From NCBI GenBank assembly GCA_025738555.1, contig JAOVFP010000010.1, forward strand, positions 1,178,001 to 1,242,000: a stretch of DNA of 64,000 bases. Reading direction: 5' to 3'. Source of the DNA: Cyathus striatus (taxonomy: Eukaryota > Basidiomycota > Agaricomycetes > Agaricales > Nidulariaceae). Position numbers and translations under genes: made by a program. Below are positions 1 to 64,000 of this stretch, piece after piece. Below the pieces are notes generated by a model, which saw only the letters and a list, made by a program, of their open reading frames with translations, made no database searches and had not been told where the DNA came from. The first letter of the stretch is position 1. Each line of letters begins with the position of its first letter.

Positions 1-184
1 TTTCGTTACTTAGTCCTCAGCAAACGCATTCAGACTCAACTACATCCCAGCTAGCTACACACATACCTTACGACTCACGATCCCAAGTCACCGGGATACT
101 TCTATTTTTTAACTTGGTATAAGCACCTGGACATATATATATTTCAAAAGATACGAATTACTAGATATCGTGGTCGATCTTCAT

Positions 185-357
185 GTACTGGAGACTTTGG
201 TGCGTGACACCTGGTGGTTCTGTTCATGCCCCTATAGCCGCCCGGCACGTGCGAAAAATTCGGGTAAATAAGCGCTGTATTTGTCTCAAAAATTGTGTTC
301 ATGACAGCTTGTGGTGCGTGGCGCGTGACTGAACACTTGGTCGAAAGACTCCAGTAC
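185..357. mobile_element. MITE-like element, related to the copy at 20687-20963
   Basis: The ends are imperfect inverted repeats: GTACTGGAG at 185 and CTCCAGTAC ending at 357. The right inner part carries GAACACTTGGTCG and GCGTGAC-type motifs shared in the same order and orientation with the right end of the element at 20687-20963. No coding capacity. I infer a short non-autonomous transposon whose termini differ from its better preserved relative. Confidence 0.5.
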
Positions 358-505
358 TTGCACATTTGGTGTATCGATAGCGTACAACATATCATTCCAA
401 TTCACCGGAACTCTTCGATTCTTTCATTGTGTGATTTATTGCCAGTGTAAGGACATATGATTAGACACACACTCTCTCCATCCATCTTAACAACGTCCAC
501 CTTAT

Positions 506-534
506 TGTAGAGCAGGCGTTTCGCCTGCACTACA
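506..534. repeat. 29-base perfect-arm palindrome
   Basis: The arms TGTAG.GCAGGCG and CGCCTGC.CTACA are complementary except at one position, around a 3-base centre. A near-identical copy lies in opposite orientation at 20549-20577. Both are preceded by TTTTG when read in the same sense. It could be a tiny foldback element or a protein-binding site. Confidence 0.7.
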
Positions 535-1630
535 AAAATCGCTATCTTACATATTTTATTACGTAATCAGCAGGTACGCGCGTCGACGTGTTCGTTCGCG
601 CTGTTCGCGCTTTCTCTCACTTTCTCCTTCCAACGCCGACACTCCTGCATCGCCCTCAACGCCGAAATTACTCAACAAGAACTCAAGATCATCGGTATCG
701 CGCACTACCAAGACCCATTGAATGCCCAATTAGCGTTACCAAAGGCCGTGTCTCCGTCTCAAGTCCCTCTCCTCAAGTTTTTATTTTACAAATTTTCTTT
801 CAATTCATCGGTATGCTTTATGTTTCAAAATTTTCCTTTTCTTTCAATAATCTATAATCTCAACACCTTTAATTTCCGCTTTATTCAGCTATTCCTTACT
901 GAGTACTTTCTTTATTCTAATTTTATTTAATAACCATATATCTACTCCTTCCCAATCATGTGAAATTCCCCCTTCTTTCCGATAGCTTAGAACACTCAGG
1001 TTAAACGGACGTTTAATCGACTCGCTTACTAATTTCTTTTTTTAGGCATCAGCGCACCTTTCACCTCTGCATACACACCGATTACATTCATCATTATCTC
1101 CTTTTCCATAATACCTCGAGACAAACTAATGAAAGAAATGGTGAAAAGACATAATGCATACTACTGTAAACATCAAATCTCTCCGTATTACATACTCTTA
1201 CAACTCTACATCTCGCTGTAGCCTTTGTAATTCCATGGACAAAAGAAGTGCTTCCGTTTTACTCCCCCACGCTCCATACTTATTCCAAATTGTCGGAACT
1301 CTTCGATTACATTACATTTACAGATGCATTGAGGCGGCCTCCAACGCCACATAATTATTGATTCAGATTCCTCTATTTTACGTAGCGTGAGCCGTAATTA
1401 ATTGATTAACGTCGTACGTACATAGCATAGTAAATATTGTACTTGAAACATAAATTCTATTACAATTTTAAACACAACACTAGTTGTATCAGTGCTCACT
1501 AATATCTCATCTCAATCCTAAACATTTTCTCCCCACTTGTAACTATGAAACGAAGGGAAAGTGATTACGGCAAAGTTACGGTGCCTACAATACGTGATAA
1601 GTATTAAAAAATATGCACCAATAGTTGACT

Positions 1631-1692
1631 TCGAGCGCGGGGAATTGAACCCCGATCTGCCGCGTTATACAACTAACTATAGTTATCGCCAA
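1631..1692 (-). pseudogene. tRNA-like relic (tRNA-Asp-like 3' half)
   Basis: On the minus strand a T-arm with GGTTCAATTCC flanked by complementary GGGG/CCCC and preceded by CAGATC resembles the 3' half of a eukaryotic tRNA-Asp. An A-box-like TAGTTAGTTG lies upstream. The spacing between the boxes is too short for a normal anticodon arm, so this is a deleted tRNA gene or a tRNA-derived repeat, not a working tRNA. Confidence 0.5.
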
Positions 1693-2400
1693 GTGAGAGG
1701 TGGAAGTATTAGTTAATACACCATACTCTAGAGTTCATTGCACGGTTGAATGACTAACCTAATGAAGCTGAAGCTTTAACTGACGCTTGTCGATATCCTG
1801 CACAATACATTCCCTGAAACCTATGTAGAACTGGCATCTCATCGTGATATTACTTTTTTGACTTGCTTACTTGGTTTTTCGCATCCCTGTTATTATATTC
1901 AGCTGTGGATATTCTCTGCTAGCTTATTAAATCTTCATCTGTGATGTCAAGATGACACGAAGGAACAAGAATGATCTCTGACAGCAACGTCTCTCACCGC
2001 CACATTAAATTGAGTTAGAGTAACTTGGGTCGCACCTGACGAGGAATTTCAAATGGCCATGTATGCGGCGTAAAAAGTGCTACTAAGGGTTTAGTTACGC
2101 AACATTGTCCTAGTCTTTGAAATGACTCCAAAACTGACTCTAACTTGGAACTATGATTCATGTTTCATGTCCGGGGGAAGTACAACATGCTTGAAGCTTG
2201 ACCTTGGTAACGGTAGCCCAAAATGTCAGTTTTACATATAAATAGATCACTACTACTAGTCTCTGACATTCAGGAATTCCACGATGATTCCGTGGGTTTA
2301 TGCAGCTATAAACTGCGTGTGCATGAAGATATTTGGTTATGGTTTGTACACAGACCTTATAAATTTCGAAGTACTATTAAGTTCAGTATTCATCCTTCCA

Positions 2401-3750
2401 ATGGCACACAACACAATTTACATACCAGACAATCTTCGCAATTGGCCTTGGAAACGAGACATCAATCCTCACTATGAACAATGCAAATCCGAATCGGCCG
2501 CCTGGTTAGAGAGTTTTCATGCTCTCAGTCCAAGGGCACAGAAAGCTTTCAACAAATGCGACTTTAGTATGTACATCGTTCACTAACACCTTAACGGCGA
2601 TTGACTGCAAATCAACTAGGTCTTTTAGCATCAATGGCATATCCGAAGTTGAATAAAGGTGATATTTGTTGAATTCCTTTCGAACCCAACACTCGAAGTT
2701 GACACACAATTTAGACGGCTGTCGCTTCGTCTGTGACATGATACACCTCATTTTTTTACTCGACGAATGGTCAGAAGAATCTAATGAAGCAGAAGCACGG
2801 AATCTAGCCGATATTGTCATGGATGCCCTTCATAACCCTCACAAGGTTCGTCCACAAGGAGAGTGGGTAGGGGGAGAACTTGCCAGACAGTCAGTGTTTT
2901 CCCATCTATATATTGAGCTATAAGATTATCCTCATTTCTCTATGCGTTAAACAGATGCTGGGCTAACGCTATAAAAGCTGCCAGTCCCACGGCTCAACGC
3001 CAATTCATTACTACATTCCAGGAGTATAATGACTCAATAGTGCAACAATCTGCAGATCGCGACGAGAAGCATGTACATACGATCGAGAGTTACATGAAAT
3101 CTCGTCGAATTACCATTGGCGCAAAACTCTTCACTGCTATGAACAGACTTTATATAGATATTCCGGACTACGTTATGGGCAACGAGGTGATCGATTGCTT
3201 GCATGAAACTATGTATGACATGCATAGTATTGGAAACGATATATATTCGTACAATGTTGAGTAGGTTTATTTATAATTCTGTCGTTTACGTATACAACCT
3301 CAACGTTTAAAAACAGACAAGCACGTGGGGACAGTTTGTTCAATCTCGTAACCATTGTTATGCACCAACTTCAACTCGACGTGCAAAGTGCCTACGACTG
3401 GATCGGAAAATATCACGACGAGATTTCCGAGAAGTTTTTGAAATCCTACAGAAACCTCCCCTCTTGGGGACACGAGATTGACCAAAGTGTAGCACAATAC
3501 GTAGATGACTTGGGCAATTCCGTCCGGGCGAACGAACAGTGGAGCTTTGAGGTACTCTCACATTTTCCTCGCGTATGCCACTAATCGGATGCTAATTATA
3601 CCGTTGGTGCGTTAGAGCCAACGTTACTTCGGTAATATGGACCGCCTTCGGGTTATGAACGAGCGTACCTTTATGCTTTTTCCTAAGAAGGGGTATATGT
3701 CTATCAAGCCTAACCAGAACGGTGCTTCAGGGATTGCCGTTGAGTTGTGA
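2401..3750 (+). CDS. Sesquiterpene synthase (class I terpene cyclase)
   Basis: Predicted 351-residue class I terpene synthase that would cyclise farnesyl diphosphate in the cytosol. Exons: 2401-2566, 2620-2658, 2715-2889, 2955-3260, 3317-3551 and 3616-3750; total 1056 bases, frame kept throughout. Family signatures seen: [11 protein letters not shown] near the N-terminus, an aspartate-rich metal motif DEWSE at residues 85-89, [14 protein letters not shown], the NSE metal triad NDIYSYNVE at 221-229, and the C-terminal RY pair at 310-311. This matches the basidiomycete sesquiterpene synthase group. The metal motif starts D-E rather than D-D, which is common in fungal members. The start was chosen at the ATG just before the conserved IPD block. 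All key residues are present, so it is probably active. I saw no P450 beside it, so a biosynthetic cluster is not evident. The product cannot be predicted. Confidence 0.93.
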
Positions 3751-4550
3751 ACATGTGCGCTGTATTCATTGATTACTAGCATTTAGTTGTGTAGAGTTCT
3801 ACAAGTATAATAAATGTGAACCTTTATGAAATGATATTGATGAGCTGACTAGTGTTAGTGGTGCCCTACTATGATATGGCCACAGTAGCACTGGGAGGAG
3901 GAAGGTCTAGGTAATTTTGGGTAATTGTCATTAAGGATGAGATAATGTCGATTCAAGACAGAGATACTTACTAGTACAGGATCGAGCTGAGCAGGGGTCG
4001 TAAGTACGTGCCGTCGTGCATTTGCACCAACCGGCATCTTTTCAAGAGCTTGAGCGCTTGAGCGTTTATTGGGCTATCCCAGCACGCGCTGCCTGGGAAA
4101 GCCCTAACACTCGATCTCGGTCTTCAGATGTCCCGGGCCCAAACACCACCCTTGGACGCAACCCAAACGTCACTCTGTATCGCAGTGACTTGGATCCTTT
4201 CCTGCATCATATATCCCACCCAGCAGAGGTACGAGTTTAAGTGCTTAATTCGCACTTGTTTGACGGCCCTTTCGATACATATCTGTTGTAATGTCTTTGA
4301 CCAAGTATATCCCTCACCGGGCTTCAGGGGAGTCACTCCCAATCGATGGTGCTGATCTATAGATTATTTAAACAAAATTATAGTAATTGTACCCCCTTGT
4401 ACTCCCATACTGGGAAATCCGACATGGTTGTTGTCGCACATGCACTTCTGATGTAGCACGTATTGAATTATAATATTTCCCTTACTGGACTACCATTTAC
4501 AGAACTTGCAGAACATCTTCCTTTACATTACATTCTTGTTCACCGTAAAC
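3751..4550. other. Intergenic region between convergent genes
   Basis: Shared 3' flank of the terpene synthase (plus) and the G-domain gene (minus). Overlapping short frames occur on both strands around 4016-4355, but none looks like a known family and none splices into a longer product. Confidence 0.5.
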
Positions 4551-5789
4551 CTATCGAGATGCATAGGCCTTATTAAGGGATTCCTCCAAGACCTGTTTAT
4601 CCTTGTTGAGCTTCAGGATTTGCTCCAACAAACACTGCACCATGTGACCCTCGCGTGTGTCTCCGGCGATTTCGTCCTTCAGGTCGATGATCTTGGATGT
4701 CTGAGTAGTCCATTCGAGTTTTTTCATTATTATGTTAATGATATTCCATGCTGATTCATAGGAATTTTCAAATCGACAAATGGTAGACCCCCCTTCTATC
4801 ATCTCTTTCCAGTACGTCCTACATAGCTCGTTTTCTCTGTCACATGCAACTGAGAGATCTGTAACTTCTTCCCATTTCGTTGTCACTAGTACTGGAGCCA
4901 CCATTGATCTTCTACTACAGAAGCGATCAAGCACATCAATTAAGGCCTTCGGATTATGGATACGGGAGGTTGTAATATCGTGGAGATAGATAACCCCAGA
5001 AATTTTTACGTCGGGTTGATATCTGTAATAATATTGAAGTTTTGTCATTAATATAATGAAATAAATGTACTCGACACGCACGATACTTCTAGCCAATCAA
5101 ATACTCTTTTGATAGCTACAGCATCATCCATGTAAGCACTTGCTGGATCTGCGGCTATAGTGTCAACAATAACCAATCGTTTCGAACCATCTTTAGGGTG
5201 CCTCATAACAAATGGCTCTACATGTGTTGTACAGCGTTCTATCCCCGTGCTAGTTATTGCGATCTCTTCACTGAGCAGCACATTAATGAACTTAGTAAAG
5301 TTATGTGAGTTCAAGGCTGCACCATACAATATTTATATCTTTCTACCGTGCTTTTTCCACTACCTGAAATACCCACAATGCTAGATGACTCTTAGTTGAG
5401 AGATTAAGTTAAATTAGTGGAAAAAGACCTACGGAATAATAATGTCATCTGGACTGGGACTTGGCATGGCAATAATGTCATTATCAAGCCTTTTAGAATA
5501 CTTTCGCATACTGGCAATGGTTTTCCGAATGCTATCCATATCGGAGGCGTTAGAACAGTATATGCCTGCAATATTTTTTTGCTGGGTATAATCACTTTTA
5601 AGATAAATGACCATGCGGGAAACACGAGGCCGACAGGAGGCAACGTCTGCGAAGTCACTTTCAATGTCTTTCGTCGCTTATGTGTAGCGCTGATGTTAAT
5701 ATAAATTTGAGATTTGACTAGTACATTGGTGGATAAATATATTAATTACCAGTTATTGTAATTTGGTGGTAATCAGAATCATGATTCAT
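4551..5789 (-). CDS. P-loop G-domain protein of the fungal AIG1/septin-like group
   Basis: Predicted 332-residue GTP-binding protein. Exons on the minus strand: 5789-5750, 5676-5433, 5380-5347, 5290-5082 and 5022-4551; total 999 bases in frame. The Walker A/P-loop GISGSGKST sits at residues 98-106, encoded by a 34-base exon. Downstream are CTTHVEPF (switch-like), VIVDTIAAD at the G3 position, GVIYLHDIT, and VTTKWEE at the G4 position, followed by a charged, probably coiled-coil C-terminal tail. The order matches the large Agaricomycete 'G domain-containing protein' family. The G3 motif is normally DTPG; here it reads DTIA, so hydrolysis or switching may be weakened. The roughly 95 residues before the P-loop are not recognised. 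The first exon (5789-5750) is inferred only from frame and splice sites. The cellular role of this family is not known. Confidence 0.82.
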
Positions 5790-5811
5790 GATGCATGACC
5801 CTGCATGACAG

Positions 5812-8742
5812 TTATCGCCCCATTTCGGAAGAATACACTGATTTGGAGGGTTTCTGAGTACTACTGGTTTTTCCTAGAGATGTTGGCAAACCCCACGGTT
5901 GGTCGTGCGCGTTGCTGGCGTATTTCGATTGGGTGGTTTTATGCGCACTACTAGTTTTGCGTAGAGACATTGGCAAACCCCACGGTTGTTCGTGCATATT
6001 GCTGGTGTGTTTTCCGTAAACGACTGATTTGTTCTTCAATTGCTTATTCCCTTGTATTCTATGGGCGATATCATCGGAGGAACTATTAATTTTCACCGAC
6101 GCGTGGTCACGACCTGAAAAGCTGGAAAGTTTGCCACTAATTTCTTGGTTACTGAGATCTGTTCCGCTATCGACGGAAACTCCGCTTTCAGGAACCTTTG
6201 GGATCGTTGGAACTCCTGGCAACAAAGAATATGAAAAAGGTACACAGATGCGAGCTAGATTTGAGCTGCGCCTACCTAAACCATTTCGTTTTTGGTCCGA
6301 ACTTGGCAAAGTAAAAAATGTTCTACAAGTCGAATCTTGATGAATATTTTCGTTAGCATTGCTTATTTCACCAGCATCTACCCTGCTATCGAGCATGATG
6401 GCTTTACATCCTGGAATGGTTAGAGATCCTAACAATAAGCAACGTGAATTGAAAGCATAGTACGTAGAAGCAAATTACACGCCCACCTGAATCGATCCGT
6501 TGCTGATCCGAAGGCAAGGCGGAAATTTCTTCATGAATAGCATTTTGAGATATCTCACTCTGAAGGATGTTTTCATTAACAATAGTGATCTCGCCATGGG
6601 GATCCATGAATGATTTCAATGGATTTATGTTGGAGGGAAGCCGGGAGCATTTATCGTGCTGTGGGTAATATATATCATCAGACACCTTATTCCGGTAGAA
6701 TACCGTTCCATCGTTGATTTTCTCTAAATCAGTTATTGGTTCTATCGTGCAAGCTTTAGTTACTTTAATATCTCTCTTGATTAGACGAGAATTAATTTGA
6801 TATATATGCAACATTGTACCTTCACAATAACATAGTGCGAACTGGGATTGTATACTAGTGTGGTTGATATTTTTTTTAAAGGGGTCATGATTCTGTACTT
6901 TTCCAATTAAACTTCTCCTCTTTAAAGAAAGAGATAACTTACATTCCATTCTTTGTTTGAACTAACATTCCACCATTGGTTGTCATGCGTAATCGCAATT
7001 CGAGCTTCGGAAATCTAACAATCAATTGAATAAGTGATAAATGACTTTTTCCTTAGGCACGCACTTGAGATAAAGCCATCTCGTTTATAGTATCCAAAGG
7101 ATGACACAGCTGTAAAGGCACGTTTAAACTAAAATTCATAGATAGACAACAATCCGGGTGACCTTTGGGTTAGGGGGGGAATTGGTTACGCGTATGTGTT
7201 CTGTATTCATGAAACCAGAATGAAACGATGGTTCGAGAGCTGAGTTGGTTTTATTGCTCCTCAGGTTTCTGTTCCCTGATGTTCCACCGGGTGTATTCAT
7301 GTTCACCGGCTGTTTGCTGTGTTCTTGTGGCATGATAAACTGAGCATTTAAGTCATTCCATGCCAGGTCCGATAACGAAATCTTGAATCCGCGCAGAAAG
7401 AGGCACTGGTTTTCGGTATCAGCTGGTCGAGTCTCAAAGTCTGTCATGGAGCTCGGAAGAGGGCCTGTACGACATGACGATGCCTTTCCAGATTTTTTCC
7501 ACATATAAGTAGGCTCGTCTGATTGTAGTGACCTTCCTATAATTAGTACACTCTTACGCTTCCCTGCGGCCTTATTAAATGTTGCAATACCCCATGACTT
7601 TGACTTTACACATCCTGTCACAAAATATAAGGAGTGTCGATCGATATCGCGGCCTTGCTGGAGAGCATACTTGTACCAGTCCTCCGCATTCTTAGCAATG
7701 AAGACCTTCAATGTCCGTTCATTCTTGTAGTCTTCTTCCGACGCTCCATGAGGCATAGAAAGAATGGCACCACTGTCTCCAGTTTTAAATGAGTAAGAAA
7801 TCTCGCTATAAACATTCCATGTCGTTTTAGTATATAGATATAGTGTAATGGATACAAAATAAATGTACTTCGTAACTGTGTTTTCTTCCCATTCAACATC
7901 TGTAATGCTGGAGATCATACTTTTGGGAGAGAACGATGCTCGAATAGATATTTCAGATTTGGGTGGATATACTGCCGGTAAGCAGTGGTCAGGTTGATCG
8001 ACCGAGTGTGTATGATGAAGGGGGGTCGTCCAAATGTTGAATAAAAAATCGAAGGCGCCATAGGGTGTGATGAATCCAACATCCCCGATTGATACCCCCT
8101 TACGGCGATATTCAACTGGGAGGTTTCGGTCTGGTTCAGGAAGCCATAGTGGGTAGCCGTGGCCACGATGGAACATTTTTTCAATATAAAGCGTACAGTC
8201 ATCTGGACCTTTTTTGAAAGTCTCTGGGTCACGAAATTTGGGAATATAGTGACTGGGATTCTATAGGTAGTTGGAATAACTATCGCTCAGATATCAATTG
8301 TACGGTCTAAGAGCTGTAGACTTACCATGACCACAGATTCAACATTTGTAAATTCACCACCGGTTTCATCGTTACTCTATACATGATTTATAGTGTCAGC
8401 AGATAGCTGAGAGAACTGAATAGTCAAAGAATTCACCAAAGTCCTTTGAGTGCCTCTAATGTTCTCAGGAGCTGGCGGAGTGGACAAAATTGGCGTTGCG
8501 TGCAATGGCAAAGGAGGCAGAGAAGATTTGCGACGGAGAATAAAGCATATAAAACTTATGATCATCTTGTATGTCCTTGATATAAAAATAAAGTAATCCT
8601 GGGAGTTGTATTCGATACGTGTATGATAGATATTTCCAGTAGCAGTTAAAATAGTGGCGTTGTTAATTTCCCGGACCTTTCCATGAGTAAGGGTGGAAGC
8701 GGTTCCGGTTACTGTTAGATCCGAGCTGCTCCCGGTGTTCAT
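5812..8742 (-). CDS. Agaricomycete hypothetical protein with C-terminal WGLP repeats
   Basis: Minus-strand gene. Exons that keep frame: 8742-8437, 8376-8326, 8260-7869, 7805-7163, 7109-7065, 7014-6943, 6658-6487 and 6410-5812, giving about 759 residues. The middle follows a protein pattern common in mushroom genomes: KKGPDDCTLYIEKMFHRGHG, YPLWLPEP, GVSIGDVG, GDSGAILSMP, SLYFVTGC, SWGIATF and ITHDNQWW. Its function is unknown. The first exon has a short INNATILTATGN block resembling N-terminal tails seen on other mushroom proteins, then a hydrophobic stretch that may be a membrane segment. The last exon ends in two copies of a roughly 25-residue unit with core H(E/D)QPWGLP.SL.KTSS. The 284-base intron between 6943 and 6658 is long for this genome. 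Either exons are missing there, or 5812-6949 is a separate gene. Confidence 0.7.
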
Positions 8743-10380
8743 TTTGAAATAAGAGAGAGTGGACTCAGTGGAATAACTGGAGTTAGAGTATACCGAAAGG
8801 AAACTTGCCTGCAAGGTCTTGCGATTTCAAACCCATAAGTAAGAAGGTGCAACGTTCTCTGTACAACGTCACCGCGTCCACGTCACCACACGCCTGAGGG
8901 CCTGAAGTGACACACCTCCATGCGTCACCTAATATGCCTCCTTGGTATTAAAGACATCATAGCAGGGTTTAACCTGTCGCACAAGGCTATTCCCATTCCT
9001 TTAATGTTTTCTCCATTCAGCTCAGCGTATAATGCAAAGTGTACGCAACGTTAAGGTTTTCACTCACGGTTCGTCGCAATATACTGCCTATATTTGATTA
9101 ATCAGGGCAACCGGTGACGAGACGGCAGTATACGCATGCAAGAGATCTGTAAAGCAGTCGGAATACGCATTACTGTGAATGATGTTAAGCACAAAAAAAA
9201 ATTACACTTAAATAAACTTTGTTTTCGTGACACACTTGCAATGCAATAGCGAATAACGAGGGTTTTCTGATTAACTATTTGGCGACCACTACAAGAAAAC
9301 CTCTTCAATAGTCACTAGATGTTATTTAATAACATTGTTCATATTGCGTTGACAGGCAACTCACGAACACTACCACTCAGCCGAGCTCGACGGCACGACC
9401 CTTAACGAGGCACATATCCACGTATTCACAGGGACACTACCCATTATGGGGGAATATAGAAATATCAAGCAGCCTCATTTTAAGGGACCGTTGCTCAAGG
9501 CTGTACGTCAGGCCAGCGTCAGACCGATATTCTCCAAACCCACAGCAAAGCATGCGGATGAAACACGTTTTGATTGCATGTTACAGCATGCATTTGCCAA
9601 CATGACAAGCTTCCTCGAAGATCAACATGGGCGAGGACTTCATATCCATCCATAAGCAACGAGATTTTGAGCATAGGCGATAATAGTAACAACTGGAAGA
9701 CCGATATGTATGATTGGCACTGTGAAGGAAACGGTTACATCATACGTAAGTGGATATAGTATATCGTAAAAGATAATAGAGGAAATATAGATGAAATTGC
9801 AAGATGATATAGTGAGATGTTCTCTGTCCCATGCGACAGCAGAAAGGAGGGCACATTGTCTAGAGGTAAAGCATGATCGCCGTTTCCACCTCGTTCCTCA
9901 ACGTGCAGAGATCATCTCCGCACGTCTTGCGCACGGCTCGGGTGGTTACTTCAGCTCCAGAATTCGGCACATTTGGGAAGAACAGTCCCGATAAACTGTG
10001 AATTGGGATAAGAGGACGAGCTCAAAGCAAGAGGCAGAAGGCAGAATAAGGAATCGAAACCTCTGGTGTGGGATAGTACCAAGGCCGATAGGCGTGCAGG
10101 AAGAGGAGAGACCGCCCAGAAGGAAGAGCAAAAACAGAAGAAAACCCAGATCGATAGGCTATGAAATACGATATAGCAGCATCTTCGATAATCAGATTCC
10201 GAATCATCCAATAGACAACAGCAGACATGAGTCCATAACAGCTTGAGTGAGATCCATAAACCATGCGAATCCGACAAACTGAATGCAGCGAAGAGAGTTA
10301 TGTCGGAAAAATCGAGAAAACAATATTTGCCCAGGTATGGATATATCAGGCCATATCAGGTCATCAGGATTCTGGGGGGT

Positions 10381-10530
10381 AGATATGGTTCAGTAATCAA
10401 CTTATCCGGTCTTTTCGTTATAGTCAGTATTATATCTAATGATTACAGTGATAGTTACGATATGGCGTGGTACTTTTGATCAGGGAGAAATGGTTCAATA
10501 ATCACCTTATCCGCTATTTCTTATAGACAA
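10381..10530. repeat. Diverged direct repeat, about 104-base offset
   Basis: The block beginning AGATATGGTTCAGTAATCA at 10381 reappears as AGAAATGGTTCAATAATCA at 10485, followed in both by (A/C)CTTATCCG and a TTATAG.CA(A)G tail. This is two copies of a short tandem duplication that has since diverged. Confidence 0.6.
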
Positions 10531-11363
10531 GCATATATCAAGAATGATCAACATTGTCAGTGAAGGCAGCACTGCTATTAGACTTGACCACAAGATTCCA
10601 CTTTATATTTGTGATATTGACCAATGTATATGCACTCCTGTTACACAATAAAAGCAACACGTATATTTCTGGAATACTATACAAACTGGGTATGTACTTA
10701 CAACTACGTGCTATTGAGATATACGCTACCGCTACGTTCAAACTACGTACTTCACAAACAAAGCAAGAGAAAACATGTCTCAAATAAAATAAGTGCTACA
10801 ACTTACCTAACTCGTGAATGCACGAAAGGTGATATAGCCTCGAAAAGTAATCGTCAACTCACCTTGTTGAAAACACTAGTTGCACTAGAATAAGCTAGTA
10901 CTACTGTACTAGATAGTAGACAGTCCGAAGTGGGGCAGAGAGCAGGGGAAAGTGAGTGGGGATGGTACTTAAGAAGTCAAAACCTGCTCCCTTATATGCA
11001 TATTTGCAAGGTGGCGCTGTGGAGCATTTGAACCCATGCTCTCCACCCGATGGAGCAGGAATTTGTCTGGAATCCAACTTTATGGAAATATGAAACGTAA
11101 TCGGTTCCGGCGAATGTTACGTTCCCAGCGTTCCTGTCCGACTCTCCGAGTCCCTAAGTCAAACGTCATACGGTGTTGCTCACAGGAGAAGACTGTAGGT
11201 CTGTGTCTGTCTGTGTCCACCGCTACATCCAAACTCCGAGACCGTACGAAGGAGCACGTTGGTAACACTAAGCAAACACTAAGTTCCCGCAACATTTTTA
11301 TATGAAGCCCTGCAATATACCCACCTTTGTTCAGTATAACAGAGTATAACACATGATAATATG

Positions 11364-11795
11364 ACCTGATACGAGTCCGGGGTATAATCATGTAGATAGA
11401 AGTGACCACAGGTAACATGATCTGATATGCAACTGATATGCATATCTTGAGGCAACCTACCAGAATGACCATACATGACATAGCCTGATATTACTGCCTA
11501 GAGTGTCATACCAGAGATATTCAGAGGGGATATATTCTGATATGCTTGCCTTCAGGAAGCATGTCTGAAATAATCATAAGTAATGAGACCTGATATGTAT
11601 TCTAGGGAGTTACATGTCAAGCAAGATTATAACTTATGTGAACTGATATGCTTGCCGCTGGAAAACAAATCAGCATTTATAATATGTACCAGGCAAGTAC
11701 CAGGGATTATGCGGCCTTATAAGTGGCTAATATGGCTCGCCGCCGAAGCTGGTCATGTCATATAAGTCCATCAGGAAGGTCAGCAACTGATATGG
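11364..11795. repeat. Dispersed CTGATATG(CTTGCC) motif cluster
   Basis: CTGATATG or close variants occur near 11364, 11421, 11430, 11483, 11537, 11591, 11642 and 11788, twice followed by CTTGCC. Spacing is irregular (about 10-150 bases). It looks like a decayed minisatellite. Confidence 0.4.
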
Positions 11796-12551
11796 TTTTT
11801 ACGATTTTTCCGACATACGAGTACGCACTTTCAATCTAAATCCTACTTCTTCAAATCAAAGACTTGAGAACGACACATTAGATAGAGTAAAGCGGGAGGT
11901 AGTAGCCGGTAGCTCCCGATGTAGTGACATTGGGATGATTCAGATAAAGATCACCTATAGTGAAAGTGAAGCAGTGACAGTCACGACGTCCGACCAAGGA
12001 CCCATAATTCCCACCTTCCACTCGCTACTACCCGGAATGTTACGTACATATTACTTTGGCACGCGCTCATACATCTCTGCCTCGTCACTTACTCTTCTCT
12101 GTACTTAGCTCACTGGCCCGACGCAAACGGAGTGGGAGCCACTATGGGATGATCAATCTGGTATGTTGCAACTTACATGTGCCGAACTTGACTGAGTACT
12201 CCGTGTATCTACCAGCTCGATCTATTCCGGTCCTACACCGTACCTGATACGGTAGTATGCATTGTGGAACAACGTTAAGCATTAAATCAAGTCTGCAGAT
12301 GTCGCTATCCTGCTACTACAAAGCATTCCATGCAACTATTGCAAAATGGACGGATAGATGGCAACATGCCACTTGATAATTCTTCGATGTGATCTCTTCA
12401 ACTTGTACGTACTCATTGTTATTTCGACTTCTCAGTCTTTCATATCGATTTTATTATATTTAACAAGTGACCGGTGATACTCAGTGCGTATCCTCGCTGC
12501 CCATATAAGCCATGAATAAAGATTACAGACTACTACTTGCGGCTGACCTGA

Positions 12552-13254
12552 TCAGTGATCGCCTGTAATATTCTGAACCCCACCAAGAGTCACGTCCGCA
12601 GCATTCGTACCTTCCATCACAGACGCCGTCATCTCCCCAGTGTATCTACTACGTGAATACATCGCTGCGCCGTAAACGGTGGTTGCATATTCCGGGGAGA
12701 CGTTATAGTTTCCTGCACCTATGTTGGCCACATCGCCGGTAAGATTCAAATTGGTTACTTGCGCGCCTCTGAAGACGCTGGCCGTAGTCGGAGGCATGTT
12801 ATCCGGAGCGGGTGGAGGCATAAAATTCCCTATTGTAAGCAAACTGTAAGTAAATATGCAGGGAAGAAAGAAGAAGCTTACTATTACTTGTATATCCAGC
12901 TTCCCCAGTATACGGGTTAGGTCTCAACGTAAACATTCCCCCACCAACTGTGTTAACAGTAACACCATCGGACGCATTGATTGTTCCGCTGAACCCATTA
13001 AAGGAATCTACCTGTGTGTTTGTTCCATACTGGTCTGTGATAGTGCCAATGTCTGCAGCTGTCCTCAGTGCAGTTTCAATGCTGACCCCATGCTCAACGT
13101 TTATCATACTGCGACCAGTAGTGTTGTATGTTCCGCCCGAAATCGTTACGTTATGGGAATATGCAAACGATGAGACGCTCCGGCCAGGAATACGTCCATT
13201 GCCACCGCTGGTGGGGTATTGGAGGTATTCGTTGTTATCTCGTTCTGAATTCAT
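12552..13254 (-). CDS. Two-module glycine-rich protein, paralogue 1
   Basis: Predicted 214-residue protein of unknown function. Exons 13254-12888 and 12829-12552, total 645 bases. The N-terminal half has NVTISGGTYN, an INVEHG turn, a helix-like ALRTAADIGTITDQYG stretch and SFNGFSGTI followed by NTVGGGMF. The C-terminal half repeats the plan: SVFRGAQVTNLNL, an amphipathic SPEYATTVYGAAM stretch, SVMEGTNAADVTLGG and NITGDH. The alternation of short beta-like F.GA.V segments around a helix in each half suggests an internal duplication. It lies in tandem with paralogue 2 (13778-14499), same strand, with the intron at the same place between the halves. A third copy is at 51126-51968. The sequence style resembles N-terminal tails on mushroom NLR-like proteins, but no NACHT or other effector domain is attached. 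Confidence 0.75.
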
Positions 13255-13777
13255 AGCGCACGACTACAGGGGGTGGTAGGAAGGAAAGGCGTTCAGATTG
13301 ATTCCTTTATGGTTATCCCTTCCTTCTTGCACTTCTCACGCGAAGATGGACTTTGACACCTGTCGATGATCATCAGGACCGTGATAACATCCGCTGTCTC
13401 TTTCCAAGCGCCTTCAAGAACTTCGATGAAGCTAAAGCGACGACGTACAAGCGCTGATCGCAGCTACGCACCGCCTTCAGATTCTTCTCTTGCTCTAGCT
13501 CAACTTCTGCTCATGTTCTACAAGATTATACCATATCATCACCGAATTTCAGATATCTATACTCGAAATGATTCCTATGAAATCTAGGGTGTCTTTTTCT
13601 TGCGTCCTAATTATGTCCTAACGAGCGCTAACCACCGATTCTAAGGAGACACCACATTAAACACCCTTATTGTCATCATCCCCGTCCTCAAATATAGCAC
13701 ACTGGTCACAGAACGACAAAAACAGATGCTATCAAACTGGAATATGTCCATTAAACCGAACAGAGTCTGCAATCACA

Positions 13778-14499
13778 CTACAGTGGTCTCGAGGAGTATA
13801 CACCTGCGACGTTTCTTACTTCACCCATCTCCTCATGATCTCTCGTTACACCCTCCATATGCACTGCAGTATACTCCCTACCGAAGTTACGCTGGATATC
13901 CAAGGCACCCTCGAAAAGTCCAAGTTGGGTTGTAGACGTTATAGTGAACCGCCCCATAGCTGCATTGTCTACACTCCTGATATTCAGATGATCGATCTGC
14001 GAGTTACTGTATACTCTGGCACTGTATTCAGCAGAAGGTGGTGGAACCGCCTGTGATTCTACATAAAAGGTAAACATATAAGACTCATTATATCAAGGTT
14101 AGCCTATTATGCACGCTTATTACCTGGACGACCATACTGCACTTCATACGCATCAGCTTGGGACCCTTCGTTATTCGACGGACGATAATCGATTATAGCA
14201 CCGCCGACATTCTGGAGGCATCCGACATGCATAGTTTGACCTGTGTAGTTGTTGAACGCCTCTGCATGGGCCTTTTGACCATACTCTTTCGTGATGGCGC
14301 GAACGTTTTCAGCCAGTTTCATAGCATCGCCTATACCACCGCCGTGCACATTGATGGCATTGCCGCCAACACAGTTGTACTCTCCACCGGGGATGGTTAC
14401 ACCATTCAAATTAGTTCCCATGGAAGCTCTCGTTCCCGTTCCCAAAGGCCTACGCCGAGAGCTGCTGTTTTCGGGGTATTGGTTGTTGTCTCCGTTCAT
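13778..14499 (-). CDS. Two-module glycine-rich protein, paralogue 2
   Basis: Predicted 218-residue protein. Exons 14499-14124 and 14058-13778, total 657 bases. I chose the ATG giving MNGDNNQYPENSSSRRRP because it aligns with the start of paralogue 1 (MNSERDNNEYLQYPTSGG). An open frame extends further upstream but without such similarity. The N-terminal half contains LNGVTIPGGEYNCVGG, INVHGGG, a helix-like AMKLAENVRAITKEYG and AFNNYTGQTM followed by NVGG. The C-terminal half is more diverged (SQIDHLNIRSVDNAAMGRF, VHMEGVTRDHEEMG, VRNVAG). The single intron falls at the same position and phase as in paralogue 1, showing a tandem gene duplication. Function unknown. Confidence 0.75.
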
Positions 14500-15256
14500 A
14501 GTGGCTTGAAGAAACAAACAGGCGACACAGGAAGATTCCTTAGAAGGGTTCCTTTTTATTTGTGTGCTTGCTCTATTTGTTAAATTGTTTGCGTATGGGA
14601 CCTTATTTGCAGATGCGCTGCATGGCACGTGTATACCAATTTTATGTGGGGCTGTGCGCGCGTGCTGTGAAATAGTACTGCTGTGTGCACGCGCTTAGCA
14701 CGCATACAACTTGCATACAGCTGGCCTGGAAGTATTTATGTAGGTACTCAACAAATTTTCAGTGAGAAAACCCCACTATAACTGCACAAATTATTCGCTT
14801 ATTATAAAAGTTAGGAGCGTATGGTTAGGAGGCTCTTTTATGTACATCTTTATACAATCTGACTTACTTGAGGCAAAGTTCCGGCACACGAACAAAGAAG
14901 CATGCACCAATATACTATATATAGCCCATGCTCGACAGGGGATCATTGAACGATAGTACTGTACAATAAATCTCTCCAGTGCACAGCCGGCATCGAATGC
15001 ACTGCTTCACATGCATCCAGCTGGCAGTGCCAGATGTAACCATGTACTTTCATTGTGCAATATGAAGATCTGAAGAAACACTGATAACGCAATATTTTTC
15101 ATATCTGGATCAGTTACTAAATATTGTTATCTGGCAGTCATAAATGAACGTTAATGAACTGAGCGCTTAGTGTCATATAACACTTGCAATTTAGATACAT
15201 GTGCTTTACATCGTAGGAAGTTGAAAAAAAATGCACATACTTAGTCTAAGTCCTCA
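14500..15256. other. Intergenic region
   Basis: No supported gene. The segment separates the tandem two-module genes from the 3' end of the CHAT gene. The frame at 14762-14956 (plus) is short and unrecognised. Confidence 0.5.
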
Positions 15257-18200
15257 CTACTGCCCAATATGTATATATGGTACCCAGAGCATGAAATCGT
15301 CGTCAGATTCGCCACAGTCCTGTCGAAGGTTTTGAACCGCATGGTGAAGTGCATAGGCTGTGTTCCCAATTTCCAGCCCCCTCATCGCCAAATACGAATA
15401 GAAATCTCGTGCCACATTGACAGCATGGGCATCAGAAATGGGCCACATTGTTCCAACCACACTCTTATATCCAGCTGCTAACATTCCTGCAGCAAGATGA
15501 ACTGATTCTTCGGATAATGCCTCAACTCCCATCGCCGTTTGACAAGCAGAAAGAAATGCAAATTTTGCATTAGGCATTGATTTTCGTATGACATCACCTA
15601 GCTCAAGTTTGTCATTTTGAAGATAAAGTGCGCTTTTCAGAGGATTCGTCAGTTCTTGTGACCCGTGACATGCTAAATGGACACAATTGTAGCGCTCCAT
15701 CTCTTTCAGGACTCGTTCAGGCTCTGCCTCTTCCCCTTCAAGACGTAAAACATTGAAATTGGAAGTGTGAAGTGTTTCATACACAGCTTTGGCTTCCTCG
15801 ACTGTAGATGGAATTGGTGGCAATTCGACTCCGGGAACATCAGGATAAGGAACTGTGACTGCTAGCAGATTATTTAGGTTTCCAGATTGTATATTATCCC
15901 CAGAAATCAGTGCAGATAATGTTGGTGTATAAGACGAGATGACATAGTCAGAAACAGTCAATCGCGAACTTGAGTTTGGGTCATTATAATTTCCTGCAGC
16001 ATGTAATGGAAGGAATGCAAATGGTCCTGTTGTACACCACCATAATCGACTAGGTGTGGATGTTGGCTTAATAATATACAGTAATCAAGCATGAGTGAAA
16101 TATAGCTATAATGTTAAAGTTATGACATACTTTATAATCCAGTTTCTTAAGTACTGGGTGGACTAGGCAATCCCAAATGTCTCCCAGGACATTCTTGAAT
16201 ATATAGGACTTGGAGGGGAGAAATGAAGGACGTCCACTTCGAGAGTCAGATGCATTCTGTCTGGTATTCTGAGATCCAATACATTTGGAAATTTCTTGGT
16301 GCCATGCACTGGCCTTGGAATATAGTGGCTGTATGAATTGAACATGATGAATCAACTGCCTGTCTGGAATAACTATAAGTGCATCTGAGCGTTCCTGTAT
16401 CACATTAATGATAACTATGGGTCCACTATCTGGGAGGCGCTTCGCTAGGTGACCGAATGAAATGGGCTGTAGAAAATCTTCGAAACCAGGAGTATTGTGG
16501 ACCTTGTCGAGTAAACCATCCCATCTTACAGCTAGTTCGTGGTGTAGTCTTATCTCTTGCTGCTCTTCCATTTTCATTCTGTGAGGAACATTGGGGTCTC
16601 TAAGGTTATTAGTAAATTTTCTCCCCGCAATATCCAGCTCCTTAGACAAAAATAGAAGCTCTTCAGCGAGATCTGGGTTTTCCAAATGAAGATCATCGAC
16701 GGGAGTTCGTAACTCATTCAACTGTCTCCATACAATAGATCTTCCTTGTTCTAACCACTCTATCGCTAGATCATATCTGTTTGCGGTACAGGCGGTTGCT
16801 GCAGCTTGCGTAGATAAATTAGATATTTTTGCAATTCGTATCTGACGATGCTCGATAGTCACTCCAAGCCAGGCCACGAGCGGTATAAGTGATAACGCAT
16901 ATTTGTACCCTTCCATTCCTCGACCAATATCTATTGCTCGTGAAACGGATGCCCACATTTCGGCTGCTTGCATTCGTGTTTGAGAACCTCCAAATGGATT
17001 TTTCGCGGCGGTTTGAAAGGCAGAAATCATGCTTTCTATATCTTCATTACTTTTCTCCACGTTAGTACATCGGGAGTGATAATACCTTCCAAGTTCGAAA
17101 TATCCATTGTTACTTGAGGGGTGTCCATCATCAAGCATGTCAACAGCTTCTTTCTGAACAATGATAGCTTCATTTATGTACGTCACGTCTCGCGTTGCAA
17201 GGAACATGGAGTAGCAGCAAGCACCTAAGTTGTATAGGCAAGTGAATCGCAGTTCCGTAGAGTGTCCTGCGCTTGCGAACTTGGTAGCTTTTCTTGCACA
17301 TTCAACCGCCTCCTCTAACGATTCGAGATTCTCATTGTGAGTAAAAGAGAGCTGCAAAGCTTGTGCCAAGTTTAGAAGCAAACCAGGCATATCGGAGTTC
17401 GTATAAAGACCAAGCAATGACAATGCTTTTCGCTGTACCTCAACGGCACGATCAATTATGTCGGGATTGGTCTGATTCTTGTAGAACTTTAGCTGTAGTG
17501 CACCCCCCAAGCTGCTGAGTCTCCGTCCTTTGTCTGAATGCATATCTGGTGAAAGTTCAACTGCTCTTTCGAAAGCTGTGATGGCTTCTTCAATATCATC
17601 CGGATTTCCCTCTAGTTTGAATCGCTCTTGATGTGAAATGGCAAGATTATTTAAAGACGCAGCGTTGTTTGGAAGAATGTGTAATGCCTTCGTGTGGTAA
17701 GATATCGCATTGTCAATGTCTTCTAAATTGCCGGACTGCTTGTAACGTTGAGTAAGAATATTACCAAGATTAGAAAGTATCGGAGGATAATCGGGATGGT
17801 CGTCAGATACGTGGCTCATTGCTTTTTGGCACACTTCCAATGCCTCACTAAGTTCTTCCGATGATCCTGTATACTCGTATCGTGTGAGAAGAAGTCTGCT
17901 AAGAAAGCACATCCGGAAGGGAAATCTGGGATGGCTTGAAGAAATTACTTTGATTCCTTTCCTTGCAAGTGCTAGAGCCTCGTCCATACTGGATGTGTTC
18001 CAAGTAAGGTGAAACATATGCATGTGAAGGTCTGCGAGATTATTAATAAACATTGAATAGTGGAAGCTGGATTCCGGTGTAATTTCAATGGCAAGGCGTG
18101 CGAAGCAAAGTGCTTCGTTCAAGTCATTCCTCTGGCCTAGCCATTCAAAGCGCATACATAAAAGCGCTGACATATCGTGTAGCCAGCCAGCTCTATCAGG

Positions 18201-19919
18201 ACTACCATCATCATCTTTAGAGAGCGATACAGCTCGTCTAGTCATTGTGATGATATCTTCAAGCGCTGTTATATCTACATTTTCTTCAGCATCATATCGA
18301 ATAGGACAAACAACAGCGTTTTGCTGAAGCAAAACAGCTTTGCGGATATGCGACAGAAGTGTTGGATACAGCGGATGATAGGATGGTAGATGCTCCTTCG
18401 CCCGTTCCAGAAGGTCCAAGGCCTTGGTAATGTCATCCCTTTTCCCACTCTCTTCGAATCGACGTAACCACAAATAGCCTAAGTTGGTAATCGTTCCTGA
18501 GACATTGGGATTGCTATTGTCTTCGTGAAGAATATCAACAGCCTTAGCATTTGCAGCAATCGCTTCGTCCAAGTCACTGACTTCTTTACTAATGACGAAT
18601 CGATGAAGATAAGAAACGCCTAGAAGGTTGAGCGATCCGATTTTCCTCGGATCATCTTCATCCAGCATCTGATCTGCTCGCTGGAGCGTTAAAATCGACA
18701 AGTCCGCATCGTCCAAAAGTTTTGTACTGTCGAACCTGTCAAGGTACGCTCTTCCAAGTGTTATCAGGTGCACTGGAAGCTCAGAGTCGACAGGGGAAGA
18801 AATGCAAATGCATTCTTCCATGGCTTCGATAGCTTTTTCCACATACATTTTCTCCTTGGTTTGTTTGAAGAGATCCATGGATGTAACGGCTAGCGAGTTC
18901 AGGCGGTTAGAGCGAGCAGAATGACCATCAGGTGTAGCAGCTACAGAAAGTTCGAAAGCCTTTACTGAGCCCTCAAGGTCGGTGGCCTGCTTGCGTAACC
19001 TGAGAGCAATACCGAGATCATGGAGCATCAAAGCATAATTAGATTTATGTGGGATTAAAAGCTTGACCGCTGCTTCATACGATTCTATAGCAGAATTTAT
19101 ATCATTTTTTGATTGAGAGGTTGTGTAACGCGAATAGTAAGATTGACCGGCTTGGTGGAGGAGAATCGGTTTCATATCATCTGCATCTGGAAGAAGATTG
19201 AGCGTTTTGTCATACAATACGGACGGATCGCCCCATGATTTCGCCCAATCTAATTATCAGACGATCAGTGCGTGAGAGCACCTAAGCAGAATAACTGTCA
19301 ACCTTGTACAAGTTCAACTCCAGTTGCACCTGGTGCGGGATCGTGCAGAATGCCTAGCGATATTGTAGTTCCTGAATTAGGGTTGTTTCCGTCATCGTTA
19401 AGCTGGAGGTTCATAACTTGTTGAGTTCATTAGGTAAAACAGATACGATGATAGGGAGATATAGAAAACAAACTGTCTGATCTGCCATTAGCACAAGACC
19501 TTTCCATAGCGTCTCTGCTGAGATCAACATGTCCCATCTCTGTTTCATCAACTATACGAACACCAAATCTTATGAATTCTTCGGTTTCATCTCTAAAACG
19601 GAGCCTATAGTAAGTAATCTTGTAATAAAATTGATTAAGTTGGCGTACAAACCAACCGTTCCATATGCCTTCCAAGTCTTTTCAGAGTACTTGTTTAGTG
19701 GCATGATAGCTGACCAATCATTGCCAGACACCGAAAGTGACATCGGTTCATGCATAGAAACACTTTCGTTCAAGCCATATGGAGTGGCGATGCATATGTC
19801 TAAACGAGGTTTTAATGGGACAAACGAGTTACGAAACTCCCGGAGTCCTAGAAGTATTATAGCAACTTACCGACAAAATGAATCTTGTGTGATTTCTTCT
19901 CATTTTGTTTGGACGACAT
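15257..19919 (-). CDS. C2-like / TPR-repeat / CHAT caspase-like protease
   Basis: Predicted 1457-residue protein. Exons on the minus strand: 19919-19871, 19799-19649, 19604-19474, 19416-19303, 19249-16131 and 16066-15257; total 4374 bases in frame. The first four exons encode a small domain resembling the C2-like N-terminus of other mushroom CHAT proteins. It ends in the typical linker NDDGNNPNSGTTISLG.LHDPAPGATG. The giant fifth exon is made of tetratricopeptide repeats of roughly 50-60 residue spacing (recurring LNNLA, LG..L..R). The last exon is a CHAT domain (caspase HetF associated with TPRs): PTSTPSRLWWCTTGPFAFLP, catalytic histidine in HLACHGS (about residue 1322), catalytic cysteine in LSACQTAMG (about 1363), then VVGTMWPISD. 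Both dyad residues are present, so protease activity is plausible. Such proteins are greatly expanded in Agaricomycetes; a role in recognition or cell death is inferred from bacterial relatives. Confidence 0.93.
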
Positions 19920-20548
19920 CCCCAATCTTGGGTATTTATTGCCTGAGGGTGATTTTGAAAGGATAAACTTGTTGGATGTAAATCGATAAAGGTTCGAAAC
20001 AAGTTTACATAAAACGTTCAAATTGGAACGTGCGTGTGAACTTAATGATTGAACAAGCTTAGCTGCCTCGAGGCCCGGCCGAGGCAGTGCATAAACACGT
20101 GATTGATGTTTGGCTCAGCCGCTCGGGGCTTTCGCAACGTACCGGATTCGAGAATGACATCATTGTCATATCTCTTAGCTTTGTAAGAGTAAAGGCGGGC
20201 TTAACACCTAAACAAAAAAATAAAAATTAGCGAGTCGGTTGAAAGACCGTTCAACCTGGGCTCTCTAAGGTGTCGAAAGGGGGTGGTTCCAAAGTCTGAT
20301 TGTGAGGGGGATAAATTTCACTAAGTTGCGAGGGAGTAGATACAGGAAATTTATAGTAAAAGAGACATTGCTTAATGTGGGCTAACTTCTGAACGGGAAT
20401 TAAAGGGTCCTGGATATAAGTACCGAGAATAAGGTAAAATATGAGTAAGGAGGACGGAAAAAGAGAATGAGTTTAAGGAGAAAACCAGTTCGATATGCGT
20501 ACCAAGGTCACGTGATCTCGATACCAAAACTCGAAGAATACCGAATTT

Positions 20549-20577
20549 TGTAGTGCAGGCGAATCGCCTGCTCTACA
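20549..20577. repeat. 29-base palindrome, second copy
   Basis: Same palindrome as at 506-534 but in inverse orientation and with one base different in the 3-base centre. The arms remain complementary except at the same T/A position. It lies 110 bases from the MITE at 20687. Confidence 0.7.
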
Positions 20578-20686
20578 GCTTGCTCTGAGCAGCCTTGGGG
20601 TCTAACTCAAGTTCCGCAAGACCATAATAAATGGAATCATGTATAATATATTTATCAACTGAAAGAGATCACGCTGCAAGATACCA

Positions 20687-20963
20687 CTACTGTATCAATA
20701 CGACCAAGTGTTCGCCACTTTTCAGCGTGACGGCCATGAACACTTGGACCCTCTGTTCAAAGGGCCATGCCTGGTGTGACAAAAGTTGTAAGTGTTCATG
20801 GGGATCTATGCGAGCGAAGCGAGCGGCCGAAAATTCAACCTTAACATTTTTTCGTTGTATCTCTGTTCAAAATGCTCCGTGACGCGTGATAAACAGGACA
20901 TCTGTTCCTGTTCATGACCCTGTGTGACGCGTCACCGAACACTTGGTCGTATTGATACAGTAG
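20687..20963. mobile_element. MITE with perfect 28-bp terminal inverted repeats
   Basis: A 277-base element. Bases 20687-20714 (starting CTACTGTATCAATACGACC) and 20936-20963 (ending GGTCGTATTGATACAGTAG) are perfect reverse complements. The interior is rich in TGTTCATG and GTGTGACGCGTCAC motifs and has no reading frame. It lies 28 bases past the stop codon of the aldo-keto reductase gene, so it probably falls within that gene's 3' UTR. Relatives are at 185-357 and about 56903-57108. No clear target duplication is visible. Confidence 0.85.
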
Positions 20964-20991
20964 TCAACCATCTCTGACATTTAGCCAACAT

Positions 20992-22842
20992 TTAGCTGTG
21001 TCCAAATATAGCCTGCGGCTTGTACGGCTCTTCTAAAGTTTTCAACTCCTCTTCAGTTAGTAACAGATTTACGGCACCTAGTAATTGTTAAGTCACTTAG
21101 AAATAACATAAAGTGAGACGCTACTTACCGATTAAGTCATGCAGATTGTCAAGGGAAGATGTTCCGACAATTGGAGCTGTTACGCCTGTCGAATGAAATG
21201 TAAAAGATAAATAGACATCCTAAAGCTCGTGATTCTAACCTGGCCTGGATAGAATCCATGCTAATGCGATCTGTGCCATACTAACATTTCTCTTACGAGC
21301 TATTTCTTGAACTCTGGTTATAATACTTAATGTTTGAAATATCTAGGCAGAATAACCAATAAACTTGCCTGTTTACAATATCCCCCGTTCCTTCATTTTT
21401 GCCATAATCCTTGATTATCCTAAACAAATATCAATTCATAATTTTCTAAGCGTTTGATGATATGAATTCCTACCAGTCATCTTTCCCCCTTTTTGTTTGA
21501 GCCGAGAGAGGTCGAGTCAAGAGACCACGGGCTAGCGGAGACCAGGGAATCGAACCAACGCCGAAGTGCTATGTAAAAATAGCTTATGCATGATGTCATT
21601 CAATCGGGGTACTGCTATTAAACATACCTTTAGAGTAGGGAACATCTCGCGTTCTTCCTCTCTATATACTAAGTTATAATGGTTTTGCATGGAAATGAAT
21701 GGTGTCAGCTTGTTGTTAATTGCATAATCTGTCGATCATGAGTACATCAATCCTGACAAGGTTGCGTTGGACGTACTTTGCATCGTGTGGACTGCATAAA
21801 AGAGTGTAATTAGGATATATAGTAGAGCCACTACAAGTGATCAGTTTGCGCACATTGCCATGCATAACATGAAGACATTCCAATGTAGCGGACATATCCT
21901 GCCTGAACTACATCGTGAAGGGCTTGCATCTAATATCAAATATCTGATTTCAAGGGCTATTTCAGCACGTAGAGGATGTGACTTACTGTTTCCTCGATAG
22001 GTGTATCGTTATCGAAACGATGGCCTAAGTTATTAAATTTTCAACTTAAGTTATATATGCTAAGGCAGAAAGGTTAAAGATCTCATACATTGTAGAACGT
22101 CAATATAGTCCAACTGGAGTCTTTCCAAGCTGTGCTTGACGGATTCAAAGATATGCTATGCCATTGAAGTTTGACTTTTAATGTAGACGAGGGGAAGAAG
22201 AACCGTAATTCGCTCGCTTACCTTTCGACTCAATCCATGCTGGTTTACGTATCCATCTTTTTCTGGATCCATGCCCAACGCAGGATTAGTATAGATAGGC
22301 GTGTTTATGGTACGACCAACGACGCCAAACAACTATGAAATGATTAGAGTTGAGAGTACAGCTATTATATTTATCCGATTACCTTGGTCATTACAACGAT
22401 CTCATCTCGGGGAAGGTTTAATTGTTTAATTGCCTTTCCAAGGACTACTTCAGAAAGGCCGTTTGCATAGATCTAAGTAATCCTCAAATCATAGAAATCA
22501 GTGGCGCAGAGACAAACACTACTAGTGAAACGAACGTTTGCGGTATCGAAGGTATTAATTCCTGCATCATACCTGATGATCACATTGTCAGGATGAATTG
22601 GAACTTTATATAACGTAAATACTGAAACGTACGCAGCTTTAATGTGCTTTATGGATTCCTCCTCAGGCAATACCCATGGTTGCCAGTCAGGAGAACCGTA
22701 TGTCATACAACCAAGTATGATTTTGGAAACTTTCAGGCCCGAGTTTCCCAGACGAACTGTAGTTTAAATGTTCAATAACAAGTTTTCAAGGTTCCGGATT
22801 GCGTGCCATACCATATGGCATTGACTTCTTTTCCCGCAACAT
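20992..22842 (-). CDS. Aldo-keto reductase (YakC / aryl-alcohol dehydrogenase type)
   Basis: Predicted 357-residue NADPH-dependent reductase of aldehydes and ketones, cytosolic. Fifteen exons: 22842-22812, 22756-22633, 22572-22536, 22472-22383, 22332-22222, 22155-22089, 22024-21987, 21929-21854, 21791-21777, 21728-21628, 21568-21474, 21419-21377, 21342-21240, 21185-21129 and 21077-20992; total 1074 bases in frame. Family blocks seen: MPYVRLGNSGLKVSKI, INTFDTAN, EIVVMTK, IPWSPLARGLL, AWILSRPGVTAPIVGTSS and the C-terminal EEPYKPQA. The catalytic tetrad is complete: D61, Y66, K94, H155. Exon nine is only 15 bases. The intron 21376-21343 would be 34 bases, unusually short, so that junction is the weakest. 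The start could also be the second ATG (MPYVRLG). Substrate unknown; relatives act on aromatic aldehydes. Confidence 0.9.
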
Positions 22843-23387
22843 GTTATGTTCAATTTTTTTTTGCAGTAACAATATAGAGTGGGAGATAGAGAAACTAGTG
22901 ATCATAAGTACGGTTGCCCTTTTATACGCGTGTGTTTCTCTATAATAGGTCGGCATCTGGTAACTGCTGCGGAATGGATAATCTTCCGTTGGCTATGACT
23001 AAGGGAGTACTGATATTGAACGGATGGACTTCCGGTGCGTCAGTTCACTAGTTCACTCAGTCTTAAGTTATGTGTGCGGATGTGTTCCGAATACGTCAGT
23101 GTCATTATGTTGTAATTTTCCCAGCATCGTGCAGATATTTCTCCATTCTGTCAGTACCATGGTATCATGAGAAAGTATGCAAGTTATCCAGACTCCTTGT
23201 TAAGTTGCAGTCACCAGTGAGTAATGTATTTTTAGTAGTTATTATTGAGTTATTAGGTAGAAGTAAGTGTTGGAAAGACGCACAAACACAGGTAAGTAAA
23301 GGAGTAAGTTAATCTCGAGTGTGTCCCTTCTTGCAGGTTACTGCGAAGGTGCCATATCGGATTGTACTACGTCAGAATTCAACACCA
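22843..23387. other. Intergenic region
   Basis: Upstream region of the aldo-keto reductase and 3' flank of the F-box gene. No frame gives a recognisable product. Confidence 0.5.
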
Positions 23388-24640
23388 TCAAGAATACGAA
23401 TACTGTATCATATTTTTCTTTTCAAGCCGCGGAAGGAATTCTGCTATAAGGTCCTTCACATGCTCGACCTCGACACTTCCTGATAAGGACCTGAAATGTG
23501 GATAAAAGAAAGTTACATTCTGCAATTGCTTGAACCGGCGTGATTCCGTTAACAACAAATCCATATTCCGCCATCCTAGTTTTTTGTATTCCGAAAGGGA
23601 ATTGAGGGAGTTAAAATTGATATATATAACGATGTCCCTTATTTCATTTTCTTCTCGTGCAGTTTCAAGAATGTTTTTAATATCGTCAATATGGTCTTCC
23701 TCGTTTCGGTAATACTCCAGGTCTACCCTAAGAACGATTTTTCGAAGATTAATCAGACAAGTTAGGTTAACTTCCCGAATGCAACCTTTTTGGGGTGAAA
23801 CGCATATTGAGCAACGCTATAAATGAACGGAGTTGTTAACTTACTTTGGGGGCTGTTAGAAGTTACACATGACAAGTCAAGCTTAGTCAAATATGCTTTA
23901 TGGTTTTCCATAATGTTTAAGCATAATTTAATCGTTTCTCTGTCGGTGATAATTATTGCCAAGATCTCCAGTTTGCATCTTCTGGATGACAATTCATCAA
24001 GAAGCGGCGAAATGGTCGGAGTTATATCACGTATAATTAAAGCTTTAGTTGTATGCCAGGTCTCCGGCTTGGTAACTTGTAACTGGCTCCGCTGAAAATC
24101 CCGAACTCCAAAACTAATGTGTGCAATATGTACTGTTGGTATTCTTGAGAGCAGTTGACCAAATACTGGTGGAAGATTATGAATCATGCGCAGATTCACG
24201 CTTTTGATACAAGGTGACGAGAGAATAGTGAAAATTGCATGTTTCATATCTGGCGTGAAATTCTCCCAGTCATACATCCTCAGGCCAAACGAAAGAGAGA
24301 ACATGTCAATATTTTGAAGAGCTCCCAGAATACCAGGAAGAGCGGGGTGAGCGACAAACACCCCTCTGGAGCAATCTCGTAAGTGAAATTTATGAACAAG
24401 GTTCGCGAGTTCAGGTGATGATTGTAAAGTGCTCTGAATGTTTGTATATTTGACCCATGGATCAAGGGGCTGTGTATGAAAGGTTAGGGAGATGGCATGA
24501 AAAAGATGGTACCTCGATCTTTTCAGGAAGCCTTTGCATGTTATCGCGCATGCTTTGAGGCCGGGAAAGCCTATATCGTCGAGCAGCGCAACCTGATCAA
24601 TGATCTGATCAGTAACTTCGGGAGGAATATCAGGCTGCAT
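23388..24640 (-). CDS. F-box protein with degenerate leucine-rich tail
   Basis: Predicted 400-residue protein. Exons 24640-23867 and 23816-23388, total 1203 bases. The N-terminal F-box (about residues 4-45) reads IPPEVTDQIIDQVALLDD, then a CAITCKGFLKRSRYHLFH block, as in mushroom F-box proteins. F-boxes bind Skp1 in SCF ubiquitin ligases; the remaining 350 residues show leucine-rich repeat-like spacing and would select a substrate. A more obvious-looking GTAAGT donor at 23844 gives a premature stop. The donor after TCATGT (23866) keeps the frame, so I preferred it. Similarity of the F-box segment to the genes at 28424-32510 suggests a local family, though in opposite orientation. Target unknown. 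Confidence 0.8.
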
Positions 24641-25072
24641 ATCAACGAAAACCGCTGTGATGAGCTAGGTGAGATATTCAACTCTAGTCACAGGCATGGT
24701 AGTTTAACTTACCACTAGCAGTAACGGAGGACTGCGGTCACTTCACTCGCTCTGCTCTGCTCCGTAAAGGTTCTTATCGATCATAAGAATATGAAATCCA
24801 ACTGAATTGCTCACAATTTTATTGAATAGACTGCAACAAATCCGGTCTGGTCCCTCTTCAATATAATAACCAATTCCACAATTCGTCAATGCCAACGGCT
24901 TTGATTTCAGACAAACGCAAAGATGGGACCACAAGCCCTGTGCGGCCCGGGTTCGGTTCGCCAAGATCTCCCATATTCAGCGGATACTTAAGAAAATGGG
25001 GTAGTACAGAATATATAAGTAGTAAATCTTACAGCTAATCAATTTCATAAATGCACAAAAAATAATATTCTC
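24641..25072. other. Intergenic region
   Basis: Separates the 5' end of the F-box gene from the 3' end of RQC1/TCF25. No gene signal is seen. Confidence 0.5.
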
Positions 25073-28063
25073 CTAATCAACACCCAATGTGTCCGCCGGC
25101 TCCTCATCAGACGAAGAGTCCTCTTCGGGTTGAGGAGTGCGACCGAAGAAGCGGCCAAGAATGTTTCGGATCGCACGAGGCATAGGCTATAGCGAATGAA
25201 ACGTCAACATAACACAGAGAAAAACTAAAAAAAAAAACGACATACAGAGATTTCCTCTTCGTCTTCCTCGTCTGTCTGCTCCCCTTCTTCATTCACAAAC
25301 TCCTCATCTTCCTCATGGTCTCTGTTCTCCACATCTCCTTCCACACCACGATCACCACCTTCGTCTGCGCCAAACGCAAACCCACCCGGCATATCCATAT
25401 CACCTCCATCCACCTCGTCCTGATCATTGTCAATGACCTGCATCATCATCATGTCCTCCACCATCTCAGGAGGCAACTGCGCAATAGCCTGCGCAAAGTG
25501 CACAATTCCCCCAGGGAACCGCTCCCACAGCGCCGGATGGGCATCGAAGAAAGCTCTAAGCTGCTCACGGAATCCAGGATCAGGAACCATCTGTGCCAGC
25601 TGTCGACCTTCCAGCTCTTGCTGTCGTCGCGTCGGCCTCCTTCGTGCATGGGTAGATTCGAACGCAACGACGTCTGCGAAGTACGTCTCGTTGTACTCTG
25701 ATATCATTGTTGCGGGTGGGAGTGGGTCGCAGGAGAGACTCTTCGCTTGGAGCACTTCTCGGGGGATGAAGGAGAATAGACGACGATAGGTCGCTTCGAG
25801 GACCATTACGTGCCTGTAGACGGCATGTCGTAGAGATTCAGAGGAAGTATACATGTCTAGCATGGATTGCCTGCGAGTAGAGGGAGGGAGGGAAGATAGC
25901 ATAGAAGGAGGGAGAGCAGAAGATACGGTAGACTGGAACCATGCTACGTGTGCGGGTTGTTTCCATATCGATGACGAACGCTGTGCGTAGAGGTGAGAGA
26001 GAAGATGCAGGATTGATTCGGCAGGCTTTAAGCCCCTGGTAGATCATGAGCTAACGTATTAGAGCATAGAATAATGAGAATACGTACATCCCATCCGTCT
26101 CAATCTTGAAATCCTTATGTGCTCTCACATGTCCTGGTATCGATGCTTCAATCTTGTCAGCCAGCAGGGGAACCACAGACGGAAAGTCGAAAATGGCTTG
26201 CTTAAGCACTTCCGTGCTCTTCTCATGCTCCTAACCCCACATCACGATCAGCAGTTACGCTCGACCCACATAAGGACTAAAGACAGACCTTATCTCCTTT
26301 CGCCTCCTCATTCATCCACATCCCCAACGCTCTAGCATATGTCCATCCAGGCAACAAACACGGATCCATCCTCATCGCGCCCTTCTCCTTCTCCCCCGCA
26401 AGTTGATGGCTCCTTCTCGCATTGAACCACGCCCAAGCATCCAGCAACCACTTCTGCGTTCCAGCCCTCAGTGCGAGCATATCGAGATGCAGCAATGCGC
26501 CATGAGGATCGTCCCATGGGTCTAATCCATACAACAGTTTCGCGAACTCGAAGGAGGTGCGTGCGCAGCCGCGTCGGTTGAGATCCCTGTGGTGTTCGGG
26601 TAGGTAAGTCTGTATACATGGAAGAGGGGAGGGGGCTTACACTACTACACGGTGTATAGCGAGGAAGAAGGGACGGTTTTCTACTTGGTCGAAGTCGAGC
26701 CTGTTGAGCCCGCTTGCGAAGGTGAAGGAACCGACGAAGGCGCGCTCGTACGTGAACATGGCACGGTCGAGGAAGTCAGAGGCTGGGACATGTTCTACGT
26801 AGAGAGAAGGTCAACAGGGCATGGAGGGTCGAGCCAAGAACAGCAGACCTTCGCGATGACGGTATACTTCTGACAGCTGAAGAAGCGTATCAGCATGCCA
26901 TGGTAGAGAACTAATGAGATCCCAGAATCCTTGAGGATCTGAAAACGAGGCCCATTAACACCCCTCTAACACCATAGTGAAGGAGAGCAGAACACACCTC
27001 CCGAAAGCACAGTAGCCATAAACCTCTTCGTGAAAGCTTTGTACTTCTTACTATACTCCACAGTCCACCATCGATCACTCTCATCACCACCATCACCCAC
27101 CGTCCACGCTCTCCTAGCCTTCCTAGTTTCAACTTCTTCATGCGTCAACAGCCTCAGCGACAGCCCTTCTCTCCCGCGTGCATTCCACCAACCAGGCTTC
27201 GGCTTGGTCAGGTTCGACTTTATAGAGGCATTCTGAGCTTTCAATGCAGCAGCCTGCCTGCGAGAGAAATTCGTAGACGTCTCAGCTGCCGATGTGGACT
27301 GGACAACGCGCGAGCCGAAGAATTTTCGCAGCTCAGCGTCAGCGTCGAGATATTGTAGTGAGACGGAGAGAAGGGCGGGGAGGGTGGTACCAGTCGATGA
27401 CGAGGCATGCGCTGCGGCTGGGGAGGCAGTGGGAACCGATCTGCTGGCAAGTTAGACGGAAGGGTATAATGGTGATGAAGGAAGAAGGGTGACGTACACT
27501 CCGAGCTCTTTCAGTGCCTTGTCGACCTCATCTTCTGCAGCTTCCTTCTGCTTCTCCTTCGCGCGTGCCTTTTTGAGAGCTTTTCGCTCGCTTTTGGATA
27601 TTGAAGGTGGCTCTGGAACTGGGGCTGTGGTTTTTGAAGGTTGTGGCGAGGGTGAAGCCGTAGGGTCTGTTGTTATGGCTGACTGTGCTGGTTTCTTCTT
27701 CTTCTTCTTCGACTATAGTTTCAACATGTCGTTAGAAAGAGAGCATGAGTACGAAGCAAGGACGCACCTTCTTTGACTTTGACCCCTTCACCTTCGATGT
27801 CTCTTCCTCACTCTCCTCGTCATCGTCGCCGGCCATGTCATTCATGAGTAACTATATAACGAAAGCAAAGTTAGTTACTCAATCGTTCGAGTTAGTTATA
27901 CGTAACTCACACTTGAAAAGCCTCCTCCAGTTTTAACGTCACGTTCTGGAAACCCTTCCTCCTCCTCGCCACTATCCACCTTCAGATCCTTGCCGAGCGA
28001 TCCTGATAACGCCTCGAGCTCCTCGAGCTCTCTTTGCTGGCGTTTGTTAAGCCTTGGTGGCAT
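25073..28063 (-). CDS. RQC1: RQC1/TCF25-family ribosome quality control protein
   Basis: Predicted 827-residue orthologue of yeast Rqc1 / animal TCF25, a component of the ribosome-associated quality control complex that handles stalled nascent chains on 60S subunits. Ten exons: 28063-27911, 27851-27768, 27712-27498, 27440-26998, 26938-26849, 26794-26641, 26586-26289, 26230-26088, 26035-25246 and 25186-25073; total 2484 bases in frame. The N-terminus is acidic and lysine-rich (MPPRLNKRQQREL, SKKSKKKKK). The core has YLDADAELRKFFGSR, WHADTLLQLSEVYRHREG, NRLDFDQVENRPFFLAIHR, NRRGCARTSFEFAKLLYGLD and LHLLSHLYAQRS. The C-terminus is strongly acidic. Coding GC is visibly higher than in neighbouring genes, consistent with a conserved housekeeping gene. 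This is the most clearly orthologous gene in the window. Confidence 0.93.
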
Positions 28064-28423
28064 AAGTAAGTAAGTATAGGTTGTGAGTAGACTTAGGCTG
28101 GGATAGTAAAATGAGGATGCGGATGGAGGTTAGATTAAGGTGTGAGTGGCGGTTCCGGTTAGGTCTGACTGGATCAGAATAAGCGTCGGAGATCTTGCTA
28201 TCACCGACTACAGCCGACGAAAACATCGGGGACCCACTGTCATCGCTTCGCTTTGTGGCTATGTTGCAAGAACAAAGCAATTTCTTACGATTACAGCTTA
28301 AATACAGCTCACCTTCGTACGCTTCCCATCAACTTCTCATCTCTTTATCCTGAAGGTAAGACGCAAAAAGTCAATGGAAAATGCCAGCTCACTAGATAAT
28401 ACAGCCCAACAGCAGATCCTCAC
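28064..28423. promoter_or_regulatory. Divergent intergenic region between RQC1 and an F-box gene
   Basis: About 360 bases separate the start codons of RQC1 (minus) and the F-box gene (plus), so both promoters must lie here or be shared. No specific motif is clear. Confidence 0.4.
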
Positions 28424-29766
28424 ATGTTCTCAACGTCTCTTTGGCACCGGGTCCCAATCGAAATAACTGACCTAATCATCGATGAAGTATCGCTGCTAGA
28501 TGATGGCTTTGCTTCCCTCAAATCCTGTGCGTTGACATGTCGGGAATTCGTAAGGCCAGCGCAACGCAGCCTATTCCACAGCATCGACTTCATATGTCAT
28601 AATGAATCTCATCACCCATCATCGATATGCTCGCGATTGCACAACGTATTAACGACCTCTCCAAAGCTTGCGCTGTATGTTCGTGAAGTTTACATATACG
28701 AAGACAACGACCTGCTCTACTTTGTTTCCCAGCCAACACTTCTTACAGTGCTTCGCATGTTTACGAACATGAAAGACTTTAGTTTGTTATTTATAGAGCA
28801 TGCTTACAACTGGGAAGACCTGACTCCCGAATTCAAATACGAAATCATCGCAATTTTGTCCTCTTCACAGGTTTCGGATCTAGGTCTTCAAAACATATAT
28901 AATCTTCCGTCTATATTCGCAAGAATCATTATGGGCATTTCCAGGGTGACACTTTGCGAGATTGAATTCGGAGATCGGGAGTACGTGCCACTTCAGCTGG
29001 TCGTGAAGCCGCAGACTTGCATTCTAGAAGATTTAGTCATTTCCTACGTGCTACTCCGCACATCAAAACCCTTAATGGATGGTCTGCTACTACCTTACTG
29101 CACGCTGAAAACCCTGTCTATATCTGAGAGCCCTCTAGCTGTCGAGTCAGAGTATATTTCGACGGTGTTGGAAATTATAACGCGACATCGTAAGTCTCTA
29201 ACTGTACTCACCTTACCACTCGGACGCCGACATCGAGGAGGTATGTCTATATACAGCCCTGAATGCGTTGTCATAAAACTAAATTTCTGATTGTATGTCT
29301 AAAAGTCAAGAATGAACTCACGTTAAAGCTTGACATCGGGATCTTGTTGCATCTCCAAGTTATCAAGCTCAACGCGATGCTGGAATTCAGCAATGGTGGC
29401 AGTGTCTTAGACTCCATTGAGCAGCTCCTATCGAAAGCACGAGCAGACAATGTCATCCAGCAAATTATTATTCACCCCCTATTTGATCGTTGCTTTATCT
29501 TAGAATCTAGTCAATCTATCTGGACGGGTCTGGATGCGCTGTGGTCTGGAGAGCAATTCCCACATCTCCAAAAAGTATATTTCGTGTATACGCCTCTGAG
29601 GGCTTATCAGACATTGATGGAGGGGGAGCCCAAATCTGCAGGTAACTTGAGATTACTTCTAAATGACTGCCTTCCAAAGACACAGGAAAAAGGTCTATTG
29701 GATATATACTTAGATACGTCAGATGGTCCATTCATATTCCCACCACTTCCTCCTAGTAGAATTTAG
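28424..29766 (+). CDS. F-box protein, intact first copy of a tandem family
   Basis: Predicted 425-residue protein. Exons 28424-29240 and 29306-29766, total 1278 bases. The N-terminus has the F-box pattern VPIEITDLIIDEVSLLDD followed by LKSCALTCREFVRPAQRSLFHSI. The rest has leucine-rich spacing, ending FPPLPPSRI. The role is probably as a substrate adaptor of an SCF ubiquitin ligase (family knowledge). The gene has two downstream tandem copies in the same orientation that are broken (30299-31662 and 32154-32510). It is the only copy with an uninterrupted frame. Confidence 0.85.
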
Positions 29767-30298
29767 TATATATAGGTATCGAATGAACATTGATGATGTA
29801 TGGCTATGAACCATTCTTTCGCATCAAGTTCTTTTCGCCAATCAGCCCCATTTACATTTGTTTTTCACCGGCGCAGCCTCCAAGAAGAATTCTTCATTCG
29901 TCTGTTCCATATGCTGTGTATGGGCGGTGATGTGTGGGTAACCATTAAGGCCCCCGGATAAGGTTTTCAGCAGCCCAACTATAGCTTGTGGACGATGTAC
30001 TTAATAGGCCATGTTGGCACCGGTAGACTATGGTAAATACATCACCCTTCACGCGCACGCGTCATAATTATAGTGCTGAGTACTGAGTGACGTCCGTTGA
30101 TCTTGGCTTGATCTAGGCTCTCGCTTCATCGACATCGTTCAAGACACGTACCAAGCTTCAAGAAAAAACAAAGCCTAAAAAAGCGATTTCTTATCCAAGC
30201 TCCAACGCTCTCTGTCTCTTCAACATTCTGGGGGTGAGAGACAGGATTCATCCATTACCAAAAGCTCACTAGGTATCACCCAAACCATAGATCTTCCC
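29767..30298. other. Spacer of the F-box tandem duplication
   Basis: A block around 29828-29955 (CATCAAGTTCTTTTCGCCAATC, ATTCATTCGTCT..., ATGCTGTG...GGCGGTGATGT) recurs diverged at about 31856-31985. The duplication unit therefore included 3' flank as well as the gene. No other feature. Confidence 0.55.
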
Positions 30299-31662
30299 AT
30301 GTTCTCAATATCTCTCCCCCAGTTCCCACCAGAAATAACCAACTTAATCATCAAAGAAGTATCGCTGCTATATGATCACTGTTCTTCCCTCAAATCCTGT
30401 GCGTTGACATGTCGGGAATTCTTATGGCCAGTGTAGCATCACCTATTCCACAGAATCAACCTCATATGTGATTTTGATGAATATAATGATACATCAGTGA
30501 TATACTTGCGATTGCAGAGCGTATTGATGGCCTCTCCGAAGCTTGCGCTATATATTCATGAAGTATACATATGCGATGACAACGACATGCTCTACTTTGT
30601 TTCCCAGCCAACACTTCCTACAGTACTTCACATGTTTACCAACATGACTTACTTTCATATGTTATTCATAGAAATTTACGTGTTCAACTGGGATGATTTG
30701 ACTCCTGAATTTAGATATGAAATCATTGCAATCTTGTCCTCGTTGCTGATTTCGAACTTATGTCTACAAAATATGTAATCTTCCGTCTATATTCGCAAGG
30801 ATCGTTATGGGCATTTCCACAGTCACCCTTTTGGGAATTGAATTCAGAGATCAGGAGTACGCACCACTTCAACTGGTTGTCAAACCGCAGACTTGTATTC
30901 TAAAAGATCTAGCCATTCTCCATGCATCAAAGCCCTCAGTGGATGGCCTGCTATTACCGTACTGCACACTGAAAACCCTTTCCCTCTCCGAGGGCCCTTT
31001 AGGTATCAAATTAGAAAATATTTTGACGGGATTGCCAATTATAACACGACATTATGAATCACTCACAATGCTCACGTTACCGCTCGGGCGCCTACATGAA
31101 CGAGGTAAGTCTATATACAATCCTGAACATGCTGCCATAAAACTAAATTCCTGATTGTATGTCTAAAAGTCAAGGACGAGATCAAGTTAAAGCTTGACAT
31201 TAGAATCTTATCGCATCTTCAAGTTATCAGGCTTAACACGATGCTGGAAATCGGTAATGGCGGCAGTGCTTTAAGCTCAATTAGACAGCTTTTATCTAAA
31301 GCAACCAGACAACATCATCCAGCAAATTATTATTCACGCAGTATTTTATTGTCACTCATCCTTAGAATCCAGTCAATCTACGTGAAAAAATGTGGACACG
31401 CTGTGGTCTGGAACGCAATTCACATATCTCCGGAGTGTTTATTTCGTATTTACGCCTTGGTGGGATTACTATAGTCATATTCTGACATTGATGCCTGGGG
31501 AGCAGGAATAGAAACCTAAAACTACAGATAGGTTAAGATTAATTCTGAACGACTGTCTTCCGAAGACACATGTGAAGTCAGGGTCTATTAGATATATATG
31601 TAAATACATTAGATGGTCCATTCATATTCCTACCACTTCCTCAGGCTCCTAGTAGAATTTAG
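30299..31662 (+). pseudogene. F-box pseudogene, second tandem copy
   Basis: Clearly homologous to 28424-29766 along its whole length, including the intron position and the tail before the stop (31660-31662). The ATG at 30299 opens an F-box frame that ends at a TAG near 30435, within the F-box. Further lesions: a frameshift giving TAA at about 30776 where the intact copy reads NIYNLP, and a frameshift in exon 2 after about 31300. It is unlikely to make an F-box protein. Confidence 0.85.
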
Positions 31663-32153
31663 TACATATAGCTATCAAATGCCTTTTCATGTGATTTATC
31701 TCTTGTGGAAGATTGGTGCGATCTGACACCTCAAGAAGATTCAATATTGAAGGTGTATGACATTGTACAAGTATAGTACAGTGAACAAAATCGGCATCCA
31801 GTGCTGGCCAAGGTGACCAAGGCCTTAGCTCGCTTTCTTCAGAGTCATTTTCACATCAAGCTCTTTTTGCCAATCGCTCTCCTTTGCATATTTTCATTGG
31901 TGCAAGAAAAATCATTCGTCTTTCTGACTTTCACACCTCTCTATTGCTTTACTCCACATGCTGTGCAAGGGCTGTGATGTATGTGTATAACTATTAATCG
32001 ATCATCAGTAGCTTTGTATAAATATCTGCACCCCGCCATTACTCAGTACTGCTCCTCACATCATCGTGAACTGCCAAAGTCTATAGGTGAGAGATATACT
32101 CTCAAGTGATGTAGTACTTAACAGACTTCTGCCCAGGAGTTGTTGGCCTCTGG

Positions 32154-32510
32154 ATGACCTCAGCACACTGTGTCTGGTTTCAGACTCTTGATATAATTGA
32201 ACCTATTCTCCACGAGGTAGCATTACTAAACGGCCGTTTTGCTACCATTCAGGCTTGCACCTTGACATGCCAGAACTTTCTTGATACATCAAGGCACCAC
32301 CTGTTTAACTCAGTCTATCTGAATGCCAATGCTCAGGGCTCATATTCATATTAGTGCTTCCATAGTGTGCTCAATGCATCTCCAGAAATAGTACTCTATG
32401 TCTATGAAATTATGATTGGGGATACCCACCTCAAGCTGAATGAAGACACATGCTTATTCTCTCAGCCCTATCTTTCTGGCATGCTTCACATGTTTAAGTG
32501 CCATTAAGTA
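32154..32510 (+). pseudogene. F-box pseudogene, third and most decayed copy
   Basis: An F-box-like frame begins at 32154 (DIIEPILHEVALLN, ACTLTCQNFLDTSRHHLFNSV) and stops at about 32354. Related sequence continues in another frame (EIMIGDTHLKLNEDTCLFSQP, LSGMLHMF) until a TAA near 32507. Nothing after that matches the intact copy, so it is truncated as well as frameshifted. Confidence 0.7.
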
Positions 32511-32689
32511 ATGGTTCGCTAATAATTCCTCTCTTGATGGCAAACAAGTCTTGTATTACTTGGCACGCGAAGATAAGAATAGATGTCTATTTACTACTTA
32601 TGGGTTCTTTCCTGTCTTGGAATGACCTGTAAATCGCGCTGTCTATAAGTTAGACCAGACATATAATTACAGATGTTTGATGTATCAAA

Positions 32690-34402
32690 CTTACAGTGTC
32701 GCTTGCTTCTCCGCTACGAGCGGGAAATGTTGATCTCACTGGACTGCTTTGCGGACTGTGATCTAAAATATCACTCCACAGCGTATCAAGCTCAATGCCG
32801 TCCGTTTGCTCACGTCCGGAGTACGTACTATGCGAATACCGCATGGTGCTGGTGGTTTGCGTGGAATAAATTCCTATGTCGTTGCTCTGATGCAAGTTGA
32901 GCATTATACGAGACATCATGGTAACCGATATGCTATCAATACCTATTTGTCAGTCTTGACTTATTCACTGATCAACATGATATGGCTGTACAATACCTGC
33001 TAGAAAATGTTGACAATGCACCGCGAAGAAATAGCTATGCATGTCACAATGTCAGAATACACGAAGTACCCATGGTTGCAGTTTAGACGTACGCCACAGA
33101 GCTGTACATTAAGGTGAGATATGTACAATTAAGAGTAATGTAAAGTATCTCTCACATAAAACGTCAGGATATTCGATAGATTTGCCAATGCCATTGCACT
33201 GTCAAAGATGGAAGGTAGAATCTAAAAGGGTATCGGTAAAAACGTACGCATAATATGTAGCACCTATCAAATATAAGTTATTAGGAGACATGGATAATCG
33301 AAGAAGCTACCATCTCTGAGGATTAATGAAAGAAGAGGGATGCGTATTCCTGTAGCTCTATGATCTCTTCTTGTTGTCCAAGTCCTATATAAAATGAAAC
33401 TGAAAACCATAGTGTCGTATATCATCAGGGCTTCCCACGCAGACGCAATGTCTGCAGGAAGTGGTTAGAAATGGATAGAAGTGGTAATAATATATGTATT
33501 ACGAATAGCACTAGAATAACGAGAGCTCTTATTATGAGAACAGCGAAAGATGATTGCTTGCTCACGTTTCTTCTGTTACTCCTACATGGCACCCTGGTCC
33601 TGGTTGAGAATCAATGCCCTTCTGACCAATTAGAGACCACTGGACAATGTATGAGCAGTATATAGCCGTAGGCATTGAAATGAGGCTTACGCATGTAATT
33701 ATAAAGAGAACCGCGCCGCTGCCAACCAAACAAGCCAATATTCGAATTGAACGACCGAAGAGAGCATATATCCGAAGTGCAAGGAGAACTTGTTTCATTG
33801 AGGCATTAGTTCAAATGGTTGGTGTTTAGCTTGAACGCACTACAAACAACGACTTGATTTAGTACAAGAAGAAGTTCCCAAAGGAAGTTATATGCTTTGC
33901 AACTAAGCAGTTTTCTTATAGTTAACTCCCATCTTTATTTGCTCTTCCAGTTACGTACCTCTGTTGTAGTAGATTATTAGTTGCTTCAAAATGTATAAAA
34001 GTCGAAAGCTATAAGACGTACAGCATCTGGTATTGTCGTAAAGCTTAAAATAATTACCACCAAATTCCCAAAAAATGCAAAGTAACGGTTTAGGAAAAAC
34101 CAGAAAGTGCTGGGCCCCTTTGGACGCCTCCAGAGATAATTGATTTCGTCGCCTGCGAAGTGGTGGGATGACAGTGCATTGATGTAAGTATTTCTCTTAC
34201 CAGTCGTTATAAGGTGATCATAATACTGAATAGCTTTACCGCGTAGAAGGTTAGCATTACAACAAAAGAAGAACGTGGATAACACTAACAGAGTGCGAGG
34301 ATGTGAAGAAAGTTTAGGGTAAAACTATGAATATCTATTAGCATTTGGTCCTGCACATATTATAACTCCCACCGACATCTCTTGAGTGGTTTCAATATTC
34401 AT
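32690..34402 (-). CDS. DUF6533 family multi-pass membrane protein
   Basis: Mushroom-expanded membrane protein family of unknown function with about seven hydrophobic segments. Segments recognised in order on the minus strand: an ATG at 34402 with NANRYS, QYYDHLITTGDEINYLWRRPK and FWFFLNRYFAFFGN (about 34240-34013), CKAYNFLWELLLVLNQVVVC (about 33910), LLALRIYALFGRSIRILAC (about 33793), AWEALMIYDTMVFSF and TRRDHRATGIRIPLLSLILRDG (about 33440-33310), ATYYAAMALANLSNILTFY, a 9-base exon encoding LCG, LFLRGALSTFSSS, and SVTMMSRIMLNLHQ running to about 32690. Most junctions keep frame. Two remain open: the first exon boundary, and the junction after FTTIPDA, where the only frame-keeping solution I found is a 2-base exon near 33960. 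The 3' end is also unresolved. Convergent with the F-box pseudogenes. Confidence 0.75.
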
Positions 34403-35938
34403 GTTTTCCAAGTTGTCCATCACCTGGCGAAACGTAGGGGATAAAGAACACCAATTTCAATGGGCACTGGAGCAGAGTGAGATGACACAGAACGCAAGCT
34501 GGATATTTCCACATGCCTTTAAGGATACCCTGGATAGAGTTGATCATGAACATGAATCTCCACTTTCTGGCTCGCGTAGGGATTCAGAACGAAGATCAAA
34601 CTTTCTTTTGACAGGTGAGATGTTGGCATGCGTATCAAGAAGAGAAGACATTCAAGATGATCACATGATGTGGATAGCGTTCGATCCTCTGAATTTTTAG
34701 ACAAAAGTACTCTGGTATCTATTCAGCATGTCTTCGTTGCTATTCAAATTATTCTTACACACCCGCAGCACCTTCAGCGCTTGGATTAGAGACGAACATA
34801 GCTTTATTATAGATATTTTCTTTCCCGTGGATGTATAACATTCCTCCAGTCGGATTCTCAGGCTTAAAATCAAGTCCTTAGACTATAGTTAGTATGTAGA
34901 AAGTAAATCAAAATGATCCGCAGAAAGTTCAACATTCAACGCAAAACAATCATCAAGGTCTCGGAAATCTGTCGAGAACGTACCTCGAGACGCCACAATC
35001 CTGTTAACACCACTCCCACAGGAGCTCATACCTAGACTTCATAAGCTCTTAGATACTCCAAATATACTAATACGCTATACCGAAGGCGATGTCGGGAAGC
35101 CACTAATAGGATGGGGCTTTAAATAAGTAAAATTCCGTCATAACAACGCTTCTGATCAACGGCGAGCAGAGAAACGTACGCAGTACGGGAGTTGTTGATA
35201 GGTTTTCAATCCAGGTACAGGGGTATGAAGGGGACTTAGTGCTAGAAAAACGTAGAGGGGAAAAGGGGCACCACAATTTTCTTGGGTGCTCGGAACGGAG
35301 GGTTCCACCCCATATCTGGTATACGGGTGCACAGTAGAAGTCCGAAGGAAAACAGGGCATTAATGAGGTAAAGACAATGCATGGACACCTGACCACCGAT
35401 TAAAAATATGTATGAATCCGGGCCCTGACATGTACTGCCAAAAGAAGCGTGCAAGAGGCAAGAAATTGGGTGAAGAGGCCCGACAGGGGACGTTGAACGA
35501 CTTGTTGCTAGCGAAAAACAACGCGTATGGAAGAATTCCTTCTCATCCGAGCTCCGGTATAACTAAAGTTGGTCATGGATCACCACTACGATGATGAATG
35601 AACGGAATATAGATGAAACCACTAACCTCTCCCCTAAGAGAACTGACCTTACTGGGCAAAAAAAAACAGCCCTCTATTTAGATCATTTGATAAGTGGGTC
35701 CTGGCATATTGGACTTTGTCGATCATACTCACACGACAGAGAAGTAAGCTATGTTTATCAGTAGATAGACAGTGGTAACAGAGAGCATAGCCAATGAAGC
35801 TGCGGGTTTGATGATCCCGACAATTTCGGATCTCCGAGAGAGCATAGTTTACGTTCGGCACCCAACGAATAACATATTATTTCTGTTCATTAAAGAGTTC
35901 GGTCCTCAGATTCTCTATCGTTGAAATCTTCTCCTTCG
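34403..35938. other. Intergenic region, no gene recognised
   Basis: Upstream of the DUF6533 gene. A plus-strand frame at about 34386-34700 (from a GTG) and several minus-strand frames at 35103-35454 overlap each other and match no family I know. No repeat structure was noticed. Confidence 0.45.
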
Positions 35939-37104
35939 CCATACTACAGTTGGGGCCACATGAACACCACCAACTTTTTTCAACTTTTTGGCTGATTTTT
36001 TCCCACACCCCAAATGCCTTCTGGCCTCCGAAAACCATCGGAATAGCATATTTCAAGGGTCTGCTTTTGATTTCCACGAGCCGATTTCTCACAAACTGAT
36101 TTTTTGTATTTTTGACCCTAAAATTTGGCGTACAGCCGAAAAAAACAGGTAAAATCTCGGAAAATTCGTTTTGGCATCCTTTCATTAATCTAGTTATGAT
36201 TCCGTTAAAATAATTCCCGCCGGAGTACTCGTTCCAGTGCTAAAAAAAGCCTAAGTAGCTGAACATACCTGTAGTATACATCGTGAAAAATGCTCAAAAA
36301 TGCTATAAAATGTGTTAAATCTTGCTCAAATGTTTTCTAGAGTAACACTGTAACAACAGCTGCATAAATCAGAAATTTCAGCAGATTTCATGTGAATACT
36401 AGGTATTATACTACACTATTAAGAAGTGTGTAACTAATTAGTACTGCATACTAATTGCTACAAACTGTAAAGCAATATTAGACAATTATTTGATTCTTGA
36501 CAAGTCATATATAGCTTCATTATAAATACCATACTGATGAGGACTTCACAACATTGAAAAAATTCTGAGCCTTGAGGTGCCTATCAAGAATATTGAAGCA
36601 GCAACTAGTGGAGTAGATCAATTGTCAATGCATATATTCCCCTCTGTAGGGGTTCAGCACGCACCAAGCTAATAGCCTTAGTCAGCAACCTCTGATGTGT
36701 CAGCATGGAAGCATTTCTTTGTTTGGCGCTTTAAAGAAGAATGCTTGTAATTGGCTTGTAAGTGCATATACTACTTATTATGTATGTAATTTTACATTTG
36801 AATACATAGGTTTGAGCCATTTTGAGCCGAAGATTGAGTTTCAAGACACGTTTTAGTTCTTTCCTATGCCGTGAAAGGTTGGTGATAGGGTCCATGTCCT
36901 AACTCAGGTAGATTTGGACCCTGTAACATGTCGATTTTTTGGTCAAAAATTTTGGCGCGCCTATTTTCTCGTGGGAATCTCCTGAAAACATCGTTTTTGG
37001 ACGTTTCTGACGTTGCTGATTCTGAATCTGAAGTCCGTTTGTGCCCAAAAATTCTCATTGTCGAGATATAAGATTGGTGGGGTTCATGTGGCCCCAACTG
37101 TATG
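35939..37104. mobile_element. TIR element of about 1.2 kb without recognisable transposase
   Basis: The left end CATACTACAGTTGGGGCCAC (and on into ATGAACACCACCAA) is inverted at the right end (TTGGTGGGGTTCATG then TGGCCCCAACTGTATG, ending 37104). With one 3-base gap and few mismatches the arms match for about 30 bases. The interior is AT-rich and has frames on the minus strand (35877-36185) but nothing like a transposase. No target duplication is obvious. Probably a non-autonomous DNA transposon. Confidence 0.65.
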
Positions 37105-38402
37105 ACTAAGGAAGAAAAACTCCTCGAAGGACTTACAGAATGCATCGAGAGCGCGTGTCGATGGATGCCTGTCGTGAACGTTTTATCAATACGATGAATT
37201 AAAAAGGAAAGAGAAAAGAGGAAGACAAAGAGAGAAGGACGCAATAGATGGATAGGAAGAGAAGAAGGTACGATGGATAGGCGAACGAAGGCAATAAATG
37301 AAGGAAGCAGGGGAAGATAAAAATACAAACCCACAACCCTTACGATGCACATCAGGTTTCAGCAGCCAGCCCTATAACCTATGAATCCGGCTTCTCCGAT
37401 TCCTTTACAATGACGAGAGAAGAAGGAAAGGAGATGGATGATTTCGAACTTAAGTGTCATGGCAGTAGTAAGTTTCCCCATCACTTCGCGTTTCAATAAA
37501 TCGAAATTAACATCAATCACCACTCTATCCCAAAGACACCGAAGAGAAATACGCACAGTTTTTTGAATTCTATCCCCCACACCATATAAATGGTAAGTAA
37601 ATTGATTACATAGACAAGCATAAAACGTAGGTAAAATGGAAATCCGAAACGGAGACTCAGCATTACGAAAAACCTCGATACCTGCGGAACGGCAACAGAT
37701 AATAACCCCTGATGAAGCCCCTGAAACTGCCTGCTTGATGACGGTATCTAGCCCTCCTCAAGAGTAGTAGCGGTGTCGGAAAAAGCTGCTGTAACTTGGG
37801 CAGAGCAGTCGAGAGGCATTGGTTTCTTGGAATCCCATGGTGCGGAGTATTGAAGAGCAGATAGAATAAGCGCGCCCGTAACGATATTATATAGTAAGAA
37901 AAGAGAACTAAACAGAAGGTAGAAAGTGATGAGTACATGAGAACAGTACGACAAGAAAAGTACCTCTACATTCTCTACATCGAACCCTTAAACCCTTCTT
38001 CCCACCACGAAATAGCGAAGTGTTCTGAATCGCCGAAGGTGTGAACTGTTCTTCAGGCTTGGATCTATCCCTACACAGCAGTAAGGTAGGCGCGTTTATC
38101 TGAGAACTAGAGGAAAAATATTTCGAGATGTTCAGTAAGAGTCACTTACAAGAATATTATCGAGAACGACATGAGGACGCTGTGTCACCTCATCGTGATA
38201 TTAGGACAGGATTCGCTAATACAACATGTGCACCGAGTAATCTTTTGGTATCCTGAGTCATCTCGCGGGAGATGTTGTCAATTTCTTGACGCAACTACAA
38301 GTTGATGAAGGTAGGGCGTGGAGGAGAGGATGGCCTGACAGTCAGATTTCGGATAAGTAGCGTTCGACGGAACAAGCCGCTGGGAACTATAGCCGGAAAC
38401 CG
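37105..38402. other. Intergenic region with purine-rich plus strand
   Basis: From about 37110 to 37330 the plus strand is strongly purine-rich (GAAGA/GGAA runs). Similar purine-rich stretches occur at about 50000-50270 and 53820-54110. The minus-strand frames here (36864-37352, 37663-37954) are low-complexity by-products of that bias. No gene is supported. Confidence 0.45.
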
Positions 38403-38410
38403 GCCGGCAG

Positions 38411-38903
38411 TAGTGTTGTTCGCGGCTCAGCTAAGAGCTGTGTAGCCACCATAGCTGAGCCGATTTTTAGCTAGCCATAGCCGCGATAATGGCTAATGGC
38501 TCAGGCTGCTAATTTCCCAGCTATGGGGTTAGCCAGGGGGTTTCCCTTATTGGAAGTAATCCCGGCTGGCCGGGAGTTGCAGAATCACATTATGTAATTC
38601 ATTTATTTCTGCTCTGAATGTCCTGTTTTTATCCTTGAAAATACAAATGGCAGTCTCTGGTTGGTTCTATTGCTATAATTTTAATATCAATACATCTGGA
38701 CTCAACATGTAGATAAATAAAATATATATTTCATAGGTATACAGCTATTTTTCAGCCACTATAAGCTTTTATTTTGCAAACTTCCTAATATGTAGATGTA
38801 GCTGCAGCTTAGCCACTTAGCTGAGCCGAGCTTAGCTGAATTTCAGGGTTAGCTGGCCCTAGCTGAGCTGAGCCGAGCCATAGTCAGCCATTTAACAACA
38901 CTA
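38411..38903. mobile_element. hAT-type MITE with 8-bp target site duplication
   Basis: A 493-base element beginning TAGTGTTGTT and ending AACAACACTA (10-bp perfect inverted termini). It is flanked on both sides by GCCGGCAG (38403-38410 and 38904-38911). The 8-bp duplication is the hallmark of the hAT superfamily. Subterminal regions are packed with AGCTGAGC / GGCTCAGCT motifs, as expected for hAT transposase binding sites. No coding capacity, so it must have been moved by a transposase encoded elsewhere. Confidence 0.9.
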
Positions 38904-38911
38904 GCCGGCAG

Positions 38912-40004
38912 CGGACAATCACAATTTCCTTATATAGAAGGAGCTGTGGTTGTCATGGTGAGACTGCAGCGCGAGTCCTTTCAAGTTGTTTTCAAGTCCC
39001 GTTATTGCACCTGTAAGTATTACGCGTCATAAGCTCCCATTTCTTTTCGATGTAACACGAATATAATAACAAGCATTATGATTCCCTGGCTACGCTAGAG
39101 AAACTACCGTGCGGCCACAACTTTTTCGTGACATACTTATCTATCAAAGGTTTGATACTAAATTTCAATAATGCACACCCCGTTTAAACGGCACAAATGG
39201 AAAACAAAAAGTAAAACTTTCGCAAACAGTTGTTCAATATGCGGTATCCTCTGACTGTGCCAGAGGACCTACAGTGTACTAAATGTGTAATATTCACCAT
39301 AACATAAACGAAGTCAATTATGTGTTAAAATATGTGTAGTATGTACCATTCACTCTTCGCATGAAGTATACTCCCTAACTGAGCTAGCGAGCGTACAGTA
39401 TATTTACCGCTTAAAAGTTCAATATTTGTTTGCCTCATATTCTTTCAATTATTGCCAAAAGGTCATGAAAAATCGCTTTATAAACTTGTTATACCCCCAG
39501 AATCAGTGATCACCAACAGGCCCCCAGTTGCAATGTGACAGGAAGGCATTATCAACTGAGCTAAGGAGACATGGTACCTTCAGCATGTAAGTCATTCCTA
39601 ACATCTAAAATTTTGATATAGATATGCCATACATAATTATAACAAATGAAAAATTGAAGCCGTTTGGATAATAATGCCGCACCCTACGTATGGCTCAAAC
39701 ACATCAAAGAAAAAAGACAATGTACTCATCAATGCCCGATGAGACCATTATAACATGCAAGACAGTCTGACTCAGCGAGAAATGACCTACACCTAAGTTG
39801 CAACATGTAGGACTAAGTATTTGACTGAGCTAATGGTTCTACAATACATCGATTAATTCCGTATGTAACATGTGGAACATTAGCGCTTTAGCAATGTAGT
39901 ACACATGCACCTCCAGAGTTTGTAAGCACCAAACACACACATATGATGTGGTAGATGGCCATTTTCAACTGAGCTAGGGAGGTCACATTAACAATACTAC
40001 TATA
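38912..40004. repeat. Start of degraded tRNA-like tandem array
   Basis: No gene. From about 39500 onward, minus-strand tRNA A-box sequences (plus-strand CTGAGCTA) appear near 39551-39567, 39815-39830 and 39964-39980. The second and third are followed by a flank similar to those further right. See the array entry at 39500-40880. Confidence 0.55.
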
Positions 40005-40880
40005 CAGTCGAAATCCTCCTAACCCATACCCGAGACAACCCATAACTCCTTATACCCCATGGCATTTCATGGCTCCCAAGTTGGGAGGCAGGGATTTCGG
40101 TAAAAAACCCATAATTTAGCCATACCCCATACCCATACCCCTTGGTCAAAAAAAACCCATAGGTTTAGTTACTATATATGGTAGTCAAAACTGTCTGTAC
40201 GCAATATACGCAAAGCTAACTACAATTTTGTGGATCATAGTAATCATTCTACAGCTTACACACTTCTTGTTCTTAATTTCATTCTCCACATTACTCTGAT
40301 AACTGATTGACTACACATATCCAGGAAAAAAGTAGGTGCCTAAGATTTTTATAATGAATATAAAAAGATAGTTATTACACATGGTTTTTGCATGGCTTGC
40401 AGATGAAAAGTCTTTACTGAATTGTTGTGGAAGAGGTAGCTTGAAGAAGCTAAGTCCAGGTCATTGAAGCTTATTATTTATTTGAATTAAGTTATGTATC
40501 AAGTTTCTACTACTTAAGTATTACCTTGAAGTAGTATAAAAATGCAACATTGTATGTTTAATTAATTTGTCACTGATTTGTCATGTTTTTCATCGGCCGG
40601 AATAAAATTCCCACGGGTGGTACGCTCCACCTATACCATGGCTCCTAAAAAGCCATAGCCCAAGCAACCTCCGGAGGGGTATGGGTTAAGAGGATTTCGA
40701 CTGTACTAAGTATTAAGTATAATAGTAAATTTAAAATAACAAAGAGAGAGGCACAATGAAGCGATTGCGAGTCGTGATCATTACAAGCATCAAACCCAAT
40801 TAGAGGTACCGACTTGCAATTCGGCACAGCTCAGATCTCAGAGATAGCCAACTGAGCTAACATGGTTCGGTACTACTATC
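39500..40880 (-). repeat. Degraded tandem array of tRNA-like units, block 1
   Basis: Four units, all with the A-box on the minus strand (TAGCTCAGTTG-like), at about 39551-39567, 39815-39830, 39964-39980 and 40848-40859. Removing the mariner-type insertion (40005-40703) brings the last two to about 185 bases apart, the same period as elsewhere. On the minus strand the third unit reads CTCCCTAGCTCAGTTGA, then a variable middle, then GTGTTTGGTGCTTACAAAC; the unit at 48203 has GTGTTTGGTGCTCACCCAC in the same place. These are tRNA-shaped but degenerate in the B-box, so they are unlikely to be functional tRNAs. Confidence 0.6.
40005..40703. mobile_element. Tc1/mariner-type MITE with TA target duplication
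   Basis: A 699-base element. The left end begins CAGTCGAAATCCTCCTAACC and the right end is its inverse (GGTTAAGAGGATTTCGACTG). About 27 terminal bases match with one difference, and TA lies on both sides (40003-40004 and 40704-40705). The termini and TA duplication fit the Tc1/mariner/pogo superfamily. The interior next to both ends is rich in CCCATACCC-type sequence. No transposase frame. Confidence 0.87.
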
Positions 40881-40885
40881 ATTCG

Positions 40886-41350
40886 TATGGAAAGTCTAAC
40901 GACCACGCTCAAACGCATCAATTAAAATTGAGCTCCGGTGTTCGGCATCACGGCTTCTCGGTTATATATTACGATTTCGGTTTCACTTTTTCAGTTTCGC
41001 TTAGTGTACTTAGGGTCACTTAAGCGAGATCTAAAGTCTGAGTGTGATTTATATTACTAGCCGAAGCGTGGTCGTCCGGTAAGGAACTTTGAGCGCTTGG
41101 TGTGTTAAAATGAAATAAGAGATATACCTAATGAGCTGCAATATAATTACTCGCGCACCAGATGAACCAAGGATGTGAGCAATACTATACAACGCTCGAT
41201 TAGAAGTCGGGCTGAGGTTGGGATCGAACTCGGGACCTGTTGACTGTAAGCGAGCTATATATATCATATGGTATTATTAGTACTGTTGTATTTATAGATT
41301 TCTGAATACAAGGTATATTCATGCGCAGACCGGATACACTCTTACAGGGT
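40886..41350 (+). repeat. Left terminal inverted repeat of the 7.2-kb element
   Basis: Matches the reverse complement of about 47430-48072 nearly base for base over its first 290 bases and its last 130 bases. It contains a tRNA T-arm-like sequence on the minus strand (GTCCCGAGTTCGATCCC) near 41220-41245. Confidence 0.9.
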
Positions 41351-41569
41351 ATTGTTTAGCTATAGAATGTAACGATGACTTGATAAAATGACACATTATG
41401 ATTGCCATTCTGGGACACTGTACAGTGCATACAATTTAAAGTTGCGATTGTGCCGCTACACATGCTTCCTGGGCCTCTCCAATATTACATGTTCTCAGAC
41501 CATGATGTATATTTAAGACCGTCTGATACCCCAAAATCACAACCATACTGTAGAATAAACAGGCAAGTA

Positions 41570-43483
41570 TTACCAGTCACGATCTTCATCACTTTCATCT
41601 TCATCTGAAGTAAAATATACTTCAAAATCTGGAACTTCATCTTCACCCTCAATAAGTGGATCATCGGCATTCATCATTGCATCAAGTTGGATAGAGTGCG
41701 AATTATCTTATTATTTAGAGTCAAAATAAAGTAATATTAAAGGTTTAAACAGTGACTCACCCAAGCCTTGTCCGTTGTTAACACCTCCCATGTAATAGGA
41801 GCCATCTTCCTCAGCATTTTCAATGCCCCCCTCTAACTCAACGAGATCTGGCTGCAATTCAACTACATCATGAATTTCACGTCTGGAGGTGTGAATAACC
41901 TCTGTCCAGACCTCCTGAATCGTGTGGGGAATATTATCGAGAGATTGAAGTGTTGTGAGAATAAATAGGTATACATCCCAGACATTACTCCTTGTGATAA
42001 CTGGAGAATTATGTCGAGCATGGATTTCACGTGCTATATCTGAAAAGGACTTTGGAACTAGATCGAACACAGGATCATTGGCCGGGCAAAAGAGGGTGCG
42101 TGCTTCTTGTATAGCTTCTGGTTTAACTGATATCTAGTACACACTTAGAAATATATAATGATACGAATTCTCAATCAACGTACCTTAAAGTCTAAGACAC
42201 CATACTCCGTGGCATTATAGTATATATCATTGGGAACTCCATGTGGAAGAATTTTGTTGCGGTCAGCACGCTTTGCAGTATTGTTAACGCGATCCTTGTA
42301 TCCATCTAACTCCCCCTGTAACCATGGGATGAACACCCATCTGAAAACCATTCTAAATGTAATATTTAGGTATGATATAATATTAATTAAAAGTAACTTA
42401 CGCTTCAACTGTATTATCAGGATGATACCAATCTTCTTCGACACCATGGTCAAGAATATCTTCGAATCCAGGGGTAAAACGTCGCCGGAGTTGTGACCAA
42501 GTAATTTCGGGTTTTATATTTTTTTTCTGCCGCATCCAGCGGTGTTGAAGCGTTCCTGTAAGAGATGGGTCATGCCAGTGACGAAGGAATGTATGCCCGT
42601 TTGCCAATCCGAAATTTTCCGAGCCTGGGTCACTCTGAGTAACAAGTGGCATAGCTAAATCACAATTAGGAAGATCAGTACATATGTCTTCAACATAACA
42701 TATGAATATTCATACCACCTAACTGTGAAACAGAATCAAGATAGTAGCTCAAGATTAGCTTAGGATTACTATTTGTATGCCACACTTTCAACCATTGAAT
42801 AACTCCTGAAAATGGCTCGACACCTGTATGTAGCCCCAGACCAAATTTATACTTCCATTTATCGTGCTGATCCACAGCAACTATGTCATTGACCCCAGCA
42901 GCCCACCATTTTTTTCGGCGTAATCGATTAGCACGGCGCTGTTTAACTAGATCTGCTTCATACAATCCAAAGTACGAAGTCAGTACTCTTCTATATGTAT
43001 TTTAATTAGTGAAAATCAATATATTCGTTTTTAATACTTGTTTCATACCTTGAAACTGCCATATTCTCTTCGTGAAACAATAGGCTTGCCATTTCTCGAG
43101 TACCCGCATTTGGGTACTGAAGGCGAAGGCGTGTCATAGCCGGACGAATGCTCTCAACATCATGGCCCTGTTTCCGAGTTCGGTACAAGCCCATACTCTC
43201 ACGTAACTTTTTGAAATTCGTTAGTCTATAATATTAATTAGAAATGAAATCATATTAGATGAGAAAGCTTACCCTAAGCCGTATTGTGTAAGATCCATAT
43301 GCTGTGTCTTGAGGTATCCTAGTATAGTCTTATCTGATAAACGCATTTTCCAATACCTGAGTATATGTGGTGCTACATGTTCAACAGGTGCTATGGTACT
43401 GTAAGTATGGTATATCCACATATCATGTAGCATTATTACTTACGATTCGGCAAATGCTGATTTTTGCGTCCAGTTCTTGCCAT
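41570..43483 (-). CDS. Integrase-core DDE transposase (basidiomycete family)
   Basis: Predicted 513-residue protein. Exons: 43483-43444, 43390-43273, 43225-43049, 42990-42716, 42654-42402, 42352-42184, 42133-41761 and 41706-41570; total 1542 bases in frame. The N-terminal third has helix-turn-helix character (SDKTILGYLKTQHMDLTQYG). The catalytic core reads DIVAVDQHDKWK, QSDPGSEN and NIKPEITW. The likely DDE triad is D152, D212 and E253, giving a 40-residue D-E spacing close to the retroviral-integrase pattern. Further family blocks are GTLQHRWMR, VFRWVFIPWLQGELD and KILPHGVPNDI. The acidic C-terminus ends in a DEDESDED run. It matches the 'integrase core domain' proteins common in mushroom genomes. 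As the only transposase-like gene inside the element, it is inferred to cut and join its TIRs. The frame is intact, so it may be active. Confidence 0.9.
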
Positions 43484-44444
43484 TGAAGTATTGATGAGAG
43501 ACAGCGATACAAATAATAGTAATGGTAATATAAGTGAGATGGGGATTATTGCTGGTGTGTAAAGGGTATATATAGACAATTTAAAATATTACACGTTATC
43601 AGTCTCAAAGCATGGTACAAGTGCAGTAGTACAGCATTTAACACGTTATGTAACCTCATGTGTGTTTCAGGAAGTATTATTATGAATTCAACCCGTAAAT
43701 TTGACATTCTTTCAATCCATCTCATTACAAACTTTTAATTTCTTAGTATCAAAATGCCTATATGTATGTTCAATCAACACATGACTTGTACATGTGTTAA
43801 TTCAACGCTGATATGTCAGTTTAAATTCAGTAACTTTAATGTTCTTGTATTGCTGGTTAGTGAACAAGAGCATTTATGAAACTGCAGTGCGGCTACTAAT
43901 TAAGCTAAAGATAGTCTAGACACTCGCTTCATGGTACAGTAATAATCCTCATGTACTTTCGATTGATGAATGATGTCTCCTTTAAAACATGCTTATGTTT
44001 CCGGTGAGTAAATAATTGCTATGTGAAACTGCAGCATGATTACTGCGCAGATAAGCGATGACTAACATACAAACATCATGGCAAAAATACACTAATTTTA
44101 CGAAATATACCTGATGTCAATGCACAAATTGGACAGCTTTGCTGTGCTTCAAGTTTTAAATTTCAGACAACATTACATCCAACAGTCATCACACATGATT
44201 CATACACGGCCATGAGTCTCCATTTGATCGCCTCATGCATTCTCGCAACTCCGTGAATATCTGAATCTTTGCATATGTGTTCAAGTTCAAGTGTCAGACC
44301 GTTTTTTCTATGCAAAGTTGTTTATACTGAATTAATATATAACCAGAGAGCTAGATAGTTGCAGACTTTCATCGCACATCCTCTCCTTCTTGAATCAGCT
44401 TCTTACAATCATCTTTGTTATCAACGCTTTACACAAGTTTCATC
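43484..44444. promoter_or_regulatory. Shared divergent promoter region inside the 7.2-kb element
   Basis: 961 bases between the start codons of the transposase (minus) and the alpha-kinase (plus), AT-rich and without a reading frame. Near the kinase a TATA-like AATATATAACC (about 44334-44344) precedes a pyrimidine-rich stretch and the ATG by about 100 bases, a usual fungal promoter layout. Shared control of both genes is inferred. Confidence 0.5.
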
Positions 44445-47221
44445 ATGAACCACGATCAAGTTGAAGCTATTGCTGTTTTCACAGAAGATGCTCATGCGAA
44501 CAAGGCAATTCCTTGTGGTCGACAGGGTTGTTCCACAATGCTCCAATCTGGGGATTCCAAACACTATCTGAAAAGCGATTCTAAAGGTAAATGGGTCTGC
44601 GATAATTGTTTCGATCATTATGCTAAGAAGTCCGGGACAACTCTAAGTAAGTCTTTAAGTTCTAATATGTCATTCTCAATTTTTCACTTCTGATATTTAT
44701 ATTAGGACCAGATATTGCTCAGAAGTATAACCGCTCCAAACAATCATCACAGCCTGACTCTATAATTAGTAAGTTATATTTTACATCTACAGAGGTAATA
44801 GTACTTATCAATAATTAGGTCCTGCTCTTGCTTGTCAACGAAGTGCTCCAAATGATGTAGCTTCTATTGACCTTGAGTCCATTAGAGCTTCTGTAAATCA
44901 AGCTCAACGGAAAGGTATTGTTGACTAATTTTATCTACATTAATAATCTAATGAATGAATTTCGATATAGATGCAGAATTTCTTGCACGGAGAGTTACAG
45001 CATTACCAAATTCGTTCAGTTCATCATCATCTATACAACCATGGTATAGTATGCCGCATGTACCTGCAAACAGTCAATTCCCACCAGTAGCAATTCCCTC
45101 AGCCTGGTTGTCAAGTGACAATAACTATGGATCATCTAGTCAACGTATGTCAGCAACTGGATATTCAGGAATGCATCCACTGTACAACAAAGAGCGTGAT
45201 AGGATGCGCCAATTGAGCTATCAAAGCCGTCAAAGTGAAACAATTGGTATCGTTATTCAGGTTGTACGTGAAGTTCCTACAAAAACAAAGCCAGAGCTGG
45301 TCTTCGTGCGTAATTTGACTAGTATTGTACTCAATCTAATTATATTTAAACAGAATCTTCAGGAAGGATGTCAAAATGTACCGGCAACAGCTACACCTGC
45401 AGAACTACAGGTACTCGTTGAAAAGACTATGTTATGGAGGCTCAAAGACAAAACACACGGATTCAATTTTCATCGTGAATCTCTCACTATTCGTGAACTT
45501 TCAACCTGGACAGATCTTTCACGTGAAAACCAGGATCAACCATATTTTTATGAGCGTTGTTTCACAATGGGAAAGGGAAAGGGAAAGGACACTAAAGGTA
45601 CCTTTAAAAAACCAGCAAAGCCATTTATACTTGTACTCGTAATCTCTGCTACACTCTGGGAGGATTGTATGGAGTATATTGACACTGTTGATGTGCAGGT
45701 AAACTATTGTCTGATATAATTCTTAAAGATTAACTAATAACTTATGCAGGACGAGCCCAGGGCAACAGCTAATTTTGTTATACCTGTTTCATTGGATAAT
45801 GAAGCTGAAAGAAGTCGATCTCAGTATACTGAAATTACAAGTCCAAAGACAGGTTCAGGTATAGTAACACCAAAGAAGAAGGATGATTCTGTGAAAAAAA
45901 GATCTCGAACAGTAAGATTCAATGGATGTGCTATTGAGTATCTGAACTAATTTCATTTGTTTAGAATACTCAGAGCTCTGCTGATCTATCACCGACATCA
46001 ATTCCGTCGAAGAAACGAATAGCACTATATGTATCCCCTGATCGAGCAAAGATCCGTGATGCTTTGAAGACAGGGGGTTGTTATCCAATATACCGCTAAG
46101 TTCAGGTATGTATCTGTATCTTACTTTATTCAATTTTATTTCTAAATAATATGGGAAGTTAATCTGGTTGTCGAACAAATTCAATTCTATGTGATTCCTA
46201 GTATTGAATTATCAGAACTACTCTCTGACACTGGCTCAACATCATTCACTCCAACCACGCCATTTCATGCCACAGTAACGATCAATCACCGTGAGCTTCT
46301 TGGAGTAGGAGCATGTAAGACAGCACACCATGGTTTATTAACCGTTACTCCATTGTTGGAAATTGGGTTGGGGACTAAAGTAAACCAGCCAGTTGCTGTG
46401 AAGCGTGTGTATTTTCCAGAACAGTCAAAGGGAAGGAAGAAAGCTAGCGGCAGCTCTGTACCTCATAAAATTGCATATGGACGCTTTGCTTATGATACAG
46501 AGCTTGATAAAACTCTTGTTGAAGCAAATGTTGTCTACTGGGCGACATCATTATTATCCCATTCCTATGCTTTCATTGCGCAAATTATTTCCACCAAGGG
46601 GAACCCACCATTCAATATTCCGAAAATTCGTTTCATTAATGCGGGTTTAGGTATTGCTCAGGAATCGGTAGCTGTTAAAGCTGGAGTAAAAGCTGGGACA
46701 GCACGTAAGGCTTACCTCCTTGAAGAGTTTATAGACAAGAGCGACGGAGAATTCATTAAATTTATAAATAATGGATCGGCAGTTCCTCTTCTCGATGAAG
46801 ACGAGCCTCTCTATCAAATTGCAGAGTTTCTTTCATTTACTCAGCACATACAGTATGAAAAAACTGGAGCCCTGGTGTACATATCTGATTTTCAAGGTAG
46901 TCTTTTCTTATTATGACTTAAAGTATATTCTAACATACATCCAACTTTCAGGAAATTCCAGTTTACTATGTGATCCACAGATTATGACTTCACCGTATGT
47001 ATTAATACTTATGTTGTACACTTTATCTGACTGTGATAATTTGTGGGTCTAGAACTCTCGAGGACGGAATTTCACTATTTGGAGACGGAAATATTGGTGA
47101 AGCTTTTGACGAGTTTCCATCTGAGCATGTTTGCAATAAGTACTGCAAATGGTTTTCACTTAGTGATCTTGTCAGGACACTCATACCTCCTCTTTCATTT
47201 GAAGATGAGGCAGCTACATGA
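44445..47221 (+). CDS. Alpha-kinase (eEF2K/MHCK-type) cargo gene
   Basis: Predicted 760-residue atypical serine/threonine kinase. Exons: 44445-44646, 44706-44768, 44819-44914, 44971-45305, 45354-45698, 45750-45911, 45965-46094, 46159-46896, 46952-46994 and 47053-47221; total 2283 bases. The N-terminus has a zinc-ribbon-like pattern (CGRQGC ... VCDNC). The middle is low complexity with a putative basic stretch. The alpha-kinase domain fills the C-terminal third: GACKTAHHG loop, catalytic K526 in VAVKR, YLLEEFID, YISDFQG, LLCDPQIMTSP, FGDGNIGEAF and the zinc-binding HVCNKYC. All key elements are present. The junction after 46094 works only with a rare GC donor; with standard GT splicing a TAA and a one-base frame offset appear, so a disabling frameshift is the alternative. 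Gene and transposase are divergent inside one TIR pair. Confidence 0.88.
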
Positions 47222-47429
47222 TTAATTGTAATTGGTAGATGTATGGCTGCATATTTGTTCGCTTATTTTTCAATTGCAGTAGTATCAATTATATGATTTT
47301 TTGAGATGATGTATTATTGGAGATGCCAGGGAGATGTGTGTAGCGGTGTGACGGCAACAACAAATGATATATATTTTACAGTGTCTCGTCATCTTTTCAT
47401 GTGATCATCACATTATATTGTTTTTAAAA

Positions 47430-48072
47430 ACCCTGTAAGAATGTATCCAGTCGGCGCATGAATATACCCTCGCATTCAGAAATCTATAAATACAGCAGTA
47501 CTAATAATACCGTATGATATATATAGCTCGCTTACAATCAACAGGTCCCGAGTTCGATCCCTACATCAGCCCGACTTCCAATCGATGCCCCCTTGACTGT
47601 TGCACAACCTTACTCTCAATAGCTCTCGTCTCTCAAATCTCTTAATCTATTGATAATACCTGGAGACTGTAATTCTACAATACCTTGGTGCCGTCAAGTG
47701 CTCTTATCGATGTAAATTATAGTAATATGATATAAGTTGAAGGACATTTGTGAGCAATGTGAGCACTGTACAGTATTACTTACATCCTCGGTTCATCTGG
47801 TGCATGAGTAATTATATTGGAGCTCGTTAGGTATATTTCTTATTTCATTTTAACACACCAAGCGCTCAAAGTTCCTTACCGGACGACCACGCTTCGGCTA
47901 GTAATATAAATCACACTCAGACTTTAGATCTCGCTTAAGTGACCCTAAGTACACTAAGCGAAACTGAAAAGGTGAAACCGAAATCGTAATATATAACCGA
48001 GAAGCCGTGATGCCGAACACCGGAGCTCAATTTTAATTGATGCGTTTGAGCGTGGTCGTTAGACTTTCCATA
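47430..48072 (-). repeat. Right terminal inverted repeat of the 7.2-kb element
   Basis: Inverse copy of 40886-41350, longer because about 180 bases (roughly 47585-47765) are present here but not on the left. The 3' tRNA-arm-like motif is also present (about 47540-47570). Confidence 0.88.
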
Positions 48073-48078
48073 CATTCG

Positions 48079-49140
48079 AGCTTGTAGTATCCATCGCTTG
48101 ACTCCTTGAATAATTAAAATGCAACGGTCACCTTCAACTTCAACACTTCCCGGAGTGGGTGAGCACCAAACACATGCCTACAAAGCCATAGGATGATGTT
48201 GTCATCTGAGCTAGGAGGTTACAGTAGGTTTATTACCTGTATTAGTATATAACATGAGGAAAACAAAAGATAGAGATGATAGTGATATCCTGCATCCTGG
48301 AGAAAGTATCGACTCTCTCAGGACGCGATAAAAAGAGATAAGACAAAGTTATATCATACCCCCGCTCTTCCAACTGACATATGTCATGGTTTTTTATGTG
48401 AGCTAGATGAGCTATGATATATCTAATTCTCTTAGTGTGGTGTTTCTTATTTAACTTTAAGCTTACGTTCGTTCCTGAAAACAAAACAGTTACAGAGTAT
48501 ATGTATAAGCAGCATACATATCATACCCCACAGCGGATTTCGAATTCACACCTACTACTTTAAACGTGCGTGTGGTTCTTCGACTGAGCCAGAGTGGATA
48601 CAGTACGACAAATTCAAATTTCAACCTTGTAAAGAAATTTCAGAAGAAATATTGACCAGGACAGTCCACAGTACCCACTACTCTTTCCTTAACTGCGGGT
48701 CTACTGGCTGCGCCATAAGGGCATTGTTCACTAACCACTGCAGTGTGTAATATCCGCTATACAGATCTGAAATATCAATATTTCGTCAGTGGAGCTGGTG
48801 AAGCATGACACATGCGAAGTACAAAATACAATTCCACTTTATATTCCCTCAGCCCGCGTAAGCACCTAACCCACTCGGATTCATTACCAAGCGCTTAGTA
48901 TAAGAATGGGTGGTTTCAACTGAGATTGAGGGACTTACAAACATTTCCCATCCTTGTACGTAACATCTACCATTTTGATCTATAACTTTCATAAAATACA
49001 GCGAATTTTTGCTGAGATTATAAAAATAAAAGAAGTTACCCTCAGGACTATGATACCCCACCAGTACTAGTGTAAAACTCACATTAATGGTATCTCCGAC
49101 TGCGCCAGAAGGGCTCTGATACAATTCATACATCACGGTG
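48079..49140 (-). repeat. Degraded tandem array of tRNA-like units, block 2
   Basis: Units recognised by minus-strand A-box relics or their flank at about 48203, 48400, 48580, 48715, 48907 and 49100, i.e. spacing near 140-200 bases, all in the same orientation as block 1. The flank after the A-box on the plus strand is often GA.GGGCT..(T)ACA. If the 7.2-kb element and one CATTCG are removed, the first unit lies about 161 bases from the last unit of block 1, so the element inserted into a continuous array. Confidence 0.6.
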
Positions 49141-51125
49141 TAATATCCACCAATTGAATGTGAAATTTCATGCTAATACCATACGTAGCTACACCCTGGA
49201 AAGGACTTCATGATCAGCAGGAAAAACGATTAATGGACTTAGGACATCCGCAGTAAGTGTTGGTTGAAGACTCGAACTCAGACCGGCACTTCGTATCAGT
49301 AGCTCGTACAACTCAACCAGAGGGGTCCACTTCTCGTAGTACTCCGGCAGCCATTTACTTAGTGCAACCTTTATCCAACTTCCATAGCGACGACTCGAAC
49401 TTTTGCAAATCTGGCGGACGCTAGCAAACTTAAAGATTAGATGCAACTGTATTGTCAAACGTAAACAACGCATACATGTCCTTCGAATTATAAACTATGA
49501 AAGAAATCATACGGACAGATCATCACTTAAGTTCACTCTCAGAGTCCGGTTAAATCGCGCAGCACTAGAAACCCTTGGAAAAGCACCATTCCCGCCACCA
49601 GATCTTACCATCGATTCGATTGTAATTGACACTATTAGCGGAAGGACAATCGGTGACGAAGGGGTTTGTCATTCTCTCAAATGCGCAAGAGACGAATGAT
49701 TGCCTAGTCCGTATTAACGTCAGTCTTGAGAGGGTGCCACTGGAGTGACTCGCAACTCTGTCCAGACAGTCCATATCACTGTACACTTGATCCAGTCAAT
49801 TTTAACGTTCCACAATCCCTGTTATTGCACTACGAGATGGCAATGTAGAACCTGCAAAACTACGCACTTTCCACCGCGTTTACCTAGCGTGTCATAGGCA
49901 CAAGCGAGCGAGGGAGGTGGCTTAGAAGTGTGCGGACACCAGGGGTAGACTTTATATATCCTATAGGAGAGAGCGCAGTTAGCAAGGGTGGAGTAGAAGA
50001 ACGGGCCAAGGAATTGAAAAAGGAGAGTAAACGGTGAAAGATGGAACGTCAAATAGAATGAAAGGAGAAGCAAAAGCAACTTTAAGGGGGGTTGATGGTT
50101 GGGAAGAGTGAGGCGATGGCAGAAGACGGAGAAGGGGCGAAATAAAACGGAGAAGGGGAAGGAATGTCGAAGTGAGGAAGGAACGACTTATGGGAAGAGA
50201 AGAGTGAAGAGGAATGTAGTAAGATAAAGGATTCTAAGGGAGAAAGTACGCAGATGAGGCGTACGAACGAACAAGCATCACACCCAACCCCATCTGAGTC
50301 CAAAATCCAAAACAGCTCGCTCTCCCTTTCGTCCTCAAGCACCCTATCTACTCGCTGAGTAGCACAACGGGAGAAAGATACTCCTGGATCCTTCTCGTTG
50401 TCTGCTTTCTGATATAACACTACGCACAACTTAAAGATAATCTGCACATATCCTTCAGAATGAGAGAAGGACATACAACTCATCCCTGCTCTTTAACCCT
50501 TCCGCATGCCGAGTTTTGAACGTTTGAACGTTGAGCTCGAGTTTTCGTCACAGACGGTGGTTATCGAATTTGGTCCAGGGATTGTTATGGATGTGGGAAA
50601 CGAGGTGCTCAAGTTAAGGTTTGTAACGGAGTCGTAATGTTGAAGTAGACGTGGTAAATGTGGAATTGTTTCTTCTCCTGTATAGCACGGATCGTTGAGA
50701 GCATGTCGTAGTAAAGCACCAAGAAGGATTGGATGCCCCGCTGGCCCGAGACTGTGAGAATGCTTACGTAATTTTGATGTTCCTCGCGCTCACGAGTAAG
50801 TACTTACATAGAAGGTAGTTGGAAGTTAGCAGTGCATTCCCAGTGCCAGCCAGTCATTCACAGTGCTGTGGCTTGTTTTCCTCACGCAAAGATAAAAATA
50901 GTTGTCTATGTAGAATAATGTACTTGTTACTTATGGAGTAATGTCATGGTAACAGCAATTTGGTAACGGCGTTTAACTCCATGGCTAAGTTCACAGCACT
51001 GAACAAAGTCCAAAGCGGTGTTACTAGCTCTACTTACAAACAGACCAACGTTAACAGCACTTGGATTGATATATTACCTTCAAGTTCTCCCCTCATCTCT
51101 ACCACCATCGTCTTGCATCCACACC
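49141..51125. other. Region without recognised gene
   Basis: Minus-strand frames at 49189-49473 and 49565-49786 are protein-like in composition (IDGKIWWREW; EKWTPLVELYELLIRSAG) and could be exons of an unrecognised gene, but I could not splice them or name a family. From about 50000 to 50270 the plus strand is purine-rich. A 43-codon frame at 50507-50638 is unsupported. Confidence 0.4.
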
Positions 51126-51968
51126 ATGAAGCGTACACCTCCTCAGCCCCAGCAACCTCAAGCCCACATGTTCAAAAATGCAAATAGCGTAAATATTAAC
51201 GGTGGACGCTACGATAACGCTTCAGGAGCCATTATAGACATATCTGGTCCCTTCGATCCTGCAAAGCTTGACGCCCTCCAAAGAAGCTTGGAAGATACTA
51301 GGATACGTTACGGGAGTAACGTCCACGTTAGTGCATTCGAGGGTTTCAGCGGAGACATACAGGGTAATGGAAGGTTTCAGAATGCCGCCGGAGGGCATTT
51401 TTCTATTGTATCAGGTGGTAAATACCATTCACATTTTCTTTCCTATACTACTCTCCGTATTAATACTTACCACCTGCTCTCCAGAACGAAATTCTGTGAC
51501 AAATGTACCCGGATCTTCTTCTCATTCTCATTTATCTCCAACAAACCGTAAGTCCATTCATAATCCTTACTGTACACTTTGTGTTTATACGTTTTTTCTG
51601 TAGAATCAATGCCTCAAAGGAACATACCTCCCACTAGAAGTGAGGAGTCCATGAACTTCAACGGATCGCGTATGAACAGTTTACCTCCCACCCAATACCA
51701 AGCGACCATGTTCAAAGGGGCGAATGTGGAGAACTTACAGTTCGACAATATGAGCAATGGCATAATAGATTTCTCTGGCCTCGATCTCTCACCTGAGGAT
51801 GCGGCTAAGCTCTACGAAGGTATTATGGCCACCAACAATGAAACCGCTAGCAGCATGACAGCGTCAATGTTCGAAGGCGCAAACGGAAAAGATGTGAAGA
51901 TCCGGAATGTAATGAATATCGCAGGTGCTGGAAGCTCTTATAGGGGAAATAATGGTTTTCAGCGTTGA
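51126..51968 (+). CDS. Two-module glycine-rich protein, paralogue 3
   Basis: Predicted 239-residue protein. Exons 51126-51417, 51485-51547 and 51604-51968, total 720 bases. The module plan is clearest here. Module A starts HMFKNANSVNINGGRYDN, has IIDISG, a helix-like stretch, then SAFEGFSGDIQG and NAAGG. Module B starts TMFKGANVENLQFDNMSNG, has IIDFSGLDLSPEDAAKLYEG, then SMFEGANGKDVKIRNV and NIAGAG. The two aligned halves show an internal duplication. The extra 63-base exon is a serine-rich linker between the modules that paralogues 1 and 2 lack. The ATG at 51126 is the start that lets module A line up with the other paralogues. It sits isolated, 37 kb from its relatives and on the other strand. 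Function unknown. Confidence 0.77.
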
Positions 51969-52260
51969 GAGCATATGTAGCTTTTTGTTACATTGAATAT
52001 ATTACGGGACAAGATTCAACATTTATTACAGTTACTTGAACATGTGATGTAAAGGAAATAAAACTCCAGATTTTAGTGAGGTCGCATATGAGAGAAAGTT
52101 GGGGTTAAGCATAACCTGCCATTCTCAAAGTGTACGTATGACAGTTATGTCGGTAAGGGACACGAGGTAAATGCTTAGTCTGTCAACTTGTAAAGTTTTT
52201 CTACTGTGAAGAATACGTATTACTTAACATACAAAAAAATAAGAACAATTTGTTCATGAC
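51969..52260. other. 3' flank of paralogue 3
   Basis: AT-rich sequence without a feature. An AATAAA-like context (GGAAATAAAACTCC, about 52055) could be a polyadenylation signal. Confidence 0.35.
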
Positions 52261-52264
52261 TCGT

Positions 52265-53330
52265 TGCCAGGGATTGAACAGGCACGGCTTCTACGGTTGA
52301 TACAATCGAAGTAACCACTCCCTGACCGAGTTGTACAAGCTATTGTTAATAGCTATTATAAACGATGCCAATATATGACACTCGTCACATAATTGATTTC
52401 GAATCTGCAACTCAGGTACGATAAAATGAAGAAGTTCCTCTCATTCTAACCCACTGGATCTTGCAGACGATATGGCTATCACAGTAAAAAGAAAGAACTC
52501 AGGTATTACGCCCTATGGCGTCAGTGTATGCAAAACCGGCACTGGTTTGTTCCAACTGAACTAACGGGCGACACTGGGGTTTAATATAGTGCACCATCTT
52601 GACCGTCAAATTCCACCGATACATTCGTTTCATGAAGTATTATGCATTCATGCATCAATGAAATACTTCATAGATGATTCTCACAAAACACGCTACATAC
52701 TCACGCTTTAGAAGAAAAATAGGACATAATTCACGCATTTCAAGTGCCATGTGGGCCACTGCAAGTACCACATACTATCGTACATGAGGCCTCAAACTGG
52801 ACCAGAAGGCCATAGTACACCCACCACCAAAGCGCATAACGCCCACCATCTGAATCTGAAAATTTAATATGAACTTGTTCAAAGATGAACACAAATTTAA
52901 AAAATTGCAGTCGCCAGCTAATCCACGACATGACCCACGGGGTTTTCAACTGAGCTTGAGGTCCGTCAGTGTACATGCCACTCTTGCCTGCAATTCACAA
53001 TATTACCAACAATCCCGACAAAACACGCCCCAAAAAACAAGCATCGGGAATTAGGCCGTAAGAGCCCCCGGGCTGCAGCCTGTGTCCAAGCCACATCCCC
53101 AGGCATAAGCACCCGCAATGCATTCAGCTGAGCCAGAAGGGCTATATCGCGATGTCTACATTCCAATATGGATAGGCCCGGAAAACCCACAGGTTTATAA
53201 ACTATAGCACAATGAGCAAAGTAGTTTCGAGGAAAATGATTTGTGCGAAGATATTGAACTCATCCGAGCACATAGAGCCTTTAGGGGGGCAAGTTGTCCA
53301 ACTGAGCTAGAGGAGTTCGAAGGCATGTAA
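52265..53330 (-). repeat. Degraded tandem array of tRNA-like units, block 3
   Basis: tRNA-like sequences in the same orientation at about 52268-52340 (with a T-arm-like GTTCAATCCC and acceptor-like end), 52545, 52790, 52945, 53125 and 53300. Spacing is mostly 150-250 bases. Typical plus-strand cores are CAACTGAGCT(T/A) or AGCTGAGCCAGAAGGGCT. No unit looks like an intact tRNA gene. Confidence 0.55.
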
Positions 53331-55480
53331 TAGAGGTCTTCAATTAATAACATGGCAACGTTCCAAGTCTACTGACACTACCCAGACAAATAGGAGTCAT
53401 AGATGCAGATAGTGGATACCTATATCATATTGCAGACCATTAAATTAAAGTAAAGCATATCAATAACACTCGTACCTATTCATAGTTTCACAAATATGAC
53501 CTTAGAGTCTTACGTACACCACCTGGCAGCAGCAGAAAACAAAATAGAGCCAGGGCCACACTCGCATAGCGTTCGCTGAAACCCTGAGAGCACCCTGGCA
53601 ATGGGTCCGAGTCCACTTTCGTCGGTGCGTGCGGAGAGATGAAGTCGTTGCCCAGGGATGCCCCCCGGCATAGCACCGAAACGACCAAGCTGATCCCGAG
53701 CTTGAGCTTCCAAATGTACCCTCAACAACCCTACTTTAACATGCCCTCAGCCTCTGCGGTTCGAGCCACTCTGCAAAGGAGCAGACACATGCGTGTAATG
53801 GTGTATATTAGGTGTGCTAAGTAGGAATATTTGGGAGGTGGTGAGGGAGGTATTTGGGTGGGCGCAAATGTAGGATTGTGAATATACTAGAGAATGAAGA
53901 GGAATGGTCAGTGAGACTGAAAGAAAGATAAGGTGGGACTGAATGAAGTTTAATGATAACTGAAGGTTGAGGGGAGAAGAGTGTGCAGAAGAGCGAGATA
54001 AGGTGATTAAAGGGAAGGGGAAGGGGAAGAGCGATGAGCAGTTATGGGGAGAATAACCAAAAAGGTGATAAATATGAGAGGGCGAATACCAAAGGCGGCG
54101 AAAAAAGATAGAAACACAGATACGAACCTATAAACCCTCTTGTTCAGTCTTCCCTTGAACCACTCCTCTTCACTTTTTGATCCCTTGTGGCACTACGACA
54201 TAGAGAAATCAACGCACACGTGACTCAGCTGAGATTTCACGTAGATGGAAACTATTCCAGAGGGCAATTCCGGTTCTCTCCTGTGGTTCAGGTTGGGTCG
54301 AAGCAAGTAGAGGCAGTGAAGTCACAAGTGGTCTAGAAGTGGGAGCCTGGGAGATATTACATATGCAGGAGCTCTTCATCGCGTGTGCATTGGGGCTTGG
54401 GCCGCTTAGCGGAAGTTTGAGACTGCAGCAGTTGTGGGGGGAGCTGGGAAGGTTCGTCGCTCATGATGTCGAAGACTGAGCGCGGTGAACACGGGTTGTT
54501 TCAACTTATTTATTGGGGGAGCTTGCTCCCCCTATTTGTCTGCGTTGGCGAGCGAAAATGCATAGTGGCTGTGCATCAACGACCGGATTTTGCCGCCACA
54601 CTCGGATTCTTCCGCCATTCTCGGATTTGTCCGAAACGCTCGTCAGATTTGCCAGCCGCGCTCGGATTTCTCCTCCACTTTCGGAAGTTTCCGTAAACGC
54701 TCGGGTTTGTCCGCTTTGTGTTGGTGGGCACTGGGCCAATACAGTCCATTAGTCAGCATTGCGATGGTGCATCGAATACACACATTTCCATCATAAATAC
54801 ATCTCTGCTCAAACTTTAGATTCAACAATGGGTACTTTTTACTAAGTTCGTACTTTTATATCACCTTCAAATACTATTGGATAATTGGTACTAGGCAACC
54901 AGTGCACCCATGCATTTAACCATAGTAGAAAAATTTGAGACAAGGATTATGTATTAGAATGAAGCAAGGGCATTTAGAGTGAAGGTAGAATAAATAAATA
55001 ATGCACAAGCTATTAAAATAAAATTAGGACATCAGGACAAAAGTTGGACTACTATTTAGTATATAAAAATGAAGCACAAATTAATAGAATATTGAAGACA
55101 AGACTATTGATACAAAGTACATAATTATTATTCTGATTAAATTCTGTTTAAATGGGGTTCAAGCTGAAATAGTGGCATTTAAAATATAACTAAAAGCTAG
55201 GATTCGTCAAGCTTGCCCTTTAATGTGCATCGCAAAGCGACATACATTACATGTTACATGTGGTGTAAGTATTCCTTAGTCAGCATAGCATACCACATAA
55301 GATGCACAGCCGCTCAGCTGCAGTCTTCTCAAGTTCCCATGGTCCACTGGTCTCATACCGAGATTTTATTTGACCATACATAGTTCTATTTGACATATAT
55401 CATCCACATCCACTTCAACTTAAATCTCAAGTAAAAATGAAAAAGAGTGTTAAGGGAGAGCAATACCCATGAAAGCCACA
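53331..55480. other. Repeat-rich region without recognised gene
   Basis: Contains a purine-rich stretch (about 53820-54110) and a minisatellite (54583-54713). The GC-richer segment around 53510-53720 has overlapping frames on both strands, none recognised. Confidence 0.45.
54583..54713 (+). repeat. Minisatellite, about 19-21-base unit
   Basis: About seven imperfect copies of a unit like CTCGGATTTGTCCGCCA (variants CGGATTCTTCCGCCATT, CAGATTTGCCAGCCGCG, CGGAAGTTTCCGTAAACG). Each unit tends to contain a short GGA...TCC inverted pair. Confidence 0.7.
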
Positions 55481-55489
55481 GCACATTAT

Positions 55490-56715
55490 GAGCTTCTACG
55501 ATGAGGGTCGAACTCACAATTGCTACTTGGTACAAAGGTGGTTCAAATTGAGCAGCTGAGTTACATGGGCTAACATATTGTTCTGCCGTGTTATGTGTAA
55601 TGTCCATCATTCTAACCTAACTTTCAAAAATAACACCAAAGCAGATCAGTTAACCACTGCATAACAAAAAAGTAACACACCCTTATCCGCTGTCATCACA
55701 GGAGTTGTAAACTCCAGAGACCATACTTCTTACATAACATAAGAATTTTATGGCTGAGCTAAAAGACTGCCTGGCTATAATGTGATACCAACCTTGTAAT
55801 ATCCATTGTTATATGGCATTGAAAACTTGAGCACAGATAAATAATAAGAACACTACATTCTTCTACCTGAACATATAAAAAGTGCAACTTGGAAACTTTA
55901 TATATCATGAAAGAAATCTCCAACTGAGCTAGAATGACTTTCACAGTATTAATTCTTTTTGTCTATGCTAATTGTACTATGCTTCACCAAAATAACATAT
56001 AAAGAGTCTTAGTTAAGATAATCAACTAAATCCATGTCGTCTGCATAACCATTAATCCATGTGAAAAATAAAAAAGATATTTTTAAAGGGACTATGCACA
56101 CTTATTACTTAGTGTATCTTTGACTGAGCTATGGTGACTATAGCACATCTTCTCCTCTTACATTTAATATCATTGGTTAAACAATAACAAATTTCAATAC
56201 ATTCTCAACTTTTAGAAAAACAAATGTACTTCCACTATAATATCCCCCACAGAAAATTTCAACTATCCCTTAGAATGAGCCATGCTTCTAAATCTACTGA
56301 GCCTGAGCAGTGGCTACATACAATACAATATATTATCATATTTGAGATACGGCTGACCAGATCTGAAGAATCTATTACAAAAAAGACACTTGTAGATTTG
56401 AAATGAACACCTTTGGCCTTCGGAGTGCAAGTCTCACATGTACATCTTGCAATTCAAAAATGAGAGATCTCTAAGTGTGCTAAAGGGCTGTAGTACATCT
56501 ACACATAAGTGTCTACTATGTCCACTATCTAGATTTAAAATATCAATAAAAAATCACTCTAAGTATATGTGAACCATTATGCATTATAGGTGGTACATAT
56601 TAAAAATCATTTGAAGAACAAGGATGCTCCCCAGGCCAAGCGAGAGTCAAAGTCACATTTCACTGGCATGCTGAGGGTGTGGAGTGTTTGGCAACTGAGC
56701 CTGAGGGGCTTCTGT
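55490..56715 (-). repeat. Degraded tandem array of tRNA-like units, block 4
   Basis: Units at about 55550, 55755, 55925, 56125, 56485 and 56700, spacing about 170-360 bases, all with the A-box on the minus strand. The first keeps a B-box-like GGGTCGAACTC on the plus-strand side (55505). The unit flank GGGCTGTAGTACATC or GGGCTTCTGTAAATG follows the A-box, as in other blocks. Confidence 0.55.
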
Positions 56716-56902
56716 AAATGTTTTACTCTTTCCTATAATGTTCACCCACTTCATCTATTATGAACAAGATGATTTTTGCATTCTTGGAGATACTGTAAAA
56801 AGGGTAACTGTCATATTACACTCCAGGGACACAGCTAGTATCAACACATCCAGAATGGATATACTGTACCATTACAATCAACTGTTCATGAGATTTTTGC
56901 AT

Positions 56903-57108
56903 GACGGCCATGTTCAGTTGGACCTTGTGTTCAATGACCTGTGTGATGTGTGACAAAACCCAAATCTGTTCAAATTTAGGCTTGTGAGCAAAGTGAGCAC
57001 TCACAAAATTTGACCTAGTTTCTTGTACCTCTGTTCAGACTTGGTTGTAATGCATGACAAATCCGGGTTCCATTCAAGTTCACGGCCCTGTGTGACACTC
57101 AGTAAATA
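56903..57108 (+). mobile_element. CpG-depleted relative of the 20687 MITE
   Basis: Aligns with the interior of 20687-20963 in the same orientation (GACGGCCATG start; TTGGACC; GTGTTCAA; CCTGTGTGA; GTGTGACAAAA; CCTCTGTTCA; CGGCCCTGTGTGACAC). Where the 20.7-kb copy reads GCGAGCGAAGCGAGC, this one reads GTGAGCAAAGTGAGC. The terminal inverted repeats are not recognisable. Confidence 0.65.
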
Positions 57109-57112
57109 TGAA

Positions 57113-57590
57113 AAGTTATGCAAAGCCATGGCTGTGACATGTAGTGGGCATGCATGTGCTGTGAATGAGCGGAGGCACTTTTTTGAGTCATGTAGCATGT
57201 ATTTAAGAAGCATCCAAGCAACAGCTAATTATCATCCAAATGACTCTAATTTTTCATGTAAAAGACATCTCTTAGACATATACAGGACATGAATAGAACA
57301 TGTAGTCCACATTTAAAGAAGATATTGTCGACATGTGGCTAGCATCCAGAAAGTCATGCAAAATCATGCCTATAACATGTAGAAGGCATACATGTGTAGT
57401 GCATGAGCAGAGGCACTTTTTTGAGTCATGCACCATGCATTTGAGAAGCATTTGAGTGGCAACTATTTATCATGCAGATCACTTTAGCTCTTACATAAAA
57501 TGCATCTCTTAAACATGTACAGGACATGAACAGAGCATGTACTCAATATTTAAAAGGCATATCTGTCATGTAGTTAACATGTGGTTAACA
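57113..57590 (+). repeat. Two tandem copies of a roughly 236-base unit
   Basis: Unit 1 starts at about 57113 (AAGTTATGCAAAGCCATG) and unit 2 at about 57349 (AAAGTCATGCAAAATCATG). Both continue with ACATGTAG..GGCAT, GAGC.GAGGCACTTTTTTGAG and CATCTCTTA.ACAT.TACAGGACATGAA. Within and after them ACATGTAG/ACATCTAG-type words recur every 10-15 bases up to about 57720. Confidence 0.75.
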
Positions 57591-57833
57591 TCTAGATAGC
57601 ATGTACCTGACATGCAGAATACCATTCTTCGACATCTATAGCTCATGATATTAAATCACCTGGACATGCTGTAGACACTCAATCAACATTTAATTGACAT
57701 CTAGTTGACATGAAGAACAATACATCTAACTAGATATAGATACATTTATGAAGTATTTGCCTTCCCAGTACCTTTCTTTCCAGTAATGTTAGCCTGCTAG
57801 ATATTACATAGTTAGTAAAGAGAGTGACTTGAA

Positions 57834-59213
57834 TTAATAAAGAATTTTTCCACTTACTTCCTCTTTAATCCTTTTCACATCTTCAGCTGTCGGTTTTGGA
57901 CATTGTATATCATTAATTAATGCTTGAATATAATTGACTTGACAGAAATCACACATTCATCAGCAAATCAAATGATAAAACAGTACAAACACAATACAAA
58001 GGTACCTTTTTTCTTCGATCTGAGACCAGTTAGAGTATGTTCTGGATGGTGCATTTTAACCCAGTCTTCAAGCTGTTTCACTGTAAGTGTCTGGATATAG
58101 CAGTGTTAGTGTTGATAATGTAAAGAACAATTGAAGAATGGCCAATCATACCGATAGGAGTGCCATCATCCTATCAGTATCCTGGGGGCCCAGGGCTAGT
58201 GGTGTGGGTGCTGAGGATTCCTGCAGTCCAGCTGCCAGCACAACTGGTTGCTCCTTAACAAGCATTAATTAACGCTAGCCAGAATCATAATACTGGAGAA
58301 GCTACTTACATCAGACTTTGGACAAATTGTGAGGTGTTCAATAAGTTGCTCAAGATAATCATCACTAAGGTATGCATTAGCCGCAACCCCATGATGAAAG
58401 CACATATGGTGCGCAATACAACAGGTCCTTATCATTGCAGCCAACAGTTTGCATGTGAAAGATGCATCATTACCAATAGTAGCCCACATGCTAACTGCTG
58501 TGCGCCAGTGAACACCACCACCTACAAATATGTGGTGTCCCCAGCCTTTGTTCAGGTCATCTTCACTAATATCAGGGTCACTGGGATCAGCCAAGTCAAT
58601 CCTAGCGAGGACTGCACTGGCATCAGCAGATGGGCTGCAGATAGCAGACAATGGGGCTTGTGCTAATGCAATGAGCAGGTCCAGTGCACTGGTGTATTTC
58701 TTGAAGTCCAGATCATCAGAGAATAGAGCTAAGTTGTCAATCAGTAATGATAGTAACTGCATGTGAGTGTAATATAAAGCACGTACCTGTAAGGGCATCA
58801 ATTGAGGGCCCAACTTGTATAAATGATATGTCCAAGGGCTTGACCTGCAGTGATGAAGGAACACTGCTGATGGTGTTGGCTGTGAAATGCTGTTTCTCAA
58901 GGGCAGCTGAGAGATTGTTGAGTGGTATTCCATGAGGTTCTTGAGTTGGGGCTGTAGAACTCAGAGGCAAGTCACTTTCCTGAGGAACGTCACTACCACA
59001 GCCTCCCACAGCTATAAGTGGGCTTGGTGGGTCAATGACAACTCTGAAATTGTTGTCCACAAGAAGGGAACCAGGCGCACCGGCACTACAGGTGTTTGGA
59101 GCTGCAGCTGTCACTGGATGTGCACTTGGGTCAGCTGATGTGCTGGCACTGCCTGTAGGTGATTCTTCTTGAAGGCTGTGAGAGTACGAAACAAACTGAG
59201 GTTGAAAAGACAT
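57834..59213 (-). CDS. Unrecognised mushroom-type protein, ORF C of a three-ORF group
   Basis: Predicted 373-residue protein. Exons 59213-58787, 58728-58310, 58253-58152, 58090-58006 and 57922-57834; total 1122 bases in frame. The N-terminal half is low complexity (Ser, Pro, Ala). The central block is conserved-looking and helical: DDLDFKKYTSALDLLIALAQ, DLNKGWGHHIFVGGGVHW, FTCKLLAAMIRTCC and ANAYLSDDYLEQLIEHL. The C-terminus has a SAP-like stretch LTVKQLEDWVKMHHP followed by a lysine cluster, which hints at nucleic-acid binding. I do not recognise the family, though the style is of repeated mushroom genes. Its start is 69 bases after the ORF B stop, same strand. All frames are intact. Confidence 0.65.
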
Positions 59214-59282
59214 ATGAATAAAGCTGTCCCCCTGACCACAAGCCCCAAAACCCAATGAAAAATCCCCACTTCCATCTTTCCT

Positions 59283-59654
59283 TCACTTGCTAGAGGTGCT
59301 AGACTCTGCTGTTGTTGTCGATGCACGCTGTCTTTTACTGGGGATCAGTAGTTGATTCTGGCATTTCCTCTCACCTTCATGTAGCGTCTTCATTATTTGC
59401 ACAAGCATACTCTTGCATTTCCAGTGACCAGCACAGTACATGAGCAGAGGCTGTTCCTTCTCCAGCTTTTGGATTGCCACTTGCCACTTAACAGGATGTT
59501 GTTTCTCAAAGTGATTTGCTGTTAAATCATTTGCTGGATCCAGGAGAAGCTCCCAAAGGTCACTCTGAACGACATCCTTTGTGCTTTCAAGAATGTAATG
59601 CCAGGTTATGGCATCAATGTTCATGCCATCAGGTCTTTGAATGAAGTACTCCAT
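59283..59654 (-). CDS. Unrecognised small protein, ORF B of a three-ORF group
   Basis: A single-exon 123-residue frame starting at the ATG 59654, only six bases after the stop of ORF A. It contains MNIDAITWHYILESTKDVV, HPVKWQVAIQKLEKEQPLL and MYCAGHWKCKSMLVQIMK, ending in a Ser/Thr-rich tail. No known domain is recognised. The tiny gap to ORF A in a eukaryote means either one gene with an unseen intron joining A and B, or a shared transcript. The TGA between them is clear in the sequence. Confidence 0.55.
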   Translation of the reverse strand: MEYFIQRPDGMNIDAITWHYILESTKDVVQSDLWELLLDPANDLTANHFEKQHPVKWQVAIQKLEKEQPLLMYCAGHWKCKSMLVQIMKTLHEGERKCQNQLLIPSKRQRASTTTAESSTSSK

Positions 59655-59660
59655 GCTTCC

Positions 59661-60533
59661 TCAGTACATCTTGGACCCTTTCTTAGAAGCCTTGGAGGTG
59701 TCCTTTTCAGAAACAGTGGGGAGGTCTGGGTCGGTGTCATTGTCAGTGTCAGTGTCAGTGTCAGTGTCATTGTCATCTTGAGGTTTGTTGTCCTTGCGAC
59801 CTTTCTTCCCCTTGAGAGCTTTTTTGGCAGTTTTACACTCAAAGGATGTCCATAGAATGGAAGGCAGATAGTGTTCGGGACATTCAGCTGTCCTTGCTCC
59901 ATAAGCGATGGGAACAGTCCCTGGCAGTGCATAATGCAAGTCAATTGGGATGACAGATGGGCTTCCTGAAAAGTCACTTGGAATGACAGATGGGCTTCTA
60001 GAAAAGTTACTGATACTAAATATACACTGATGTCAGATTATAGAACATATAAAGATACTAGGAACTTACTGATTTGGGATAGTGGGAAGTTGCTCAAGTC
60101 CTGTTTGTAACTTCAGAACTTGTTGCTGTAGCTCGCTTTTCTCCTCCATCAGCCTGAATTTATCATCGTGAAGCTGGTTGATCCGGAATGTGGATTCTTG
60201 CAACTGAGTTCTAACCATTTCCAGTTGCTTCAATAACAATGTGAAGTGTGGGTTGTGGACTAGACCTTCAAATTGAAGCGATTTGACAGTACCAGGTTCA
60301 ATGATTGACTGGCTAGGACTTTGGGAAAAGTCATAGTTGCCATTGGGTAACGATGTCGTAAGATTGAGTCCACATGGAGAGGGAGAGGGAGATTGATAAG
60401 CAATCATTGGGACAGCCAGCAACGATGAAGATGGAGGTTGTGGAGGCTCAGGTTGACTGGGACTGGAAATATCTCCATATGCGCCATATGGAAGCATTTG
60501 GACCGGGTAGTAACGGTTTCCAAAACAGCTCAT
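59661..60533 (-). CDS. Unrecognised protein with coiled coil and Asp-Thr repeat, ORF A
   Basis: Predicted 266-residue protein. Exons 60533-60070 and 59997-59661, total 801 bases. The N-terminus is proline/serine-rich. Residues about 95-150 form a probable coiled coil (LLLKQLEMVRTQLQESTFR, LMEEKSELQQQVLKLQTGLE). Exon 2 carries two copies of SPSVIP, then YALPGTVPIAYGARTAECPE, a lysine-rich patch and a (DT)n acidic run before the stop. The layout recalls transposon-associated accessory proteins, but I cannot name it. It is the first gene of the three on the minus strand. Confidence 0.6.
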
Positions 60534-60639
60534 CAGCTACATATAAAGGTATTTGTTTGTACAGTACAATTGCTGGAATACAAACGTAAATAGCTGGATC
60601 TTATCACACTAAAGGTGTAAGTTGATTGTTCTAGTACTA

Positions 60640-61010
60640 CTACTACTAGCCGCTAGCACTTCAAGTTTACAGAATCTTACAGTGTTTTACTTCTTGGCTA
60701 TTGTCATTTCCCCTATCACCGTCCTCTCGTGGTTCGTTCTACCTCCTCACAAAAAACCCGAGTCCGATACGCCTAGGGGTATCGATTGGGCTGGTGTTTC
60801 TTCTCTGACAGCAGGCCTTATTCTATTCGTTTTTGCTATCACCGAAGGCAGCGGTGCAGGTAATGTATACCGTTTAGATTTTCTTTGGCAGGTGACTGAT
60901 AACTATTATAAATAGGCTGGGGTTCCGCACGTGTCATCGCTACATTAGTCCTATCTATTGTGCTAATAGCTTCATTCAGCATAATACATTCACCAATCTT
61001 CTACTGGCAT
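60640..61010 (+). pseudogene. MFS transporter fragment (DHA2-type)
   Basis: The plus-strand frame reads TVLSWFVLPPHKKPESDTPRG, IDWAGVSSLTAGLILFVFAI and, after a probable intron (about 60860-60914), GWGSARVIATLVLSIVLIA. This is the middle of a major facilitator drug:H+ antiporter. Everything before and after is missing, so it is a truncated relic, probably cut by insertion of the neighbouring repeat material. Confidence 0.7.
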
Positions 61011-61329
61011 CATGAGCTCAAGCTCTCTACTATTAATGCTTGTGGTGGATATATACCTTCAAGCAGTGCATAAACTACACTAAAAACTATAATGACTGGC
61101 TACCTTGTTCCAAGTTCTCTGTACATTGTCTGTACACCACTACACCCAGTACACACATTGCAGTCAGTTTAAGTTTGCTTCACTTGTAAACTTGGATATT
61201 TAGTACTCATCCAGATATGTCCCCGACTCTCCAATATCACCACGATCTGACCATTCATTCTGGAACTACAACTTCTCCTTCTCCAACCTACCTCCTCAAG
61301 CACTTTGACTTCATGGAGGTCTTTACTCT

Positions 61330-61625
61330 CCCCCACCCTTTTCACCTGAATTTCACATGAACTTCACCTATTCACGTGAATTTTACATGAATTTCATGTG
61401 AAATTCACCTGAAGTTTTGGGCCTCGATTTTCTCTGATTTTGGGGGAGTCCCCTGCAAATTACTTCACATGAATTTCATGTGGAACAACGTGAATAGGTG
61501 AAATTCATGTGAAAAACCCCACATGAAATTCATGTGAATTACACATGAATACCTGAATTCCATGTGAATGCCAGGTGAAATTCACCTGGCATTCACATGG
61601 AATTCAGGTAAACATGATTCCGTGT
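61330..61625. repeat. Palindromic TTCACATGAA/TTCATGTGAA array
   Basis: More than fifteen half-sites of the types TTCACATGAA, TTCATGTGAA, TTCACCTG and CAGGTGAA, arranged as overlapping palindromes. For example, the block ending GCCAGGTGAAATTCACCTGGC is an almost perfect hairpin. Similar sequence fills the last 165 bases of the window. Confidence 0.75.
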
Positions 61626-61676
61626 TTTCGTATTAGTAAATGTAACAGTACTTACTTATATTAAAAAAACATTTTG

Positions 61677-61770
61677 GCACCATGAAGAATCGAACCCGCG
61701 CTCACATACTATTACATAAACAAACGATTCACACGTTAAAGCAGTTAATACCACTACACCACAAAGGCGT
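61677..61770 (-). pseudogene. tRNA-like sequence with A- and B-boxes
   Basis: On the minus strand TGGTGTAGTGGT (A-box-like) is followed about 60 bases later by GGGTTCGATTC (B-box). The distance would allow an intron, but the acceptor strands do not pair well, so I call it a tRNA-derived relic rather than a tRNA gene. Confidence 0.45.
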
Positions 61771-62189
61771 TATTTCTGAATGATATCTCAGTGTATATGT
61801 CAAGCATGCAGCCATACATGGCAGTGTCAGACCATTTTGGTTAATGGCACCCTCCGACATTGCCACGTCTGCCCGTCCACCATCACCCTTCCTCCGCTCA
61901 TCCACCACCACTCATCCTCCACTCTCCTGGGCTCTCCCTTCCATCTCCCTTCGCCTCCCTTCCTCCCCTTCTGTCTCCTCTTCCCTCTTCTTTCTCACCC
62001 CCGCTTCCCAACCACTGGTGATGTCGAAGGCACACAAGGCAGACAAGGAGCAACAGACGAGGTAGGGCGGGGGTGTGTGTGGGAGGACAATATACGGTGA
62101 AGGGAGAGGGAGAGGGGTGATGAAGACAATGAAGGTTATATCAGGTGGGTAAACGAGAACGAGGATGACGAGGACAAGCTAATGACAGC

Positions 62190-63225
62190 CACCATTTCAT
62201 CCAGTGCCCCCATCCTCCCCTCTGCCTACGACACAACGAAGCCATGCTACCCGGCCGGTGAGGAAGGCGCCCTATCCCCATGTGCCCCATCCCCGCAACG
62301 TCACCTAGCGCTTCCGTCCTCCCCTCTGCGCTACAACACGACAACGCCATGCCACGCAGCCAGTGAGGACAGCTTCTGTCCCCACGACGTCACCCAGTGC
62401 CCACGCCTCACAGTACCCCTGTCCTCTCCTCTGCGTTGTGACATGACGACGCCATACCACGCAGCCGGTGAGGACAGCTACGTCCCCGCGTGTCTCGTCC
62501 CTGCGACGTCACCCAGCGCCCACGTCTCACAGCACCCCCATCCTCACCTCTGCATTGTGACAACAACAATGCCATGGCACCCAGCCAGTGAGGACACCGT
62601 CCCCCGTCTCAACTCTCCCAGCGCCCCGTCCTCCCTGGGCGTTGCGACACCCCCACGTGTCTCATCTCATCCAGCGCCCTCGTCCTCCCCTCTGCGTCTC
62701 GATACAGCGATGTCATGCCACCCAGCCGACCACAACGCCCGCTCCAATGCCAACACACACTACAAGGACGAGGACAGTGCATGAGGGAGGGATGGATAGC
62801 GCATAGCACATAGTGAGGGGGGTTGGATAGTGCATAGTGCATAGTGAGGGGGGGTGTATAGAGCATAGCAAGGGGGGTTGGATAGCACATAGCGCATAGT
62901 GAGGGTGTGTGTGTGTATAGCGCATAGCGAGGGTGTGTGTGTATAGAGCATAGCGAGACAACGCATGCCACCATTTCCATCCCCCCCTCTGCATCGCGAT
63001 GATGACGACGACACGATGCCACCCAGCATCCCCGTCCCTCCCCCCGCGTCACAACAACAACAACAATGCCACGCCACTGCCCCAATGCCACCCAGTGTCC
63101 CCGTCCTTCCCTCTGCGTCGCAACGATGACAACAACAATGACATGATGCCACCCAGTTTCCTTCCCTCTGCGTCGCAACGACAACGACAACGCCATGCCA
63201 CCATCTTTGTCCCCCCCTGTGTTGC
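62190..63225 (+). repeat. GC-rich tandem repeats with ATGCCACCCAGC core
   Basis: Four to five copies of a roughly 110-base unit between 62210 and 62720 (core: CCCTCTGCG.T...ACAAC.ACGCCATGCCAC.CAGCC.GTGAGGACA). Shorter units with the same core occur at about 62985-63215. Open frames across it on both strands are repeat artefacts. Confidence 0.75.
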
Positions 63226-63600
63226 GAGCATAGCGCATAGCGAGGGGGGAGGGAATGCATAGTGAGGGGGGGGGAACGCATAATGAAGGGGGGAACACAT
63301 AGTGAAGGGGGGGACACATAGTGAGGGGAGCGGAATGCATAGCGAGAGGTGGGGGACGCATAGTGAGGGGGGAAAGGCATAGTGAGGGGAGCGGAACACA
63401 TAGCGAGGGGGGGGCACATAGCGAGCGGGGGATGCATAGCGAGAGGGGGGGACGCATAGTGAGTGGGGGGGACGCATAGTGAGTGGGGGATGGATAACAA
63501 CAGGGACACATAGCGAGAGGGGGGGACACATAGTGAGTGGGGGATGGATAATGACAGGGACGCATAGCAAGGGGGGGGACACATAGTAAGGGCAGGGTGT
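62780..63600 (-). repeat. G-rich minisatellite, unit (G)nACACATAGTGAG
   Basis: Two blocks (62790-62965 and 63228-63600) of an 18-22-base unit such as GACGCATAGTGAGTGGGGG, more than twenty copies in the second block. Nearly every unit carries a run of four to nine G on the plus strand, so G-quadruplex formation is possible. The first block is interleaved with the ATGCCACCCAGC repeats. Confidence 0.8.
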
Positions 63601-63834
63601 ACAGTGAGGGGATGGGAGACTTAATTACTTTAATATTAATATACAATGTTTTGTTCTTGCACACCATTATAATACATTTTGTTGATAACTCACTTGGACC
63701 AGTGAAGCATGTTGTGTACTATTAACACATTTGCACAAGTGATCTGTGCCCATCTTATTCTGTTAACATATTTGTGCAAGTAATGCATGTTGTATAAACT
63801 TACCTCCACAAATACTTTTTTTTTTGTAGGAAAT

Positions 63835-64000
63835 GACATATATTTCATGTGTATTTTATGTGTATTTTATGTGAATTTCATGTGAATTTCATATTTAAAT
63901 TTCACTTAGTTTTCACCTAAACTTCACTTGGATTTCACCAAATTTTTGTGATTTTGGAACATTCTAGACAAAGGTGAAATTCATGTGGACTTCACATGTA
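63835..64000. repeat. TTTCATGTG-type repeats at the window edge
   Basis: Units TTTCATGTGTATTTTATGTG, TTTCATGTGAA, TTTCACTT and GTGAAATTCATGTG recur. They resemble 61330-61625 and may be the matching end of one larger repeat or element; the window stops before this can be seen. Confidence 0.6.

What the first reader, a model, noticed from the sequence alone, without database searches (positions are those of the whole stretch)
40880..48078. Mobile element carrying an alpha-kinase gene beside an integrase-like transposase
Directly visible: inverted ends of about 0.47-0.64 kb starting TATGGAAAGTC, a 6-bp direct duplication CATTCG on both sides, and two divergent genes inside, one a DDE integrase-core protein and one an atypical alpha-kinase. 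A protein kinase as transposon cargo is unusual. Alpha-kinases are strongly expanded in mushroom genomes, so transposition of this kind could explain how they spread (inference). The kinase might modify host translation or the transposase, or simply be a passenger.
Basis: partly seen in the sequence, partly recalled or inferred. Interest (0 to 1): 0.9.

Follow-up and report, generated by a model that had tools for sequence, protein, structure and literature searches.

The report
Two-gene mushroom transposon with alpha-kinase
This is a recently active jumping gene of a mushroom that carries a protein kinase next to its cutting enzyme; elements of this build were described in rust fungi in 2025, and here the kinase looks like a long-kept working part rather than an accidental passenger.

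Summary
In detail: a 7,187-bp element (40886-48072) with long inverted ends, a perfect 6-bp duplication (CATTCG) and two divergent, intron-bearing genes, a DDE integrase-type transposase (PF24764) and an alpha-kinase (PF02816). It fits the IS3EU type of DNA transposon. Kojima 2025 (PMC12730594) describes IS3EU elements with TAYGG..CCRTA ends, 6-bp duplications, and transposase and alpha-kinase in opposite orientation, so the pairing is known. Added here: in this 107-Mb genome 40 of 77 related kinase places lie within 15 kb of a related integrase, 40 of 40 divergent; 16 of 18 end pairs of a second subfamily hold both genes. Kinase and transposase distances agree (r 0.97, 0 of 9,999 permutations) and both are under purifying selection between subfamilies (dN/dS 0.09-0.18): a conserved component, not a passenger. 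A sister copy on the same contig is 99.9% identical with another duplication: recent movement. Copies decay mainly by CpG to TpG change, suggesting cytosine methylation. The kinase's target is unknown; I favour phosphorylation of the transposase or of a host factor limiting the element. A new member of a known kind.

The parts
40880..40885 (.). target-site duplication CATTCG, left
48073..48078 (.). target-site duplication CATTCG, right
40886..41392 (+). left terminal inverted repeat, begins TATGGAAAGTC
   Evidence: three collinear blocks, 96/93/79% complementary; 66 matches in the genome, lower bound
47388..48072 (-). right terminal inverted repeat
41570..43483 (-). transposase gene, 8 exons by hand model (43483-43444, 43390-43273, 43225-43049, 42990-42716, 42654-42402, 42352-42184, 42133-41761, 41706-41570), 513 aa, DDE integrase core: D152 or D155, D212, E253
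   Evidence: spliced reading; PF24764 E 7.5e-10; residue numbers; 501 proteins at E <= 0.001, 120 listed
43484..44444 (.). space between the two start codons (shared divergent promoter region, inferred); no ORF of 80 aa or more lies in it
44445..47222 (+). alpha-kinase gene, 10 exons by hand model; sister copy L039 reads 764 aa
44445..44646 (+). first kinase exon with a conserved cysteine pattern (C-x4-C and C-x2-C), zinc-ribbon-like by eye
   Evidence: four copies and P0153; DUF7685 only at E 0.024, below its cut-off
46159..47222 (+). kinase catalytic part with the conserved Lys, Asp, Asn and His-Cys-Cys site of alpha-kinases (residue roles recalled)
46066..46078 (+). interruption of the kinase frame in the window copy (length difference in a run of G); open in the sister copy

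Best explanation
A cut-and-paste DNA transposon of the IS3EU type. Shown by sequence: long inverted ends, 6-bp duplications, a DDE transposase, and a divergently transcribed alpha-kinase kept with it through the splitting of several subfamilies. Inferred: the transposase binds the inverted ends, excises the element and joins it to a target cut with a 6-bp stagger. Inferred and less certain: the kinase is a second element-encoded factor that helps the element to spread, most likely by phosphorylating its own transposase (for example the acidic, Ser/Thr-bearing C-terminal tail) or a host protein that silences or limits the element. Copies with the kinase alone or without genes are deletion derivatives moved in trans.
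Against: No experiment; target of the kinase unknown. Close copies show little selection: dN/dS for pairs with dS under 0.06 is 0.57-3.5 (transposase) and 0.08-1.1 (kinase), and in the L059 subfamily nonsynonymous changes are only slightly below a CpG-aware expectation (transposase 58 against 68.0, sd 4.2, 4 of 400 simulations as low; kinase 40 against 46.5, sd 3.7, 24 of 400), so copies decay after insertion. Copies without a kinase have spread, so the kinase is not needed in cis. 37 of 77 kinase places have no integrase within 15 kb. Filing under IS3EU rests on structure and the printed description; Repbase transposases were not at hand for a tree. Foldseek by itself gave no match below E 0.001 for the transposase model.
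Confidence: 0.85

Rival explanations
1. The kinase is a captured host gene carried as a passenger, useful to neither element nor host.
For: 11 of 35 PF02816 places are of a different kinase type, so the genome has other alpha-kinases; derivatives without kinase have spread; close copies decay nearly neutrally.
Against: Purifying selection between subfamilies as in the transposase, and matching distances; in 25 homologues the Lys is kept in 13 of 13 that cover it, the Asp in 23 of 25, the Asn, His and both Cys in 25 of 25; the same gene pair is reported in other fungi.
Confidence: 0.07
2. The kinase serves the host (or buffers harm to the host), so selection acts on the host and carries the element along.
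For: The kinase catalytic part has no in-frame stop in 16 of 18 paired elements, the transposase in 6 of 18. Alpha-kinases such as eEF2K regulate translation (recalled).
Against: The difference follows from codons: at CGA columns the stop TGA replaces 18 of 107 CGA in the transposase and 2 of 10 in the kinase. Within the L059 subfamily the kinase decays about as freely as the transposase.
Confidence: 0.15
3. The kinase is an anti-silencing factor against host defence, comparable to the TET/JBP dioxygenases that other fungal transposons carry. This is one form of the helper model above.
For: CpG>TpG makes up 58 of 93 (transposase) and 49 of 67 (kinase) counted changes although CpG positions are 58 of 1,473 and 26 of 834, so these copies are probably methylated; in TET-bearing IS3EU a TET/JBP gene sits between the same two genes.
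Against: No target known. The Tet_JBP search of this genome found nothing, but its control did not ring either, so absence is not shown.
Confidence: 0.3

Closest known systems
IS3EU DNA transposons of Pucciniales and Tuber indicum that carry TET/JBP (Kojima 2025, PMC12730594; outline, passages and section 4.1 read)
   Same: TAYGG..CCRTA ends, TIRs longer than 30 bp, 6-bp TSD (stated for the rust families); transposase and alpha-kinase genes in opposite orientation (stated for TET-bearing IS3EU)
   Different: Those families have a TET/JBP gene between the two; none is seen in the window element. Host here is probably an agaric-type mushroom (best protein matches Cyathus striatus)
IS3EU/GingerRoot as described in PMC10045372 (passages read)
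   Same: TA..TA termini, usually 6-bp TSD, DDE core, no HHCC motif upstream of the core
   Different: the passages shown do not mention a kinase
Kyakuja/Zisupton and other TET/JBP-bearing fungal transposons (PMC12730594)
   Same: DNA transposon with an accessory enzyme gene
   Different: other transposases and TSDs (8 bp for Zisupton), dioxygenase instead of kinase
Alpha-kinases: TRP-channel kinase, eEF2K, myosin heavy-chain kinase A
   Different: 17-20% identity in the structural alignments; the N-terminal half has no Pfam match above cut-off

Membership tests
IS3EU | ends TAYGG..CCRTA (PMC12730594) | tested here: met
   window element TATGG..CCATA; 17 of 19 elements with TATGG on both ends, the others (L047, L048a) with one changed base at one end
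IS3EU | 6-bp target-site duplication | tested here: met
   15 of 19 perfect; L040 and L048a have 5 bp, L045 and L053 none
IS3EU | TIRs longer than 30 bp | tested here: met
   about 0.5-0.7 kb
IS3EU | DDE transposase of the integrase type | tested here: met
IS3EU | no HHCC motif upstream of the core (PMC10045372) | tested here: met
   0 cysteines in residues 1-145 of the 513-aa reading
IS3EU | alpha-kinase gene opposite to the transposase (reported for TET-bearing IS3EU) | tested here: met
IS3EU | transposase groups with Repbase IS3EU in a tree | not testable with these tools
   Repbase sequences not held
Alpha-kinase family | PF02816 above cut-off with the conserved catalytic and zinc-site residues | tested here: met
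   56.8 bits against 21.3; columns; fold
TET/JBP-bearing fungal transposon | TET/JBP gene inside the element | tested here: inconclusive
   no third gene seen in the window element's ORFs of 80 aa or more; PF12851 search of the genome empty, control silent
LTR retrotransposon or retrovirus | direct long terminal repeats | tested here: not met
   ends are inverted; the direct-repeat families found are short (20-29 nt) and none pairs the two ends

The most novel reading that the evidence does not exclude
The alpha-kinase is an essential second transposition factor: a transposon that controls its own transposase, or its host's silencing machinery, by protein phosphorylation, and most of the alpha-kinase expansions counted as host genes in mushrooms and rusts are this transposon gene.
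Probability: 0.35. Interest if true: 0.75.

Novelty: new member of a known kind. Interest (0 to 1): 0.45.

Why it matters
It turns 'a kinase that happens to sit in a transposon' into a testable claim: the kinase has been kept beside the transposase through several subfamilies. [quoted passage not shown] another lists an alpha-kinase among 46 stem-rust proteins under diversifying selection in a paper on candidate effectors (PMC4150398, passages). Since rust IS3EU elements carry this gene (PMC12730594), many of those may be transposon genes (inference, not tested here). In this genome 24 of 35 PF02816 places are of the transposon's kinase type.

Tried and rejected
Rejected: retrotransposon or virus-like element (ends inverted). 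Rejected: chance inverted repeat (66 matches of the end). Rejected: that the kinase is better preserved than the transposase in old copies. In-frame stops are absent from the kinase part in 16 of 18 paired elements but from the transposase in only 6 of 18; the cause is codon content, for TGA stands at 18 of 107 CGA positions in the transposase and 2 of 10 in the kinase part, and in the L059 subfamily a CpG-aware expectation gives 8.3 stops (10 seen) and 2.5 (2 seen). Tried without result: paralogous empty site (the joined flanks match only this locus); TET/JBP in the genome (control silent); tRNA or Rfam matches; a name for the N-terminal half of the kinase protein (no Pfam match for P0153; 2 homologues, where only the 7,994 candidates sharing most words were scored). 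Foldseek gave no match below E 0.001 for the transposase model; VIA-align then ranked Foldseek's own candidates. Papers: nine searches. Five papers were opened, and only passages (for PMC12730594 also outline and one section) were read; the others were seen as listings. Among what I read, only PMC12730594 joins an alpha-kinase to a transposon. That no other paper does so is not shown.

Counting limits: the 77 kinase places were gathered by hand from 129 exon-level matches and the 51 integrase entries from the listed part of 172 matches, with one integrase entry added; two integrase entries serve two kinase places each, so 40 pairs have 38 partners. 37 of 77 kinase places have no partner within 15 kb; many are short fragments or deletion derivatives. 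8 of 51 integrase entries, at least two of them from one gene, have no kinase within 15 kb. The distance test used the 18 elements for which I held both genes. One search scored 40 of 220 candidates; 4 of its 40 matches had no partner. One search used 7 transposase and 8 kinase copies (one more kinase copy held, L032, was left out), dropped codons covered by fewer than 5 copies or differing at more than one base, and counted a change once per copy that bears it.
Full report
What is there. Between 40886 and 48072 lies a 7,187-bp element with inverted ends (313 nt at 96%, 118 nt at 93% and 81 nt at 79% complementarity, collinear), beginning and ending TATGGAAAGTC, between two copies of CATTCG. 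A minus-strand gene of eight exons reads 513 aa with an integrase core (PF24764, E 7.5e-10); a plus-strand gene of ten exons ends in an alpha-kinase (PF02816, E 4e-15). The start codons are about 0.96 kb apart, back to back. Exon models are by hand, from splice signals and relatives, not from transcripts.

The family in this genome. The genome (107.45 Mb, 24 contigs, unnamed; best protein matches are to Cyathus striatus) holds at least 66 matches of the window's left end (40 of 351 candidates scored). A sister copy about 280 kb away on the same contig (C10:1499654-1506841, L039) is 99.9% identical over 7,190 aligned columns, with one substitution and five gap columns (four indels), and has the duplication CGTTGT: recent movement. 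In the window copy the kinase frame is interrupted at a run of G, and in the sister the transposase frame is interrupted in exon 3; with indels dominating, sequencing error is possible. Of 19 elements with both ends that I read, 15 have a perfect 6-bp duplication. A second subfamily (L059, C18) has ends of 715-730 bp beginning TATGGAAAGCC, the duplication CACAAG and the same two genes. Its end finds 40 matches (40 of 220 candidates scored); these make 18 pairs, of which 16 hold both genes and 2 the kinase alone; 4 matches are unpaired. Other elements are internal-deletion forms: kinase-only or with kinase remnants (L040, L046, L048, and L041 beside one end), with remnants of both genes (L045, L047), or without a match to either gene, such as a group of about 2.4 kb (L049, L050, L052, L053, L057) whose longest stop-to-stop frames are 108-115 aa.

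Do the genes belong together? Protein searches of the genome gave 172 exon-level matches for the transposase and 129 for the kinase part. Gathered by hand to places, 40 of 77 kinase places have an integrase entry within 15 kb (38 partners); the chance expectation per kinase place is about 0.014; 40 of 40 are divergent; 37 of 77 have no partner. Over the 18 elements for which I held both genes, pairwise protein distances correlate at r 0.968 (0 of 9,999 permutations reach it); over 7 subfamily representatives r is 0.943 (26 of 5,040). By contrast, of 25 other integrase-core places above the PF24764 cut-off, 1 has a kinase place within 15 kb, a short fragment 8.2 kb off.

Selection. For the three between-subfamily pairs with dS under 1, dN/dS is 0.09, 0.10 and 0.16 for the transposase and 0.15, 0.18 and 0.10 for the kinase part (window/L060, L059/L061, C8/C12b); the two pairs with dS 1.3-1.6 give 0.11-0.16; the other distant pairs are saturated. 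The N-terminal half of the kinase protein gives 0.20 and 0.20. The lysine, aspartate and asparagine and the His-Cys-Cys site of alpha-kinases are kept. An older pair inside one subfamily (C10d/C10e) gives 0.23 and 0.11. Among close copies there is little selection: dN/dS 0.57-3.5 (transposase) and 0.08-1.1 (kinase), and in the L059 subfamily 58 nonsynonymous changes against 68.0 expected (sd 4.2; 4 of 400 simulations as low) for the transposase and 40 against 46.5 (sd 3.7; 24 of 400) for the kinase; CpG to TpG accounts for 58 of 93 and 49 of 67 changes. This is a usual pattern for a transposon: selected while it moves, decaying once inserted, here probably under cytosine methylation (inference). 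I checked whether the kinase is kept better than the transposase in each copy; it looks so in raw stop counts (16 of 18 against 6 of 18 free of stops), but the rate at CGA codons is the same (2 of 10 against 18 of 107).

What is known. Kojima 2025 (PMC12730594; outline, passages and section 4.1 read; [quoted passage not shown] The 2023 IS481EU paper (PMC10045372; passages) gives TA..TA termini, usually 6-bp TSDs and no HHCC motif. The window element meets every feature that I could test, so it is filed as IS3EU; a transposase tree against Repbase was not possible. So the gene pair is not new. What these data add is that it is a conserved unit in a mushroom, without TET/JBP in the window element, and that the kinase is under selection together with the transposase.

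Most likely working. The transposase cuts at the TATGG ends and inserts with a 6-bp stagger (inferred from family and duplications). The kinase is made from the opposite side of a shared promoter region and helps the element to spread. Selection and co-divergence indicate that it matters; they do not show how. I think phosphorylation of the transposase or of a host silencing or repair factor most likely, the first slightly favoured because both proteins are made from one element and the transposase ends in an acidic Ser/Thr-containing tail with a recurring F-S-D pattern (consensus). The rivals are host benefit and, as one form of the helper model, anti-silencing; a plain passenger is unlikely.

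Kinase counts. Of 35 PF02816 places in the genome, 24 are of this transposon's kinase type and 11 of another; the 35 are incomplete, for the window's own kinase is not among them. Passages in two papers treat alpha-kinases as expanded in rusts (PMC4469406) or as a protein under diversifying selection in a study of candidate effectors (PMC4150398). With Kojima's result, transposon origin is the first thing to test for these (inference).

Noticed in passing
L039 (C10:1499654-1506841) against window 40886-48072: The two nearly identical copies have complementary interruptions: window kinase frame broken, sister transposase frame broken. Could be real or sequencing error in repeats.
   Followed up: partly
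L015, L016, L017 (C14:1616870, C9:2519968, C10:260304): Kinase copies flanked by matching ends on both sides (about 3 kb for the C9 one) share a TGA at codon 84 of the catalytic part; the same codon is TGA in L013, L024, L032, L035 and L038, so it may be a recurrent CpG hot spot rather than descent.
   Followed up: partly
L010 and L011 (C19:2366527-2370084, C19:2132184-2135741): Alpha-kinases of another type lie in 3.55-kb stretches that are 99.8% identical and whose outer parts match many other places (43 matches in all): another mobile element may have picked up an alpha-kinase.
   Followed up: partly
L055/L056 (C7:1253894-1268834): A stretch of about 15 kb bounded by ends of this family sits inside another copy of the transposase gene; flanking duplication imperfect (4 of 6). 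Its interior was fetched only in part and not analysed.
   Followed up: partly
L048 (C11:2132581-2136971): One end-bounded element (4.4 kb) contains another (2.2 kb, duplication GTAATT): nested insertion.
   Followed up: no
window 41212-41262 and 47530-47580: Inside both inverted ends a stretch resembles a tRNA T-arm with B-box (GTTCGATCCC on one strand) by eye; no tRNA or Rfam match.
   Followed up: partly
L054 (C2:7369213-7371476): An element at another site, without a match to either gene, has the same duplication CATTCG as the window element; probably chance.
   Followed up: no
C17:2087765 and C17:2079561: The only one of 25 other PF24764 places with a kinase place within 15 kb; the kinase piece is a short fragment that recurs at C14:2018252, C2:608112 and C4:118941 with the same borders.
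   Followed up: no
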